Below, in pieces: positions 1-64,000 of a stretch of 64,000 nucleotides of DNA. Position 1 is the stretch's first letter. Every line of letters begins with the position of its first letter. The stretch spans positions 3,434,001 through 3,498,000 of the forward strand of contig NZ_CP036536.1 in the NCBI RefSeq assembly GCF_005222225.1, written 5' to 3'. This DNA comes from Salinimonas lutimaris. Lineage in GTDB: Bacteria > Pseudomonadota > Gammaproteobacteria > Enterobacterales > Alteromonadaceae. The notes beneath the pieces are model-generated. The model was not told where the DNA came from, searched no databases, and worked only from the letters and a program-made list of their open reading frames with translations. Position numbers and translations under genes: made by a program.

Positions 1-804
1 CAGCTCATAGGCAGCCTGAATGTCCTGGGTTTTCTTTTTAGCCATATCCAGCGCCTGCTGCGGTAGCCCTTTTGAGGCCAGTTTATCCGGGTGATGTTCT
101 GACATCCGTTTGCGATAAGCCCGCTTGATGGTTTTCTCATCATCATTAGCGCTGACACCAATAATCTGATAGGCATCGTCCAATGACTGCGTTTCGGTAT
201 AACTACTGCCGGCTTGCTGACGCGAGCCGCGCTGACGAAAACGCACCTGGGCGTCATAGGCAGCCAGTAAAAATTCCAGATCCTGACGTTTAAAGCCCAG
301 TGCCTGAGCCACTTTTTCCAGAACCCGTAATTCTGCTTTTGACAGGTTGCCGTCGACAAACGCAGCCTGAATCAGAATTTCCAGAAACATCTGCAGAATA
401 TCCCGGCGCCCGTGACAGTTTTCATACAGATTTTTAAGCGTATCAACAATCGGATAATCAGACGCCTTGCCTTCGCGATAGGCTTCCTGGGCTTCGCGCC
501 GGGCATCACCGTGCAGCTGCATCTCATCCATCAGGGCCGAGGCCAGCTGTATTTCCCGCTCGGTAACCTGACCATCAGATTTGGCCAGATGGCCTAACGC
601 AGCAAACAGACTGTGGAAGAAAATGGCCTGCTGCTTAAGCCCGGACTGGTCGGTAAAAAAACGGCCAAAACCGCCCATTTTGTTAAAGTCCTGACTGTAG
701 GCCCGGTCAAACAAATGTCCCACAATAACGCCCAGAATCGCACCGGGAATTTTTAAAAACATAAAGCCGAAAATCAGCCCCAGCACCTTGCCCCAAAATG
801 GCAT
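1..804 (-). CDS. djlA: Co-chaperone DjlA (DnaJ-like, membrane-anchored), C-terminus cut by window edge
   Basis: The first 268 codons are present and the reading frame is open to the window edge; the family is usually about 270-290 residues, so only a few C-terminal residues are missing. The N-terminus (MPFWGKVLGLIFG...) is a single glycine-rich hydrophobic segment as in DjlA, followed by a TerB-like central region. Near the C-terminus lies a J-domain with an HPD motif (EHHPDKLA) that would stimulate the ATPase of DnaK. DjlA is an inner-membrane protein whose J-domain faces the cytoplasm. It is divergent from lptD, the arrangement known from enterobacteria. A GGAG-like ribosome site lies about a dozen bases before the ATG, which is longer than ideal. 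Assignment rests on the N-terminal anchor, the HPD motif and the context. Confidence 0.9.
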   Translation of the reverse strand, partial: MPFWGKVLGLIFGFMFLKIPGAILGVIVGHLFDRAYSQDFNKMGGFGRFFTDQSGLKQQAIFFHSLFAALGHLAKSDGQVTEREIQLASALMDEMQLHGDARREAQEAYREGKASDYPIVDTLKNLYENCHGRRDILQMFLEILIQAAFVDGNLSKAELRVLEKVAQALGFKRQDLEFLLAAYDAQVRFRQRGSRQQAGSSYTETQSLDDAYQIIGVSANDDEKTIKRAYRKRMSEHHPDKLASKGLPQQALDMAKKKTQDIQAAYEL

Positions 805-1179
805 CGTTCGTTTTCTCCTTCCCCATCAGGGATAATAGCTTGTCCGCCCCGTGACAGGGTATTTATCCTAGTGAATCACAACACTATACAATAAGTCATG
901 AGATATTGAGACAGTTTGCCGCAACTCAACGCCGGGCTACGAAATGTACGCTGAACACTGTTTTTACATTCAATTGTGAGCAATACTGTATTTTTGATGG
1001 TTTTTTTCTGGCTGGCGGTTGGTTATTGGTGAATAAGTGCTTAGAATTAGCGGCTGTTTTACGCGCCCGTCATTAAGGATTTTGACCATCAGGCTCAGTA
1101 CAGGACAGTATTATTGTTGCCATCATCTGATGCTGGCAGCTTACCCGGACAGTACCATTTACAGGCCATTCACCTTCGC
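805..1179. promoter_or_regulatory. Divergent djlA/lptD intergenic region
   Basis: About 375 bases between the divergent djlA and lptD starts. It is AT-rich around 960-1000 and should hold promoters for both genes, but I could not fit a convincing sigma-70 pair, nor a sigma-E site of the kind expected for lptD. A TTG codon at 1114 opens the lptD frame 22 codons before the preferred ATG and has an AGGA eight bases upstream, so part of this stretch could be translated. No other gene is seen. Confidence 0.4.
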
Positions 1180-3426
1180 ATGAAAAAGACCTGCGCATCC
1201 ATATTACTTTTTGCTCTTGGCTGGCAACAGGCACACGCTGAGCAGCAAACCTCGCAATCCGGCGACCAAAGTCAGGACAACAGCGTGTTGTGCCCGGCTT
1301 CCCCCGTGCAGTTTACTTCGCAGAAACTGATGCCCGCAGGGCAGGTAAAAGTAGAAGCACAACAGACAGAGTTTTTATCCAAACGGGTGGCAAATTTCAG
1401 CGGTAACGTCAATATTACCTCTGATGCTGCCAACATTACCGCCGATGAAGCCCGCATACAGGACAACGGCCGTCAGCTGGAAGCCAGTGGCGATGTTGTC
1501 TACACCGATGCACAGTTACAGGTCAAAAGTGATCAGGTTTCGCTGAACTCGGTCGCCGAAACACTCAGGATGACCCAGACCGAGTACAATCTTGCCGGCT
1601 CTAACGGCCGGGGCGATGCCGAGGTGATCAATCTGACCGCCGCCGAGGGGCTGAACCTGAACGATGTCCGATTCACTACCTGTCCGGCCGGTGATGAGGA
1701 CTGGTCTATCCGGGCTTCGGAAATTCAGATTGAGCGCGACTCGTTGTGGGGCGTAGCCAAAAACACCCGGTTTTATGTCGGCAATATTCCGGTGTTCTAT
1801 TTACCCTACTTTGCGTTTCCGGTCAGCAATCAGCGTCAGACCGGCTTGCTGTTTCCGCAAATCAGCAGCTCATCTAATGCCGGGGTCGATTACGAGCAGC
1901 CATTTTACTGGAATCTCGCGCCTAACTATGACCTGACCTTGTCGCCACGGGTGATGACCAATCGCGGCGTGCAGCTTAAATCAGAATTTCGTTATTTAAG
2001 CGAACAGGGTTATAGCATCTTTGATGTTGAGTACCTGCCTTCTGATAGCGATACCCCCAATAATGAGGATCGCTATTTCTACCGGATTAAACATGATGGT
2101 TATCTGGGTGAACACTGGACCGTGGGTGTGGATGTTAATGGTCTCAGTGATGATAACTACATTGTAGATTTGGGCTCTGACTATTATAACCGGGCCGATG
2201 CTTACCTGTTTCGTACGGTCGGACTGAATTATTACGCCGAAAACATGACGCTGGACTTACATATCCGCGATTTTGAGACATTGGGTACGCAGACCGATGG
2301 TTACCGGGCACTGCCAGAAGCCCGTCTGAAAGTCACCGAGCCATTTGGCGGCCTGTTTGAGTTCAAACTGAATTCTGAACTGGCGTATTTTGACAATCAG
2401 GATGACAGCCGGCCAACAGCCATGCGTTTTCACGTAGCGCCCACACTGTCGCTGCCTTATCGGCGGCATTGGGGTGAGCTGATTGCCGAAGCCACTTTAT
2501 TAAATACGTATTATCGCCAGGACAATGTGGAAGGCACCGCGCTGGAAGAAGACGTTAATCGTACGCTGGGTCAGGGACGCTTATTCGGTACCTTGTATTT
2601 TGAGCGTGACGGCAGCTGGTTTAACGACACCGACACCATGACTTTTGAACCCAAAGTACAGTACCTGTACACCTCGTATGAAGACCAGAGCAATATCGGG
2701 CTGTACGACACCACGGTGCTGGTGACCGATGTGGAAGGTCTGTTCCGTGGCCGTGAGTTCACTGGTCTTGACCGGATTAATGATAACAATCAGGTGACGG
2801 TGGGAATGACCTCCCGGATTCTTGATGAACAGAACCGGGAACAATTTGCCATTAGCCTGGGTCAGATATTCTACCTTGATGATAATCGGGTAAAATCGCC
2901 GGGCGAGGATCAGGACCGTTCTGCGTTAGCCGCTGAACTGGACTGGCGTCTGTCATCTCGCTGGAATTTTCACAGTGATATTCAGATTGCTACCCAGACT
3001 GATAAGGTTGACCGTAGCAGCTTGACGTTTGAATATCGTCAGGACGATGAAAGTCTGGTGCAGTTAACTCACCGGTATGTGCGCGAGTTAAGCGGTGAAA
3101 CTATTGATCAGGTTGGCCTGTCGGCCAGCTGGCCAATCAATGAGAACTGGCATTGGGTCGGCCGCACATTCCGTGATGTAGAACGTAACCGAAGCATTGA
3201 AAATTACTTTGGCGTGCAATACGAGTCTTGCTGCTGGGCAGTGCAGGTTGTGGCGCAGCGTAGCCTGAGTAATCGCTTTACCGTAGATGGACAGCAATCG
3301 ACAGAAGAGTACGATTCTGGTATTAGTTTGCAGTTTATTTTCAAAGGTATGGGCTCCAGTCGTTCCAGCCGCAGCATGCTTGAAGATGGCATGTTTGGCT
3401 ACCGGCAACCTTATAACCTGAATTGA
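1180..3426 (+). CDS. lptD: LPS-assembly protein LptD
   Basis: Outer-membrane beta-barrel that, with LptE, inserts lipopolysaccharide into the outer leaflet. From ATG 1180 the product is 748 residues, close to the usual 750-800. It begins with a typical signal peptide (MKKTCASILLFALG..., cleavage near AHA-EQ), followed by the LptA-like jellyroll domain (roughly residues 45-190) and a long C-terminal barrel. Cysteines expected for the inter-domain disulfides are present: one near the mature N-terminus (LCPASP), one in TTCPAGDEDW, and the adjacent pair in ESCCWAVQV near the C-terminus. The frame is open from a TTG at 1114, but that start would put 22 residues in front of the signal peptide; the ATG is preferred although its ribosome site is weak. 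It heads the lptD-surA-pdxA-rsmA-apaG-apaH block. Confidence 0.93.
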   Translation: MKKTCASILLFALGWQQAHAEQQTSQSGDQSQDNSVLCPASPVQFTSQKLMPAGQVKVEAQQTEFLSKRVANFSGNVNITSDAANITADEARIQDNGRQLEASGDVVYTDAQLQVKSDQVSLNSVAETLRMTQTEYNLAGSNGRGDAEVINLTAAEGLNLNDVRFTTCPAGDEDWSIRASEIQIERDSLWGVAKNTRFYVGNIPVFYLPYFAFPVSNQRQTGLLFPQISSSSNAGVDYEQPFYWNLAPNYDLTLSPRVMTNRGVQLKSEFRYLSEQGYSIFDVEYLPSDSDTPNNEDRYFYRIKHDGYLGEHWTVGVDVNGLSDDNYIVDLGSDYYNRADAYLFRTVGLNYYAENMTLDLHIRDFETLGTQTDGYRALPEARLKVTEPFGGLFEFKLNSELAYFDNQDDSRPTAMRFHVAPTLSLPYRRHWGELIAEATLLNTYYRQDNVEGTALEEDVNRTLGQGRLFGTLYFERDGSWFNDTDTMTFEPKVQYLYTSYEDQSNIGLYDTTVLVTDVEGLFRGREFTGLDRINDNNQVTVGMTSRILDEQNREQFAISLGQIFYLDDNRVKSPGEDQDRSALAAELDWRLSSRWNFHSDIQIATQTDKVDRSSLTFEYRQDDESLVQLTHRYVRELSGETIDQVGLSASWPINENWHWVGRTFRDVERNRSIENYFGVQYESCCWAVQVVAQRSLSNRFTVDGQQSTEEYDSGISLQFIFKGMGSSRSSRSMLEDGMFGYRQPYNLN

Positions 3427-3484
3427 TTTACCCTGCTGCGGCCACGCTGGCTGGCAGTGAAATTAACGACAATAAAGAGTAATT

Positions 3485-4762
3485 ATGAAGTTCATTATCC
3501 GGGCTATGTGTTTAAGTGCCCTGCTGACGGTGTCGGCATGGGCGCAGCAAGTTTCACTGGACCGCGTGGCGGTAATCGTTGACCAGGGCGTTATTCTGGA
3601 AAGTGAAATCGAGGCGTTGGTCGATGATGTTAAGCGCAACGCTCAAAACGAAGAACAAAAACTGCCGTCTGACCGTGTTCTGCGCACGCAGGCCATTGAA
3701 CGTCTGATTCTGCAAAACCTGCAGATGCAAATGGCTGACCGCATGGGGATCCAGGTGTCTGATCCGCAACTGGAACAAACCATTGGCAATATCGCGCAAA
3801 ACCAGAACATCAGTATTACTGCGTTACGTGAAGAGCTGAAAAAAGAAGGCATCAGCTATGATGACTATCGTGAAGATGTGCGCCAGGAGCTGATTACCGG
3901 CGAGGTTCGTCGGGCTAATGTGCGCCGCCGTATCTATATCACGCCGCAGGAAGTCAACTCGCTGGTCAAGCTGATGGACGAGCAAGGCGCTGAGCAGGCC
4001 GAATACAATCTGGGTCACATCCTGATTGGGTTACCTTCAGGCCCAAGCGAAGAACAGGTTGAAGAAGCCCGTAGCCGTGCTGAAAAAGTTATCGAACTGC
4101 TTAACAATGGTTCTGACTTTAATCGCATTGCCATTACCTCATCATCTGGCAGTGAAGCGCTGGAAGGCGGTAACATGGGCTGGCTGAACATCAACTCTAT
4201 GCCAACTCTGTTTGCTGAAGCCGTACAGGGCAAGGAAAAAGGCACGCTGATTGGTCCGATCCGAAGCGGTGCCGGTTTTCACATCCTGAAAATTAAAGAC
4301 ACCCGGGGTATTGAAAAGGTCACTATTGAAGAGGTGAAATCACGCCACATTCTGATCAAACCTTCGATTATCCTGAGCGAAGAAAAGGCCAAAGCCAAGC
4401 TGGAAAAATTCCGTCAGCAGGTGATTGATGGTGACGCCGACTTTGCCAAACTAGCCAAGGAAAACTCAGATGATCCGGGCTCGGCACTAAAAGGCGGTGA
4501 GCTGGGCTGGGCGGATCCAAATAACTATGTACCGGCATTCAAAAAAGCCCTGTCGAATCTGGAGCCAGGCGAATACAGCCAGCCAATCCGCTCTACTCAT
4601 GGCTGGCATTTAATTCAGCTGGAAGACCGTCGCTTTGATGATGCCACCGAAAAACGTAAGGAAGATAAAGCCTATCAGCTTATCTTCAACCGTAAGTTCA
4701 AAGAAGAGACCGAAACCTGGCTACGTGAAATGCGTGATGCAGCATACATTGAAGTGTTGTAG
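3485..4762 (+). CDS. surA: Periplasmic peptidyl-prolyl isomerase/chaperone SurA
   Basis: 425 residues, the normal SurA length. A signal peptide ends near SAWA-QQ, so the protein is periplasmic. An N-terminal chaperone domain (about residues 25-165) precedes two parvulin domains, roughly 170-275 and 285-385, each starting with an HILI-type strand (GHILIGLPSG and SRHILIKPS) and containing the GGxxGW signature (EGGNMGWL, KGGELGWA). SurA escorts outer-membrane proteins such as LptD, so its place directly downstream of lptD (58 bases) is functionally sensible. The ATG at 3485 is preceded by a purine-rich AAAGAG ribosome site. Confidence 0.96.
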   Translation: MKFIIRAMCLSALLTVSAWAQQVSLDRVAVIVDQGVILESEIEALVDDVKRNAQNEEQKLPSDRVLRTQAIERLILQNLQMQMADRMGIQVSDPQLEQTIGNIAQNQNISITALREELKKEGISYDDYREDVRQELITGEVRRANVRRRIYITPQEVNSLVKLMDEQGAEQAEYNLGHILIGLPSGPSEEQVEEARSRAEKVIELLNNGSDFNRIAITSSSGSEALEGGNMGWLNINSMPTLFAEAVQGKEKGTLIGPIRSGAGFHILKIKDTRGIEKVTIEEVKSRHILIKPSIILSEEKAKAKLEKFRQQVIDGDADFAKLAKENSDDPGSALKGGELGWADPNNYVPAFKKALSNLEPGEYSQPIRSTHGWHLIQLEDRRFDDATEKRKEDKAYQLIFNRKFKEETETWLREMRDAAYIEVL

Positions 4763-4783
4763 GAAAGCCGTCACAATATACGT

Positions 4784-5767
4784 ATGACTCCATTAAAAAT
4801 AGCAGTAACACCGGGCGAACCCGCCGGTATCGGGCCAGACTTGATTATTCAGCTGGCCCAACAGCAGTGGGACGCACAACTGGTGGTTTTTGCCGATGGC
4901 AGGGTGCTGGAAGCGCGCGCCCGCCAACTCGGCCTCCCATTAACTCTGACCCCTTTTGACAGTGCGGGTGATCGGACCCAACGTGTGTCTGAGCTGTTTA
5001 TCCGGCAAATTGACGCCGATGCCCCTGTGGTAGCCGGTCAGCTGGATGCCGCTAACGGCCAGTACGTGGTCGAAACCTTGCGCCAGGCCTGCCATGCCAA
5101 TATGGAAGAAGGCTTTGATGCAGTGGTAACCGGCCCTGTTCATAAAGGCATTATCAATGAAGCCGGGGTATCGTTTTCAGGTCACACTGAATACTTTGCC
5201 TATCAGTCTAATACCATCGATGTGGTAATGCTGCTGGCCACCAAGGGCTTGAATGTTGCGCTGGCAACCACACATATTCCGCTGGAATATGTGGCAAAAG
5301 CGATTACCGAAGAGCGGCTGCATCGGGTGATTCGAATCATTGATCATGATTTGAAAAAGAAATTCGGTATTGCTGAGCCGCATATCTATGTATGCGGACT
5401 CAACCCGCACGCCGGTGAAAATGGCCACATTGGTAAAGAAGAAATTCTGACAATTATTCCTGCGCTGGAAAAACTGCGTGAGGAAGGTATCAAGCTGACC
5501 GGCCCGTTGCCGGCTGATACGATATTTCAGCCCAAGTATCTGGATGACGCTGACGTTGTGTTAGCGATGTACCATGATCAGGGCTTACCTGTATTGAAAT
5601 TTAAAGGCTTTGGCGCATCGGTGAATATCACCATGGGACTGCCATTTATCCGCACTTCTGTTGATCACGGCACGGCGACTGATTTAGCCGGCTCCGGTAA
5701 GGCAGATGCGGGCAGTTTCCACAAGGCGCTGGAAAAAGCCATCGAACTGGCGAACAGTCAATTATGA
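4784..5767 (+). CDS. pdxA: 4-hydroxythreonine-4-phosphate dehydrogenase PdxA
   Basis: 327 residues. PdxA oxidises 4-phosphohydroxy-L-threonine in the DXP-dependent pathway of pyridoxal 5'-phosphate synthesis, in the cytoplasm, using NAD(P)+ and a divalent metal. Visible family motifs are [11 protein letters not shown] at the N-terminus, [36 protein letters not shown] and [10 protein letters not shown]; the histidines in the second, fifth and sixth are the metal ligands of the family. It follows surA by 21 bases and its stop overlaps the rsmA start (ATGA), showing tight coupling. Complete, nothing odd. Confidence 0.97.
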
Positions 5768-6591
5768 GTAAAACCCATTTAGGTCATACCGCGCGTAAGC
5801 GGTTTGGCCAGAACTTCCTGCATGACGATTATGTGATTGAACAAATCGTTAATGCAATTAACCCACAAAATGGTGAAAACCTGCTGGAAATCGGCCCGGG
5901 ACTGGGCGCCCTGACCGACCCGGTATGTGAACGTGTTAACGCCCTGACCGTCGTCGAACTGGACCGGGATCTGGCCAAGCGTTTAAACGAACACCCGTTT
6001 CATGGCGACAAGCTGAATATTATTGAACAGGATGCCCTGACTCTGGATTTTGCCACGGTAAAAGACAACCTGCCCAACCCGGACAAGCCGCTGCGGGTAT
6101 TTGGTAACCTGCCATATAATATTTCCACGCCACTGATGTTTCATTTGTTCGACTATGCCAGCAGCATCAGCGACATGCACTTTATGTTACAAAAAGAAGT
6201 GGTGAACCGCCTGGCCGCAGGCCCGGGCTCGAAAAGCTACGGACGCTTATCAGTGATGGCGCAGTACTACTGTGCTGTGATGCCGGTTCTCACCGTACCA
6301 CCCGGTGCGTTTAAACCGGCGCCTAAAGTAGACTCTGCCGTAGTGCGGCTGATTCCCCATGCCACACCACCAGTGGATGTTGAGTCAGTGTGTACCTTGG
6401 AGCGGGTCTGTGCACAGGCATTTAACCAGCGCCGTAAAACTATTCGCAACAGCCTTAAAGACTGCATTGAAGAGCAGGCACTGGCGGATCTGGGCCTGAA
6501 CCCGGGCGCCCGGGCGGAAACCTTGTCGTTGCAGGACTTTGCGACCATTGCCAATTATGTCAGCCAGCAGCAGGAGGCAATATCTCTGTGA
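5764..6591 (+). CDS. rsmA: 16S rRNA dimethyladenosine (A1518/A1519) methyltransferase RsmA/KsgA
   Basis: 275 residues. RsmA dimethylates two adjacent adenines in the 3'-terminal hairpin of 16S rRNA with S-adenosylmethionine, a late checkpoint of 30S assembly. Motifs: [11 protein letters not shown] at the N-terminus, the SAM-binding [11 protein letters not shown], the catalytic GNLPYNIS, and [14 protein letters not shown]. The start codon overlaps the pdxA stop and its own stop overlaps the apaG GTG start, so translation is coupled across three genes. Confidence 0.97.
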
Positions 6592-6965
6592 GTCAGGCTG
6601 ATTTAATTAAAGTGGTGGTACAGACCCGTCATTTGTCGGACCATCCGGCCAGCGACGAGAACAAGTACGCGTTTGCTTATCAGATTACCATCACCAATCA
6701 CAGCGATACCCAGGTGCAGCTGATGAGTCGCTACTGGCTGATTACTGATGGCACGGGCAAAAAGTCCGAGGTTCAGGGTGAAGGTGTGGTAGGTAAACAG
6801 CCTCTGCTGGCGCCGGGTGAAGAATTTCAGTACACCAGTGGTGCTATTCTGGACACCCCGGTGGGCACCATGGAAGGCTATTATGATATGCAGGTTCATG
6901 GCGGTGAAACATTGCGTGTACCGATCGAAGTCTTTCGTTTAGCTGTACCCAATACTATTCACTAA
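6588..6965 (+). CDS. apaG: ApaG (CorD) protein, GTG start
   Basis: 125 residues, the standard length for ApaG, a small protein with an Fn3-like fold historically linked to divalent-cation (Co2+/Mg2+) tolerance; its biochemical role is not settled. The start is GTG at 6588, overlapping the rsmA stop, and is supported by an AGGAGG ribosome site at 6572-6577. Family landmarks are the [26 protein letters not shown] stretch (shown here in part) and the C-terminal [11 protein letters not shown] region. Context between rsmA and apaH matches enterobacteria. Confidence 0.95.
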
Positions 6966-6998
6966 ATTCCCTATTGTCAGAATATTTCGGAGCTAGCT

Positions 6999-7817
6999 AT
7001 GTCAGGCAAAGCCCAGACCCTTGTCGTGGGAGACATTCAGGGATGTTACAACGGTCTTATCGGGCTGTTGAACAAGTGCAAGTTTGATCCTGACCGGGAT
7101 CGTCTGCTGGCGGTGGGCGATCTGGTGGCCCGGGGGGAAAACTCCCTGGCCACGGTTGAATATTTAATGAGTCTGGGTGACCGCTTTCATACGGTGCTCG
7201 GTAACCACGATTTACACCTGCTGGCGGTGATGGAAGGGATTAAGTCGCCGAATAAAAAGGATCGGGTGGGCAATCTGCTTAAAAGCCCGCGCAAAGCTGA
7301 AATCAGCCAATGGCTGCGACAGTTTCCGCTGGCCAGCCGGATATCTTCTCAGCATGTGATGGTACATGCTGGGCTATACCCTGCCTGGACACCTGATGAT
7401 CTTCTTAAATACAGCGCAGAAGTAGAGGCCGTGTTGTCTTCACCAGACTACCTGAGTGTGCTGCAGGGCATGTACGGGAATGGCCCTGAGTGCTGGGATA
7501 AGTCGCTAAAAGGAATGCCACGTCTGCGTTTTATTATTAATGCCTGCACCAGAATGCGATTTGTGACGGCAAATTTTGAGCTGGATATGCATGAAAAAGG
7601 CGCGCCTCCCGCCGCCGACCCGCTGATTCAACCCTGGTATAAACTGGCCACTGCCCGCTTGCCGGCTGACCAGCATATTGTATTTGGGCACTGGGCCGCA
7701 CTGGACGGAGAGACCAGTGATCCACGTATCATTGGTCTGGACACCGGTTATGTCTGGGGCAATACGATGACCGCCCTGCGCCTGGAAGACGGCAGGCGCA
7801 TCTGTTTTTCTGCCTGA
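6999..7817 (+). CDS. apaH: Symmetrical bis(5'-nucleosyl)-tetraphosphatase ApaH
   Basis: 272 residues. ApaH hydrolyses Ap4A to two ADP and also removes Np4 caps from RNA under stress. The calcineurin-like phosphoesterase motifs are all present: GDIQGCYNGL, GDLVARG, LGNHDLHLL, and the later histidines in VHAGLYPAW and FGHWAALDG. Start ATG 6999 has a CGGAG ribosome site. Last gene of the lptD block, followed by a rho-independent terminator. Confidence 0.97.
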   Translation: MSGKAQTLVVGDIQGCYNGLIGLLNKCKFDPDRDRLLAVGDLVARGENSLATVEYLMSLGDRFHTVLGNHDLHLLAVMEGIKSPNKKDRVGNLLKSPRKAEISQWLRQFPLASRISSQHVMVHAGLYPAWTPDDLLKYSAEVEAVLSSPDYLSVLQGMYGNGPECWDKSLKGMPRLRFIINACTRMRFVTANFELDMHEKGAPPAADPLIQPWYKLATARLPADQHIVFGHWAALDGETSDPRIIGLDTGYVWGNTMTALRLEDGRRICFSA

Positions 7818-7827
7818 TTCATATCTT

Positions 7828-7861
7828 ACAGCCTGTAAATTCCCCGCAGGCTGTGTTTTTA
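7828..7861 (+). terminator. Rho-independent terminator after apaH
   Basis: An 8-bp perfect inverted repeat (ACAGCCTG ... CAGGCTGT, 7828-7835 and 7847-7854) followed by GTTTTTA, ten bases beyond the apaH stop. It marks the end of the lptD-apaH transcription unit. Confidence 0.8.
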
Positions 7862-7966
7862 CTCCCTTTCATCCTAACTTCCTGTTTTGAAAATCTCTTT
7901 TTTCACATTCATTAAACTTTATACCTAAGGATAACTCGCCCACTCTTTCTTTTTCCTGAAGTCGGG

Positions 7967-7993
7967 TAAAGTATCTTCCTGTTGGGCCGATAA
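7967..7993 (+). promoter_or_regulatory. Sigma-28 (FliA) promoter for the chemoreceptor gene
   Basis: TAAA at 7967-7970, a 15-base spacer, then GCCGATAA at 7986-7993: a full match to the enterobacterial sigma-28 consensus TAAA-N15-GCCGATAA. It lies about 140 bases before the MCP start codon and points toward it. The rest of 7862-8130 is AT-rich and shows no gene. Confidence 0.85.
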
Positions 7994-8130
7994 AATTTAA
8001 CCAGACCAGGCTAGATATTTTTTGCGCTGCAAATTCAGACAATTAACTGGTGCAGAAAACAACATATTTAGTAATAATTAAGTGCTAGCTAGAATAATTA
8101 AATAACAATTTTGCATCTGACGGAGTAGTG

Positions 8131-10155
8131 ATGAAAATTACCGTAGCCATGCGTATTATAGGTGGTTTTTTAACCATTAGCTTATTACTGGTAGTAATCA
8201 GTATTTCTTCTCTACTAAACTTAAATGCGGTGGGCTCAGCAACCGAAGAAGTAAATCAGGTCGCCATACCAACCCTGTCAGGCAGCAATACCTTAAAAGC
8301 CACATTTTTAAATATGGGCCGGCTTACCTTTGAAGCTTATATCGAAGAAGAATTGCGGGGCCTGAAAGAGAAACAGGCCAGCTTTGAGCAAAACAAACAA
8401 CTCTTTCAGCGTACCTATCAGCATCTTGATACCATTGTCAGTAACGACAGCGAACTGCAGCAGTCTCTGAATAAAATTAACACCACCTATCAGGCTTACA
8501 CCACCAATGTGGAAAAAATGTATCAAAGCCACCTGCAGTACATGAACATGCGTAACACCATCAGCGATCGGATCGGTGATGCCGAAGACGGTGCCGATGA
8601 TGCTTCCACCCTGCTGCTGGACTTTTCTGATCTGGATGTCGTGCGCAGTACCCCTGCCCTGCAACAGGCTGCAAAAGCCGGCAGTGAGCTTGAGACTACG
8701 CTGTTATCGCTGCTTACCGTGACCAATGAATATGTCAAAACTGACTCACTGGTACGCGCGCAGACATTAGGTAATGAAGTGAAACTGGTTGTGGATAATG
8801 CCGGCAGTCAGTTGTCGTCTATGGTGCAAATCGCCGGCGGGATGGATAACACCGGTACGCTGGATGAAATTAATGAACTGGTGGGTGATGCATTAAATGC
8901 GATTACCGCAGCCGACGGTGTGTTGCAGCTACACGTAGACCGGCTGGCGTTTCGTAATGCCGCGCAACAGGCGCTGACCCGTTCAGACACCAACATCGGT
9001 GAGGCTATTGTTGAGCTGGAGCGTTTGCTGGAGCTGACCAATCGCCGGGCAGAGCAAATTGATAATCAGGTCAGTGACAAAGTCAGCAGTGGTAATACCA
9101 TTGTTGTCAGTATTGTGGTTATTTCCCTGATTATTGCCGCGTTTATCGGTTTTGCCACAGTCCGGGCGATTACCCGTCCGCTAAACCAGGTCAATGAGCT
9201 GCTGAATGTGGCCTCCTCCGGTGACTTGACCCGCCGTCTGGACGACTCGGCACAGGATGAGTTTGGCCAGCTGGCGCGTAACTGTAATCAGTTGATTGGT
9301 AATCTGAAAGCTTTGATTGTAGGCATCAACACCCGTGCCGAGCAACTGGCTGCCGCCTCAGAAGAAACATCGGCGGTAACCTCACAAACCACCCATTCTA
9401 TTCACGATCAAAAATCACAGATTTCGCAGGTGGCAACAGCTACCACGCAAATGCATTCTACCTCACAGCTGGTAATGACCAATGCTGAAGATACACTGAG
9501 CGAGATTCAGAATGCTGACAGCGAAGCGAACAAAGTCCGTCAGATTTCGATGGAAAATAAACAAACCATTGAGGTGTTGTCCCGCGATGTGCAGGAAGCG
9601 GCAGAAGTTATCAACAAACTGCATCAGGACAGCGCCAGCATTGGCGGTATTCTGGATGTTATCCGCGGCGTGGCCGACCAGACCAATTTGCTGGCCCTGA
9701 ACGCTGCCATAGAGGCAGCCCGCGCTGGTGAACAGGGTCGAGGTTTTGCGGTAGTAGCCGATGAAGTGCGCACGCTGGCCAGCCGGACTCAGCAGTCAAC
9801 GCAGGAAATCAATGCCATGATCGAAGTGCTTCAGGCTGGCGCTGAGCGTGCGGTGATGGTGATGAATCAGGGTAAAGAGCAGACCGCGGTCTGCGTGGCG
9901 CAAACCGAACAGGCCACACAGGCGCTGGATATCATTTCTACTGCGGTGCACCGGGCCCATGATGTCAGCTCTCAGATTGAACAGTCTGCCCGCGAACAAA
10001 ACACAGTATCGCTGGAAATCAGCGAAAAACTGGAAACCATTGTGGGTATTGCCGAAGAAACTACCGTCGGTGCTCAGCAAACCTCCGAATCCAGTCACGA
10101 GGTTGCTCGTCTGGCTGAAGAACTGCAGCAGTCGATTCGTCAGTTTAAAGTGTAA
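8131..10155 (+). CDS. Methyl-accepting chemotaxis protein
   Basis: 674 residues from ATG 8131. The in-frame GTG at 8128 lies too close to the GGAG at 8122-8125, so the ATG is preferred. An N-terminal transmembrane helix (about residues 9-30), a long helical periplasmic sensor domain, a second helix near 325-347 and a HAMP domain ([11 protein letters not shown] onward) lead to a cytoplasmic methyl-accepting domain. Its hairpin tip has the invariant core [20 protein letters not shown] and [11 protein letters not shown]. The protein would signal through CheW/CheA to the flagellar motor. The ligand cannot be told from sequence. A sigma-28 promoter upstream ties it to the flagellar regulon. No CheR-binding pentapeptide is visible at the C-terminus, which ends IRQFKV. 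Confidence 0.95.
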
Positions 10156-10164
10156 CAATGATAA

Positions 10165-10182
10165 CCCGGGCTAGTGCCCGGG
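10165..10182 (+). terminator. Possible weak terminator after the MCP gene
   Basis: A perfect 7-bp GC-rich inverted repeat (CCCGGGC-TAGT-GCCCGGG) starts ten bases after the MCP stop. It lacks a proper T-tract (CCTTATCTG follows), so termination efficiency is doubtful. Confidence 0.35.
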
Positions 10183-10372
10183 CCTTATCTGTCTGGTGTG
10201 ATAAAAACGCCATTACTGGCGGGCTTGTTTTTTGGCTCACGGTACTCAAGCCACCAACTTATTGAGCGATAGGTTAAAGGTGAGCGTTTTCTTACCTGCG
10301 TATTAATATATAAGCCCTAATGTAGTAATAAGCGCCTATACTTGTTTTAACGTTTTTATCGAAACCAGGCCC

Positions 10373-11974
10373 ATGAAGCTGTCAATTCGCCTGCGTACTG
10401 AAATACTGTTCGCTGTTTTTCTAGTCTGTAGCTCTGTATTGCTAGCCCAGACATTCATTCGTCATGTGTATACATTGCCGGCATTGCAGTCCATGGCGGC
10501 GCAACAGGACTCTAGCGATATCAAGCTGGTTGCCTCTCAGTTCAGGCAACAAGTCGCTGCACTGGAAACCCTGCTCTACGATAACGCAGTGTGGGACGAG
10601 TTTTATAAATCAACACTGCAACACGATGTTGCCTGGTTTGAAGAAAATTATTTTATCGAAGGCTCATATGGCCGGTTAGGCATCAACGGGTGGTATTTTT
10701 ACGATAAACAACAACACCTGATAACCGGAAGAAGCCTGGCAAAAACGGGTGATGTCATGGACAAAAATCTGTTTGATGATCCGATGGCGCCAGTCACTCA
10801 GACACTGTTAAAAAATGATGCTGACGTTTGGCCTCGTTCATATTTCTTAATGGTAAATGATCGCCCTGTTCTGGCGGTGGCCCACAGTATTCTTCGCTCT
10901 GATGAGCAAGGGCCGTCTGCCGGCACAGCTATTGTATGGACCTTTATTGATGAGCAGTTTGTCGAAAGTATTACGCCAGGCCTGGTAGATGATATTACCC
11001 TGATCGTATTTGACTCCGACAAAACATCCGATACTGTTCATGCCTTTTATGATGATATCGACCAGCATTCCTACACTCACGACAGTGATTATCTGGTTAT
11101 GGGCGTTAGAGACTACCGCGGAACGCCCTTGTTCGGGTTAAGTGTGCCGCGCCGGCCTCAGCCATTTGACAGCTCTCTATTTGACAGTTCACTTATTGCA
11201 GGATTGCTGATTAGTGCCGGTGTTTTGCTGTTATTTTATCTGTGGATTAATAAAAAGCTGGTGACACCGGTATCCCGCCTGTTCAGCGTTATCTCCTATT
11301 CAATTGCCCATGGTGATTACAGTAAACGAACACAGTTGCCAGGGAGCAATGAAGTTAGCCGGCTGGGGCAACAACTTGATGGCCTGCTAAACCTGGTGCA
11401 GGAGCAGCAAAGAGAGCTATTATGCCGCAATGAGTCGCTGGAAAAAATCAGCCTGACCGACTCACTCACCGGACTGGGTAACCGGCGGGCCATGGATACC
11501 TATCTTCAGTCTGTCGCCTTGTTAAACAGAACAACGGCGCAACACTTTGCATTATTAATTCTGGATATCGACTTTTTTAAAAACTACAACGATCATTATG
11601 GCCATGCACAGGGCGATGAGGCACTGGCGCTGATCGCCGAGTTACTGAAAAGCCGCGCCTCCACGGCTCACAGCAGGGTATTCAGATACGGTGGTGAAGA
11701 ATTTGTCATCATGCTGGAAAATACCTCCATCAGACAAGCGATGGCCAAGGCACAGGATATTGTCAGTATTGTTCGCGAAGCCCGCATTGCGCATGAGGCA
11801 AGAGGTGATAAAGAACGGGTAATCACCATCTCCGCCGGTCTGACAGTCAAACCCACGGATTTAAGACTGAATGCGGCCGCTTTGTTTGAAGCAGCCGATA
11901 GTGCGCTATATCAGGCGAAAAATATGGGTCGCAATCAGGTACAAACCGTCGATGACGTGGTCGCACTGAAATAA
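10373..11974 (+). CDS. Membrane diguanylate cyclase with CHASE4-like periplasmic sensor, HAMP and GGDEF
   Basis: 533 residues. A transmembrane helix at about 9-27 and a second at about 275-293 bracket a periplasmic domain resembling CHASE4 (WDEFY, VAWFEENYF, then a GINGWYFYD strand). A HAMP-like linker precedes a GGDEF domain (about 365-530) with DSLTGLGNRRAMD, LDIDFFKNYNDHYGH and the active-site GGEEF at residues 440-444, so it should make c-di-GMP from two GTP. The position where the RxxD inhibitory site would sit (five residues before GGEEF) reads TAHS, so product inhibition through the canonical I-site is not expected. Monocistronic in appearance. Confidence 0.9.
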   Translation: MKLSIRLRTEILFAVFLVCSSVLLAQTFIRHVYTLPALQSMAAQQDSSDIKLVASQFRQQVAALETLLYDNAVWDEFYKSTLQHDVAWFEENYFIEGSYGRLGINGWYFYDKQQHLITGRSLAKTGDVMDKNLFDDPMAPVTQTLLKNDADVWPRSYFLMVNDRPVLAVAHSILRSDEQGPSAGTAIVWTFIDEQFVESITPGLVDDITLIVFDSDKTSDTVHAFYDDIDQHSYTHDSDYLVMGVRDYRGTPLFGLSVPRRPQPFDSSLFDSSLIAGLLISAGVLLLFYLWINKKLVTPVSRLFSVISYSIAHGDYSKRTQLPGSNEVSRLGQQLDGLLNLVQEQQRELLCRNESLEKISLTDSLTGLGNRRAMDTYLQSVALLNRTTAQHFALLILDIDFFKNYNDHYGHAQGDEALALIAELLKSRASTAHSRVFRYGGEEFVIMLENTSIRQAMAKAQDIVSIVREARIAHEARGDKERVITISAGLTVKPTDLRLNAAALFEAADSALYQAKNMGRNQVQTVDDVVALK

Positions 11975-12037
11975 AGCCCATGAACATTATGTTTGTGCGC
12001 GGCGTAACAAGTACTCATCAAAACACAGGAGTGCAGT

Positions 12038-12256
12038 ATGTCAAAAGCCTACCAGACTAATCAGAAAGTGAGCTGGAAGTGGGGAAACGGCACCGCCGAG
12101 GGCTATATCGCCGGTGTATTCAGAGAGTCAGTGACCAAAACATTGCAAGGTGAAGAGGTCACTCGTAACGGCAGTGACGATAATCCCGCCTACTTAGTCA
12201 AACAGGACGATGGCGATAAAGTGTTAAAGCTGCATAGCGAGTTGTCGGCCAGCTAG
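12038..12256 (+). CDS. DUF2945 (hypervirulence-associated TUDOR-domain) small protein
   Basis: 72 residues starting MSKAYQTNQKVSWKWGNG and containing the family's GxxxGYIxxVF pattern followed by a charged loop and AYLVKQDDGDKVLKLHSEL. This is the DUF2945 family, small basic-acidic proteins with a predicted tudor/SH3-like fold and no settled function. An AGGAG ribosome site precedes the ATG. It stands alone between the diguanylate cyclase and a REP-like repeat block. Confidence 0.8.
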   Translation: MSKAYQTNQKVSWKWGNGTAEGYIAGVFRESVTKTLQGEEVTRNGSDDNPAYLVKQDDGDKVLKLHSELSAS

Positions 12257-12671
12257 TCGCTAAGATTACTGGTGTCATTATATATCCCCAAAGTTCTGAG
12301 TCAGGGTTAGTCACGTGCCCAGAGAGAACTCTGAGACTACCTTCCGTCGCCCCCGTGAAAATGGGGATATCCTGAACAGCCTGACTGATTCAAAACGACA
12401 TTTATTAATGTCGGTCATGTCCAAAAGGAGATCCCGGATATCGCTACGCGATTCCGGGACGACGAGAGGAAGTACAACGTCATTCCCGTGCAAAAGGGAA
12501 CCTCCTTTATACCGTCGCCCCTGCGAAAGCAGGGGTCTCCTGAACAGCCTGGCTGATTGAAAATATCATCTTTTATAGGTCGTCACGGTCACAAAGGAGA
12601 TCCCGGATATCGCTGCGCGATTCAGGGATGATGGTATAATTACGCTGGCCAATCCAAGATAGCCGGTTAGC
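12257..12671. repeat. Duplicated REP-like palindromic repeat block
   Basis: No gene here. Two diverged copies of a roughly 120-base unit lie at about 12345-12464 and 12513-12633. Each begins CGTCGCCCC with a GAAA-loop hairpin (the second copy, 12518-12535, is CCCCTGC-GAAA-GCAGGGG, perfect; the first is degraded), continues with TCCTGAACAGCCTG and a variable middle, and ends with GGAGATCCCGGATATCGCT plus an imperfect palindrome (12432-12459 and 12601-12628). A further related CATTCCCGTG...GGGAAC element lies between them at about 12481-12501. This resembles REP/BIME elements; short open frames running through it are not genes. Confidence 0.75.
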
Positions 12672-13514
12672 CTAAATCAGCCCCAGGTTCGCTGCATGAA
12701 ATTGCAGATGCTCCTCAATAAATGACGCAATAAAGAAGTAACTATGATCATAGCCTTCGTGCATATTCAGCGTAAGCTGGGTATCAGATTTTTGCGCAGC
12801 ACTAATCAGTGCTTCAGGCTTGAGTTGTTCATTTAAAAACTGGTCCTGCTTGCCCTGCTCCACCAGAATGGGAATATAGTGCTGTTGCTGCGCCAGTAAA
12901 TGAGCAGCATCATATTGCTTCCAGGCTGCGACATCATCGCCCAGATACGCGGAAAATGCCTTGTGTCCCCACGGACACTCCGTCGGATTCGATACCGGAC
13001 TGAATGCCGACACCGACACATACCGCTCAGGCTTGTGCAGAGCAATCACCAATGCCCCGTGACCGCCCATTGAATGGCCGCTGATAGCCCGCTCACCGGT
13101 CACCGGAAAGTTGTCCTCAATTAACTCTGGCAATTCCTGTGTGATGTAGTCATACATCTGGTAGTTGGCTTTCCAGGGCTCCTGGGTGGCATTAACATAA
13201 AATCCGGCGCCCAGGCCTAAGTCATACGCCCCTTTTTCATCGTCGGCTACCCCTTCGCCCCGCGGGCTGGTATCTGGTGCAACAATCGCCATGCCCAGCT
13301 CAGCCGCCAGCTTCATAGCACCGGCTTTCTGCATAAAATTTTCATCGGTGCAGGTCAGGCCGGAAAGCCAGTATAGCACCGGCACCGGATTAACTGTGGT
13401 AGCAAACGGGGGCAAAAATACCGCAAAAGTCATGTCACAGTGAGTGGTATGCGAATGATGGGTATAACGACAATGTGTGCCTCCAAATGCCCGGTTTTCG
13501 CTGATTAGCTTCAT
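12672..13514 (-). CDS. fghA: S-formylglutathione hydrolase
   Basis: 280 residues from the ATG at 13514 (MKLISENRAFGG...), which has a good AAAGGAG ribosome site; the frame is open a further 36 codons upstream but that extension has no family resemblance. The enzyme hydrolyses S-formylglutathione to formate and glutathione in formaldehyde detoxification. It is an alpha/beta hydrolase of the esterase D family: LSGLTCTDENF near residue 50, the nucleophile elbow SGHSMGG with Ser148, the acid region EQGKQDQFL and the catalytic His in GYDHSYFF. The usual partner, glutathione-dependent formaldehyde dehydrogenase, is not adjacent. Confidence 0.95.
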   Translation of the reverse strand: MKLISENRAFGGTHCRYTHHSHTTHCDMTFAVFLPPFATTVNPVPVLYWLSGLTCTDENFMQKAGAMKLAAELGMAIVAPDTSPRGEGVADDEKGAYDLGLGAGFYVNATQEPWKANYQMYDYITQELPELIEDNFPVTGERAISGHSMGGHGALVIALHKPERYVSVSAFSPVSNPTECPWGHKAFSAYLGDDVAAWKQYDAAHLLAQQQHYIPILVEQGKQDQFLNEQLKPEALISAAQKSDTQLTLNMHEGYDHSYFFIASFIEEHLQFHAANLGLI

Positions 13515-13961
13515 ATACGCCTCTCCTTTTACACAACAGCAGCGCGATAGATGAACACTGCTGCAAATTTGTTGACCTTCACGCATCAGCGCGAAGGCAT
13601 GGTTACTGTTTTTCGGCTTCATCGGTGAACAATGAAGGCGTTAGCAGGCGCTTGTATAACACTGTATATCTGCTGAATACTAACGCGGTGATATATGACC
13701 ATGCACTATATGTCACTCTGTCATGATAGATGGTTTCACCATTTTTAAAAAACGGGGAGCATGTCGGCATCAGCCTCTATCCTGCGGTTCACCTGTTTTC
13801 GCACCGACTGGCTTAATCTGACCCACAAACTCTACAGATATTTGAACGACCTTGCATTGTGGTAAGAACGTTTTTGTTAAGTCATTAATAACAGTAAAGG
13901 GTCTATCGGTTTTTGGTTCAAGTTCGTTTACACTAAGCGCCAAATAAAAGAGGTAAACATC
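13515..13961. other. Intergenic region between divergent fghA and the acyltransferase operon
   Basis: About 450 bases that must carry the fghA promoter (minus strand) and that of the acyltransferase operon (plus strand). I find no convincing hairpin terminator, operator or gene. A 70-codon minus-strand frame at 13770-13982 has no ribosome site and begins inside the acyltransferase coding sequence. Confidence 0.4.
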
Positions 13962-14876
13962 ATGTTTAAAACCCTTGGCCACACGATTCTGGGCACCATT
14001 TCGGTGATTCTGTATTTTGTGAACACGGTGTTCTGGTCAACGCCGATATTTTTAATGTCATTTTTAAAGCTGATACCGGTTCCTGCCTGGCGTCGTTTTA
14101 TCACGTACCTGCTTGATGGCTGCGCCACCGCCTGGATTAGCGTGAACAATATCAATCAGCGCGTTCTGGGCAGAACCAGACTTGATGTGAACGGGCTAAA
14201 CCAGTTGTCCAGAAATGATTGGTATCTGGTGGTGGCTAACCATCAGTCTTGGGTCGATATTCTGGTCTTACAGCGGGTGTTCAATCGTCGCATTCCGTTT
14301 TTAAAATTTTTTTTAAAACAACAGCTGATTTGGGTTCCCATTCTGGGCCTGGCCTGGTGGGCTCTGGATTTTCCTTTTATGCGCCGGTACACCAAATCCT
14401 ACCTGGCTAAAAACCCGCACATGAAAGGCAAAGACATGGAAACTACCCGTCGCGCCTGTGAAAAATTTAAGCATAAGCCGGTCAGCATTATGAACTTTGT
14501 TGAGGGAACACGGTTTACGCCCAAAAAACATGCTCAGCAACAGTCTCCGTTTACCCATTTATTAAAACCCCGTGCCGGCGGCGTGGCATTTGTGCTGTCA
14601 GCCATGGGAGACCAGTTACATAAGCTGATAGATGTCACCATCAATTACCCTGACGGTGTGCCATCGTACTGGGATTTTGTGTGTGGCAAAGTGAAAAATA
14701 TTGAAGTGGATATTCAGGTAGAGCCGATTAAAGCCATTATGGAAGGCGGCTTTTTCAGCGATACCTACTTTTCTGATCCCGAACAACGTACCCGTTTTCA
14801 GGCCTGGCTGAATCAGCGCTGGTCGAATAAGGACAACCTTCTGGCATCGATGGACTCGACCCAAAAAGCATTATGA
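13962..14876 (+). CDS. YihG-type lysophospholipid acyltransferase, paralogue 1
   Basis: 304 residues of the PlsC/LPLAT superfamily. One or two N-terminal membrane segments (about 5-35) precede the acyltransferase core with the catalytic HX4D block (NHQSWVDI, near residue 90) and the substrate-binding FVEGTRFTPKKH. LPLATs of this group move acyl chains onto lysophospholipids; E. coli YihG has been linked to phosphatidylglycerol acyl-chain remodelling. The stop overlaps the next start (ATGA), and the neighbour is a clear paralogue. The exact substrate is not predictable. Confidence 0.85.
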   Translation: MFKTLGHTILGTISVILYFVNTVFWSTPIFLMSFLKLIPVPAWRRFITYLLDGCATAWISVNNINQRVLGRTRLDVNGLNQLSRNDWYLVVANHQSWVDILVLQRVFNRRIPFLKFFLKQQLIWVPILGLAWWALDFPFMRRYTKSYLAKNPHMKGKDMETTRRACEKFKHKPVSIMNFVEGTRFTPKKHAQQQSPFTHLLKPRAGGVAFVLSAMGDQLHKLIDVTINYPDGVPSYWDFVCGKVKNIEVDIQVEPIKAIMEGGFFSDTYFSDPEQRTRFQAWLNQRWSNKDNLLASMDSTQKAL

Positions 14877-15763
14877 GAGTGTTACTAGCCCCCTTTATTT
14901 TTGTTATTCATACCAGCCTGCAAATTATCAACCTGGCGATTTGCGGTGGTCTGGTGATTATATTCGGCCTGGCCAAACTGATTCTACCTGTACCAATATT
15001 ACGTAAGGTGCTCACTGCGCTGATGAACATCTTTTTTCTGATGTTTGGCCGGGTCAGTGTGCTGCTTATCCGGTTGTTCAACCCGCTGGTCATTGAGCGC
15101 CGCTTCAGCGCGCCGGTCTCCACTGAAAAATGGTATCTGCTGGTTGCCAATCATTTAAGTTATCTGGATATTATTCTGCTTATTGAGCTGTCGGTAGGTC
15201 GTATCCCCCCGCCGAAGTTTTTTTTAAAAAAGGAGCTTATCTGGCTGCCTTTTGTGGGCCTGGCGGCCTGGGCACTGGACATGCCGTTTATGCGACGCTA
15301 TTCGGCTGCCTACCTGAAAAAATACCCGCACAAAAAAGGCAAGGATATTGAAACCACCAAAGCCTATTGTCAGCGTTATACCGGCACCCCAACTACAGTC
15401 ATCAATTTTGTTGAAGGTACGCGATTTACTCCGGTAAAACATGCCACCAAGAAAAGCGAGTACCAGCTGTTGTTGCCGCCAAAAGCCGGTGGCGTGGCAT
15501 TTACGCTTGCTACCATGGGCGATCTTTTTACCAATATGCTGGATATATCATTGCTGTACCCGGATAACCGCAAGCACCCGATGATGGCCATGCTGAGCGG
15601 TCAGATGCGTCGCGTTATTATTGATGTGAATGTATTGGAAATTCCGGCTCAGGCCAAAGGGGACTACTTTGCTGATGAAGCATTCAGAGCCGGCTTCCAG
15701 CAATGGCTCAACCAGCTTTGGCAAAATAAAGACAAGCGCATGCAGCGCATTCTGGAGAACTAG
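14873..15763 (+). CDS. YihG-type lysophospholipid acyltransferase, paralogue 2
   Basis: 296 residues, translationally coupled to the preceding gene by a 4-base overlap. Two N-terminal hydrophobic helices, then NHLSYLDI (the HX4D catalytic motif), KKELIWLPFVGL, ALDMPFMRRYS and FVEGTRFTPVKH. These blocks align with the upstream protein almost one for one, so the pair arose by tandem duplication. Retained catalytic motifs in both suggest division of labour in chain or headgroup preference rather than decay. Confidence 0.85.
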   Translation: MRVLLAPFIFVIHTSLQIINLAICGGLVIIFGLAKLILPVPILRKVLTALMNIFFLMFGRVSVLLIRLFNPLVIERRFSAPVSTEKWYLLVANHLSYLDIILLIELSVGRIPPPKFFLKKELIWLPFVGLAAWALDMPFMRRYSAAYLKKYPHKKGKDIETTKAYCQRYTGTPTTVINFVEGTRFTPVKHATKKSEYQLLLPPKAGGVAFTLATMGDLFTNMLDISLLYPDNRKHPMMAMLSGQMRRVIIDVNVLEIPAQAKGDYFADEAFRAGFQQWLNQLWQNKDKRMQRILEN

Positions 15764-15765
15764 GT

Positions 15766-17097
15766 TTGGAATTAAAAGCCACGACCCGCGATTTATTCAA
15801 CAGTACTGTCACACAGATTTTTCCGTCTGTGGATGTGGATGACAATACCTACAACCTGCTGGCGCTGGCGACCATTGCTACGGTGGCGATAGTGCTATTT
15901 ATCCTCTTGCGGGTATTGGTCCAGGTGTATGCCAGCCGCTTGTTCAAGCGCACCAAAAACCGGTGGGATAATGCGTTGATGGACTATGGCTTCTTCCGTC
16001 ATCTGGTGCATTTAGTGCCCGCCCTGGTGATGTTTCTGCTTACCCCGGTGCTGATTGAAAACGAAGGGGTTCTGCATGCGGTTGTGATCAAGTGTTCACT
16101 GTTGTACATGATGTTTGCTGCGCTGCTGGCTGTTTTCTCATTACTGAGCACGCTGGAATACCTGTATAACTCGTCCTATATGGCTAACCGGGCCAGTATT
16201 ACCGGATTTATTCAGGTGGCAAAACTGGTGTTCACCATTCTGGTTCTGCTGCTCAGTGTGTCGATTATCATTGAGCGCAACCCTCTGATTCTGTTATCAG
16301 GCATTACGGCCATTGCAGCCGTACTGTTGCTGATATTCAGAGACACCATTTTAGGCTTTGTCGCCGGTATACAGATTGCAGCCAACCGCATGTTTAAAAA
16401 CGGCGACTGGATTTCGATCAGTAAGTTTGAGGTGGATGGAGAAATCAAAGAAATTGGTCTGACGAACGTCAAGGTACAAAACTGGGATATGACAGTATCC
16501 ACCCTGCCCACCTATTCGCTAACCAATGAAGCGGTTAAAAACTGGCGCGGTATGCAGGAATCCGGAGGCCGGCGGATTAAGCGAGCTATTTATATTGATG
16601 TGCATTCTGTGCGTCTTTGCAACAAAGACATGCTTGAGCGTTTCAGCAAAATTCGTTACATCAGCGAATATCTGGCGCAAAAAGAGGATGAGCTGCGTAG
16701 CTGGCATAAAGACTACTCGATAGCCGAGGATGATCTGCTTAACACGCGAAAGCTGACCAATATAGGTACTTTCCGGGCGTACCTGAATGCCTACCTCAAA
16801 CAGCATCCGCATGTGTCACAGTCGATGACTATGATGGTGCGCCAACTGCCGCCAACCGAACTGGGTCTACCGCTGGAAATTTACTGCTTCAGTAATCAGA
16901 TAGCCTGGACCCGTTATGAAGATATTCAGGCTGATATTTTTGACCATGTGCTGGCTATGCTGGATGTTTTTGACCTGCGGGCTTACCAGCGCGACAGCCA
17001 TCTGCTGGCATTCAGTGAACAGCGCCCGACCTCTGGCCGAGTGGCGCGGGAATGTGATGAACAGGCCGAAGAGCCAGATACGTCATCTAACACCTAG
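15766..17097 (+). CDS. ybdG: YbdG-type mechanosensitive ion channel, TTG start
   Basis: 443 residues, a MscS-superfamily channel. The start is TTG at 15766, two bases after the upstream stop, with a GGAG site at 15754-15757 inside the end of the acyltransferase gene. About five transmembrane helices (residues 25-215) lead to the MscS pore-lining helix and beta domain (ILLSGITAIAAVLLLIFRD, FVAGIQIAANRMFKNGDW). The C-terminal part carries stretches typical of E. coli YbdG (GGRRIKRAIYIDV, LTNIGTFRAYLNAYL, DIFDHVLAM), a channel of miniature conductance that opens on osmotic downshock. Operonic with two membrane-lipid acyltransferases. Confidence 0.92.
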   Translation: MELKATTRDLFNSTVTQIFPSVDVDDNTYNLLALATIATVAIVLFILLRVLVQVYASRLFKRTKNRWDNALMDYGFFRHLVHLVPALVMFLLTPVLIENEGVLHAVVIKCSLLYMMFAALLAVFSLLSTLEYLYNSSYMANRASITGFIQVAKLVFTILVLLLSVSIIIERNPLILLSGITAIAAVLLLIFRDTILGFVAGIQIAANRMFKNGDWISISKFEVDGEIKEIGLTNVKVQNWDMTVSTLPTYSLTNEAVKNWRGMQESGGRRIKRAIYIDVHSVRLCNKDMLERFSKIRYISEYLAQKEDELRSWHKDYSIAEDDLLNTRKLTNIGTFRAYLNAYLKQHPHVSQSMTMMVRQLPPTELGLPLEIYCFSNQIAWTRYEDIQADIFDHVLAMLDVFDLRAYQRDSHLLAFSEQRPTSGRVARECDEQAEEPDTSSNT

Positions 17098-17165
17098 CCC
17101 TGACCGCTACGGTGACTCTGCACCCCCAACTGGTTACAGGCAGCAATCTGGCTGTCTGTGACTGT

Positions 17166-17360
17166 TTAGCTCAAGGCATAACCCATCAACAGGCATACCA
17201 CCAGCCCGGACACACCAAAGAAGCCATATTCAATCTTTTGTTTTACCGCTTCAGGCCCGCTCTGCCCTGAGCTCATAAACCCCATAATGATGCTGGACAG
17301 CCCCAGCACAAACGCCACCAGACCGATGGCAAAGCCAATCGCGCTTATCCATTCACTCAT
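17166..17360 (-). CDS. Small two-helix membrane protein of unknown function
   Basis: 64 residues from the ATG at 17360, chosen because GGGAG lies about seven bases upstream; the frame is open a further 20 codons but that part is not membrane-protein-like. Two hydrophobic helices (about 5-27 and 43-62) flank a polar loop with GQSGPEAVKQKIEYG. I do not recognise a family. It is convergent with ybdG. Confidence 0.6.
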   Translation of the reverse strand: MSEWISAIGFAIGLVAFVLGLSSIIMGFMSSGQSGPEAVKQKIEYGFFGVSGLVVCLLMGYALS

Positions 17361-17644
17361 CAACTTTCTCCCGTTCAGTGAGCCTCTGCTGCGCTGAATA
17401 ATCAGACAGTTAACCGGCATTATGCCCCACCAAGCGTAGGCTGCCTACGCGGATTTGTAAAAATTTTCACCTGTGTGGCCAGGTGTCAAAAGCACGATTA
17501 TTTCGTTTATCACACTTATTAATTGCCTGAATATCAGTCACCCGATTTATAAAAAAACTTAACTTGTTGAATTTTAATGCTTTAAGCAAGTGGCACAGCA
17601 ACTGCTGTATCCGTGTGGTACTGACAACTGAATTAGGGAAACTC

Positions 17645-18454
17645 ATGAACAAGCAAACTCTGGCCATTGCACTGTCTTCCGCTTTGCTGATTGGCTCAAC
17701 CACCGCCGCTCTGGCTGATGATAATAACTGCAATGTCAATATTCAGGGCAACATGGAATACCGGGCTGCACAACTCATGGTAGAAATGGAAAACGGCAGT
17801 GTTATGCACATTGATAACGCTCATCATCTGACCATAAACGATGAACAGGTTGACCTGACCCCCGAGCAGCAGCGCTATGTCAGCCAGTACTATGAGGCTA
17901 TTGATGAAGCCGTACCGATGACCATGAATATCGTGTCTGACGGATTTAAACTGGCCAATACTGCAGTCAGTGAAGTGTTTGGTGAACTGCTGGGTGACGA
18001 TGATACGCTGGTCCGGGAACTCAGTACCACCATGGGCGAATTGCAGCAAAATATTGAACAGAAATTTTACATGCAGGATGGCGGTATCCGTATCAGTGGT
18101 GACGATATCAACGGTGATGGTTGGGTAGGCAGCCAGTGGGAATCAGAGTTTGAAGAAAGTATAGAACAGCTGGTCAGTCAGGCTACCGGCCGGCTGCTGA
18201 TGGCCATCGGCTCGCAGATGCTGTTTTCAGAAGAAGGCGTGGATGACTTTGCCGAACGTATGGAACGCTTTGGTGACGATCTGGAAACCCGGATGGAGTC
18301 TCAGGCAGAACAGCTCGAAGATCGGGCCGATGAGCTATGCAAGATCCTGCGTCGCGCAGACCATAGTGAAAACCAGATGCAGCGTACTATTGCCGGGCTG
18401 GACGGCCTGAATCTGCTGAATCTGGATGACCACAAATCCACCATGAAAATGTAA
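17645..18454 (+). CDS. DUF2884 (YggN-like) exported protein
   Basis: 269 residues from ATG 17645; the frame is open 27 codons upstream but a signal peptide (MNKQTLAIALSSALLIG..., cleavage near ALA-DD) begins at this ATG. The mature part matches the YggN pattern: CNVNIQGNMEYRAAQL, INDEQVDLTPEQQRYVSQYY, and a long acidic, helical C-terminal half with repeated EDLETRMESQAEQLEDRADEL-type coiled-coil character. Periplasmic by prediction, function unknown in the family. Confidence 0.8.
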   Translation: MNKQTLAIALSSALLIGSTTAALADDNNCNVNIQGNMEYRAAQLMVEMENGSVMHIDNAHHLTINDEQVDLTPEQQRYVSQYYEAIDEAVPMTMNIVSDGFKLANTAVSEVFGELLGDDDTLVRELSTTMGELQQNIEQKFYMQDGGIRISGDDINGDGWVGSQWESEFEESIEQLVSQATGRLLMAIGSQMLFSEEGVDDFAERMERFGDDLETRMESQAEQLEDRADELCKILRRADHSENQMQRTIAGLDGLNLLNLDDHKSTMKM

Positions 18455-18516
18455 TCAATACCTAAGGGTGTGTCGTGCTAGCATGATGAAAATGCAATTT
18501 TAGCGGAACAAACATC

Positions 18517-19329
18517 ATGCAAGGACTAACTTTATGCGGTTGCGGCTGGCTGGGTAGCCATCTGGCCCGCCGCAACGCCCTGTCAGTGCCATTACTGGGC
18601 ACCAGCCGACAAACAGAAAAGCTCACCGACCTGCCTGTCACGCCTGTCGTATTTACGCTGGGCGATGATCCTGATGGTGTGGCCACCCAAAGTGGCGCCA
18701 ATACCGTTGTGCTGAATATTCCTCCCGGAGCACGCAAAAAGCCCCTTGATCCACAGTTTGTCAGTCATATGCAAAATCTGATTGATGCCTTTATACAAGC
18801 CGGCTGCCAGCAGCTGATTTTTATCAGTACCACCGCCGTTTATGGCGAGCAGGAAGGCGATATTAATGAAACCAGCAAACTGGCTCCGGTGACCGAGTCA
18901 GGGAAAGCTCACCAGCAAATTGAAACCTACCTGATGACCCATTACGCTGATCGCGGTCTTGTCATACGGCTGGCCGGGTTAGTGGGGCCGGATCGACATC
19001 CGGTTAATTTTCTGGCCGGGCGACAGCTGGATAAAGGCGAACAAGTGGTGAATCTGGTCCATATTGATGATGTGTGCAGCGGCATTGAAGCTGCGCTCGA
19101 ACAGACACTGACCGGTGATACTTTGCATCTGTGCAGTCTGGCGCACCCCAAGCGTGGAGACTATTACACACACTGTGCACAACGCCGCGCCCTGGCCGAA
19201 CCGCAGTTTAACCCGGACTATAAATACAAAAACGCCAGCGGCAAGCACATCAATGCACAAACCAGCTGGCGTAAACTTGGGCTGGCGTCACTGCAATACC
19301 CCAGCCCCGATGCGATGTGTGGTGGCTGA
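18517..19329 (+). CDS. yeeZ: YeeZ-like NAD(P)-binding epimerase/dehydratase family protein
   Basis: 270 residues of the extended SDR fold. A glycine-rich nucleotide motif (CGCGWLGSHLA) opens the protein, followed by IFISTTAVYGEQEG (the active-site Ser/Tyr region) and LAGLVGPDRHPVNFLAGR and VNLVHIDDVC, all matching E. coli YeeZ. The reaction is unknown. The stop lies five bases from the convergent NSS transporter stop, so neither gene has room for a separate terminator. Confidence 0.82.
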   Translation: MQGLTLCGCGWLGSHLARRNALSVPLLGTSRQTEKLTDLPVTPVVFTLGDDPDGVATQSGANTVVLNIPPGARKKPLDPQFVSHMQNLIDAFIQAGCQQLIFISTTAVYGEQEGDINETSKLAPVTESGKAHQQIETYLMTHYADRGLVIRLAGLVGPDRHPVNFLAGRQLDKGEQVVNLVHIDDVCSGIEAALEQTLTGDTLHLCSLAHPKRGDYYTHCAQRRALAEPQFNPDYKYKNASGKHINAQTSWRKLGLASLQYPSPDAMCGG

Positions 19330-19334
19330 AACGC

Positions 19335-20768
19335 CTAACCAAACAGCGCCATAAATAGTGAAAACTCAAAGTATTTCACGCACACGGTGTTAATGAAAAT
19401 AAGCAGCAACACCACCGGAATAAACGTACTTAGCGACACATTGACATATTTGGCGTAGAAGCTTCCCTCGTAACCTTCTGCGCCCTGCATCAGTGACTGA
19501 TTAAAGTTATGCTGCTTCCAGCGGTAAATAACAAAAATACAAATCAGGAAGCCGTTTAGCGGCAGTACCGTGTCGTAAAACACATCATAAATCACATCAA
19601 AAAATGACTTATCCTGACCGGCATAGTGTGTAAATAGAGTAAAGAAGTCTGCATAACCAAATGACAAAGCACTAAAACATCCCAACACCAGCATGGCAAT
19701 GCCTAATAAAATCAGAGATTTTTTGCGGCTATAATCTTTTTCATCCATGAGCGCGGATACCGGCACCTCAAGAATGGAGACCAGTGACGTGATAGCAGCA
19801 AAGAAAACCAGCAGGAAAAACAACACCGCCACCACAGACGCTCCGACATACGATATGCTGTCCTGCAGCGCTAGAAAAATCTGCGGCAGATAAGTGAATA
19901 TCATGCTGACCGACGAGTCACTGAGGCTATTGGGATCAATCTGCGGATTGAACGAAAAGATGGCGGGCAAAATCATCAGACCGGCGGTAAATGCTACCGC
20001 GGTATCGGTAATCGCAACCAGCTTGGCAGAATTAGGCACATCGTTTTCATTGGAAATATAACTGCCGTAGGTCAGCAGTATGCCCATCCCCAGCGACAAC
20101 GAAAAGAAAGCCTGAGACAAGGCCCCGTTGACCACCGAAGCATCAATCTTGTCAAAATCAGGGATCAGGTAAAATTCGACGCCGGCCATGGCATTGTCCT
20201 GCGTCAGTACAAAGCCTACCAGCCCCAGCAGCATCACAAACAGCGCAGGCATCAGTACCTTGGCTGCTTTTTCAATGCCTTCTTTAACGCCGCCCTGCAA
20301 AATCAGATATACCACCCCTACAACTGCAGCCATGTAGACAAATATTTTAGGGGAGTTGATAAACATACCGAAGGTGTCGGCATTGGCCAGTTTGTCCAAA
20401 TCGCCGGTCAGTGCTTCAAACAGATAGCCGAATATCCAGACTGTGATCACCAGATAAAACACCGCAATCATAAACGGCGTTAAAATCGACATCCATCCGG
20501 CCAGTTTCCACCCTTTGTGGTTACCACTTAATTTACGGTAACTGCCTAGCGGATCTTTTTTGGCATGCCGGCCAACCGTCATTTCAGCCAGCATAACCGG
20601 CAAACAGATGGCAACAACAAAAATGGCATAAATTAATAGAAAGGCGCCACCACCATTTTTGGCTGCACCTACCGGAAACCCGACAAGATTTCCGATACCT
20701 ACCGCAGAACCAGCTGCAGCAAGTATAAAACCGATACGCGATCCGAACTGTTCTCTGGCCCCGCTCAT
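19335..20768 (-). CDS. Sodium-dependent transporter, NSS (SNF/LeuT) family
   Basis: 477 residues with about 11-12 predicted helices. The first helix has the NSS signature (GFILAAAGSAVGIGNLVGFP) that forms part of the Na+ and substrate sites in LeuT-fold transporters; a later FFSLSLGMGILLTYGSYI segment is also family-typical. It should be an inner-membrane Na+/amino-acid symporter; the substrate cannot be inferred. It appears monocistronic, with about 190 bases upstream. Confidence 0.92.
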   Translation of the reverse strand: MSGAREQFGSRIGFILAAAGSAVGIGNLVGFPVGAAKNGGGAFLLIYAIFVVAICLPVMLAEMTVGRHAKKDPLGSYRKLSGNHKGWKLAGWMSILTPFMIAVFYLVITVWIFGYLFEALTGDLDKLANADTFGMFINSPKIFVYMAAVVGVVYLILQGGVKEGIEKAAKVLMPALFVMLLGLVGFVLTQDNAMAGVEFYLIPDFDKIDASVVNGALSQAFFSLSLGMGILLTYGSYISNENDVPNSAKLVAITDTAVAFTAGLMILPAIFSFNPQIDPNSLSDSSVSMIFTYLPQIFLALQDSISYVGASVVAVLFFLLVFFAAITSLVSILEVPVSALMDEKDYSRKKSLILLGIAMLVLGCFSALSFGYADFFTLFTHYAGQDKSFFDVIYDVFYDTVLPLNGFLICIFVIYRWKQHNFNQSLMQGAEGYEGSFYAKYVNVSLSTFIPVVLLLIFINTVCVKYFEFSLFMALFG

Positions 20769-20957
20769 ACCCAGCTATCCCCTCAATACGTGTTGTTTTA
20801 TGTTGTTTTATGCGGTGTTATAGGTTTTATCAGCCGGGGGCACAGTTACATAGACCGCAGCCCTTACCAGCCGTGAATTTCACCGAACGGTAGATGGTAA
20901 CAGCAGTGTCATAAAAAGTCTTGAGGTTGCGTTTAATTGAATGTGTGAACAGGCGTA

Positions 20958-21692
20958 TTACCAACTTACCACCTGGTCTTCCCAGTCGATAAAATAAGGG
21001 CTTTGCTCACTGGTAAGACGTGCCATTATTTTGATTAATTGCTGCGCGGTAAATGCCGGCGTGAACAACTTTTCCGGTTTTACATTGCCTTGAAAAGGCG
21101 CAGATAAACCGGTGTCCACAGTGCCCGGATGATAAGCCAGTAAACTGGTTCCTTTTGCTCGCCGCGCATATTCCACCGCCGCGGTTTTTAGCATCATATT
21201 CAGACTTGCCTTAGAGGCCCGGTAACCGTACCAGCCGCCTATCCGGTTGTCACTGATACTGCCTACCCGGGCACTCAGACACGCCAGCACGCCTGGCGAG
21301 GCCATCACGTGAACCAGATGTTTAAGCCATAAAGTGGGTATAAGGGTATTCACCCTGAAATAAGTCAGTAACTGCTCACTGTCTAAATCTTCGAGGCGCT
21401 TTTCAGGGCTGATGGCGTTGCCGTTGACCTCGCCATGCAGCATTCCCACTGTACACACAGCATAGTGAATCCGGTGCCCCTGATTTTTCAGCTGCTGACA
21501 AAAATCACTGATAGCCTGTTCATCATCGGTGGCCAATACCTTGCTAACCACGTTATCCGGCCAGTCAGGCTCGGCAACTGCGCTGCGCGACAGGGCATAA
21601 ACCGGTCTATCGCTGTCATTCTGCGCCAGGGCCTTAACCATCGCCTGCCCGATGCCACCGGATGCCCCTATCACCACGTTAACCGTACTCAT
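20958..21692 (-). CDS. CsgA/C-factor-like short-chain dehydrogenase
   Basis: 244 residues. Rossmann start IGASGGIGQAMVKAL, active-site YGYRASKASLNMML (YxxxK) and the PGTVDTGLSAPF stretch seen in C-factor-like SDRs. The ATG overlaps the stop of the upstream DCC protein by four bases (ATGA), so the two are translationally coupled. In other marine Proteobacteria such SDR/DCC pairs often lie with photolyase genes; none is seen here. Substrate unknown. Confidence 0.88.
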   Translation of the reverse strand: MSTVNVVIGASGGIGQAMVKALAQNDSDRPVYALSRSAVAEPDWPDNVVSKVLATDDEQAISDFCQQLKNQGHRIHYAVCTVGMLHGEVNGNAISPEKRLEDLDSEQLLTYFRVNTLIPTLWLKHLVHVMASPGVLACLSARVGSISDNRIGGWYGYRASKASLNMMLKTAAVEYARRAKGTSLLAYHPGTVDTGLSAPFQGNVKPEKLFTPAFTAQQLIKIMARLTSEQSPYFIDWEDQVVSW

Positions 21693-22111
21693 TTGGACTC
21701 TCCGGATGATAGCTGCGAACGGGGCTGACTGTCATTATCCGGGGCGCAGCCACACCCGCGCTTTTGTCCGGTGAGCCAGTAAGAAATTGTATAGCGGTGA
21801 CGGGCAAATAAGGTGTAAGCATAGTCTGCGACGTGTCGAATCAGCGGCCAGCGCAGGGGCGCATACAGCCAGCCTTTACCCACGGCCTGCCAGGCAGCGT
21901 GCGTGGCATCCAGGCCGGTGACTATGACCCCGTCGGGTCGCTGTACATGAATGCGGTTATTCAGGGCATGCCAGTCCAGGTGGGGATATCGCTGGTCAAA
22001 ATCATTGTTCTGAATATCTTCAAACTTCAGCACTCCTTCCTGATTGTAACGACGCAGATGGTCCATTTCCTTGCGGCACAATGGACAGTGCCCATCATAA
22101 AAAATAATCAT
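21689..22111 (-). CDS. DCC-family thiol-disulfide oxidoreductase (DUF393)
   Basis: 140 residues opening with IIFYDGHCPLCRKEMDHLRR, the DxxCxxC block that defines the DCC (DUF393) family, a thioredoxin-like fold with a CPLC redox site. Further family features are a DATHAAW block and APLRWPLIRHVADYAYTLFARHRY. The C-terminal tail has CGCAP. Likely cytoplasmic; physiological partner unknown. First gene of a two-gene unit with the downstream SDR. Confidence 0.88.
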   Translation of the reverse strand: MIIFYDGHCPLCRKEMDHLRRYNQEGVLKFEDIQNNDFDQRYPHLDWHALNNRIHVQRPDGVIVTGLDATHAAWQAVGKGWLYAPLRWPLIRHVADYAYTLFARHRYTISYWLTGQKRGCGCAPDNDSQPRSQLSSGESK

Positions 22112-22274
22112 AAATACCCTGTGCGGTGAAGTATGTTATTGAATCTACGTTGAGTGTAGCAAGCCAGATTGCCCGTCTTGATTACTAATTTTTCACCTCA
22201 TTTGCACCGGCATGGCTTGAACTTATGTTCAGCCGAACCCATTTCCAGATTCAGACATCGAACAGGAGAACATT

Positions 22275-22817
22275 ATGGCGAATATTCAACAGGCAACGCT
22301 GGCTGGCGGCTGTTTCTGGTGTATTGAATCTGCATTTAACAGCGTTGAAGGAGTTGAGCGGGCGTTATCAGGTTATGCCGGCGGGCAGACCGACACCCCG
22401 ACCTATGAGGCGGTGTGTAAAGGCGACACCGGCCATGCAGAGGTGGTTCGGGTGAACTTTGATGCCGATGTGATCAGCTATCGCGAGATTCTGGAAATCT
22501 TTTTCGCCCTGCATGATCCCACGCAGCTAAATCGTCAGGGTAATGATGTGGGTACCCAGTATCGCGGTGCTGTGTTCTATCATGATGATGAGCAAAAAGC
22601 GCAGGCTGAAGCGATTATCAAAGAAATGACTGATGAGGAAATTTGGCCGGACCCGGTAGTTACCGAGGTAGTGCCGGTAAACAATTACCACGAAGCCGAA
22701 GCGTATCATCAGGACTACTTTAAAAATAACCCACAGAACCAGTACTGTGCCATGGTGGTTGCGCCCAAACTGGCAAAGTTCAAAAAGACTTTTGCCCAGC
22801 GTCTGCGTAAAGACTAA
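22275..22817 (+). CDS. msrA: Peptide-methionine (S)-S-oxide reductase MsrA
   Basis: 180 residues. Reduces the S-epimer of methionine sulfoxide, free or in proteins. The catalytic motif is GGCFWCIESAF near residue 12, with a second cysteine in the same motif and another near the C-terminus (NQYCAMVV) as possible resolving residues. Other blocks: GYAGGQTDTPTYE, GHAEVV, FFALHDPTQLNRQGNDVGTQYR (the last shortened here) and NYHEAEAYHQDY. AGGAG precedes the ATG. Monocistronic. Confidence 0.97.
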   Translation: MANIQQATLAGGCFWCIESAFNSVEGVERALSGYAGGQTDTPTYEAVCKGDTGHAEVVRVNFDADVISYREILEIFFALHDPTQLNRQGNDVGTQYRGAVFYHDDEQKAQAEAIIKEMTDEEIWPDPVVTEVVPVNNYHEAEAYHQDYFKNNPQNQYCAMVVAPKLAKFKKTFAQRLRKD

Positions 22818-22846
22818 CCGCCGCGCTACACACGGTTGATGGCTTA

Positions 22847-24007
22847 TCAGGCATCCTTACCGGATGCCTGAATACCAAACCAGTCGGGTTTCAGTGGGGT
22901 TGAAAACAACAGTGGTGCCATCCCTTTATACCGGGATTGTGTTGCCGGGCACTGAACATTTTTCAGATAGTTTTCTTTCCACGGATCATTAATCAGCCAT
23001 ACCGTGTCGTTAATCACCGTAATACCTTCAATAGACGCATTATCCATCACTTCACTGCTTTGGCATTCGTCGCTGTGCGTGGGAGCGGTAAAGTCCATTT
23101 TTATCCGTTTGGCTGCTTTGTTTCCACTGATATCCAGTACCCATAATTCATCATCATTGCGGGCAACAGCCAGCAAATACGCTTCATCCTGTGAGGCCGG
23201 GGAATAGTATTCCAGTGCGTTGACCGGATGATTGCCCTCGCCCAGATCCGGCAACTGAATATCCGGCTCCTCGACATTGGCAAAATCGGTAGACTCCCAG
23301 AAACCATCATCCATCTGAACTGAAAAAATCCGCGCTTTGCCCGCCATATCTTTTTCCAGCGCCAGGTACAGGGTGTTATCTGCGCCAAGCGCCATCCCTT
23401 CTATACCATCATTGGGAAAGTCACCAACCTGTAAATCCAGCGCAAACTGAAGCGGTCTGACCCGGGTCATCACCATATCACCACTGTCCAGACGCTCCAG
23501 TCGCACCAGCAGAGTCGGATAATCTGTTGAGCCGGTATTTTCATACCGTGACTGACACCGGGAGGACAACGCACCGGTGCGCGTGGCATCTTCGGTCACA
23601 CTGTAAAACACCTGAGGATCCTGTGGATCAGCCACCAGCGCTTCCAGGTCCGGCTGATCAGCCAGATAAGCAGAAAAACAGCTGCGTCTGACCTGACTGC
23701 CCAGGCGGAATTTGCTGGTCCGTGGCGCCAGCGAGGCGGTTTGTGGATCCAGAATATGCAGCCGGCGTTGCTGCGCCGGATCAGCACTGTTATCAGAGAT
23801 GGTCACCAGCTTGCCTTGCCAGTGAGACAAACCGGACGGCTGAGGATCGTGCATCAAACTGCCATCATGCTCAGTAATCCATTGCCCGTTTACCACGGTA
23901 ACAGCTTGTTCAGGCGCGGCCTGCTTGATTGCCTCAGGCGGTTCATCCGAGCAGGCCGCAGTAAGCAATGCACTTGTTACCAGGACACTTTTTACTATTT
24001 TTTTCAT
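22847..24007 (-). CDS. Lipoprotein of unknown function, probable beta-propeller
   Basis: 386 residues from ATG 24007; a GTG codon immediately before it (24010) is an alternative. The N-terminus is a lipoprotein signal (MKKIVKSVLVTSALLTAAC-SD) with acylated Cys near residue 19. The mature protein alternates short strands with loops (ISDNSADPAQQRRLHILDP, GIEGMALGADNTLYLALEKD, LWVLDISGN, IEGITVINDTVWLINDP), the look of a six- or seven-bladed propeller such as esterase-like phytase or SdiA-regulated-type domains. I do not recognise a specific family or enzymatic residues. Confidence 0.65.
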   Translation of the reverse strand: MKKIVKSVLVTSALLTAACSDEPPEAIKQAAPEQAVTVVNGQWITEHDGSLMHDPQPSGLSHWQGKLVTISDNSADPAQQRRLHILDPQTASLAPRTSKFRLGSQVRRSCFSAYLADQPDLEALVADPQDPQVFYSVTEDATRTGALSSRCQSRYENTGSTDYPTLLVRLERLDSGDMVMTRVRPLQFALDLQVGDFPNDGIEGMALGADNTLYLALEKDMAGKARIFSVQMDDGFWESTDFANVEEPDIQLPDLGEGNHPVNALEYYSPASQDEAYLLAVARNDDELWVLDISGNKAAKRIKMDFTAPTHSDECQSSEVMDNASIEGITVINDTVWLINDPWKENYLKNVQCPATQSRYKGMAPLLFSTPLKPDWFGIQASGKDA

Positions 24008-24164
24008 CACAGGTCAGTCAGTTATCTGTTTGTTTATCTGTTAATTACTATCTCGTAATTCGCATTCAGTAGCAAGATGGGCAACAATAGCGACACTGAC
24101 AACATACGAGCGTAAGCCGTATGCAGCAATAGATACTGACAATATTTTGTTGCAATTTACGCTG

Positions 24165-24192
24165 TTGGTTACAGGATAAAAACCGTCATAAT
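24165..24192 (+). promoter_or_regulatory. Candidate sigma-70 promoter for the PhoD-like/fldB operon
   Basis: TTGGTT (24165-24170), a 16-base spacer and CATAAT (24187-24192), about 40 bases before the GTG start of the phosphatase gene. Both boxes deviate from consensus by one or two bases, so this is a prediction only. Confidence 0.35.
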
Positions 24193-24232
24193 CAGGCAGA
24201 TTACTCATTACTAACTGGAGCGTGTTATTCAG

Positions 24233-26110
24233 GTGCAGTCATTACCCGAGGTGTTAGCCGGCCCGATACTCAGGCATATTGATCCTTCTGTGGTCACCGT
24301 TTGGCTGGTAACCCGCTCTGCTACCCCACCATTGCTGGTGCTGACGCCGGCTGCCAAAAAGCAGCAGGCTGACACCATCCAGGTGGGCGAACAGGCATTT
24401 GTGCATGTGTTGCAGGCCTTTACTGACAATCCACTGGAGTCAGGAAAATACTATACCTATGATCTTAAATTCAATGATCAGAATGCGCAGCGCGCGTGGC
24501 AACAGACCCTGTCACAACTGTGTTATCCGGGCCAGCAAACCCTGAGTTTTCGCTACCAGTACACGATCAATAACGTGCTTCACGGATCTTGTCGTAAGCC
24601 TCATCATCCGGTGGAAGACGCGCTGCTGCGCGCCGATGAGCAAATCGCCGCTGAGTTTGCCGGCGATGCGGGCCAGCAACCAGTACGTCCTGACTTGCTG
24701 CTGATGACCGGCGATCAGGTGTACACCGATGATGTGGCCGGGCCGATGTTGCAGGTCATACAGCAGGTCATCAGTCAGCTGGGGCTGTTTGACGAGGTGC
24801 TCGAAGGGGCGGTGGTGAATAAAGCCAGTGACCTGCCCGGCCATGAACATAATTACTATGAGCGGGAGCAAATCTTACCGCAGATAGATATCAACACACC
24901 ATTGTCCAAACTGTTTTTCGGAGCCAAGAAAAAACCGGTATTTACCTCGGTCAATGCACACAACCACCTGATTAGCCTCTCTGAGATTATCGCCATGTAT
25001 TTGCTGGTATGGTCAGATGTATTGTGGCGTGACGTGCAGTTCGACAGCAGCCTGGTCAGTGAGCAGCACAAAGCCCAGTTTGAGCAGGAGATTGCGCCCA
25101 TTGAACAGTTTGCCGCTGCCCTGCCGCAGGTACGCCGGGCGCTGGCTCATTTGCCGGTATATATGATATTTGATGATCATGATGTCACCGATGACTGGAA
25201 TCTGACCCGCGGCTGGGAACAGGAAGTCTACGGCAATCCGCTGTCCCGGCGCATGGTGGGTAACGCCCTGGTGGCTTACTGGCTGTGTCAGGGCTGGGGT
25301 AATCAACCCGGCTATTTCGACGATATTACCAGGCAGGCAAAAGACGTCTTCACTCCTGACGGGCTGACCCGCCATGATGAGTTTATCGATACTCTGTTTG
25401 ATTTTGAGCAATGGCATTACACCCTGCAAACCAGCCCACCGGTGTGTGTACTTGATACCCGTACCCGGCGCTGGCGTTCAGAAACCAGCCTGAACAAACC
25501 GTCCGGACTGATGGACTGGGAAGCCCTGTGCGAGTTTCAGCAGGAGCTGATTGGCCATGACGCCGTTATTGTAGTGTCAGCCGCGCCGATTTATGGGGTG
25601 AAGTTTATTGAGGCAATTCAAAAAATCTTTACCTTTTTTGGCAAGGCGCTCACCGTGGATGCGGAAAACTGGATGGCCCACCGGGGCACAGCCCATGTCA
25701 TCCTGAATATTTTCAGGCACTACAAAACGCCGCCGGAGTTCATTATTTTATCCGGCGATGTGCATTACTCATTTGTGTATGACGTACGTCTGCGCTTTCG
25801 GCGCAACAGTCCGCACATCACCCAGTTTACCTGTAGCGGACTGAAAAATACGTTTCCGGATAAACTGCTGCATCATCTGGAGCGCTTTAACCGGTATTTA
25901 TACGGCGCATCGTCCCCGTTGAATATCTTTACCCGGCGGCGAAATATGTCGGTTAGTGCACGGCGCATTGATGACAGCGCACATAAAACCCTGCTTAACC
26001 ATAGTGCCATCGGGCAGCTTATCATTGACGAAAACAATCAGCGGGTAACCTGCAAGGCTTTGTGTGGCGGCCAGAAAACGGTAGAATTCCCACCGAATGA
26101 AGAAGATTAA
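24233..26110 (+). CDS. PhoD-like metallophosphoesterase (alkaline phosphatase D family), cytoplasmic type
   Basis: 625 residues from GTG 24233. Metal-binding motifs of the PhoD-like family are visible: GDQVYTDDV (Asp161), FDDHDVTDDWN (Asp314-Asp317) and LSGDVHYSFVYDV (Asp509, His511). An N-terminal Fn3-like segment (GPILRHIDPSVVTVWLVT) is also typical. No signal peptide is seen, unlike the secreted B. subtilis PhoD, so it probably acts in the cytoplasm on an unknown phosphoester. It is followed at 16 bases by fldB and then by a CLCA_X-type gene, suggesting a three-gene unit. Confidence 0.87.
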   Translation: MQSLPEVLAGPILRHIDPSVVTVWLVTRSATPPLLVLTPAAKKQQADTIQVGEQAFVHVLQAFTDNPLESGKYYTYDLKFNDQNAQRAWQQTLSQLCYPGQQTLSFRYQYTINNVLHGSCRKPHHPVEDALLRADEQIAAEFAGDAGQQPVRPDLLLMTGDQVYTDDVAGPMLQVIQQVISQLGLFDEVLEGAVVNKASDLPGHEHNYYEREQILPQIDINTPLSKLFFGAKKKPVFTSVNAHNHLISLSEIIAMYLLVWSDVLWRDVQFDSSLVSEQHKAQFEQEIAPIEQFAAALPQVRRALAHLPVYMIFDDHDVTDDWNLTRGWEQEVYGNPLSRRMVGNALVAYWLCQGWGNQPGYFDDITRQAKDVFTPDGLTRHDEFIDTLFDFEQWHYTLQTSPPVCVLDTRTRRWRSETSLNKPSGLMDWEALCEFQQELIGHDAVIVVSAAPIYGVKFIEAIQKIFTFFGKALTVDAENWMAHRGTAHVILNIFRHYKTPPEFIILSGDVHYSFVYDVRLRFRRNSPHITQFTCSGLKNTFPDKLLHHLERFNRYLYGASSPLNIFTRRRNMSVSARRIDDSAHKTLLNHSAIGQLIIDENNQRVTCKALCGGQKTVEFPPNEED

Positions 26111-26126
26111 TCTAAAAGGTATGTGA

Positions 26127-26663
26127 ATGAGTGAACCTGCCCTGTCTATCGGGTTATTTTATGGCTCGACAACCTGCTATACCGAGATGGCAGCAGAAAA
26201 AATTCAGGCACAGTTAAACAGCCTGTTTGATGATCAGATTGTCAGCCTGTTCAATATTCAGGAAACACCGCTGAAAAAAGCGGAGGAATTCGACATTCTG
26301 ATCTTCGGGATCTCTACTTGGGATTTTGGCGAGCTTCAGGAAGACTGGGAGTCGCACTGGGAAGACGTATTTCAGTTGCAGCTGGAAGGCCGGATCGTGG
26401 CCTTATATGGCATGGGCGATCAATACGGCTACGCCGACTGGTTTCAGGATGCGCTGGGCATGTTACATGATGCGATCGCCCCGTCAGGTTGCCAGATCAT
26501 CGGTTACTGGCCCAATCAGGGTTACGAATTTGCAGCCTCTAAAGCATTAACTGACGACAAAACCCAGTTTGTCGGGTTATCGCTGGATGATGAAAATCAA
26601 TTTGATGTGACCGATCAGCGTATTGAACAATGGTGTAACCAGTTACTTGAGGAGCTTGCCTAG
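26127..26663 (+). CDS. fldB: Flavodoxin FldB
   Basis: 178 residues, very similar in layout to E. coli FldB (173). The FMN phosphate loop reads LFYGSTTCYTEMAAEKIQ and later blocks are STWDFGELQEDWESHWED, GRIVALYGMGDQYGYADWFQDALGML and IGYWPNQGYEF, including the long-chain flavodoxin insertion. It carries electrons as a one-electron FMN shuttle; E. coli FldB belongs to the SoxRS regulon but no SoxR site is visible here. It sits between the PhoD-like gene and the CLCA_X-type gene. Confidence 0.92.
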   Translation: MSEPALSIGLFYGSTTCYTEMAAEKIQAQLNSLFDDQIVSLFNIQETPLKKAEEFDILIFGISTWDFGELQEDWESHWEDVFQLQLEGRIVALYGMGDQYGYADWFQDALGMLHDAIAPSGCQIIGYWPNQGYEFAASKALTDDKTQFVGLSLDDENQFDVTDQRIEQWCNQLLEELA

Positions 26664-26665
26664 CC

Positions 26666-27454
26666 GTGAGCCAGCCCGGCCGGCTGCATCGGGAATTTTA
26701 CCGTAACGGTGCATCGCACCGTGATGGTGCTGATGTCAGTTTTCAGGACATCCGTAAACTGTTTAATTTTCCAGCGATCACTGTAGGTCGCTGGGTCACC
26801 GCCCAGGAACAACAACTGGCTGCCAACCTGTTTTTTGATGCCCTGTATGATCTGATTGATATTCTGCAGGTCAACGAGCAGGTTATCTCTCTTAACGGGA
26901 GTTTATCCCTGGCCTTTGGCAGTGGCGGCCAGAAACACAGCTCAGCTCACTACAACAGCAATAAGCGCCAGCTGGCGCTGGCCAAGAATGCCGGTGGTGG
27001 CGCCCTTGCCCATGAATGGTTTCATGCCTTTGATCATTACATTGCCGGCAAGGTATTCAGCGGCCTGGACTACGGGCATTTTGCCTCGCAGGCCTGGCTG
27101 GACGATGCCACACAAACCCCGCATCCGCTGAATGATTTGTTGTGCCAGTGCTTTGCCAGCCTTTTTTTGGATGATCGCGGATCGCCCAGTGCGTACTTAA
27201 AAAGATCGATCGAAGCTGATCGCGCACTAAAAATGTATTATTATGCAATGCCGCAGGAAATGGCAGCACGGGCTTTTGAGGCCTGTATTCAGGATCATGC
27301 TATTAAGAATGCGTTCTTGGTATCGGGTACAAAAATGTCCACTGAGGCTAGACTTGGTATCTATCCGCATGGTAATTTGCGTACTCAGGTTAACCAACAG
27401 TTAATGGCCTACTTCGCCAGACTGGGTATGGCATTAGCCAGATCGGCACCCTGA
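26666..27454 (+). CDS. CLCA_X-type protein with HEWFH zinc-protease-like motif
   Basis: 262 residues, GTG start at 26666 supported by GAGGAG about ten bases upstream and only two bases after fldB. The central motif is ALAHEWFHAFDHY (His116, Glu117, His120), an HExxH signature with an Asp/His a few residues on, resembling zincin-like LPD1-type domains of phage polyvalent proteins. A C-terminal FLVSGTKMSTEARLGIYPHG block is conserved in the marine family often labelled CLCA_X. No signal peptide. Protease activity is suggested only by the motif. Confidence 0.7.
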   Translation: MSQPGRLHREFYRNGASHRDGADVSFQDIRKLFNFPAITVGRWVTAQEQQLAANLFFDALYDLIDILQVNEQVISLNGSLSLAFGSGGQKHSSAHYNSNKRQLALAKNAGGGALAHEWFHAFDHYIAGKVFSGLDYGHFASQAWLDDATQTPHPLNDLLCQCFASLFLDDRGSPSAYLKRSIEADRALKMYYYAMPQEMAARAFEACIQDHAIKNAFLVSGTKMSTEARLGIYPHGNLRTQVNQQLMAYFARLGMALARSAP

Positions 27455-27598
27455 ACATCGCTGTAAAAAGGCGGGCTGACAGGCTTTGCGGCCAACAATA
27501 AGTGTTTAACAGCGCAACCTGGGTAAACAAAAAACTATATATTTTTGTTACAACCAGTATACTGTTGTGCTCGAACTTTAGAGAAGAATGAATCCAAG

Positions 27599-28006
27599 AT
27601 GAAAAGAAAAAAGCATACATCTGCTGAGGACGAGGCTCAGGTTGACATGACGCCCATGTTGGACATTGTGTTCATCATGCTGATCTTCTTCATTGTTACC
27701 ACGTCTTTCGTAAAAGAGAAAAGCCTTGACGTAAGCCGTCCAGAAGATAACCAGTCAAACAACAACCAGCCGTCTAAAGCGCTGTCTATTCGAATTGATG
27801 AGACAGGCAAAATTATGATGGGTGGCCGTGAGGTTGATATCCGTCGGGTAGTGGCTAACGCGCAAACTTACCTGGCCGAAAACAACACAGACACAGCAGC
27901 CATTCAGGCAGCCGAAGATACTGAAGAAGGTATCGTGGTTGAAGTAATGAACCAGGTAAAAATCGCCGGTATTGATAAAGTGTCGGTGCTGGTGAAAAAA
28001 GGCTGA
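27599..28006 (+). CDS. exbD: ExbD/TolR-family proton-motive-force transducer, no adjacent ExbB
   Basis: 135 residues from ATG 27599 (MKRKKHTSAEDEAQVDMTPMLDIVF); the frame is open 18 codons upstream without support. One transmembrane helix (about 20-42) carries the essential Asp of the family (MTPMLDIVFIMLIFF), followed by a periplasmic domain. ExbD works with ExbB to energise TonB-dependent outer-membrane transport. Here no exbB, tonB or TonB receptor is adjacent and a terminator follows directly, so its partner must be encoded elsewhere. Confidence 0.9.
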   Translation: MKRKKHTSAEDEAQVDMTPMLDIVFIMLIFFIVTTSFVKEKSLDVSRPEDNQSNNNQPSKALSIRIDETGKIMMGGREVDIRRVVANAQTYLAENNTDTAAIQAAEDTEEGIVVEVMNQVKIAGIDKVSVLVKKG

Positions 28007-28038
28007 TAGCCTGACCAAATCGGTACATTTCTTATGAT

Positions 28039-28066
28039 AAAACGCAGCATTTGCTGCGTTTTTTGT
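28039..28066 (+). terminator. Rho-independent terminator after exbD
   Basis: AACGCAGCA-TT-TGCTGCGTT, a perfect 9-bp stem at 28041-28060 followed by TTTTG, starting about 35 bases after the exbD stop. The flanking A run also makes it usable in the other direction. Confidence 0.85.
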
Positions 28067-28174
28067 TTTCTGTCTAGACCTTCCTTCCCTATCTCATTAG
28101 ACTATTACCCATTGTGTAAAATACCACCGATATTGACTCACATTACAACGGGTTGAAACAAGTCAGGAACTGAT

Positions 28175-29218
28175 ATGAAAAGTGTAAAAAACGGACTTAT
28201 GATTGCCGGCTGCGTCGCACTCACCGCGATGTCTGCCCCTGCGCTGGCCGGGCCTTTTTATCTTGGAGAAGCCGGTAACTTTAATGCCTACATTATGGAA
28301 GATTTCACTGGCCAGCAATCTGATGTTGAAGGACGCCTGGCGGTGGGTGGTAATCTGAATACAGTTGATTACGGTTTTGGTTATCGCCTACCTGCAACAA
28401 ACCAAAGTAATGTAGTGGTGGTAGGCAATAATGCGACCATAAGAAATGCCCGCATCTACAACGGTGATGCCGTAGCCGGTGGCGATATCGATATTGATGA
28501 CACCGTGGGTTTATACAATGGTGAAGATACGGCCAATAGCCGTCGTTTTTATCAGGACAGCAGCTTTGACTTTGCCTCAGCTAATAACGAGCTGATGTAT
28601 CAGTCTGCTTTGTGGGGGGCATACAATGCCACCGCCGACACCGTGCTATCTGGCAGCAGTGACGGGATCTACCGGATCGACTTTAATGGTACTGACGATC
28701 TGAATGTTTTTTCAATTGATGCCGCAGCGCTTTCATCACCCAACAAGGGCATTTATATCGATGTGCCTGAAACCAGTTACAGTATTATCAATGTTTTTGG
28801 TGACGCGGCCAACCTGTTCAACACCGGTTTTCACCTGCCTTTTGAGGTAAACGGTTCTGATAAATTCCCTGACAATGATTCATCCGGCGCCGATGCTGAT
28901 CGCCATCCGGGATATTATGCGGATAACGTATTGTTTAACTTTGTGGATGCCACTTCGCTGGTGCTTGAAGGGATCGGGTTTAAGGGCAGTATTCTGGCAC
29001 CACTGGCCGACCTGACATTCAGCAATGGTCATATTGACGGCCAGCTGTTTGCAAAGAGCTTAACCTCTGACGGCATCAATAACACCGGGCAAATTAATAA
29101 TTACCGCTTTGGTGGTTTTACTGAAATCAGTGAACCGGCCACCATTGCCGCATTTGGCCTGGTGGTGGCCGGCCTTGTTGGTATGAGCCGCCGGCGTTTA
29201 CAACGCCAGGCCGCTTAA
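28175..29218 (+). CDS. Choice-of-anchor A family protein with PEP-CTERM sorting signal
   Basis: 347 residues. A signal peptide (cleavage near ALA-GP) leads to a choice-of-anchor A domain: FNAYIMEDFTGQQSDVEGRL, AVGGNLN, ARIYNGDAVAGGDI and FKGSILAPLADLTFSNGHIDGQLFAKS (blocks quoted in part). The C-terminus is a PEP-CTERM tripartite signal: SEPAT, a hydrophobic helix (AAFGLVVAGLVG) and the basic cluster MSRRRLQR. Such proteins are processed by exosortase (EpsH-type) and surface-exposed in EPS-producing bacteria; no exosortase is in the window. AGGA lies before the ATG. Its last 21 bases overlap the 3' end of the convergent bcsC. Confidence 0.9.
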   Translation: MKSVKNGLMIAGCVALTAMSAPALAGPFYLGEAGNFNAYIMEDFTGQQSDVEGRLAVGGNLNTVDYGFGYRLPATNQSNVVVVGNNATIRNARIYNGDAVAGGDIDIDDTVGLYNGEDTANSRRFYQDSSFDFASANNELMYQSALWGAYNATADTVLSGSSDGIYRIDFNGTDDLNVFSIDAAALSSPNKGIYIDVPETSYSIINVFGDAANLFNTGFHLPFEVNGSDKFPDNDSSGADADRHPGYYADNVLFNFVDATSLVLEGIGFKGSILAPLADLTFSNGHIDGQLFAKSLTSDGINNTGQINNYRFGGFTEISEPATIAAFGLVVAGLVGMSRRRLQRQAA

Positions 29219-31540
29219 TTCAGGGTCACGCAGAATCAGTGTATTGCTGGTCACGCCTGTGTGCTTGCCAGCAAACCAGCGCAGTTCTATCCCGGCCATC
29301 GTTGCGCGGTATTCCACCGCAAAAGATTGCTGCACAAAACCGGCCACCAGCCAGTGATCATCAATCAGATACTGGCCTTCAATCATCAGATCCGCACCGA
29401 TCCCGGCATCTGATTCAGCCGGCACCTGCTCACCGCGGCCGGTCAGTGCAAAGCGCGAATAACGGTCCTGCTTAATCCAGCTATATCCCAGGTTCACACT
29501 ACTTCGTACCTGCCACTGTCTCGCTTCAGCGCTGAGCAGTTCGCCATACATGCCCAGACTGGTTAATCCGGAAGGGCTGAAGTATCCCCCGTGGCCACGG
29601 GTAAACCCGCTTAAATTGTGGCTGAACCCTTGCCAGGATACATACGGCCCGACCCGAAAGTAATCCAGCGCTACGTTGAATGCTGATGCAAAATCCTGAC
29701 TGGCATCCAGACGGATCCCTACATGATCGTTGTCTTTGACTTGCTGCCCGGTATACCGGCCGAGCACCCACGACACCGACACCGCTCGCTGTGAAGCCAG
29801 ACTTTGTGCATACAAGCCTCTGAGGCCGGTTTTGATCACAGCTCCCCAGGCTTCACTGCTATCCTCAAAATAGGTTGAGCCCATACTTAGCAGGCTATCT
29901 GTCACACGCTGCCGGTAGGCCATGGCACTGAGAGTGGCATCATTAAAAGACCAGCTACCACCAAGCTGACCGGATACTGGTGCGCTTACCGGCTGGTTAA
30001 GCAGTGAATACCCTACTTCTGCATATAGCGTATAGTCTTGCTGCTGGGTCTGCACCCGCCCCCGGATCCCGGTATCTTCAAAGCCAGTGATGCCACCAAA
30101 CATATCATCGACAATGCCATCACCAAACCAGCGACTGGCCGGCACAGCGCCGCTGTACAGCTGTTCATAATCCATATGCAGATCCCAGCGCCACTGCTGA
30201 TAAATACCGCCAAGCCCGATATACCCACCGGCCACATCCAGGTTACCCAGCCCATCATCGCCGCTACGCTGTCGTCCGTTAATACCGGTATAGGCATATA
30301 ACCGTCGTGAAGGATAAATCTCTGCCTGCTCAGCCTGCTGGTGCCATGCCAGATCAAACTGTTTGCGCTGCCAGGCTGTTTGCCCCTGTTGCTGACTTAA
30401 CAAGCGGGCCACAGCCGGATGACGTTGCGCCAGCTGTTGTTGCTGCGCCCGGGCGGTGGTCAGAGTGAGTAGCGCCTGGGCAAAGTCCTGCTGTTCGGGG
30501 CTTGCATCAAGCAGCGTATTAAACAGTGGAATGGCATTAGCGCTGTCGCCGGCCTGAAAATACGTCCAGGCCAGCAATGTCTGTTCATCGCGGGTCAGCC
30601 CGCGCAGGTCTTGCAGTTTTTTTGCCGCGCTGATGCTACTTGTAAACTGCTTATCTTTGTAGGCACTAAGCTGTTGCTGTGCCAGTGCCCGGGCACACCG
30701 CTTAGCGAGCATGGGTTGTACCGGGGAGCTGGCCGCGGTATCACAGGCCAGTCTGGCCGCCTGGCTGGCTTTACCCTGTTTATCCAGGCTCAGCACCTGC
30801 CCCTGCACGTCGTCTGCAAACTGAAATAGCGCAAGCGCGCTGGCATAGTGTTGGTTATCGTACAAAGACCAGCCCTGGCCGGCGGCTTTGACAGGAATGC
30901 CGGCATCAGGAAAACGCTGGCTAAGCGCCTTTAGCTCAGCGATATCCGGGCGCTTCAGCGCTTGGTTAGTGAGCCCGTCAATAGCACTATCGATACCGGT
31001 TTGCGCCGATTTTTGTGCGCCGGTCTGGCGGGCCTGCTCAAACAGAGATAACGCGGTTTCAAAAGCACCGCGCTGATGATAAATCCAGCCCAGCAACAAG
31101 TGCTGCTCTGATTTACCGCTTTGTTGTGCTTGTCTGACCGCTTCTGCCAGCGTGGATGAATCAATCAGGGTCCAGTCAGTGGCAGGCAGCGCGGCCAGCT
31201 GGCTGAACACATCAGACGCTGCTTCAGGCGGGCGGGCTGTGGCAGACGCTGGCGGCGCAGCCTCTGCAGGCTGATTCAGCCGGGACAACGCCTCCTGTAA
31301 ATTCTGATCAGGCTGCCAGTATGGATACTCCTGTTGCAGGCGCTGATACGTCTGGTTGGCCAGACTCACCTGTCGCTGCTCTATGTGATACCACAACCCG
31401 GTAGTATCCGGCGTATCAGCCGCTTGCAGTAATGATTCGCCCGGTAATACGGAGTACTGGGTTACCTGCGCGCAGGCCGATCCGGTCATCAGCGAAGCCA
31501 GTACACAGCCAGATAAATAGCTGACGCCATGCTTAGCCAT
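29198..31540 (-). CDS. bcsC: Cellulose export porin BcsC, short form
   Basis: 780 residues, against about 1150 in E. coli, because the periplasmic TPR region is short. A signal peptide (cleavage near ACA-QV) precedes helical TPR-like repeats up to about residue 390 (for example LLGWIYHQRGAFETALSLFEQA and LLAWTYFQAGDSANAIPLFN), then the BcsC C-terminal barrel domain from about 400 (YAYTGINGRQRSGDDGLGN, GGYIGLGGIYQQWRWDLHMD). BcsC passes the glucan across the outer membrane. Its start overlaps bcsZ by eight bases; its end overlaps the convergent PEP-CTERM gene by 21 bases. Confidence 0.88.
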   Translation of the reverse strand: MAKHGVSYLSGCVLASLMTGSACAQVTQYSVLPGESLLQAADTPDTTGLWYHIEQRQVSLANQTYQRLQQEYPYWQPDQNLQEALSRLNQPAEAAPPASATARPPEAASDVFSQLAALPATDWTLIDSSTLAEAVRQAQQSGKSEQHLLLGWIYHQRGAFETALSLFEQARQTGAQKSAQTGIDSAIDGLTNQALKRPDIAELKALSQRFPDAGIPVKAAGQGWSLYDNQHYASALALFQFADDVQGQVLSLDKQGKASQAARLACDTAASSPVQPMLAKRCARALAQQQLSAYKDKQFTSSISAAKKLQDLRGLTRDEQTLLAWTYFQAGDSANAIPLFNTLLDASPEQQDFAQALLTLTTARAQQQQLAQRHPAVARLLSQQQGQTAWQRKQFDLAWHQQAEQAEIYPSRRLYAYTGINGRQRSGDDGLGNLDVAGGYIGLGGIYQQWRWDLHMDYEQLYSGAVPASRWFGDGIVDDMFGGITGFEDTGIRGRVQTQQQDYTLYAEVGYSLLNQPVSAPVSGQLGGSWSFNDATLSAMAYRQRVTDSLLSMGSTYFEDSSEAWGAVIKTGLRGLYAQSLASQRAVSVSWVLGRYTGQQVKDNDHVGIRLDASQDFASAFNVALDYFRVGPYVSWQGFSHNLSGFTRGHGGYFSPSGLTSLGMYGELLSAEARQWQVRSSVNLGYSWIKQDRYSRFALTGRGEQVPAESDAGIGADLMIEGQYLIDDHWLVAGFVQQSFAVEYRATMAGIELRWFAGKHTGVTSNTLILRDPELSGLAL

Positions 31541-32558
31541 CCTGACGGCTATCCATCAGTGCCAACTCACTGAGCAGGATCAGACTGGCAGAAAAATAGT
31601 CCTGCTCATTGCCTAAGGCAAAAGAGGGCGGCGCAGCAGACTGTCCAGCCTTAAACTGCACCAGCTCAGCCACCACCTGCATGCCTTTGCTCCAGGCGTA
31701 ATCTGCGGGCTCTCCGGTGATCACATCCACAGTGGCCGGCACCTTGTCCTGTTGCCAGAAAGTCAGATAGGGTGACAACAAAGATGCATCAGTGTTTTTT
31801 TGCCATACCAGATGTAGCGGAATACGACAGGCATTGTAACCATAATGCGCACTGATACTGTCACGGGCGCTTAGCCCCTGTTCACTGAGCCACAGCCAGT
31901 CGCTGGCCAGTCCTTTACCCTGCGATGCCGTTTGCGCAAGTAAGCGCTCACCATCACGAAGCAGTTGCGACCATATCGAATCTCCGGTCAGTTGCTGAAA
32001 ATCAGCAAAAGCAGGAAACAGCCAGTAAGACAGATTCAGCTGTACCCGGTGTGGTTTTTCAAATCCCTGCTCGCCTGGTAGCAGCACGGTGTAGCCATAC
32101 TGCTGACGAATCAGCTTACGTTGTACAGCATGAATGATGGTCAGGGCCTGCTGTTTGTAGGTGGTGTTGTCCCATGCCTGACTGGCGCGCAGTAATGCCC
32201 AGGCAATAAGAATATCGCCGTCGCTAGCATTATTATCATCATCCACACATTGGCGGTTATTCGCCTCACAGGGTGTAAAACGCCAGCTGAACAGGCCATC
32301 GCGACGTTGCAGCGTGCGTTGTGTCCAGCGCCATAATGCATCAAACCGGGGCTTGTCACCGGCTGCAACGGCAAACAACATACCATAGCCCTGCCCTTCA
32401 CTGTGAGACACCTGATTGTTGCCGGTATCAATAATTCTGCCGTTAGCATAAAAGCGCGACACGTATTTTTCCCAGTGCACAGAAAATGCGTCCGGCGGCT
32501 TTTGGCTACAGCCAGCCATCACCGTACACAACACCAGACACCACCAGAGCTTTTTCAT
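31533..32558 (-). CDS. bcsZ: Cellulose-operon endoglucanase BcsZ (GH8), predicted lipoprotein
   Basis: 341 residues of glycoside hydrolase family 8. The catalytic acid lies in VSHSEGQGYGM (Glu54) and the second conserved block is ASDGDILIAWALLRA. It trims glucan chains in the periplasm and is needed for normal cellulose output in other bacteria. The N-terminus MKKLWWCLVLCTVMAGC-SQ is a lipoprotein signal with Cys17, unlike the soluble E. coli enzyme, so this one should be membrane-anchored. Its start shares one base with the bcsB stop and its end overlaps bcsC by eight bases. Confidence 0.92.
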   Translation of the reverse strand: MKKLWWCLVLCTVMAGCSQKPPDAFSVHWEKYVSRFYANGRIIDTGNNQVSHSEGQGYGMLFAVAAGDKPRFDALWRWTQRTLQRRDGLFSWRFTPCEANNRQCVDDDNNASDGDILIAWALLRASQAWDNTTYKQQALTIIHAVQRKLIRQQYGYTVLLPGEQGFEKPHRVQLNLSYWLFPAFADFQQLTGDSIWSQLLRDGERLLAQTASQGKGLASDWLWLSEQGLSARDSISAHYGYNACRIPLHLVWQKNTDASLLSPYLTFWQQDKVPATVDVITGEPADYAWSKGMQVVAELVQFKAGQSAAPPSFALGNEQDYFSASLILLSELALMDSRQDG

Positions 32559-34828
32559 TACCAGTCTTCCGTTACCGCTTTGTTTCGGCGGCGTAACAGC
32601 TGCACCGCAATATACATAATCAGACCGACCAACAAGACTACCCCGATCAACCAGTACCAGGGATTATTAGACAGCCAGATGCGCAGTGACAGCCAGTGAT
32701 CATCAGGGTTACCCGCCTCGAACTTTTCTGCTACCTGCATAGCCAGCAGGGGAGCACGGCGGTCCTGCCAACTGAAAAAATCGCCGGCCAGCTGGCCCCA
32801 TAATCCAAGGCTGACCAGATCATCAATACGCGCAGTCAGCAACCTGCTATCCTGCGCCGCCACAATGTACAGACTGCCCTGCTCTGTGCGTGGGTTTCGC
32901 TGGGCAACCAGCACGGCCATCTCGCCCAGGCTACTTTGCTGCGTGGTGGTACCGTGTGTGGTCAGCGGACGGTGAGACTTATCATCGCTCAGGGTGTGAA
33001 TACGGTTATGTAGCTCGTTTTGCAGCCGGTACGGCCACTGTTTGGTGGCCGCCACAGACACCCCATAGGTTTGGGCAAAATCTGCCGGCAGTGAGTCTGG
33101 GGTGCCCAGCACAATGGCGTTGTCAGTCAGGGTGTCGCGAACGCCCTGAATCAGCTCAAGATTAGGTAGCAGGGTACCGGCGGTTTGAGCCAGCTTGCCG
33201 GCCAGGGTCAGCGCGGCGCTTTGCATTTGCGGATCGGTCAGATACATGCCAATCGGCCGGGAAATATCCTGACTGGCAAACGGATATCCGGTCTCACTAA
33301 ACAAGCCCAGATCCGGCAGGCGGGCTACCTGGCCGGCTTCTGGTAGCACCACCGATGAGGTATTGCGCAGCTGAAAGAGCAGATGTGACCCACTGATATC
33401 ATCACAAGGCTCACCGGTGATCGGTGATCGCATGCTCACCAGAAACTCCAGTGTATTTATGCCTCCGTGCAGATGGCGGGCCGGAATACGCAGCTGATAT
33501 TTACGGTAAGACTCACCATTTTCATTATTCAGTGGCCGGCCATGAACCAGTTCCCCGTTCACCAGAATATTCATCATCGACCCCGGGCCCATTGCTGCGC
33601 CATACCCAAAGTCCAGATTCAGTGTCATTGAGGCGCTTTCCGGCACATAAAAATCTGCCGGCAACACCAGCTGTACTTCTTTGGCAAAATCATCCTCGCC
33701 GCGCATGATATTGTTCCCCTCACCCATCTGCGCAAAGGTATATTCATTGCCCGGCTGTAATATATGCGCCGATAACGGTGACGCCCCGGAACTGCTTTGC
33801 ATGGCATCTACGATAATGCTGGCATCCGGGTTAATCGCATCATCCATCAGCGCCAGTGCCTGGGCTGCCTGCACCACTTGCTCGCCGGTCTGGCCGGATA
33901 TCACCAGCCGGGTGCGGGCAGGCACCAGAATCTGATCTGCCACTTTCACCGCCGGGGTTTGCTCAATACCAATATACGGCCCGGTAATTTTACGTTCTGT
34001 GGCTTCACCCAGATAATGTTGTAAGGTCTCCCGGGTACCTGCAAGCACATGCAGGCCGCCGGTCTGCTCATCTGGTACATACCAGCTGCTGTCAAACCAG
34101 CGTTGAGTCAGGCGGTCGTCCCACTCACGGCCAGCAGGTAGAGCCGGCAGATTATCGGGCTGACTGACCTGCTTTGAAATGACAGACAGCGGCGAATACA
34201 GGTTTCTCAGTGCCAGTGCCTGAGCAATGACGGGTAATGCTCGTCCACTGACATCCGCCCCGGCATTATCAGGCGTGATCACAGAAACCTGTTGCTGGGC
34301 CCCGATACCCGGTGAAAAATAGGCGGATAAGTCGCGTAATTGTGGGGCTTTTTGACGATCTTCAGTGATCAGCGTCAATACTGAGCGGCTTAAGTCCACC
34401 TCACTCCATAATTCCGGTGCTCCACCATCCACGCACTGTTGTGCATAATGCTGGCTAACACCGAGTGTTAGCGTGTTAAACCCTTCACGCCACAGGCGGG
34501 CAGGTATAGTCACTTCACTGGATAACGCCGGGCGGTTTGGATCAAACGGGATCTGACCGATCGTGGCATTGTTAAACCTGACATTCAAAATGGACCGTTT
34601 TTCAATCAGCGCTTTGGAGCTGATCACCTCTAGAGACAAAGTGGCAGAAACGACATCTTTATTGCCGGTCAGCGGTACAGACAAATTGCGGTGATCCCGC
34701 ATTCCCTGCAAACGCAGTGGGTTCTGCCCCTGATAAAAGTCGGTCAGCTTACGACTGACCGTTTGCTGTGCATGCGCGGTGGTGCATAACAATGTCAGTA
34801 CAGCAGCGACTATCCAGCTAGTTCTCAT
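32558..34828 (-). CDS. bcsB: Cellulose synthase periplasmic subunit BcsB
   Basis: 756 residues, close to the usual length. A signal peptide (cleavage near AHA-QQ) and a long beta-rich periplasmic part with two carbohydrate-binding-like/flavodoxin-like repeats (DFYQGQNPLRLQG, NVRFNNATIGQIPFDPN, DFYVPESASMTLNLDFGYG) end in a C-terminal transmembrane helix (YWLIGVVLLVGLIMYIAVQLL) that packs against BcsA. It guides the nascent glucan through the periplasm. Its start region overlaps bcsA by 11 bases. Confidence 0.94.
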   Translation of the reverse strand: MRTSWIVAAVLTLLCTTAHAQQTVSRKLTDFYQGQNPLRLQGMRDHRNLSVPLTGNKDVVSATLSLEVISSKALIEKRSILNVRFNNATIGQIPFDPNRPALSSEVTIPARLWREGFNTLTLGVSQHYAQQCVDGGAPELWSEVDLSRSVLTLITEDRQKAPQLRDLSAYFSPGIGAQQQVSVITPDNAGADVSGRALPVIAQALALRNLYSPLSVISKQVSQPDNLPALPAGREWDDRLTQRWFDSSWYVPDEQTGGLHVLAGTRETLQHYLGEATERKITGPYIGIEQTPAVKVADQILVPARTRLVISGQTGEQVVQAAQALALMDDAINPDASIIVDAMQSSSGASPLSAHILQPGNEYTFAQMGEGNNIMRGEDDFAKEVQLVLPADFYVPESASMTLNLDFGYGAAMGPGSMMNILVNGELVHGRPLNNENGESYRKYQLRIPARHLHGGINTLEFLVSMRSPITGEPCDDISGSHLLFQLRNTSSVVLPEAGQVARLPDLGLFSETGYPFASQDISRPIGMYLTDPQMQSAALTLAGKLAQTAGTLLPNLELIQGVRDTLTDNAIVLGTPDSLPADFAQTYGVSVAATKQWPYRLQNELHNRIHTLSDDKSHRPLTTHGTTTQQSSLGEMAVLVAQRNPRTEQGSLYIVAAQDSRLLTARIDDLVSLGLWGQLAGDFFSWQDRRAPLLAMQVAEKFEAGNPDDHWLSLRIWLSNNPWYWLIGVVLLVGLIMYIAVQLLRRRNKAVTEDW

Positions 34829-37037
34829 TTTCTTGGTCCTTGTTGGTTGCCAGCTGCTGCCACAGGCTGGTTACCTGCATAATGAAATGTTGAAATACCG
34901 GCCTGATGCTGACATTGAGTACATGACGGGCACCATACCAGTATGAAATGGGCCGGGTACGACGTCGCTGGAAACTTTTCCAGCGACGGCTGTCACCCAG
35001 CGTAAAAGCAATAATGTCATCCCAGCTATTAAAACTGTTGCGCTCAAACTGAAAGCGTACCGCGCCCGATTGTGGCTCGTGATGAAGTAAAGTACATGGG
35101 ATAACTACATTTTTTTGCTTCGATTCACACCAGCTGATCATCGATAGTGTTTCAGGCAGCGTCTGCTGTTTGGCATGAATTCTGGCTCTGGCTCCGCCCA
35201 GTGACAAATCGCTCATAGTTCCGACCCAGGCCCGGCCATCAGCACTTTGCAGGGTAAATTCATCGTTCGCCGGCAGTCGTGCCTGCACTCTGACCTGCTT
35301 ACGTTCTATCAGGATACTTAACACGCTGAACATCAGCACCAGATTAAACAGATTCCACAGTAAAACAATAACGGTGAGATCGCGGGTCAGCGGCTCATTA
35401 ACCAGTTTGTAAAACCCAATCACCACCCCCAGCAATAACAGTGTAATCAGGCAGTAGAAAACACCGGACAATGGAGAGACAAAGTTTTTTTCCAGATTCT
35501 CGCCCTTAGGGGTTACCACAAAGGAAGGCGCTTCTGGATTTCGAAACACCCTGACCAGCGCACGCAGGGTAAATGTGCATTGCAGAATTTCGTACAATTC
35601 TGACACCAGTGGCCAGCGGGTGCGCCCGAATAACAGCGTAGACAGCTGATAGGTGGCAATCACATGAGGGAGGGTATAGGCCAGAATCTCGGTCAGTGAA
35701 GCATGATAAATTTGCAGGCCAAACACCAGATAAGCTAGTGGCATTAACAAAAAAATAATCCGGGCAAACGGGAACAGCCAGAATAAAATCGAGCTTAGGT
35801 AGCCCGCCCGCTGCATCAGCGACAGGCCTTCTGCCAGTTGGGGTTTTTTCAACAGCAGAATCTGGGTCATACCCTGTGCCCAGCGCATTCGCTGAGAGAT
35901 AAAGGCATTCAGTGTTTCCGGTGCCAGCCCGCTTACCATAGGTCGGTTTACATATACCGACTCATAGCCCATAGCATGCAAATCATAAGCAGTTTCAGCA
36001 TCTTCGGTGACCGACTTGCCTGACAAGCCGCCCACCTCATCCAAATGAGCACGGCGCAAAACAGCGGCTGAGCCACAAAAAAATGACGCATTCCAGAAAT
36101 CCAGCCCCTGCTGGATTGTGCCGTAAAACATATCATTTTCAGAAGGCATCCGGGTAAACGCAGCAAAGTAATTGCGCTCCACAGGATCCGGGTTGGCCAT
36201 AAAATGCGGTGTCTGAACCAGAAATACCTTTGGATTAGTGGCCAGCCAGGGCACGGTTTTATCCAGAAAATCAGCGGTCGGCACATGGTCAGCATCCAGA
36301 ATAACCACCAGTTCCGATTGTGTATGCTGCAAGGCGCTGTTGACGTTGCCGGCTTTAGCATACTCATTTTTATCCCGGCTGAGGTATGTCACCCCCAGAC
36401 TCTGGCAAAGTTGTCTGAGTTGCCCTGCCCTTAATATAGCAGCCTGACGTCCCTCGCGATCGTCCTGAGTCCGTTTCTGTAACGTACCACCATCATCCAG
36501 TAAATGGACGTGTAGTTTTTCTGGCGGGTAGTTCAACTGTTTTGCAGCGCGCAGGGTAACATCGAGAATATCGGCGCTTTCATTGTATGTGGGAATGAGG
36601 ATATCCACCGACGGGAGCTGTTCAGTCGCCAGATCCCTGATGGTTTTTTCCGGCCGGGTAAGCGGATTAATATTGACCATGCAACTGATCACATGGGTAA
36701 AGGCTGCATACAACTCTGCCACATACAGCAGCCACATAGCCACCAGCGAAATCCAGTCGCTGGCCGACATGGTATACATGCCTCGCCACAGTATGTACCG
36801 AATGGTCAGAGCCAGCCCCAGTAACAACGCAAAAACACGAAAATACAGGCGATAACGGTGATGATGTTTAGATTCAGTACCACTTAAGTGAATAAGTAGC
36901 AGAATAATACCAGATGCAACTAATTGACCAGTAGAATCCATGGGCGCCGCCAGCACCGCACTTAATAACAACAGGCAGAGTACAAAGAAAATGTTAAACC
37001 CCAAAAACCAGCGTTTTCCGGGGGGGGATATAGCCAA
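34818..37037 (-). CDS. bcsA: Cellulose synthase catalytic subunit BcsA (UDP-forming)
   Basis: 739 residues with N-terminal and central membrane helices around a GT2 domain. Catalytic and substrate motifs are complete: DDG (181-183), DAD (248-250), TED (344-346) and QRMRW (382-386). The C-terminal PilZ domain keeps RVQAR (583-587) and DLSLGG (610-615), so c-di-GMP activation is expected. It polymerises UDP-glucose into beta-1,4-glucan and threads it across the inner membrane. It lacks the long N-terminal extension of E. coli BcsA (872). It starts two bases after an unassigned two-helix protein gene and overlaps bcsB. Confidence 0.96.
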   Translation of the reverse strand: MAISPPGKRWFLGFNIFFVLCLLLLSAVLAAPMDSTGQLVASGIILLLIHLSGTESKHHHRYRLYFRVFALLLGLALTIRYILWRGMYTMSASDWISLVAMWLLYVAELYAAFTHVISCMVNINPLTRPEKTIRDLATEQLPSVDILIPTYNESADILDVTLRAAKQLNYPPEKLHVHLLDDGGTLQKRTQDDREGRQAAILRAGQLRQLCQSLGVTYLSRDKNEYAKAGNVNSALQHTQSELVVILDADHVPTADFLDKTVPWLATNPKVFLVQTPHFMANPDPVERNYFAAFTRMPSENDMFYGTIQQGLDFWNASFFCGSAAVLRRAHLDEVGGLSGKSVTEDAETAYDLHAMGYESVYVNRPMVSGLAPETLNAFISQRMRWAQGMTQILLLKKPQLAEGLSLMQRAGYLSSILFWLFPFARIIFLLMPLAYLVFGLQIYHASLTEILAYTLPHVIATYQLSTLLFGRTRWPLVSELYEILQCTFTLRALVRVFRNPEAPSFVVTPKGENLEKNFVSPLSGVFYCLITLLLLGVVIGFYKLVNEPLTRDLTVIVLLWNLFNLVLMFSVLSILIERKQVRVQARLPANDEFTLQSADGRAWVGTMSDLSLGGARARIHAKQQTLPETLSMISWCESKQKNVVIPCTLLHHEPQSGAVRFQFERNSFNSWDDIIAFTLGDSRRWKSFQRRRTRPISYWYGARHVLNVSIRPVFQHFIMQVTSLWQQLATNKDQENEN

Positions 37038-37038
37038 A

Positions 37039-37524
37039 TCAAAGTTCCGCGGTTGGTACTCTGGTCACAGATGTATAGGTACTTCGGTCGATTAACACCA
37101 GCGCTGATTCGGTGTATTCCACTTCGTGATTACTTTCGTAAAAACGCCGAGATAAACCATCCCGGTGACGTTGACACTCCCGGGAAACCAGCACACTAAT
37201 GGGTAATAAAATCAGCCCGCCTGCCAGTACCAGGACCTCGGTGATAAACACCCAGGGCGACATGACCGGAGCGACATACAAAGAAAAACAAAGTGTTAGC
37301 GCTGCTGCTACTATAATGACATTAGAGATCGCCCGCAAGCGGTTAGCGCGATGCAAAGACCGCTCTGCTTTCAAAAGCTTACGCAGTCGTTTATTCCAGC
37401 GTTGCTCCAGACCATGTTCACTGACTTGGCTATCGTGCAGACGCACCTGTCGCCGGTTAAACATCGGCGTGACGTTGTTTGAGTAGGAAACTGAGGTGGG
37501 GGATTTATATTCGTCTGGTTGCAT
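37039..37524 (-). CDS. Unassigned two-helix membrane protein at the head of the bcs operon
   Basis: 161 residues from ATG 37524, preferred because GAGAGG lies about six bases upstream; an ATG at 37563 is possible. A polar N-terminal part with a basic stretch (RWNKRLRKLLKAERSLHRANRLR) precedes two hydrophobic helices (about 68-86 and 91-112) and a cytoplasmic-looking acidic C-terminus (HEVEYTESALVLIDRSTY). It is not BcsQ (no Walker P-loop) and I do not recognise BcsE, F, G, R or D. The two-base gap to bcsA implies co-transcription and a role in cellulose synthesis, which is inference. Confidence 0.65.
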   Translation of the reverse strand: MQPDEYKSPTSVSYSNNVTPMFNRRQVRLHDSQVSEHGLEQRWNKRLRKLLKAERSLHRANRLRAISNVIIVAAALTLCFSLYVAPVMSPWVFITEVLVLAGGLILLPISVLVSRECQRHRDGLSRRFYESNHEVEYTESALVLIDRSTYTSVTRVPTAEL

Positions 37525-37719
37525 GGCTGGCCTCTCATACGTATCAATAGTGTAGAGAAGCATGCTCTGCAGATAAATTGTACAGAATATACCGGGTTAT
37601 CCGCCCCGATACTTTTTATATACTTTAGTATAAAAACTGCGATATCAATCAATTAGATCAAATGCAGCATACTGCATATCACCCCCGTAAACCATCAACA
37701 TTAACGGACAGTCAGAACA

Positions 37720-38448
37720 CTAAAACGCCAGATAAAATGGCTGGCACAATGCCCGGTACGCCTGACTGTACTGATTGTCCGCTTTGCGAATCAGCAGACT
37801 GGCAAGCTCTGGCGTACTAACCGGCTGACGGGAAAAACCAAACGCGGTGACATGGGAGGGCTTATCCGGTTTTGGTATTACAGTAAGCTGGCGTTGCAGG
37901 CACCAGCCATGCTGGCTGGCTTGCTCAATTATGTGCGCGGCCTGCGCGGTGGGATACAAACACTGTAATGTTCCCTGTTCGCTTATCAGGTTTGCAGTGA
38001 TACCAAACAGCTCATCTGCCGACAGACTGTCTTGCTGACGAGCCTGCTGGCGGGTCTGACTTTGCTGAAGATGAGTGCGGCTTCCCACCTGCCCGTTCGC
38101 AAAATAAGGCGGGTTACACACAATCACATCAAATAAGCCGGCAATATCATGGTGCCGCACATCCGCGTTAAATACAGTAATATCGTCGGGCCAGGGACTG
38201 GCTGCTACATTTTGCCGGGTTTGGCGAACCGCTCCCTCATCAATATCCAGCGCCAGAACCTGACTGCTCTGCCCCATGCGCTGGCGCAGCATAAGCGATA
38301 AAATACCACTGCCGCAGCCAATATCCAGCGCCCTGCCCCGCATCGGCGCCTCACTCCAGCTGCCCAGAATAAAGCTGTCGGTATTCACTTTCATGGCGCA
38401 GTGTTCATGGCTGATAACAAACTGCTTACAGGCAAAGCCGGCAGCCAT
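37720..38448 (-). CDS. trmN6: tRNA1(Val) (adenine(37)-N6)-methyltransferase TrmN6
   Basis: 242 residues. A class I SAM methyltransferase with ALDIGCGSGILSLML for cofactor binding and the N6-adenine catalytic motif NPPYF (VIVCNPPYFANG). The N-terminal CKQFVISHEHCAMKVNTDSFILGSW and the overall length match E. coli YfiC/TrmN6, which methylates A37 of tRNA1(Val). It follows the Rossmann oxidoreductase gene by one base and is probably co-transcribed with it. Confidence 0.93.
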   Translation of the reverse strand: MAAGFACKQFVISHEHCAMKVNTDSFILGSWSEAPMRGRALDIGCGSGILSLMLRQRMGQSSQVLALDIDEGAVRQTRQNVAASPWPDDITVFNADVRHHDIAGLFDVIVCNPPYFANGQVGSRTHLQQSQTRQQARQQDSLSADELFGITANLISEQGTLQCLYPTAQAAHIIEQASQHGWCLQRQLTVIPKPDKPSHVTAFGFSRQPVSTPELASLLIRKADNQYSQAYRALCQPFYLAF

Positions 38449-38449
38449 C

Positions 38450-39091
38450 CTAGCGCTGTCCGCGAAAATGTTGCAGGGTTATCATTTTGCGGGCCACCTC
38501 TTGTGCCGACACCGGCCGGTACTTGCGCAGCGGACCCACCATAATCTTTTGCAGGGCCGGAGCCAGCGTTTGGCCCAGACCTTCCAGCCGGCGTGTATCC
38601 TGACGTTCACCCAGTAACAGTGAGGGCCTGACAGCGGCGGCATGATCCAGCTGGGGCATCCGCATAATCGCGTTTTCCAGCTCGCCTTTAACCCGCAGGT
38701 AAAAGTTTTTGCTTTTGGCATCTGCGCCTACTGACGAAATCCAGACAAAACTGTCACTGCGCTGAGCCCGGGTCAGCTGTGCAGCTACATGCACATATTC
38801 AAAATCGACCCGGCGAAAAGCCTGCCGGCTGCCGGCTTGCTTAAGCGTTGTGCCCAGACAGCAGTACACATGGTTGACCGAGAAATAGCCCTGATAATCC
38901 TGCAAATTATCAAACTCAATTACAATCGGATTCAATTTGCTGTAAGGATCTTTGAACATGCTGGCAGGCAGTGGCCGGCGCACCAGACATGTAACCTTTG
39001 TGTAGCGCGGGTCCTGGAGCAGTTCATTGACCAGCGCCTGCCCCACCAGCCCGGTGGCGCCCAATACTAAAGCAGTTTTATTGCCTGTCAC
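38450..39091 (-). CDS. NAD(P)-binding Rossmann-fold oxidoreductase (HTATIP2/YwnB-like)
   Basis: 213 residues. It opens with ALVLGATGLVGQALVNELL (nucleotide-binding GxxGxxG) and contains FVWISSVGADAKSKNFYLRVKGELE, where Ser/Tyr/Lys fit an atypical SDR of the HTATIP2/TIP30-like type. The start is GTG at 39091 with AGGAT upstream. The substrate is unknown. It is divergent from the S9 peptidase gene and one base from trmN6. Confidence 0.85.
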   Translation of the reverse strand: MTGNKTALVLGATGLVGQALVNELLQDPRYTKVTCLVRRPLPASMFKDPYSKLNPIVIEFDNLQDYQGYFSVNHVYCCLGTTLKQAGSRQAFRRVDFEYVHVAAQLTRAQRSDSFVWISSVGADAKSKNFYLRVKGELENAIMRMPQLDHAAAVRPSLLLGERQDTRRLEGLGQTLAPALQKIMVGPLRKYRPVSAQEVARKMITLQHFRGQR

Positions 39092-39149
39092 CTTGTGTCA
39101 TCCTATTTACAACAGATAACCATCCACAGCCTCAAAAGCGTAGATAATA

Positions 39150-41351
39150 ATGAAAAAAGCGTTAATGATTGGAGCCCTTATGCTCAGCAGCGCCGCATCG
39201 GCAGACTCTCTTACCATCGAACGAATTTTTGAATCACCATCGCTAGATGGTACCGCACCTCGTAATCTTAAAGTATCTCCGGACGGACAGCGAGTGACTT
39301 TTCTGCAAGGAAAAGACACCGATTACGAAAAGCTGGATCTGTGGGAATACAATATTGCCTCGGGAAAAACCCAGATGCTGTTTGATTCTGACAGTTTAGA
39401 TGCAACCGGTCAGGAGCTGTCTGATGAAGAAAAAGCTCGCCGGGAGCGTATGCGCCTGTCTGGCAGCGGTATTGTCAGTTATCAGTGGTCGCAGGATGGT
39501 CAGGCCCTGTTATTTCCGTTAGGCGGTGATGTGTATTACCACCAGCTGGGGCAAAAAGGTGCCAAACGTCTGTTAAATACGGACACCTTTGAGACAGATA
39601 TCAGACTGTCTCCTAAAGGCAATTTCATTTCTTTTATCCGCGATCAGAACCTGTTTGTGAAAAACATCAGTACCGGAGAAGAAAAAGCCATTACCACCGA
39701 AGGCGGCGATAATATTAAGTTCGGGATGGCCGAATTTGTTGCCCAGGAAGAGATGAGCCGGATGACCGGCTACTGGTGGTCGCCGGATGAGCGCTATATT
39801 GCATTTACCAAAGTGGATGAAAGTCCGGTTGAGGTGATCACCCGTTCAGAAATTTATGCTGACGATATTAAAATGATCGAGCAGCGTTACCCTAAAGCCG
39901 GCAACCCCAATGTTCAGGTAGAGCTGGCTATTCAGCAAATTGGCAATGGCCAGCGTCAGTGGGTCGATTTGGGTGACAACAAGGATATTTATCTGGCCCG
40001 TGGCCAGTGGATGCCTGATAGCAAGGTATTTACTTACCAGTGGCAAAGTCGTGACCAGCAGGCGCTCGAATTACGCGGTTATGATATTACGTCTCAACAG
40101 CAGTCGGTATTGCTTAGCGAAAGCAGTGATACCTGGGTGAATCTGCACGATGACCTGCACTTTCTAACCACTTCTGATGACTTCATCTGGGCATCAGAGC
40201 GTGATGGGTTCAAACATCTGTATGTGTTTAACCGCAAAGGTAAAATGCAGCGTCAGCTAACCCAGGGTGACTGGGTGGTGGACAGTGTTGAGGCGATTGA
40301 TGAAAACGCTGGCCTGGTTTATTTTACCGGTCGTAAAGATACGCCTTTAGAGCGTCATCTGTACAGTGTCCCGCTGGCCGGTGGCAAGATTACCCGAATC
40401 TCCCAGCGTGATGGTTTTCATTCTGTCAGCTTTGCCAAAGATGCCTCCATTTATATTGATCAGTTCTCTACCGCCATGCACCCACAGCAAGTCAGCCTGC
40501 ATCAGGCTGATGGTAAACAAATAACCTGGCTGGAAGAAAACAAGGTTGATAAACAGCACCCTTTGTATGCCTATCAGCAGCAAATGATTAAACCGGAATT
40601 CGGCACGCTTGAAACCCCGGACGGCGCAACCCTTTATTACCGCTTATACAAGCCAGCTGATACCAGCACCAAACGCCCGGCCATTGTGTATCTGTATGGG
40701 GGGCCGCACGCGCAGGTGGTCACCAACAGCTGGGGCGGCAACCGCGGGCTGTTAATGCAGTACTGGGCCAGCCAGGGCTATGTGGTATTTTCTATCGACA
40801 ACCGCGGGTCTAACTACCGGGGTAAGGCGTTTGAAGATCCTATCTATAAAAAGATGGGCACCATCGAGGTGGATGATCAGGTAGAAGGTGTTAAATTCCT
40901 GCGTGGTCTGGACTATGTCGATGCCAACCGGATTGGCGTGCACGGCCATAGTTATGGCGGTTACATGACCCTGATGAGCATGTTCAAAGCCGGGGATTAT
41001 TTTGCTGCCGGCGTGTCAGGTGCACCGGTCACCGACTGGCGTTTGTATGATACGCACTATACAGAGCGCTATATGGGTAACCCTCAGACCGATGATGACG
41101 CCTACACAGCATCGTCTGTGTTTCCGTATGCCAAGGACTTAAAAGGCGATCTGCTGATTTATCACGGTATGGCCGACGACAACGTGCTGTTCACTCACAG
41201 TACCCGTTTGTATAAACATCTGCAGGATATGGCCATTCCCTTTGACAGCATGGACTACCCGGGTAAGAAACACAGTATTCGGGGTAAACAAACCGGCATT
41301 CACCTGTATAAAACCATCACCAACTTTTTTGATCGTACGTTAAAACCGTAA
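39150..41351 (+). CDS. Exported S9 family peptidase (dipeptidyl-peptidase IV-like)
   Basis: 733 residues. A signal peptide (cleavage near ASA-DS) is followed by a DPP4 N-terminal beta-propeller (about 60-440, with FVAQEEMSRMTGYWWSPD, the Glu-Glu region that fixes the substrate amino terminus) and a C-terminal alpha/beta-hydrolase with the nucleophile in GHSYGGYM (Ser601); catalytic Asp and His follow in HGMADDNVLF and GKKHSI. It should cleave dipeptides, typically X-Pro or X-Ala, from peptides in the periplasm. Divergent from the oxidoreductase gene, with its own terminator. Confidence 0.94.
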   Translation: MKKALMIGALMLSSAASADSLTIERIFESPSLDGTAPRNLKVSPDGQRVTFLQGKDTDYEKLDLWEYNIASGKTQMLFDSDSLDATGQELSDEEKARRERMRLSGSGIVSYQWSQDGQALLFPLGGDVYYHQLGQKGAKRLLNTDTFETDIRLSPKGNFISFIRDQNLFVKNISTGEEKAITTEGGDNIKFGMAEFVAQEEMSRMTGYWWSPDERYIAFTKVDESPVEVITRSEIYADDIKMIEQRYPKAGNPNVQVELAIQQIGNGQRQWVDLGDNKDIYLARGQWMPDSKVFTYQWQSRDQQALELRGYDITSQQQSVLLSESSDTWVNLHDDLHFLTTSDDFIWASERDGFKHLYVFNRKGKMQRQLTQGDWVVDSVEAIDENAGLVYFTGRKDTPLERHLYSVPLAGGKITRISQRDGFHSVSFAKDASIYIDQFSTAMHPQQVSLHQADGKQITWLEENKVDKQHPLYAYQQQMIKPEFGTLETPDGATLYYRLYKPADTSTKRPAIVYLYGGPHAQVVTNSWGGNRGLLMQYWASQGYVVFSIDNRGSNYRGKAFEDPIYKKMGTIEVDDQVEGVKFLRGLDYVDANRIGVHGHSYGGYMTLMSMFKAGDYFAAGVSGAPVTDWRLYDTHYTERYMGNPQTDDDAYTASSVFPYAKDLKGDLLIYHGMADDNVLFTHSTRLYKHLQDMAIPFDSMDYPGKKHSIRGKQTGIHLYKTITNFFDRTLKP

Positions 41352-41370
41352 TATCAAAATACCGCTAAGT

Positions 41371-41403
41371 ACACGGGATAAAAGCACTTTTCATCCCGTG
41401 TAT
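41371..41403 (+). terminator. Hairpin terminator candidate after the S9 peptidase gene
   Basis: TACACGGGAT (41371-41380) pairs perfectly with ATCCCGTGTA (41394-41403) around a 13-base loop, 20 bases after the peptidase stop. The following TACTTTCGTC is only moderately T-rich. Confidence 0.55.
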
Positions 41404-41614
41404 ACTTTCGTCTACTTCTCGGCAAATTTCTGCACATTCGCTACACATTCAACGCAAAAAACAATACATTTTCCTTACAAAGTGCGATAAGTTAATTATC
41501 GAAGCGCACGGCTTCAACATGCCTGTGGCAGTAAAAGACTGACGTGAAAGTCAGCAAGGCAGGCGTGTAATACAACAAGTAATACCTGCACGACAGAGCA
41601 GGAAAAGGAAAACT

Positions 41615-43450
41615 ATGTTTAATAAAACAATAAAACCAACTTTAGCTGCAAGCCTGGTAGCCCTGACTTTTTCCGCAACCGCTGCGGATGAGCGCTACAT
41701 TATTCAGGTAGATAACAACAGCAAGGGTATTGTTAAAGCTCTGGCCAGGCAGGCCGGCGGTGAGATAAAGGTAGATGCGGACGGCTTTGTTGCTGCCACA
41801 TTTAGCGGAAAATCACTTGAGCAGGTAAAAGGATTATTAAACAACCCTAATATTAAACTGATTGAAGCAGATGAACGTCGTTTTGCATCCGCCCTTTACA
41901 GTGATGATGCCGGCGACCCGATGACCAGCCAGGTAACCCCCTATGCGGTGTATCAGTCTCAGGCTGATCAGGTCACCTTTGACAGCAATGCCGGCATGAA
42001 AGTCTGTGTCATCGACTCGGGTCTGGACAGTTCTAACCCTGACTTTAACTGGTCAGCCATCACCGGTGACAATGATCCGGGTACCGGCAACTGGTTTGAA
42101 AATGGCGGTCCTCACGGTACCCACGTTGCCGGTACTATCGGTGCCGCTGATAACGGCATTGGTGTGGTGGGTATGGCACCAGGTGTGGATATGCACGTTA
42201 TTAAAGTATTTAATGCTGAAGGCTGGGGTTACTCCTCTGATCTGGCCCGTGCAGCTCAGTTATGTCAGCAGGCAGGCGCCAATATCATCAACATGAGCCT
42301 GGGTGGCGGTGGTGCAAACAGCACCGAAGAAAACGCCTTTATTAACTTTAAAAACGCCGGCGGTCTGGCCGTTGCCGCTGCCGGTAACGATGGTAACTCT
42401 GTGCGCTCTTATCCGGCCGGCTATCCGGCTGTCATGATGATTGGCGCTAACGACGCTGACAACAATATTGCTGACTTTTCCCAGTATCCGTCTTGTACCA
42501 CAGGACGAGGCAAGCGGGTAACCGAAGATGAGACCATCTGTGTGGAAGCCACTGCCGGTGGTGTGGATACGCTTTCAACCTATCCGGCTGGCATGGCCAC
42601 CACTTCCGCGTTATCCGCTGACGGGGCATTTTTAGCCTCCTCATCAATGGAAAACAGTGGTGATGCCAGCGGTCAGACCTATTTTATGGGCATAGCCGAT
42701 ACAACCGACAATAATGCCAGTGGCAAGGTTTGTCTGATTGACCGGGGCTCTATTAGTTTTTATGACAAGGTGAAAAACTGTGAGCTGTCAGGCGGCATTG
42801 GCGCTGTTATCATTAACAATGAGCCAGGCATGCTTTACGCCACACTGGGCGACACCAACGATACCTCAATTCCTGCGGTAGGTGTGGCGCAGGAAGACCG
42901 CCAGACAATGCTGGATGCCGCGACGGTCGATATTCGTGTCGGTACTTCAGATTATGGTCTGATGAGCGGCACATCGATGGCGACCCCGGCTGTGGCTGGT
43001 CTGGCCGCACTGGTCTGGTCAAACTACCCGGCCTGCTCTGGTGAAGATGTCCGGGCGGCCTTTAAAGCAACCGCTCTGGATGCCGGCGCCAACGGCAAAG
43101 ATGTTTACTTTGGTTATGGTATTGTGCAGGCCAAAGCAGCAGCCGATTACCTGGCACAACAATCGTGCGCAGGCGGTGATGGTGGCGATACCGGTGGTGA
43201 GCCTAGCGGGGAACTGCAACTAACGGCCTCCGGCTATAAGGTCAAAGGCACCCAGGCGGTGGATCTGAACTGGCTGAATGCCTCTGGTTCACAGGTGGAT
43301 ATTTACCGTAACGGAAATCTGGCGGTCACCACAGCCAATGATGGCGCGTATACAGACAGCCTGAATGTAAAAGGCGGTGGTAGCTATCAATACCAGGTTT
43401 GTGAAGCCGGTACATCGGTATGTACTGCTTCTGTTTCGGTGGTGTTTTAA
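41615..43450 (+). CDS. Secreted S8 subtilisin-like serine protease
   Basis: 611 residues. Signal peptide (cleavage near ATA-AD), an I9-type inhibitor propeptide (about 26-90), then the protease domain with catalytic Asp134 (CVIDSGLDSS), His167 (PHGTHVAGT) and Ser454 (GTSMATPAV). A PA-like insert between His and Ser (about 310-440, GKVCLIDRGSISFYDKVKNC) may affect substrate access. A GGDGGDTGGEPSGE linker leads to a C-terminal Fn3-like beta domain. Likely exported through type II secretion for protein scavenging. The 210-base leader after the upstream hairpin holds a small CTGAC-GTGAAA-GTCAG hairpin. Terminator directly downstream. Confidence 0.95.
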   Translation: MFNKTIKPTLAASLVALTFSATAADERYIIQVDNNSKGIVKALARQAGGEIKVDADGFVAATFSGKSLEQVKGLLNNPNIKLIEADERRFASALYSDDAGDPMTSQVTPYAVYQSQADQVTFDSNAGMKVCVIDSGLDSSNPDFNWSAITGDNDPGTGNWFENGGPHGTHVAGTIGAADNGIGVVGMAPGVDMHVIKVFNAEGWGYSSDLARAAQLCQQAGANIINMSLGGGGANSTEENAFINFKNAGGLAVAAAGNDGNSVRSYPAGYPAVMMIGANDADNNIADFSQYPSCTTGRGKRVTEDETICVEATAGGVDTLSTYPAGMATTSALSADGAFLASSSMENSGDASGQTYFMGIADTTDNNASGKVCLIDRGSISFYDKVKNCELSGGIGAVIINNEPGMLYATLGDTNDTSIPAVGVAQEDRQTMLDAATVDIRVGTSDYGLMSGTSMATPAVAGLAALVWSNYPACSGEDVRAAFKATALDAGANGKDVYFGYGIVQAKAAADYLAQQSCAGGDGGDTGGEPSGELQLTASGYKVKGTQAVDLNWLNASGSQVDIYRNGNLAVTTANDGAYTDSLNVKGGGSYQYQVCEAGTSVCTASVSVVF

Positions 43451-43467
43451 CCTTCGAGTAAAACCAG

Positions 43468-43493
43468 ACAGCCCGCTTTTGCGGGCTGTTTTT
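43468..43493. terminator. Terminator between the convergent S8 protease and PH-domain genes
   Basis: ACAGCCCGC-TTTT-GCGGGCTGT, a perfect 9-bp stem followed by TTTTTA on the plus strand. It lies between two convergent genes, three bases from the PH-protein stop, and could act for both strands, though the minus side has a weaker T-tract. Confidence 0.9.
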
Positions 43494-43495
43494 TA

Positions 43496-43867
43496 TCAGA
43501 ATAAACGGTTTGCCAGCGTTTTCTGAACGCCTGCGGCCGCATTTTTACTCAGCTCAACTTCCACCGGCGCATCCTGTCCGGACACCCAGATTTTCAGCTC
43601 TGAATCCATATCAAAATGGCCGGCGGTTTCTACCACAAACTGGGTGATCGACTTGTACGGAATAGACAAATAGCTAACCTTGCGCCCGCTGATCCCCTGC
43701 TTATCGATAATAATCACCCGGCCTGAGGTGAAAACAATCAGATCCCGCACCAACCGGTAAGCCGTCGTCAGGGTTTCATTGTCTCCCATTACCGGTGCCA
43801 ACTGCTCTTCAACCTCTGCTACATCCACTTCACTGGCGTTGCCCATCAAAGCATCTAACAATCCCAT
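43496..43867 (-). CDS. PH-domain protein (bPH, PF08000-like)
   Basis: 123 residues from ATG 43867 (MGLLDALMGNASEVD), preferred over an ATG eight codons upstream because AAGGA lies just before it and the family starts this way. The body (AYRLVRDLIVFTSGRVIIIDKQGISGRKVSYLSIPYKSI, shown in part) is a bacterial pleckstrin-homology fold; these form oligomers and have no settled function. Confidence 0.85.
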   Translation of the reverse strand: MGLLDALMGNASEVDVAEVEEQLAPVMGDNETLTTAYRLVRDLIVFTSGRVIIIDKQGISGRKVSYLSIPYKSITQFVVETAGHFDMDSELKIWVSGQDAPVEVELSKNAAAGVQKTLANRLF

Positions 43868-44077
43868 TGGTTTATCCTTATTGTTAATCAATCCTGCCTA
43901 TAGTAGCCACTTTCTGACCAGTCTGGCCAGTCGCCTTTTTGCTAATCACCATATTTTTACAGCCCTTTACAGATACTCTGTGCCTGGCATCAGGCGCATC
44001 TTTGCGAAGCACTCGCTCGCAATCGACGACAATGCTAAGGTAAAGCCCACAACAGATTTAAAAGGAACCCGAACGGT

Positions 44078-45082
44078 ATGACGCCTCCCGCTTTTTCCGA
44101 TATCCAGGCTGCTATGCAGCGTCTTCAGGGTAAGGTCAAACGCACCCCCATTGTTGAGTCGACCTTGCTCAACAAGTGGCTGGGTCACCGCATTTTATTT
44201 AAGGCAGAGTGCCTACAGACCGTGGGCGCCTTTAAATTGCGTGGCGCCCTGAATATGCTGGCCAGATGCGCCGAAGAAAATCGTTTGCCCCGGCGCGTAG
44301 TGGCCAACAGCTCAGGTAATCATGCCCAGGCCGTAGCGCAGGCAGCCAGTATGTACCAGTTGCCGGTGACCATTTATGCCGCCCGTAGTATCTCGCCGGT
44401 TAAAGCCGCGGCTACCCGCAGCTATGGCGCACAGTTGGAATTGTTCGACACCCGTCCGCAGGCCGATGAAGCCATTAAACTGGCGGCGCAGGAAGAAAGC
44501 ACCTTGTGGATCCCACCATTTGATCATGCTGATATTATTGCCGGTCAAGGCACCGCAGCGCTCGAAGCACTGGAAGATGCCGGGCCGGTTGATGCGGTAT
44601 TTGCCCCGTGTGGCGGTGGCGGTTTGCTCAGTGGCACCTTACTGGCCACCCGGCATTTACAACCTGAGGCCAAAGTGATCGGCGCTGAGCCCGAGCAGGC
44701 CAATGACGCAGCTATGTCGTTACAAAGTGGTGTAATTGAGCAACTGACCGGCACTCCCGATACGCTGGCTGACGGTGCTGCAACGCCCAGCGTCGGTGTA
44801 CAGACCTTTGAATTTTTACAGCAGCTGGACGATTTTTACGAGGTCAATGAAGTGCAGATAGCTTACTGGACGCAGTGGCTTCAGCACTTACTGAAACTAC
44901 ATATTGAACCTACCTGTGCGATGACCATGGCCGCGGTGACCGCCTGGGCGGTGGAAAACCCGACCCCGGGCACAGCGCTGGTGATGCTCTCAGGCGGCAA
45001 TATCAGCGCTACCAGCATGCAAAAAATATGGGCGCAGGATTATCTGCTGCAGCCTCCAGTGATCACCAACCCGGAACAATAA
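44078..45082 (+). CDS. PLP-dependent threonine/serine dehydratase-like enzyme
   Basis: 334 residues of fold-type II PLP enzymes. The Schiff-base lysine is Lys53 in GAFKLRGALN; SSGNHAQAVA and the phosphate-binding GGGGLLSG loop are present, and the metal/serine-racemase-like SGGNIS closes the domain. It lacks the C-terminal ACT-like regulatory domain of IlvA, so it fits catabolic threonine dehydratase or serine racemase-type enzymes. The following amidohydrolase gene starts two bases after its stop. Confidence 0.88.
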   Translation: MTPPAFSDIQAAMQRLQGKVKRTPIVESTLLNKWLGHRILFKAECLQTVGAFKLRGALNMLARCAEENRLPRRVVANSSGNHAQAVAQAASMYQLPVTIYAARSISPVKAAATRSYGAQLELFDTRPQADEAIKLAAQEESTLWIPPFDHADIIAGQGTAALEALEDAGPVDAVFAPCGGGGLLSGTLLATRHLQPEAKVIGAEPEQANDAAMSLQSGVIEQLTGTPDTLADGAATPSVGVQTFEFLQQLDDFYEVNEVQIAYWTQWLQHLLKLHIEPTCAMTMAAVTAWAVENPTPGTALVMLSGGNISATSMQKIWAQDYLLQPPVITNPEQ

Positions 45083-45084
45083 CC

Positions 45085-46746
45085 ATGAAAAAACTGGCCC
45101 TGCTGCTCAGCGCAGCCTTGCTATCAGGTCTGTCAGCCACCGCGCTGGCAGCGGATGAGATGGTTTATACCAATGTAAAAGGATATACCCTGACGCCACA
45201 GGGCAAGTTAACCACATTTTCTACCCTGCACATCAGTGATGGCAAGGTTGTCGGGCTGGATCAGCCGCTTGATAAACACAGCGATACCCGAGTGATGGAT
45301 GGTCAGGGACAGGTCATGTTACCCGGGCTGACCGACGCACACGGGCATTTACTGGGACTGGGTAGCAGTTTGCTGGAGGTGGACTTGCGCGGCACCACCA
45401 GCAGCCAGAAGGCGGCTGAACAGGTGGCCGCTTTCGCGCTGGCCAACCCGCAACAGGTCTGGATAACCGGTAGCGGCTGGAATCAGGAATTATGGTCCGA
45501 CCGGGCCTTCCCCACAGCACAAACGCTTGATGAGGTGGTGTCAGACCGGCCGGTCTGGCTGGCCCGGGTCGATGTACATGCCGGCTGGGCTAACAGCAAA
45601 GCGTTACAGCTGGCCGGTATAGACAAGAACACGCCGTCGCCTGAGGGCGGTGAAATAGTCAAAGATGACCAGGGTAACCCCACCGGGGTGCTGATTGATA
45701 ATGCCATGAATCTGATGCAGCAGGTGATGCCTGCGCCGGACGCGGCCCAGTTGTCCCGTCAGCTTAGCGCTGCATCAGACCATTTGCTGGAACAGGGCAT
45801 TACCGGCATGCATGATGCCGGCATTACTCATCAGGAGTACGACTTTTACCTGGCCCGGGCGGCTGAACAGGCGCTGCCGGTTCGCATTTACGCGATGCTC
45901 CGGGCAACCGACCCGGACCTGCCTTATCTGCTGGACAACGGCCCGATACGCAGTGCTGATGATTTTTTGTTTATCAACAGTGTTAAAGCTTTTGGCGATG
46001 GCGCGCTGGGAAGTCGTGGCGCCGCCCTGCTTGAACCATACAGTGATGCGCCGCATCAGCATGGTTTGCTGCTAACCCCGGCAACAGAGTTTCCCGCTTT
46101 GTTTGAACAGGTTCTGGGCGCGGGTTTTCAGCTTAACGTACATGCAATAGGCGACAAGGCCAATCATCTGGTACTGAACCAGTTTGAAAAAACGTTTGAA
46201 AGTACCGGCGGGCAGTCTTTACGCAACCGGATTGAGCATGCCCAGGTGATTGCCCCACAAGATTTGCCCCGGTTTGCCCGGTTACAGGTATTACCCTCTA
46301 TGCAGCCGACCCATGCCACCAGCGATAAAAATATGGCCGAGGACCGGTTAGGCAAAGACCGGATGGCAGGCGCCTATGCCTGGCAAACCCTGTTAAAATC
46401 CGGCATTGCCATGCCGCTGGGCTCAGACTTTCCGGTGGAGCTGGCCAACCCGTTTTATGGTATTCACGCCGCGGTGACTCGCCAGGACCGTGATAATCAG
46501 CCGGTTAAAGGCTGGTATGCACACGAAGCGATGTCAGTGGAACAGGCATTTCGGGGCTTTACCATCGATGCCGCTTATGCTGCGCACATGGAAGATACCC
46601 TGGGCACCCTGACCCCCGGCAAATGGGCCGACTTTATTCTGGTCGATCAGGATATCTTTTCGGTACGCCCTCAGGATATATGGAAGACCCGGGTGCTGGA
46701 AACCTGGGTGGCGGGCGAAAAGGTCTATGCGGCCGGCACAGATTAA
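45085..46746 (+). CDS. Exported amidohydrolase, YtcJ-like (amidohydrolase 3 family)
   Basis: 553 residues from ATG 45085, where a signal peptide starts (MKKLALLLSAALLSGL..., cleavage near ALA-AD); the longer frame would run into the preceding gene. Metal ligands of the family are DAHGHL (His86, His88), a later NVHAIGDKAN and RIEHAQV, and the final Asp in PLGSDFPVE. A periplasmic metal-dependent hydrolase of unknown amide or cyclic substrate. Probably co-transcribed with the dehydratase. Its stop abuts the convergent MBL gene with no gap. Confidence 0.9.
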   Translation: MKKLALLLSAALLSGLSATALAADEMVYTNVKGYTLTPQGKLTTFSTLHISDGKVVGLDQPLDKHSDTRVMDGQGQVMLPGLTDAHGHLLGLGSSLLEVDLRGTTSSQKAAEQVAAFALANPQQVWITGSGWNQELWSDRAFPTAQTLDEVVSDRPVWLARVDVHAGWANSKALQLAGIDKNTPSPEGGEIVKDDQGNPTGVLIDNAMNLMQQVMPAPDAAQLSRQLSAASDHLLEQGITGMHDAGITHQEYDFYLARAAEQALPVRIYAMLRATDPDLPYLLDNGPIRSADDFLFINSVKAFGDGALGSRGAALLEPYSDAPHQHGLLLTPATEFPALFEQVLGAGFQLNVHAIGDKANHLVLNQFEKTFESTGGQSLRNRIEHAQVIAPQDLPRFARLQVLPSMQPTHATSDKNMAEDRLGKDRMAGAYAWQTLLKSGIAMPLGSDFPVELANPFYGIHAAVTRQDRDNQPVKGWYAHEAMSVEQAFRGFTIDAAYAAHMEDTLGTLTPGKWADFILVDQDIFSVRPQDIWKTRVLETWVAGEKVYAAGTD

Positions 46747-47838
46747 CTATTGTACCTGAGTCCACCAACGGGTTGTTCTGGCCGGGGCATCGAGCGACAT
46801 AATCTGGCCAAAACGCGGGGTGAGCAGCGTAACCTGCTGCTGTTCAGCTCGCTGGCTAATCTTGTTAAGCGGTGCATCCCAGTCGTGAAATGCTAAGTCA
46901 AAGGTACTGTTATGAATGGGCACCAGGTAACGTCCCTGTAAATCTTTAAACGCCTGCACGCTTTGCGCCGGAAACATATGCACTTCTGGCCAGCTGGTGC
47001 TGTAGGCGCCATTTTCCATAAATACCAGGTCAAAAGGTCCGTACTGCTGACCAATCTGCTTAAAGCCGTCAAAGTAACCTGAATCGCCACTGAAAAATAC
47101 CCGTTTGCCCTGTACTTCGATACTCCAGGAGCCCCACAGGGTCTGATTGCGATCGGTTAAGCCCCGGCCGGAAAAATGATGCGACGGGGTCAGCGTCACC
47201 TTGCCATGAGTGACAGCCCGACTGTCGTGCCAGTCGAGCTCTTCCACTTTTGCCGGATTAATGCCCCATTGAGTCAACTGCGCAGCCACGCCCAACGGTA
47301 CATAAAAATGTTTTGTCTTGTCCTGCAAGGCAATAATGCTGTCTTTATCCAGATGATCATAATGATTATGCGACAGCAGTACACGGTCAATCGGCGGTAA
47401 CTGGGCAATCGTCATGGCCGGCGCCGCAAAGCGCTTTGGCCCCATAAATGAAAAAGGCGACGCACGCTGGCCAAACATAGGGTCGGTCAGCCAGTACTCA
47501 CCAAATACTTTAAGCAGGATAGTGGAGTGACCCAGCTTTACAAAGTGAATAGTGTCTGGGCTCAATGCTTCAAGCTGCGCCGTGGTGATGCTATCAACAG
47601 GCAACGGACCGGCGGGCACCGGAGCCAGGCGCTCTTCAGTTATACTGCGCTTTAAAATAGTGATAAACGTGCCGATACCACCATCCACAATGGGCGTGGG
47701 ATTCACAAATTTATTATTCTGATACTGCGGCGAGCTTGCGGTGTTATCCGGTATCACCACCAGTGCCCGGTTTACCCCGTAAACCACTCCAGCGAGCAAA
47801 ATAATCAGCCCGACAATCACGCCTGCAACCCACTTCAT
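46747..47838 (-). CDS. MBL-fold hydrolase, NAPE-PLD/UlaG-like, membrane-anchored
   Basis: 363 residues. An N-terminal hydrophobic helix (WVAGVIVGLIILLAGVVYGV) probably anchors it facing the periplasm. The metallo-beta-lactamase core has SHNHYDHLD (His157, His159, Asp161, His162), HHFSGRGLTD and SGDSGYFDGF, the pattern of the N-acyl-phosphatidylethanolamine phospholipase D-like group. A phospholipid or phosphodiester substrate is possible but not shown. Confidence 0.87.
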   Translation of the reverse strand: MKWVAGVIVGLIILLAGVVYGVNRALVVIPDNTASSPQYQNNKFVNPTPIVDGGIGTFITILKRSITEERLAPVPAGPLPVDSITTAQLEALSPDTIHFVKLGHSTILLKVFGEYWLTDPMFGQRASPFSFMGPKRFAAPAMTIAQLPPIDRVLLSHNHYDHLDKDSIIALQDKTKHFYVPLGVAAQLTQWGINPAKVEELDWHDSRAVTHGKVTLTPSHHFSGRGLTDRNQTLWGSWSIEVQGKRVFFSGDSGYFDGFKQIGQQYGPFDLVFMENGAYSTSWPEVHMFPAQSVQAFKDLQGRYLVPIHNSTFDLAFHDWDAPLNKISQRAEQQQVTLLTPRFGQIMSLDAPARTTRWWTQVQ

Positions 47839-47849
47839 ACACCACCCTT

Positions 47850-47880
47850 AAAAACAAAAACGGGAGCCTGTGCCCCCGTT
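47850..47880 (-). terminator. Rho-independent terminator after the 47903-48760 gene
   Basis: Read on the minus strand, AACGGGGGC-ACAG-GCTCCCGTT is followed by TTTGTTTTT, 22 bases after the MBL gene stop. One stem mismatch. Confidence 0.75.
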
Positions 47881-47902
47881 CAATATATCGTTTACTACCA
47901 CA

Positions 47903-48760
47903 CTACCCGTTATACAGGGTGTTTATCCATTTTTCTTCATTAATGAAAGACCAGCTCCAGGATTTCCATTTCTCCGGCAGGCCGGCTTTTACGATATCCT
48001 CAGCGCTTTTCCCGTCAGCTTTATGTTTATCCACAAAGGCTTTGGTTTCTTCAATCATAGCCAGAAAGCCTTCATACTGGGTTTTGTCACTCAGTGGCCC
48101 GTGCCCAGGTACAATGATTGTCTTGGCATTCACTTTACCCAGCAGGGTTTTAACCGATTTGATATACCCATCAACTGAACCACCGGATTTAAGGTCAATA
48201 AACGGAAAACGCTCGTTAAAGAACAGATCCCCGGTGTGCAGCACATTGGGCTGTTCAAACCACACCACCGCATCGCCATCCGTATGGCCATTAGGCAGAT
48301 GGAAAATATGCAGGGTTTCGTCATTGAAGTGCATGGTAATACCATTAGCGAAGGTAATCACCGGCAGTGCGGCATCGCGCACTTTACTGTCTGATGCCAG
48401 CCTTACCCGCACATTGTCGTGGGCCAGTATAGTGCTGTCGCTGTGTTCATGAAACCAGGCGTTGGCCCCGGTGTGATCGCCATGAAAATGGGTATTGATG
48501 ATAAATTTTGGTTTTTCTTGCCCCAGCGAGCCCAGCGCAGCAGAGATCTTTTCCGCCAGTGGCTCAAATTCATCATCAATAATTAAAATTCCGTCGGACC
48601 CGGCCGATACCCCTATATTGCCGCCCGCCCCCTGAAGCATATGCACAGCACCACGCAGCGGTGTATCTTTTATCTCGACATCGGCAAAGTCATTTTGTGC
48701 CTGCCCTGGCCCGGCCGCAGCGGCCAGCGCCACCAGTGCGCCATAAAGTATTTTTTTCAT
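47903..48760 (-). CDS. Periplasmic MBL-fold metallo-hydrolase
   Basis: 285 residues with a signal peptide (cleavage near GQA-QN). The zinc motif is THFHGDHTGAN (His91, His93, Asp95, His96), followed by LPNGHTDGDAV and VPGHGPLSD. This resembles class B beta-lactamase-like and quinoprotein-relay hydrolases; it should not be called a beta-lactamase on this evidence. Monocistronic, with its own terminator. Confidence 0.87.
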   Translation of the reverse strand: MKKILYGALVALAAAAGPGQAQNDFADVEIKDTPLRGAVHMLQGAGGNIGVSAGSDGILIIDDEFEPLAEKISAALGSLGQEKPKFIINTHFHGDHTGANAWFHEHSDSTILAHDNVRVRLASDSKVRDAALPVITFANGITMHFNDETLHIFHLPNGHTDGDAVVWFEQPNVLHTGDLFFNERFPFIDLKSGGSVDGYIKSVKTLLGKVNAKTIIVPGHGPLSDKTQYEGFLAMIEETKAFVDKHKADGKSAEDIVKAGLPEKWKSWSWSFINEEKWINTLYNG

Positions 48761-48826
48761 TGGAGTTCCTGTTTTATTGTTATTCCGACAACTCCATTAT
48801 GAGATTATTTTTTAAACAGATCACTT

Positions 48827-49072
48827 TTAACGGATGAGTCCCGCTCCCTCAGGCAGCGGATCTGTATAGCGAAAACGCGGCAGCGTCTGACCGTCTTTCT
48901 CTACGGTTTCAGTAAACATCGCCAGGGGCCTGACCCAAAGCGCCTGTTCCCCATAGCAGGGGCGGTAGACCACCAGTGCGGTTTCTTCTTCACTGTGTGT
49001 CGCCACTTCGTAAACCTCGTACATCGCACCTTTGTAGTGTTCGTACAGACCAGGCTTGATAGATACTGTCAT
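48827..49072 (-). CDS. DUF1653 protein coupled to dinB
   Basis: 81 residues, all DUF1653: KPGLYEHYKGAMYEVYEVATHSE, LVVYRPCYGEQALWVRPLAMF and RFRYTDPL. The start overlaps the dinB stop by four bases (ATGA), so it is translated with the polymerase. The family is small, probably SH3-like and of unknown function. Sharing a LexA-controlled transcript suggests a damage-response role (inference). Confidence 0.88.
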   Translation of the reverse strand: MTVSIKPGLYEHYKGAMYEVYEVATHSEEETALVVYRPCYGEQALWVRPLAMFTETVEKDGQTLPRFRYTDPLPEGAGLIR

Positions 49073-50148
49073 GGATCCTCCAATGGTAGGGTAAGTTGTT
49101 GTACCGGCGTTGGCTCGGCCAGGCCGATATGCAAACCAATTAATCTGACGCCCCGGTTATTGCCGCGTTGCCAGGCTTCTTCCAGTAACTGGGCAAAATA
49201 GTGTTCGTCGAGTTTATGATGCCGGTGCTCAACCGTGGTTAACTGAAAGTCGCTGAATTTAAGTTTTACCCCCTGAGTACGGATGCGCAGAGCTTTACCT
49301 TTAGTGTGCTTTTGCTCATGATTGCTGATCCGCTCCCGCAACTTTTCCATCAGGGTGGGCAAAAATTCCCGGCATTCGTCCAGGGTGAGAATATCTTGCG
49401 ATAATGTTCGTTCTACGCCGATGGATTTACGTTCCCGGGAGACATTAACCGGTCGTTCATCCACACCGTGGGCCCGATCCCACAGCACACTGCCAAATTT
49501 TCCCAGCTCTTTTTGCAGCCGCTCAAACGGATACTGACGCACATCCTCACAGGTTGCCAGACCCATACGCTGCAGCTTTTGCATGGTGACCTTGCCTACG
49601 CCGGGGATTTTACCCAGCGTCATTGACCGGACAAACTCGTCCTGCTTATCCGGTGTGACTACACAGATCCCGTCGGGTTTGTTTTCATCACTGGCCACTT
49701 TGGCCACAAATTTACATGAGGCAACCCCGGCCGACGCGGTCAGCCCCAATTCCTGTTTAATACGGCGACGGATATCTTCTGCTATCAATGTCGCACTGCC
49801 ACCAAACTGATTGGAGCCGGACACATCCAGGTACGCTTCATCCAGTGATAAGGGCTCTATCAGGTCGGTATAATCATTGAATATTTCCCGAATCTTGTGC
49901 GACTCTCGGGTATACACATCCATGCGCCCTTTCACCAGCACCAGATCCGGACACAGGCGCATGGCATAAGCGGTAGCCATCGCCGAACGTACACCATATT
50001 TACGGGCAGGATAATTACAGGTTGAGATCACCCCACGTTGTTTGGAACTCCCACCAATCGCCAGCGGTACGTGAGTCAGCGCAGGGTTATCCCGCATCTC
50101 CACGGCGGCGTAGAAGCAGTCCATATCAACATGAATGATTTTGCGCAC
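49069..50148 (-). CDS. dinB: DNA polymerase IV (DinB, Y-family)
   Basis: 359 residues from a GTG at 50148, which aligns with the E. coli N-terminus (RKIIHVDMDCF) and has GAGG six bases upstream; the longer TTG start at 50163 has no ribosome site and touches the LexA box. Catalytic acids are Asp8 (HVDMDCF) and the SLDEAYLDV pair near 100; GVISTCNYPARKYGVRSAM, the SAGVASCKFVAKVASD palm block, the GIPGVGK-like HhH (KIPGVGKV) and the little-finger domain are complete. Translesion synthesis, prone to frameshifts. It ends in LTLPLEDP, where a beta-clamp-binding QLTLPL motif is visible. Confidence 0.96.
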   Translation of the reverse strand: MRKIIHVDMDCFYAAVEMRDNPALTHVPLAIGGSSKQRGVISTCNYPARKYGVRSAMATAYAMRLCPDLVLVKGRMDVYTRESHKIREIFNDYTDLIEPLSLDEAYLDVSGSNQFGGSATLIAEDIRRRIKQELGLTASAGVASCKFVAKVASDENKPDGICVVTPDKQDEFVRSMTLGKIPGVGKVTMQKLQRMGLATCEDVRQYPFERLQKELGKFGSVLWDRAHGVDERPVNVSRERKSIGVERTLSQDILTLDECREFLPTLMEKLRERISNHEQKHTKGKALRIRTQGVKLKFSDFQLTTVEHRHHKLDEHYFAQLLEEAWQRGNNRGVRLIGLHIGLAEPTPVQQLTLPLEDP

Positions 50149-50163
50149 CAGCGGCCTCGTCAA

Positions 50164-50179
50164 CTGTATACATGGACAG
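50164..50179 (-). promoter_or_regulatory. LexA (SOS) box of dinB
   Basis: CTG-N10-CAG, reading CTGTCCATGTATACAG on the coding strand, with a flanking A and T that extend the palindrome. It lies 15 bases before the GTG start codon of dinB and matches the gammaproteobacterial LexA consensus (TACTG-(TA)5-CAGTA) in both half-sites. Confidence 0.85.
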
Positions 50180-50238
50180 TATTTTACCGGCTCAGACGCA
50201 GATTAACAGCAAATAGCAGCAGATTTTTATTAAGAGTA

Positions 50239-50263
50239 CTGTCAGCAGATGCGCTGCTGACAG
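50239..50263. other. Perfect 10-bp inverted repeat between the GAF gene and dinB
   Basis: CTGTCAGCAG-N5-CTGCTGACAG. On the minus strand it lies about 30 bases after the GAF-gene stop and could serve as its terminator, but only TACTCTTAATAAAAA follows, with no real T-tract. Role uncertain. Confidence 0.45.
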
Positions 50264-50292
50264 CATACATACAGCCTGCGAGTCGGTGAGAA

Positions 50293-50796
50293 CTAACCGC
50301 GGCCGAATTCAGGGGATAGCGCCAGTTCGTGTTCAACCAGACGGGCGTATTGTTTAATACGGGTTATATCCGCCGTGGTGTAATCACGGGGCTCGTCATG
50401 CAGCAAACAGAATGTCCCCAGTTCGTAGCCATCCGGGGAATACAAAATGACGCCGGCATATGAGCGAATAAACGGCGGGCCTTTGACCAGCTTATTATTT
50501 TTAAACCTAAAATCCCTATGGGCATCCGGCACAATCAAATATTCTTCTTCGGCAATAGCATAAGTGCAAAAAGAAATGTTGCGCGGGGTTTCCTGTTTGT
50601 CCATACCCTGCTTTGATTTAAACCACTGCCGATCTTCGCCGACCAGACTGATCAGCACTGTTTTACAGTTGAATTCCTGCTGCGCCCGGCGAGTAATTTC
50701 ATCAAAGCGCTGTTCTGGCGGGGTATCCAGTATTTTCAGTTCATGTAAAGCCTGTAGGCGTGCAGCTTCATTAGGCATCTCAGGTATTCTCGTCAT
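50293..50796 (-). CDS. Stand-alone GAF-domain protein
   Basis: 167 residues, almost entirely one GAF domain of the type seen at the N-terminus of many sensor kinases and cyclases: LQALHELKILDTPPEQRFDEITRRA, LISLVGEDRQWFKS, NISFCTYAI, YAGVILYSPDGYELGTFCLLH (blocks shortened). No output domain follows. It probably binds a small molecule and acts by protein contact; ligand unknown. Confidence 0.88.
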   Translation of the reverse strand: MTRIPEMPNEAARLQALHELKILDTPPEQRFDEITRRAQQEFNCKTVLISLVGEDRQWFKSKQGMDKQETPRNISFCTYAIAEEEYLIVPDAHRDFRFKNNKLVKGPPFIRSYAGVILYSPDGYELGTFCLLHDEPRDYTTADITRIKQYARLVEHELALSPEFGRG

Positions 50797-50991
50797 AATT
50801 TAAACCGTATCCATGACTAACCAATTGATATCATTGCTGGTTGTTTTACCAAGTAAACCAGTCAATATTGCAGGGATTTTACGCCGGAGCGGCCCCGAAG
50901 CGGAACTGTTTTTTACCAAAAATACAAAAAAATAAGCGAAATAGACAGTTGTCTATTTTATATAAAATTATAATTGATAAGGACAAACAAA

Positions 50992-51018
50992 AACGAAGCC
51001 CTGAGGCTCCGCTTTATT
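50992..51018 (-). terminator. Terminator at the end of the nqr operon
   Basis: On the minus strand AAGCGGAGCC-TCA-GGGCTTCGTTTTTG forms a 9-10 bp stem when G-U pairs are allowed, followed by a T run. It starts three bases after the nqrM stop and closes the nqrABCDEF-apbE-nqrM unit. Confidence 0.7.
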
Positions 51019-51020
51019 AT

Positions 51021-51254
51021 TCAGAGAATCTGGTTCTCTTTCCACTCAGCAAGCTTACGCTCGCGAGCGGCTTCTTTATCCTGTCGCTGCTTCTTGCGGT
51101 CGCAAGGTTCAGGACAGTCACAGGCTTTTTCAATGCCCAGCGCACCAAGACCGCCGCAACTGCCGGAGATCGTTTTACGCTGTACCATGTATCCCACAGC
51201 CATGGCTAACACCATCGCCAGGAAAAACACAAAAGCCAATATAAAGGTACTCAT
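51021..51254 (-). CDS. nqrM: (Na+)-NQR maturation protein NqrM
   Basis: 77 residues. One membrane helix (about 4-24) is followed by a cysteine cluster (SGSCGG, KACDCPEPCDRKK), the four Cys expected in NqrM (formerly DUF539). In Vibrio NqrM is required for assembling Na+-NQR, probably by delivering iron to the Cys4 site between NqrD and NqrE. It follows apbE by 12 bases, the usual place. Confidence 0.95.
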   Translation of the reverse strand: MSTFILAFVFFLAMVLAMAVGYMVQRKTISGSCGGLGALGIEKACDCPEPCDRKKQRQDKEAARERKLAEWKENQIL

Positions 51255-51266
51255 ATTACCACCTGG

Positions 51267-52295
51267 TTAGTTTCGAATATCGACGGTTTCATCAAAGGCC
51301 GGTGACGTATATTCCTCAAACTCACCGTCATGATGACGAATTAATAACACCGCTAAATCTTCTTTTTCTGCCAACTTAATAGCAGCATCCCATCCCATAA
51401 CAATTAGCGCCGTGGCCATGCCATCAGCAGTCATGGAGGATGGATCTACGACGGTGACCGCCACCAGCTTATGCTGAATGGGCTTACCTGTGCGTGGGTC
51501 TATCAAATGAGAATACCGCACACCGTCTTCTTCATAATAATTACGGTAATCACCGGATGTTGCCACCGCATTGGTGCCGACCGACAGAATTTTTTGTACA
51601 GCCCGCTCAGAGGACACCGGCTTTTCAATGGCAATCAGCCATGGAGTCCCATCGCCTCGCTGACCTTTCACCCGCATTTCACCGCCAATCTCTACCAGAT
51701 AGTCATGAATATCGTGCTTTTCAAGTATTCCTGCTACCTGATCAACGCCGTAGCCTTTGGCGATGGTGGACAAATCCACATATAACATGGGATGCGTCTT
51801 CTGCAGCCCCTGGTCAGTCAGGGACAGCTTGTCCAGACCCACATAGTCGCGCACATCGGCTATCTCACTATCAGTAGGAATCACCTCAGGACGCTTATTC
51901 GGACCAAAGCCCCATAAGTTTACCAGAGGACCCACCGTGATATCCAAAACCCCATCGCTTAACTTACCTAAGCGTAAGGCTTCTTTGACAACTTTTGTTG
52001 TCTCGGGCGACAGCTTCACCGGGTCAGTGAAACGATTCTGATTAAATCGGGAGAGTTCTGACTCTGGATCATAGGTGCTCATCAACTTGTTAATATGCAC
52101 CAGGTCTGCATCAATCTCCTGCTGCAGCCCGTTAATTTTGCCTTCTTTTCCCACCACATATTTTACATTATAAGTGGTTCCCATGGTTTCACCATGTAAA
52201 TGAACTACAGGCTCTTTGTCACCACTACATGCGGTAAGCCAGCAAAGTGTAAACAGTGCAAATAACACTGTACGTGTTTGTGTAATCACGCGCAC
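51267..52295 (-). CDS. apbE: FAD:protein FMN transferase ApbE (lipoprotein)
   Basis: 342 residues with a lipoprotein signal (LCWLTAC-SG, Cys near residue 23). ApbE attaches FMN covalently to threonine in SGAT-type motifs of NqrB and NqrC. Family features: GETMGTTYNVKY, YDPESELSRFN, VDLSTIAKGYGVDQ, LVEIGGEMRVKGQ, and the C-terminal MTADGMATAL with the catalytic Asp/Thr region. It is 63 bases downstream of nqrF in the same unit. Confidence 0.95.
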   Translation of the reverse strand: MRVITQTRTVLFALFTLCWLTACSGDKEPVVHLHGETMGTTYNVKYVVGKEGKINGLQQEIDADLVHINKLMSTYDPESELSRFNQNRFTDPVKLSPETTKVVKEALRLGKLSDGVLDITVGPLVNLWGFGPNKRPEVIPTDSEIADVRDYVGLDKLSLTDQGLQKTHPMLYVDLSTIAKGYGVDQVAGILEKHDIHDYLVEIGGEMRVKGQRGDGTPWLIAIEKPVSSERAVQKILSVGTNAVATSGDYRNYYEEDGVRYSHLIDPRTGKPIQHKLVAVTVVDPSSMTADGMATALIVMGWDAAIKLAEKEDLAVLLIRHHDGEFEEYTSPAFDETVDIRN

Positions 52296-52358
52296 TCCTG
52301 TCAGACAATCAAAAAAAGGGGCGTGAACGCCCCTTTCGTATTTTACTTTATCTGGTGG

Positions 52359-53588
52359 TTAGCCACCAAAGTCATCCAGCATGATGTTTTCGTCTTCTAC
52401 ACCCAGGTCTTTAAGCATGTTAATGACCGCGGCGTTCATCATAGGAGGACCGCACATGTAGAACTCACAATCTTCCGGTGCAGGGTGGTCTTTCAGGTAA
52501 TTCTCCAGCAGAACCTGGTGAATGAATCCTGTGTAACCTTCCCAGTTGTCTTCTGGCTGAGGATCAGACAGAGCAACATGCCACTGGAAGTTATCATTTT
52601 CTGCAGCCAGTTCATCAAAATCTTCGGTGTAGAACATTTCGCGTAATGAACGGGCACCGTACCAGAAGCTGATCTTGCGATCAGTGTTCAGTCGACGCAG
52701 CTGGTCAAAGATGTGTGAACGCATTGGCGCCATACCAGCACCACCACCTACAAACACCATTTCGTTGTCAGTTTCTTTCGCAAAGAACTCACCGAACGGG
52801 CCAGAGATAGTGGCTTTATCACCTTCTTTCAGGCTCCAGATGTACGATGACATCCTACCGGCAGGCAGGCTCAGATTATTAGGCGGCGGCGTAGCAATAC
52901 GCACGTTCAGCATAATAATGCCTTCTTCTTCCGGGTAGTTAGCCATGGAATAAGCACGGATCGTTTCTTCATCTACTTTAGATTCGATATCAAAGAAGCC
53001 GAAACGTTCCCAGTCACCGTGATACTCTTTAGGAATATCGTAGTCTTTGTACTTAACATGGTGAGCAGGCGCTTCAATCTGAATATAACCACCGGCACGG
53101 AACGGAACGCTCTCGCCATTTGGAATCTTCAGTTTCAGTTCTTTGATAAAGGTTGCCTGGTTATTATTTGAAATAACCTCACAATCCCATTTCTTGATAC
53201 CGAATACTTCTTCAGGCAGTTCGATATCCATATCCTGCTTAACCGCTACCTGACAAGACAGACGGCAGCCTTCGCGGGCTTCACGCTTAGTGATGTGGTC
53301 CAGCTCAGTTGGCAGAATTTCACCACCACCTTCGTTGATATCCACACGACACTGACCACAAGAGCCACCACCACCACAAGCAGAAGATACAAAGATACCT
53401 GCATCTGCCAATGCCCCCAGAAGCTTGCCACCCGGCTGAGTGGTAATAGCTTTGTCAGGGTCGTTATTGATTGTAATGGTTACATCACCTGTTGGTACCA
53501 GTTTAGACTTGGCAAACATGATGATGAAAACCAGGGCCAGTACGATGACAATGAACATGCCAACGCCCAGGAAAATTTCTACGTTCAT
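52359..53588 (-). CDS. nqrF: Na+-NQR subunit F (NADH entry, FAD and 2Fe-2S)
   Basis: 409 residues. One N-terminal helix anchors the subunit. The 2Fe-2S ferredoxin domain has Cys71, Cys77, Cys80 ([10 protein letters not shown]) and Cys112; the FAD domain shows RAYSMANYP, and the NADH domain [15 protein letters not shown] with a C-terminal aromatic-poor tail. NADH electrons enter the Na+ pump here. Confidence 0.98.
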
Positions 53589-53609
53589 CTTAAATGCTCC
53601 TAAGGCCAG

Positions 53610-54218
53610 TTACAGCGCAATACCAGTGAATGACTGGAAGCCTAATGCCATCAGACCAGCAATCATAAATACTGAACCAAGACCGCGTACACCATCAGGC
53701 ATATCTGCATATTTTAGCTTCTCGCGAACCGCAGCTAAAAGTACGATAGCCAGCGCCCAGCCGATACCGGAACCTACACCGTAAACAATACTTTCCGTGA
53801 AGTTATACTCACGCTGTACCGCAAACGCCACACCACCAAAGATGGCACAGTTAACCGTGATCAGAGGCAGGAAGATACCCAGTGCGTTGTAAAGCGCAGG
53901 GAAGAACTTATCCAGACTCATTTCCAGAATCTGTACCAGTGCAGCAATAACACCGATAAAGGTCAGGAAGTTCAGGAAGCTCAGGTCAGCATCAGGAAAA
54001 CCAGCCCATGCCAGTGCACCTGGTGCCAGAACATTGACGTAAATCAGCTGGTTTACCGGTACTGAGATACCCAATACAACGACTACCGCTGCACCCAGGC
54101 CCATCGCTGTTTTGATTTTTTTCGAAACAGCCAGAAACGTACACATCCCCAGGAACAAGGACAGCGCCATGTTCTCGATAAAAATTGAGCGAACAAATAA
54201 TGAAATATAATGTTCCAC
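53610..54218 (-). CDS. nqrE: Na+-NQR subunit E
   Basis: 202 residues, six predicted helices, starting [20 protein letters not shown]. Integral inner-membrane subunit related to RnfA; with NqrD it holds an iron centre through conserved cysteines ([14 protein letters not shown]). Gap to nqrD three bases, to nqrF 21 bases. Confidence 0.97.
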
Positions 54219-54221
54219 GTA

Positions 54222-54854
54222 TTACTCCTTGGGCTCTACTTGCTCTGGGCGCAGTGTACGGATAATCCATACCATACCGCCAATCAGGAAGAATGAGCTA
54301 AACGGAAGGATCAGCAGACCATTACCCTGGTACCAACCACCGTTTTGCACAACTGGCAGAATCTCGAAACCAAGAATGGTACCGAAGCCAAACAATTCTT
54401 TAATCGTACCGATACAAATCAGGATGAAAGAGTAGCCCAGACCGTTCCCAATACCGTCAAGAAAGCTCAGCAGAGGCGGCGACTTCATGGCATACGCTTC
54501 GGCCCGGCCCATTACGATACAGTTGGTAATGATCAGGCCCACGAACACCGAAAGCTGCTTCGACACCTCATAGGTATAAGCCCGTAGAATCTGATCCACA
54601 ACGATTACCAGCGACGCGATAATGGTCATCTGAATAATGATCCGTACGCTTGATGGAATCTGGTTACGGATTAGAGAAATAAACAGGTTAGAGAACGCTA
54701 CTACACTTGTCAGTGCCAGCGACATAACCAGTGCTGTTTCCAGCTTTGTTGTAATTGCCAGTGCAGAACAAATACCCAGTACCTGAAGGGCAATCGGGTT
54801 GTTGTCCATAATCGGTCCAAAGAGGACCTTTTTCATTTCTTTAGTATCTGCCAC
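54222..54854 (-). CDS. nqrD: Na+-NQR subunit D
   Basis: 210 residues, six helices, related to Rnf[27 protein letters not shown] at the N-terminus (shown in part) and [16 protein letters not shown] carry the two conserved Cys-containing half-helices that pair with NqrE around the membrane iron site. Confidence 0.97.
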
Positions 54855-54866
54855 GATAATACCCCT

Positions 54867-55631
54867 TTATGAGCGCCAGGCCTGGTTTTTCAGGAACGGA
54901 CCAAAGCCCTGTTCGCCTGCCCAGTATTGAATCGTGTTCTGAACACCATTACTGGTCAGGGTTGCACCTGATAATGCATCAATCTGATAAGGACTGTCCG
55001 GGTTAGCATTCTTAGTTACATTGATAGCCACTTCGCCATCTTTATAAAGTTTCTTGCCATCCCACTTCTCTTGCCAGCTTGGGTTTTGAACTTCGCCACC
55101 CAGTCCCGGCGTTTCAGCTTGCTGGTAGTAAATCAGTTCGCGAACTGTCTTACCATCAGCGTCAACCGCTAAGAAGCCGTACATCAGATCCCACAGACCA
55201 CTGCCGTGTACTGGCAGAATTACGCGGGTAACCGTATCGTTTTCATCTTTAACCAACCACACGCTGGCAATATTCATACGGCGCTGAAAGCCAACATTAC
55301 TGTTTTCGACTTTCTTGCTCATTTCAGATTGCTTAGCGGCTTTGTACATGTCGTAGTCTGGCGCTGGTTGTTCTGTGAACGTACCCGTGTCCAGATCAAC
55401 ATAACGGCGTTCTACTTTTTCTTCGTAGACGCTACGAATCTGGTCGCTGCTCATTCCTGCTTCATACAGGCCGGCAGCAGTCAGAATGTTGCTTTGCTTG
55501 TCCAGTTCTTTATTCGTTTGCTGAATAGAGCGCAGCCCTACCGCAGCGCCCGATACAACGATGGAACAAACCAGACAAACCGCGACTACTACGCCGATTG
55601 TTTTTCCTAAAGAGTCTTTCTTAGCTGACAC
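54867..55631 (-). CDS. nqrC: Na+-NQR subunit C (covalent FMN)
   Basis: 254 residues, one N-terminal helix and a periplasmic FMN-binding domain. The FMN is attached by ApbE to Thr224 of [24 protein letters not shown] is another family block. Its start overlaps the nqrB stop by 11 bases. Confidence 0.97.
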
Positions 55632-56826
55632 GAGCTACCCTCCGCTTGATATTGCTTTGCGCGACAAAATAGTCGAACAGTGGTGCCCACAGGTTAGCAA
55701 ACAGAATTGCCAACATTACACCTTCAGGGAAGGCCGGGTTAAGCACACGAATCAATACAGTCATGAAACCAATGAAAATACCGTACGCCCATTTACCCTG
55801 GTTGGTAAATGATGCAGAAACCGGATCGGTAGCCATGAAGAACATACCAAATGCCAGACCACCGATAACAAAGTGCCAGTGTGCAGGCATAGCAAACATA
55901 GGGTTAGTGTCGCTGCCAATCATGTTAAGCAGAGTGGCAAAGAATACCGTACCGATAGCAACACCGGCAACGATGCGCCAGCTCGCAATTCGCATGTACA
56001 TGATAAACAGACCACCAAGCAGGATAGCCAGGGTTGATACTTCACCTGCTGAACCTGGGATAGCACCGAAGAAAGAATTCCACCACAAGTCCATATTGGC
56101 ATAATCCATCTGGCCTGAAGCAGCTTTGCTTAGCCACGTTGCACCAGAGTAACCATCTGCGGCAACCCAAACCTGGTCACCGGAGATTTGTGCCGGATAA
56201 GCAAAGTACAGAAACGCACGGCCGGATAGAGCCGGGTTCAGGAAGTTACGGCCTGTACCACCAAAGACTTCTTTAGCGATAACCACACCAAATGTGATAC
56301 CCAGCGCAACCTGCCATAATGGAATCGTTGCAGGCAGGGTCAGTGCAAACAGTACCGAGGTAACAAAGAAACCTTCGTTGACTTCGTGCTTACGTACTGA
56401 CGCAAACAGCACTTCCCAGAAACCACCAACAATAAAAGTAGTGGCATAAATAGGTAGCCAGAAACAGGCACCGTAGAACATCATTGTGCCCCACCCTGCA
56501 TCCGGGCCGAATTCACCGCCTAACGCTGTGAATAATGCCGCCTGCCAGGTGTCTGGTAATGTACCAGCGCCGGCTGCAATGGCATCAGAAGCCTGAAAAC
56601 CAATGTTGTACATGCCGTAGAACATAGCCGGGAATGTTGCCATCCATACCATGATCATGATGCGTTTCAGATCGATACTGTCACGCACGTGTGTGCCGGC
56701 TTTGTTTACCTTACCAGGCGTGTAGAAAATGGTCGCCGCTGCTTCGTACAACGCATACCACTTTTCGTGCTTACCACCTGGTTCAAAATCAGGTTCAATT
56801 TTTTCCAGATACGCTTTTAAACCCAT
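55621..56826 (-). CDS. nqrB: Na+-NQR subunit B (covalent FMN, riboflavin)
   Basis: 401 residues, about ten helices. The covalent FMN site is Thr230 in [31 protein letters not shown] is the family signature region. NqrB forms part of the Na+ path and quinone site. Three bases follow the nqrA stop. Confidence 0.98.
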
Positions 56827-56829
56827 GAC

Positions 56830-58170
56830 TTAACCCTCTTTCTCAATAGTGGTCAATACGTCGCGCAGGATTGGGCCGTAGTTGTATTTGCCAGGGCATA
56901 CGTAAGTACACAGTGCCAAATCTTCTTCGTCCAATTCCAGGCAACCTAACTGCTGAGCACCGTCAGTATCACCAGAGATCAGGTCCCTAAGCAGCAGCGT
57001 AGGAATGATGTCCAGAGGCATAACGCGTTCGTAGTTACCAATTGGCACCATCGAGCGCTCGGAGCCATTGGTTGATGTCGTCATTTCGAACTTCTTGCTA
57101 GGTGACAAGTGGCCAAGGTATGCGCGGGTAACAGAGTGCATATCTGAGCCCGGCGTAATCCAGCCAAACAGTTTCTTCTCACGACCTTCTTTAATCAGTG
57201 ACACCTGATTATGGAAGCGTCCAAGGAAACCGTGTACACCTTGTGCCGTTGTACCGCTTAGTACTGAGCCTGAAATAACCCGTACTTCACCGTCAACGAT
57301 CTCTTTAGCGATTAATTCTTCGATATCAGCGCCCAGTAATGTACGTACCAGACGAGGCTGTTTAGCAGCCGGACCACCCAGTGCCACAACACGACGGTTG
57401 TCCAGTTCACCGGTTGTCAGCAATGCACCGATTGCGATGACGTCCTGATAATTAACATGCCAGACAGTTTTTGCATTACCTGCGCTGTCCAGGTGATGGA
57501 TATGCGTACCTGGCAGACCTGCCGGGTGCGGACCACCAAATTCCTGTACGTCCACTTTGGCATTGCCGGTAGCAACCTGTGCACCAGGTGCCTTACACAC
57601 AAATACCTTACCGCCGCTCAGTACACCCAGGGCATTCAGACCATTTACAAAATCGTCTTCACGCTCTTTAATGATAACGGTCGGGTCGCCGGCTAATGGA
57701 TTAGTATCCATCGCGGTAACAAAAATGGAATGCGGGGTTGAGCCCAGTGCTGGAGCCTTGCTGTAAGGACGCGTCCGTAATGACGTCCACAACCCGGACT
57801 CTACCAGCGTTTGCTGAAGCTGTTCCTGTGAAGCATTGGCGATCTGGTCAGCGGCAATCTTGTCAAAAGTAACAGCATCGTCACCTTCGATTTTAACTAC
57901 AACAGACTGAAGAACACGTTTGGCACCACGGTTTACCTCTACCACCTCACCGGCAGCTGGCGCAGTGAATTTAACGCCCGGATTCTTTTTGTCTTCAAAA
58001 AGAATCTGGCCTTTTTTCACTTTATCGCCAACCTGGATGTGCATGGTAGGTCGCATACCCACATATTCTTCGCCCAGAACGGCAACGCGCGAGACAGCAG
58101 CTCCGTCGGAGATTTGCTGCTCTGGCGCTCCCTTAATAGGGAGGTCGAGACCTTTCTTGATTTTTATCAT
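56830..58170 (-). CDS. nqrA: Na+-NQR subunit A (quinone-associated)
   Basis: 446 residues from ATG 58170 ([18 protein letters not shown]), the family start; the frame is open 34 codons further but that part lies in the leader and has no homology look. Biotinyl-lipoyl-like beta-hammerheads ([20 protein letters not shown]) are recognisable near residue 60. Soluble cytoplasmic subunit at the quinone end of the pump. First gene of nqrABCDEF. Confidence 0.98.
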
Positions 58171-58486
58171 ATGTAATCGCACTACTCTAATAAAAGAACC
58201 CTTTTGCATGTCTGCACCATACCGTGCCTGACAGCATGCAAAAAAACTCTGGTCCAACGGTACCCAACCCACAGTATCGTTGTTGTTCTGTAAGTTCGCT
58301 GCGCAGACCTTCTTCGTGGCCCGCTACCGTAGTCTAATGTTGATATTTATTCTTGTAGAGCTGACACCGGGCTTATCCGTCACTCAAGCGTTCTTCGGCG
58401 CTTTTTTACTGCCTTGGTCATGAAATGGTGGTAGAACTACCGCCATCTAACTTCGGGATTTTAACATTATCTGGCCACATTTCGCT
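58171..58486 (-). promoter_or_regulatory. Structured 5' leader of the nqr operon
   Basis: If transcription begins at the strong promoter 58493-58520, the leader is about 315 nt. It contains three hairpins: 58425-58446 (9-bp stem with one mismatch, GTTC loop), 58386-58403 (AAGCG/CGCTT) and 58206-58239 next to the start codon (GCATG/CATGC outer, GCAC/GTGC inner stem). I cannot match it to a known riboswitch. Confidence 0.5.
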
Positions 58487-58492
58487 ATGCAA

Positions 58493-58520
58493 ATTATAGA
58501 TTAACGAAAAAAATTGTTAA
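58493..58520 (-). promoter_or_regulatory. Sigma-70 promoter of the nqr operon
   Basis: On the minus strand TTAACA (58520-58515), a 16-base spacer and a perfect TATAAT (58498-58493). It is downstream of the fabV terminator and points at nqrA. Confidence 0.7.
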
Positions 58521-58571
58521 TAGTCGAACCTGCACCGCGTTCACCGATTATACAACAATGCGGTCAAAACG

Positions 58572-58603
58572 AAAAAAAAGCCGTCAAAAGTGACGGCTTT
58601 TTA
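58572..58603 (-). terminator. Rho-independent terminator after fabV
   Basis: AAGCCGTCA-CTTT-TGACGGCTT with a following run of eight T on the minus strand, ten bases after the fabV stop. It separates fabV from the nqr operon. Confidence 0.92.
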
Positions 58604-58612
58604 ATCTCTTCG

Positions 58613-59791
58613 CTACCAGGCAGCCTGAGGATCAACATCCTCTTCATAATCGACACTGTCGATATCAAAGCCGAATAACTTTAAAAATTCATGGTGATAA
58701 CCGGCATAATCACTCAGTTCATGGAAGTTTTCCTGAGTGACCTCGTCCCACAGCGCCTTAATTTTGGCCTGGGTCGCGGCATTGGTTTCTTTGCCGTCCA
58801 TACGAAAACGATTGGCTTCATCCAGCGTAGGCGTTTCACCATACAGACACTGTGTAAACAGACCTTTAATCTGTTCAATACAGCCTTCATGTGTGCCTTC
58901 TTCTTTCATCACTTTATAAATCAGTGAGATATAAAGCGGCATAACCGGAATGGCAGAGCTGGCCTGCGTCACCAGCGCTTTCAGTGATGACACATGAGCA
59001 TCTACCAGCAGTTCAGCATGCTTACCGTTGATCGCTGATGCAGCGCGATCCAGATCTTCTTTGGCCTTACCGATCGTAGCCTGTCCGTAGATAGGCCAGG
59101 TCAGTTCTTTGCCGATGTAGGTGTACGCTGTAGTTTTGCAACCTTGTTCAAGTACATCGGCAGCGGCCAGTGCATCCAGCCACATTTCCCAGTCTTCGCC
59201 GCCCATCACTTTGATAGTATCAGCGATCTCTTCGTCGTTGGCTGGTTCAAGGGTCACCTCATGAACCTGATCTTTGTCAGTATCATAAGTTTTGGTGGTG
59301 TAGGCCTGACCAACCGGCTTTAGCGTAGATTTGTACGTAATGCCGCTGTTGGGATCCGTTCGGCGCGGTGACGCCAGGCTGTAAATCACCAAGTCCACCT
59401 TACCCATTTCCTGTTTGATCTTCGCGATCACATCATCTTTGAGTTCGTGAGAAAAAGCATCGCCATTGATCGTTTGGGCAAATACCCCTTCCTGTTCAGC
59501 AAACTGATGAAATGCTGCGGTGTTATACCAGCCAGCGGTACCGGTCTTACGCTCTGTTGGAGCTTTTTCAAAGCACACACCCAGCGTTTTTGCGCCATAC
59601 CCGAATGCGGCGGTAATGCGTGAAGCCAGCCCGTAACCGGTAGAGCTACCGATAACCAGCACATTTTTAGGGCCTGCGCCCAAATCACCCTGCTGGCGTA
59701 CATATTCAATTTGTTGAGCAACTGACGCGGCACAGCCCTTAGGGTGCGCGTTAGTGCAGATAAAGCCTCTTACTTTCGGCTTGATGATCAT
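58613..59791 (-). CDS. fabV: Enoyl-ACP reductase FabV
   Basis: 392 residues, the length of FabV (trans-2-enoyl-CoA/ACP reductase), larger than FabI. NADH-binding [16 protein letters not shown] and the Yx8K active site in [14 protein letters not shown] are present; the N-terminus [20 protein letters not shown] and [11 protein letters not shown] at the C-terminus are family marks. It performs the last reduction of fatty-acid elongation. FabV enzymes are generally insensitive to triclosan. No fabI is in the window. GGATG precedes the ATG. Confidence 0.97.
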
Positions 59792-59900
59792 AATCTACAT
59801 CCTTTGCTAGTTGTGCCAGTATTGTAAACACGCATCAGGCAATGACAACTCTGAGCAGATCAACCTGAGCTTTTGTCCGGCCAGTGTATCACCGACGGGT

Positions 59901-59928
59901 AAAAAAAAGCCTGTCGAATGACAGGCTT
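59901..59928 (-). terminator. Rho-independent terminator after fklB
   Basis: AAGCCTGTC-ATTC-GACAGGCTT followed by TTTTTT on the minus strand, about 17 bases after the fklB stop. Confidence 0.92.
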
Positions 59929-59944
59929 GCTTATCTTTATATGA

Positions 59945-60565
59945 CTACGCCAGAATATCCAGCAGTTCTACGTCAAACACTAATGTTGTGTATGGCGGAA
60001 TAGCACCACCGGCACCTTGTTCACCATAGGCCAGTTCGTGCGGCACATATAAGCGCCATTTTGAACCGGCTGTCATCATTTGCAGGGCTTCCGTCCAGCC
60101 TTTGATCACGCCGTTTACCGGGAACTCTGCCGGCTGACCGCGTTCAACAGAGCTGTCGAACATGCTGCCATCAAGGAATGTGCCGTGATAGTGAACACGG
60201 ACTGTGCTGTCAGCGTTTGGCTTGTCGCCTTCACCCGTAGCAATCACTTCGTATTGCAGACCCGTGTCAGTCACCTGAATTTCTTCGCGCTGGGCATTTT
60301 CAGTCAGGAATTTTTCACCTTCTTCGATGCGACCTTTGCTTTCTTCTGCTTTGGCTGCCTGCATGCGCTGATGAATCTCAGCAAATGCAGAACGCAGTGC
60401 GTTGTTGTCTACCTGCGCCGCCTGGCCGGTAAACGCATCCTGCAGACCTTCTACCACTGCATTGATATCCAGACCGTCAAACGGGTTAGATTTCAGTTGC
60501 TCGCCCATTTGAAAACCAACACCGTAGCTGGCCTGCGTTTCTACTGAATTATATTTCTCGGACAC
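59945..60565 (-). CDS. fklB: FKBP-type peptidyl-prolyl isomerase FklB, GTG start
   Basis: 206 residues from GTG 60565, exactly the E. coli FklB length; the start has AGGAG five bases upstream, and the 32 codons of open frame before it are not family-like. Helical N-terminal dimerisation part (QASYGVGFQMGEQL), then a complete FKBP domain: VRVHYHGTFLDGSMFDSS, PVNGVIKGWTEALQMM and ELAYGEQGAGGAIPPYTTLVFDVELL (blocks shortened). Cytoplasmic, no signal peptide. Divergent from ppc. Confidence 0.94.
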   Translation of the reverse strand: MSEKYNSVETQASYGVGFQMGEQLKSNPFDGLDINAVVEGLQDAFTGQAAQVDNNALRSAFAEIHQRMQAAKAEESKGRIEEGEKFLTENAQREEIQVTDTGLQYEVIATGEGDKPNADSTVRVHYHGTFLDGSMFDSSVERGQPAEFPVNGVIKGWTEALQMMTAGSKWRLYVPHELAYGEQGAGGAIPPYTTLVFDVELLDILA

Positions 60566-60796
60566 AATCTCTCCTGAAATTAAATTACGAATTTTGTTTA
60601 AATATTCACCAAAACGGAATCCGTCGTGGTCAGATTTTAAAAACCGCGGGCAGTGTAACATACCCTTAATTTACTTGCTCTAGAGGATATACTGAGGGTT
60701 AAATTCGTTATTAAAAGGTTTAATTTATAACATAATGAGGTTAGACAAGTTGAAAAGTAGGCAGTATGGTATTTGCCACGAAAGTAGGAGGATGCC

Positions 60797-63418
60797 ATGC
60801 AATCACATTATGATGCTGAACTTAAAGATACAGTGAGGTACCTGGGGAAAACTCTGGGGGAAACTATTCAGGCAGAGCTGGGACAGGAGTGGCTGGAACG
60901 GATTGAACAAATCCGTAAAGATGGCCGCGCGTCTTATCAGGGCGATACAGATTGTAGTGAAAATCTGAAAGAAACTTTCAAAACCCTTTCCGACTCAGAC
61001 TTGCTGACCGTCGGCCGGGCATTTGCTCAGTTCCTCAACCTGGGCAACATCGCCGAGCAGGAATATAACAGTGCAATGAACGTGGATGCGTCACTTGATG
61101 CCCTGTTCAAGCATCTGGATAAAGCAGAGTTGACCAAAGACAATGTACAAAAAGCGGTCAACAAGCTGAACATCGATTTGGTGTTAACCGCTCACCCCAC
61201 CGAGGTGACCCGCCGTACCCTGATTCACAAACACAAAGAACTGGCAGACTGCCTGCAGGCAGTACACCAGGAGACCCTTGGGGATCATGAGCGTAAACGC
61301 ATTGAAACCCGTATTGCAGATTTGATCAGTCAGGCCTGGCATACTGAAGAAATTCGTTCTGAGCGCCCCACTCCGGTGGATGAAGCGCGCTGGGGCTTCT
61401 CGGTTATTGAAAACTCTTTATGGGAAGCCGTGCCCGAATTCCTGCGTGAACTGGATGAGCGCCTGGAAGCCGATTATGGCGTTAACCTGCCACTGGACTC
61501 TGCGCCAGTACAGTTTAGCTCCTGGATGGGCGGTGACCGTGACGGTAACCCCTTTGTAACAGCCAAGCTGACTGAACAGGTGCTGTATCTGGCGCGTAAA
61601 CGGGCAGCCAAACTGTTTGCCATTGATTTTGACCGCTTGCAGGTAGAGCTGTCGATGTTTGACTGCAACGACGCCCTGAGTGATGTGGTGGGTGATGTTA
61701 ATGAACCTTACCGGGCGCTGTTACGTCCGCTGGTTAAGCGTTTGCAGGCTACCCGCGATGGTATCAGTGACCTGCTGATGGGCAAGAATGTTGATCAAAG
61801 CGACTGGATTAAAGACAGTCAGGATTTGCTAGAGCCACTTCAGCTCTGCTATGACTCGTTGTGTGAGTCTGGCATGAAAGTGACTGCCAACGGCCTGCTG
61901 CTGGATACCATCCGCCGGGTGCGCTGTTTTGGTGCCTGTCTGCTGCGTCTTGATGTACGTCAGGACTCTGAACGTCATGCAGACGTGCTAAGCGAAATTA
62001 CCCGTTATCTGGGTCTGGGTGACTATGCCCAGTGGAGTGAAGCAGACAAGCAGGCTTTCCTGCTTAGAGAACTGTCATCCAAACGTCCGCTGTTCCCGGC
62101 CCACTGGGATGCGTCGGCCGATGTAAAGGAAGTGCTCGATACCTGTAAGGTAATTGCCAAGCACAACAAAAACGGCTTTGGTATTTATATTATCTCCATG
62201 GCCAGCCAGCCTTCTGATGTTATGGCGGTTCAGCTGTTATTGCAGGAAGCCGGTGTAAGCTGGCCCATGCCGGTTGCTCCGCTGTTTGAGACACTGGACG
62301 ATCTGAATAATTCGCCGGATGTTATGCGCAACCTGCTGTCTATTGACTGGTACAGAGGCTACGTAAAAGGCCGTCAGTTCATCATGATCGGGTATTCTGA
62401 CTCGGCCAAAGATGCCGGTGCTCTGGCCGCAGGCTGGGCGCAGTATGAGTCGCAGGAAGCACTGGTTAAACTGGCCGAAGAATTTGATGTAACACTGACG
62501 CTGTTCCATGGTCGTGGTGGTACGATTGGCCGTGGCGGTCTGCCTGCCCATGCGGCTATTTACTCACAGCCGCCAGGCTCACTGGAAGGCGGTTTCCGGG
62601 TAACTGAGCAAGGCGAAACCATTCGCTACAAGTTTGGCATGCCTAAGCTGGCCAAACGAAGCCTGGGTATTTACGCCAGTGCGATTATCGAAGCCATGTT
62701 GTTTCCGCCACCCGAGCCAAAAGCCGAATGGCGTGAACTGATTACCAAAATGGCAGCAAAAGGCCGGGATAACTACCGCGCCACCGTTCGTCATGATGAA
62801 GATTTTGTGCCCTATTTCCGGGTTGCTACGCCAGAACAGGAACTGGGTAAACTACCACTGGGCAGCCGTCCTTCTAAGCGTAAGCCACAAGGTGGTATTG
62901 AAAGTCTGCGGGCAATACCGTGGATTTTTGCCTGGGCTCAGACCCGACTGGTACTGCCGTCCTGGTTGGGTGTAATGCGCGCCATTGATTCGGTAAAGGC
63001 GGAGTCTGACGAAAAGGTGGTGGCAGAAATGTTCAGGGACTGGCCATTCTACCGCTCTCGTCTGTCGATGCTGGACATGGTATTTCATAAGGCCGACCCG
63101 CGCATTAGCGAAGCGTATGACGAGCGTCTCGTGCCAAAAGAACTTAAGCACTTTGGTAAAGCCTTGCGCGAAGAGCTGGGAGAAAGTGTAGAGTCACTGC
63201 TGAAACTGACCGGTGAATCTGAAATCATGGCTCAGGATCCGCAGGGTAAAGAGTCAATGAATATTCGGGCGGGCTACCTGCAGCCACTGCATTACTTGCA
63301 GATTGAACTGCTTGACCGGGTGCGTAAAGCCGGTGATGATGCGCAGAATAGCGCGCTTGAGCGGGCGATGATGGTTACTATTGCCGGTATTGCTATTGGT
63401 ATGCGTAATACAGGTTAA
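60797..63418 (+). CDS. ppc: Phosphoenolpyruvate carboxylase
   Basis: 873 residues (E. coli 883). Carboxylates PEP with bicarbonate to oxaloacetate to refill the TCA cycle. Catalytic His133 is in VLTAHPTEVTRRT; GGDRDGNPFVT, GYSDSAKDAG, FHGRGGTIGRGG and the C-terminal RNTG are the conserved sites for catalysis and allosteric control. AGGAGG before the ATG. Complete, monocistronic, with a strong terminator. Confidence 0.98.
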   Translation: MQSHYDAELKDTVRYLGKTLGETIQAELGQEWLERIEQIRKDGRASYQGDTDCSENLKETFKTLSDSDLLTVGRAFAQFLNLGNIAEQEYNSAMNVDASLDALFKHLDKAELTKDNVQKAVNKLNIDLVLTAHPTEVTRRTLIHKHKELADCLQAVHQETLGDHERKRIETRIADLISQAWHTEEIRSERPTPVDEARWGFSVIENSLWEAVPEFLRELDERLEADYGVNLPLDSAPVQFSSWMGGDRDGNPFVTAKLTEQVLYLARKRAAKLFAIDFDRLQVELSMFDCNDALSDVVGDVNEPYRALLRPLVKRLQATRDGISDLLMGKNVDQSDWIKDSQDLLEPLQLCYDSLCESGMKVTANGLLLDTIRRVRCFGACLLRLDVRQDSERHADVLSEITRYLGLGDYAQWSEADKQAFLLRELSSKRPLFPAHWDASADVKEVLDTCKVIAKHNKNGFGIYIISMASQPSDVMAVQLLLQEAGVSWPMPVAPLFETLDDLNNSPDVMRNLLSIDWYRGYVKGRQFIMIGYSDSAKDAGALAAGWAQYESQEALVKLAEEFDVTLTLFHGRGGTIGRGGLPAHAAIYSQPPGSLEGGFRVTEQGETIRYKFGMPKLAKRSLGIYASAIIEAMLFPPPEPKAEWRELITKMAAKGRDNYRATVRHDEDFVPYFRVATPEQELGKLPLGSRPSKRKPQGGIESLRAIPWIFAWAQTRLVLPSWLGVMRAIDSVKAESDEKVVAEMFRDWPFYRSRLSMLDMVFHKADPRISEAYDERLVPKELKHFGKALREELGESVESLLKLTGESEIMAQDPQGKESMNIRAGYLQPLHYLQIELLDRVRKAGDDAQNSALERAMMVTIAGIAIGMRNTG

Positions 63419-63441
63419 TTTCGCCTTTTAAAGTGAATACA

Positions 63442-63479
63442 ACAGCCGGTGCATGGCAACATGCACCGGCTGTTTTTTA
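63442..63479 (+). terminator. Rho-independent terminator after ppc
   Basis: ACAGCCGGTGCATG-GCAA-CATGCACCGGCTGT, a perfect 14-bp stem followed by TTTTTTA, starting 23 bases after the ppc stop. The strongest terminator in the window. Confidence 0.95.
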
Positions 63480-63579
63480 TCTCTATTTCTTCGTCGTCAA
63501 ACTCCTACCGCGCGGTGTACCATCATCCCGGGCCATTGCACACTATGTCATTTCGTCTGTTACCCTTCACCTTTATTCC

Positions 63580-63594
63580 TGATAATAAGTCTCA
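63580..63594 (+). promoter_or_regulatory. Candidate Fur box before the PepSY gene
   Basis: TGATAATAAGTCTCA matches the 7-1-7 Fur consensus (TGATAAT-N-ATTATCA) at 12 of 14 positions, the left half exactly. It lies about 100 bases before the start codon. Prediction only. Confidence 0.4.
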
Positions 63595-63691
63595 CTTAGA
63601 TTTAATGGACTGAATTGTGATAAAGTGTCGCATTCATCAGTTTTCTTATATGCCTGCCGGCAGGTATCAGCAGGTTAACAGAGAGTCATCA

Positions 63692-64000
63692 ATGCGTTTG
63701 AGTTTGGGAAGTGTCCGCCAGTGGCACTGGATTTCTGCGGCGGTCTGTATGGTCGGTATGCTACTGTTTGCCATTACCGGTATAACGCTTAATCATGCAG
63801 CAGACATACCTGCCACCCCGCAGGTTACCACTGTTGAGGCCACCGTACCTGACCGGCTGCTGACGCAATTAAATGCCCTGCCTGCCGGTAAAATTGCCGT
63901 GCCTGATGATCTGCGTCAGTGGCTGGCAGACCAGGCGGTGTACCCGCCGTCCTCAGTACAGGCTGAATATGACGGCCTTGAGCTGTATGTTGCCTGGCCC
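63692..64000 (+). CDS. PepSY-associated transmembrane protein, 5' part only
   Basis: 103 codons from ATG 63692 to the window end, open. It begins MRLSLGSVRQWHWISAAVC and a first membrane helix (MVGMLLFAITGITLNHA) typical of PepSY-associated TM proteins, then a periplasmic segment. These proteins often sit in iron-uptake or extracellular flavin/electron-transfer loci. GAGAG lies before the ATG. The C-terminal part is outside the window. Confidence 0.8.
   Translation, partial: MRLSLGSVRQWHWISAAVCMVGMLLFAITGITLNHAADIPATPQVTTVEATVPDRLLTQLNALPAGKIAVPDDLRQWLADQAVYPPSSVQAEYDGLELYVAWP

Follow-up and report, generated by a model that had tools for sequence, protein, structure and literature searches.

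PgaD is a small integral membrane protein with two membrane helices, and it is encoded together with a processive GT2 synthase. This synthase, PgaC, is described as depending on PgaD, and c-di-GMP as binding to both proteins (PMC8461298). For the cellulose synthase BcsA, a published account of accessory subunits (PMC11470070) presents BcsR as a plug in the GT-PilZ pocket that binds and activates the enzyme, and offers a model in which the N-terminus of BcsP plugs the same pocket. In the same account, BcsF recruits BcsE. The classification given there assigns systems with BcsD to type I, those with BcsE and BcsG to type II, and those without BcsD, BcsE and BcsG, often with BcsK replacing BcsC, to type III (PMC11470070).

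The operon studied here lies in the window, by which we mean the whole 64,000-nucleotide stretch of Salinimonas lutimaris DNA that was analyzed. Five genes touch or overlap on the minus strand in the order P161-bcsA-bcsB-bcsZ-bcsC, and the open reading frames (ORFs) and family matches agree with the first-pass annotation on this arrangement. The leading gene (37039–37524) encodes a 161-residue protein with two predicted membrane helices, hereafter P161, and is called on its ORF, its co-occurrence with bcs genes in 30 of 30 genomes, and its dN/dS. It is followed by bcsA (34818–37037), the catalytic subunit with a PilZ domain (TIGR03030, 4.8e-238; PilZ, 2.6e-7), a divergent type of bcsB (32558–34828; PF03170, 9.9e-70), bcsZ, a GH8 endoglucanase (31533–32558; PF01270, 2.7e-64), and bcsC, a short outer-membrane porin with TPR repeats (29198–31540; BCSC_C, PF05420, 7.5e-32). 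ORF and family searches revealed no further gene within the operon. The closest PDB relative of the window BcsA is a solved BcsA. Against PF03170, canonical BcsB proteins from the family reach 7.5e-144 or better, except for a fragmented one (G129). The window BcsC has 780 residues, compared with about 1100–1400 in six of the eight canonical-type family loci opened; therefore, it probably contains fewer TPR repeats.

The P161 ORF is real and comprises 161 codons from an ATG at 37524. An alternative in-frame ATG at 37563 would give 174 residues, but the shorter form is favored because it is preceded by a Shine-Dalgarno-like stretch (AGAGG) and the nearest relatives start likewise (161 residues). 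The bcsA start codon is a TTG located one base past the P161 stop codon, a spacing that probably couples the synthesis of BcsA to that of P161. The same one-base gap to a bcsA TTG was observed in nine of the 30 loci compared (L002–L009 and L011), and elsewhere there are loci in which the longest bcsA ORF overlaps the end of the P161 gene.

The first-pass annotation regarded bcsQ, bcsR, bcsE, bcsF, bcsG, and bcsD as missing. This is borne out by the lack of any additional gene in the operon, on which the statement for BcsR, BcsE, BcsF, and BcsD rests, and by the profile of BcsG, which is encoded with BcsF in E. coli and matched none of the 59 genomes of the genus. The BcsQ profile matched all 59 genus genomes and all 14 control genomes. 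The matches in the S. lutimaris genome were 7e-12 or weaker and were located outside the window, and the only strong match (1.8e-34) was found in G036, within a second, separate operon of that genome. Assignment of the system to type II is not supported, since BcsG and any extra operon gene are absent, and a look at the operon level gave no gene for the type I marker BcsD. The negative part of the type III definition fits in that BcsG is absent, yet BcsC is present. Accessory subunits are the basis on which bacterial cellulose systems are classified; the window system has none of the markers tested, yet it encodes its own, strictly conserved subunit.

The genus set of 59 genomes, which holds named Alteromonas and Salinimonas contigs, contains a P161 homologue in 30 genomes and BcsB in 30 genomes, and the two sets are identical. 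All 30 P161 genes are on the same strand as the BcsB match and 2278–2332 bp from it, a distance equal to one bcsA length. The bcsA gene itself was read between them in 10 of these genomes and in 18 of the 19 named loci, the contig of the remaining locus (L048) being too short. The bcsA gene of G043 is frameshifted and split into three ORFs (L099:10961-13166), and bcsB of G037 is split into two (L105:12663-14940); the P161 gene is open in both, and each break is either a pseudogene or a sequencing error. One of the 30, G036, also encodes a canonical BcsB, which no P161 adjoins.

At the family level, 295 genomes were searched, and BcsB exceeded the cut-off in 42 and fell below it in one more. 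The divergent type accounts for 12 of the 42 genomes (G172, G072, and 10 from this genus) and the canonical type for 30, including G129. The P161 profile matched the 10 genus genomes and G172, and three weak matches were left uncounted. P161 of G072 escaped the genome search and was recognized from its location and from a profile search of the local ORFs run without filtering; it is the weakest member (3.6e-6, 15% identity). When 394 genomes of the order were searched with the window BcsB, three more divergent-type operons were found outside the family (G583, G426, and G491; family f11), and in all three P161 immediately precedes bcsA (blastp, 3e-16, 1.7e-10, and 2.3e-8, respectively). The P161 profile matched six of 227 order genomes, all of which carry the operon, and gave one additional weak match in a broken frame. 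Beyond the genus, five operons keep the arrangement, belonging to another family and to two further genera, and P161 precedes bcsA in 35 of 35 operons of this type. The proposal that P161 is a lineage-specific accessory subunit of BcsA is supported by these comparisons, with contact between the two proteins as its putative element.

No credible P161 homologue was found in the 30 family genomes with canonical BcsB, and P161 is therefore not general in the family. All credible homologues that were found precede the bcsA gene of a single BcsA lineage, rather than lying mainly away from bcs genes. Four further matches were not counted: G286 (1e-6) in an ABC-transporter-like ORF, G261 (9e-4) in an AraC-like ORF, and two in frames interrupted by stops, in G128 (4e-4), which belongs to the 30 canonical genomes, and in G530 (1e-3). 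Other neighbors surround the operon in G172, in G072, in the f11 genomes, and in Alteromonas sp. C1M14 (L047), where P161 precedes bcsA though the usual neighbors are missing; therefore, P161 is linked to bcs rather than to a fixed place on the chromosome. A class sample of 369 genomes contained four remoter bcsA-B-Z-C operons (G893, G996, G717, and G706) that resemble the window in core order, with 27–30% identity in BcsB and 41–45% in BcsA. They differ from it in having no small gene before bcsA, another BcsA segment at residues 276–302, and another BcsA C-terminus. Therefore, synthases of this type do not generally require P161.

P161 is a real conserved protein under purifying selection. 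The dN/dS ratio was 0.053–0.145 in 10 of 11 pairs, and dS was saturated in the eleventh. Among 27 sequences (the window protein and 26 relatives), the core motifs W..RL......E and F-S-L are invariant, as are R-[DN]..S..F-Y.S-N.E and L-I-[ND]-R.....V-T after helix 2. In a 17-row alignment including five distant members, Leu47, Phe80, Ser125, and Leu144 are invariant, and Arg46, Glu54, Phe93, Arg121, Phe128, Ile145, and Arg147 are nearly so. An AF2 model built with 18 sequences (mean pLDDT 76.9, pTM 0.58) predicts a long two-helix membrane hairpin with a three-stranded tip, following a disordered N-terminal stretch (residues 1–31). The first long helix (residues 36–84; 37273–37419, minus strand) leads from a basic cytosolic part into membrane helix 1, according to the model, hydropathy, and charge, and its block pLDDT is 89–91 at residues 41–80 and lower at both ends. 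The second (residues 90–130; 37135–37257, minus strand) leads from membrane helix 2 into a cytosolic helix and bears the conserved R-[DN]-xx-S-xx-F-Y motif of the alignment. A three-stranded meander follows (residues 133–157; 37054–37128, minus strand; block pLDDT 72–84), with strands at residues 133–137, 141–146, and 152–157 and the conserved L-I-[ND]-R.

By hydropathy, two membrane segments are present in all but one of 17 members, L020 having a single one. A positive stretch ahead of the first segment suggests that the N-terminus is inside. Past helix 2, basic and acidic residues are equal in number in the window protein (5 and 5), so the placement of the C-terminus inside relies on the predicted hairpin. 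The basic helix and the two membrane helices proposed in the first-pass annotation were thus recovered, the former with 10 Lys or Arg and three Asp or Glu at residues 36–65. The acidic tail holds for the last 35 residues (three basic and six acidic), but not for residues 113–161 as a whole (7 and 8). No PDB relative was found by sequence (best E value, 0.32), and a Foldseek search of the PDB with the model gave nothing at E ≤ 0.001, the best match (0.089) being helical toxin chains. VIA-align matched many unrelated helical proteins with Z up to 9.6, which is under the level advised for long helices. These structural matches are insignificant, and we claim no fold relative for the model.

Its position and co-inheritance indicate that P161 belongs to the synthase, and the predicted topology would allow it to reach BcsA in the membrane as well as in the cytosol. 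Both ends would face the cytosol, the hairpin would pack beside the BcsA membrane helices, and the cytosolic helix pair and sheet could rest on BcsA near the surface formed by the glycosyltransferase domain, the PilZ domain, and the C-terminus. Since known small partners serve the same enzyme class, P161 may stabilize or gate the active, c-di-GMP-bound form of BcsA. By analogy, this role would correspond to that of PgaD for PgaC, and to the one that BcsR and BcsQ, or the N-terminus of BcsP, play for other BcsA proteins. We regard a dedicated inner-membrane accessory subunit, stabilizing or gating the BcsA of this lineage, as having about an even chance of being correct. If P161 does activate BcsA, it would represent a minimal, membrane-borne regulation of the synthase, in a common marine genus and simpler to study than the BcsRQEFG system of E. 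coli.

P161 might instead be an assembly, membrane-insertion, or localization factor that acts via BcsA or BcsB and does not regulate catalysis. Heading the operon and probably being translationally coupled to bcsA would suit such a factor, and the occurrence of P161 only with the divergent type makes BcsB an equally possible partner. However, P161 has no NTPase or known chaperone domain, and much of its conservation lies in the compact cytosolic tip, which fits a regulator too. We consider this explanation unlikely, although it is the strongest competitor of the accessory subunit.

The evolution of BcsA was examined using a maximum-likelihood tree of 49 proteins, comprising 21 P161-associated and 24 canonical BcsA proteins and the P161-less bcsABZC lineages. 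The 21 P161-associated proteins form one side of a single branch with support 100/100 and a length of 1.82 changes per column. They adjoin the P161-less bcsABZC lineages, and the 24 canonical proteins are placed apart; long branches meet at this split, which makes the exact sister relations unsure. In a redundancy-reduced set of 17 P161-type, four outgroup, and 23 canonical proteins, 271 columns are conserved, and 25 of these are specific to the lineage, which could be a long-branch effect. At residues 276–302 (36132–36212, minus strand), the QTPHFMANPDPVERNYF segment contains a one-residue insertion, Tyr290 (NYF vs N-L), which is present in all printed P161-type rows and absent from the four outgroup and 26 canonical proteins compared. 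Six of the 23 conserved columns in this segment are lineage-specific (p = 0.012). The densest patch follows the PilZ domain at residues 681–713 (34899–34997, minus strand), with six of 16 (p = 0.0014). The patches were picked after seeing the data, and correction over nine regions leaves only the latter, at about 0.013. Conservation exceeds that of canonical BcsA most strongly in windows of the alignment starting at 179–188, which hold no lineage-specific column; therefore, the two patches are not the sole difference from the canonical proteins.

From the topology of R. sphaeroides BcsA, we take both patches to be cytosolic. Such a location would suit the cytosolic tip of P161, although the agreement is suggestive only. 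A more specific proposal is that P161 founds a new family of membrane-integral regulators, in which a hairpin gained once with one BcsA lineage replaced the cytosolic BcsRQ (or BcsP), docks on the Tyr290 insertion and the post-PilZ segment, and sets the response to c-di-GMP. We put it forward tentatively, with somewhat more doubt than belief.

P161 matched no Pfam or NCBIfam family above the cut-off, including the known bcs accessory families. It corresponds to BcsQ in gene position only; canonical operons (L101) encode BcsQ immediately before bcsA. P161 has no match to PF06564 in Pfam-A and, as the first-pass annotation had stated, no P-loop motif was found in it; BcsQ is an NTPase that acts in the cytosol, like BcsR and the BcsP N-terminus, whereas P161 is membrane-integral by prediction. 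Membership in BcsR, whose Pfam family we take to be PF10945, is disfavored by the lack of such a match at E values up to 1 and by the predicted membrane hairpin.

Alternatively, P161 could be a member of BcsF, BcsR, or PgaD that has diverged past recognition by sequence. BcsF is likewise a small inner-membrane Bcs subunit, with a helix extending into an amphipathic cytosolic stretch; it is described as having one membrane helix (PMC11470070), compared with two predicted in P161. The BcsF family (PF11120) gives a weak match at residues 98–128, with E values of 0.41 (Pfam) and 0.76 (NCBIfam) and scores of 11 and 9.8 bits against cut-offs of 23 and 56, and a shared P...R-D-x-L...F is recognizable by eye. 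However, the families listed for 27 members of P161 (25 of 40) do not include BcsF. Profile comparison by hhalign with 19 putative BcsF proteins of canonical operons gave a probability of 0.14%, and 13 of 20 column shuffles (0.06–1.39% overall) and both reversed controls (0.74 and 0.25%) exceeded this value. The comparison is weak because these references were putative, chosen by size and place; of 10 checked, one matched PF11120 under the cut-off, two had other sub-cut-off matches, and seven had none.

PgaD is of a similar size class. P161 differs from it in having a cytosolic helix of about 30 residues before helix 1 and a β tip, and its synthase has a PilZ domain of its own, unlike the PgaD system. 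No match to PF13994 was found, and hhalign against five PgaD proteins gave 0.33% over 19 columns (reversed controls, 0.13–0.14%), values that mean little for short membrane proteins, since putative BcsF and PgaD gave 17%. PgaD was therefore dropped as a family assignment and is retained as a possible functional analogy. Overall, we regard descent from one of these families as improbable. The remaining sub-cut-off matches (IgaA, 7e-4; 8xMP, DUF2207_C, DsbD_2, and others) vary between members and were treated as chance; 8xMP (PF24838) touches 12 of 27 members with a best E value of 0.0072, and in four of 10 members scanned it covers the membrane hairpin with 11–16 bits against a cut-off of 30. 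These matches to unrelated membrane families, together with the lack of a direct functional link, could suggest that P161 is a passenger in the operon and serves the envelope in a way that has nothing to do with cellulose, but this is very improbable given its strict co-occurrence and adjacency with bcs across different genomic neighborhoods and the weakness of all matches elsewhere.

P161 is probably a so far undescribed, dedicated partner of cellulose synthase. In the open-licence literature on bcs accessory genes and on bcsA of Alteromonas and Salinimonas, no description of a P161-like gene was found, and it may be described elsewhere. The account of the A. australica operon names BcsA, BcsB, BcsC, and BcsZ (PMC4119200), and the passage on the cellulose operon of Pseudoalteromonas lipolytica names it without a P161-like gene (PMC8919034). 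A paper on operon classification limited its query to bcsABZC, and its main text does not include Alteromonas (PMC7112194). Among 72,556 plasmid records, no copy of P161 was found.

Several neighboring genes were also observed. An ice-binding-like adhesive PEP-CTERM protein (28175–29218, plus strand; PF20597, 1.2e-49) is encoded tail-to-tail with bcsC and ends 21 bp inside its 3' end. This arrangement is found in 17 of the 19 named loci (L047 is without it, and L048 is too short), and the adhesive neighbor is also present in G072, of another genus (L095:11176-12300); G172 and the three f11 genomes have no PF20597 match next to the operon. The protein is possibly a cellulose-associated matrix protein. 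Adjoining it is an ExbD-like gene, named by eye (27545–28006, plus strand), with a relative at the same place in 12 of the 19 named loci; in most of the others, the fetched stretch ends first. On the other side, a YgjV-like membrane protein gene (PF10688) lies just upstream of P161 in eight of 10 opened genus loci, and not in the window, L097, or L107. Two of these genes were scanned, L100:9604-10110 (5.5e-29) and L104:9396-9902 (1.3e-26). Finally, the second bcs locus of G036 and a locus in G166 contain single ORFs that match both BcsA and BcsB (L098:8269-12594, 1441 residues, and L114:6579-11024, 1481 residues), representing a fused synthase.
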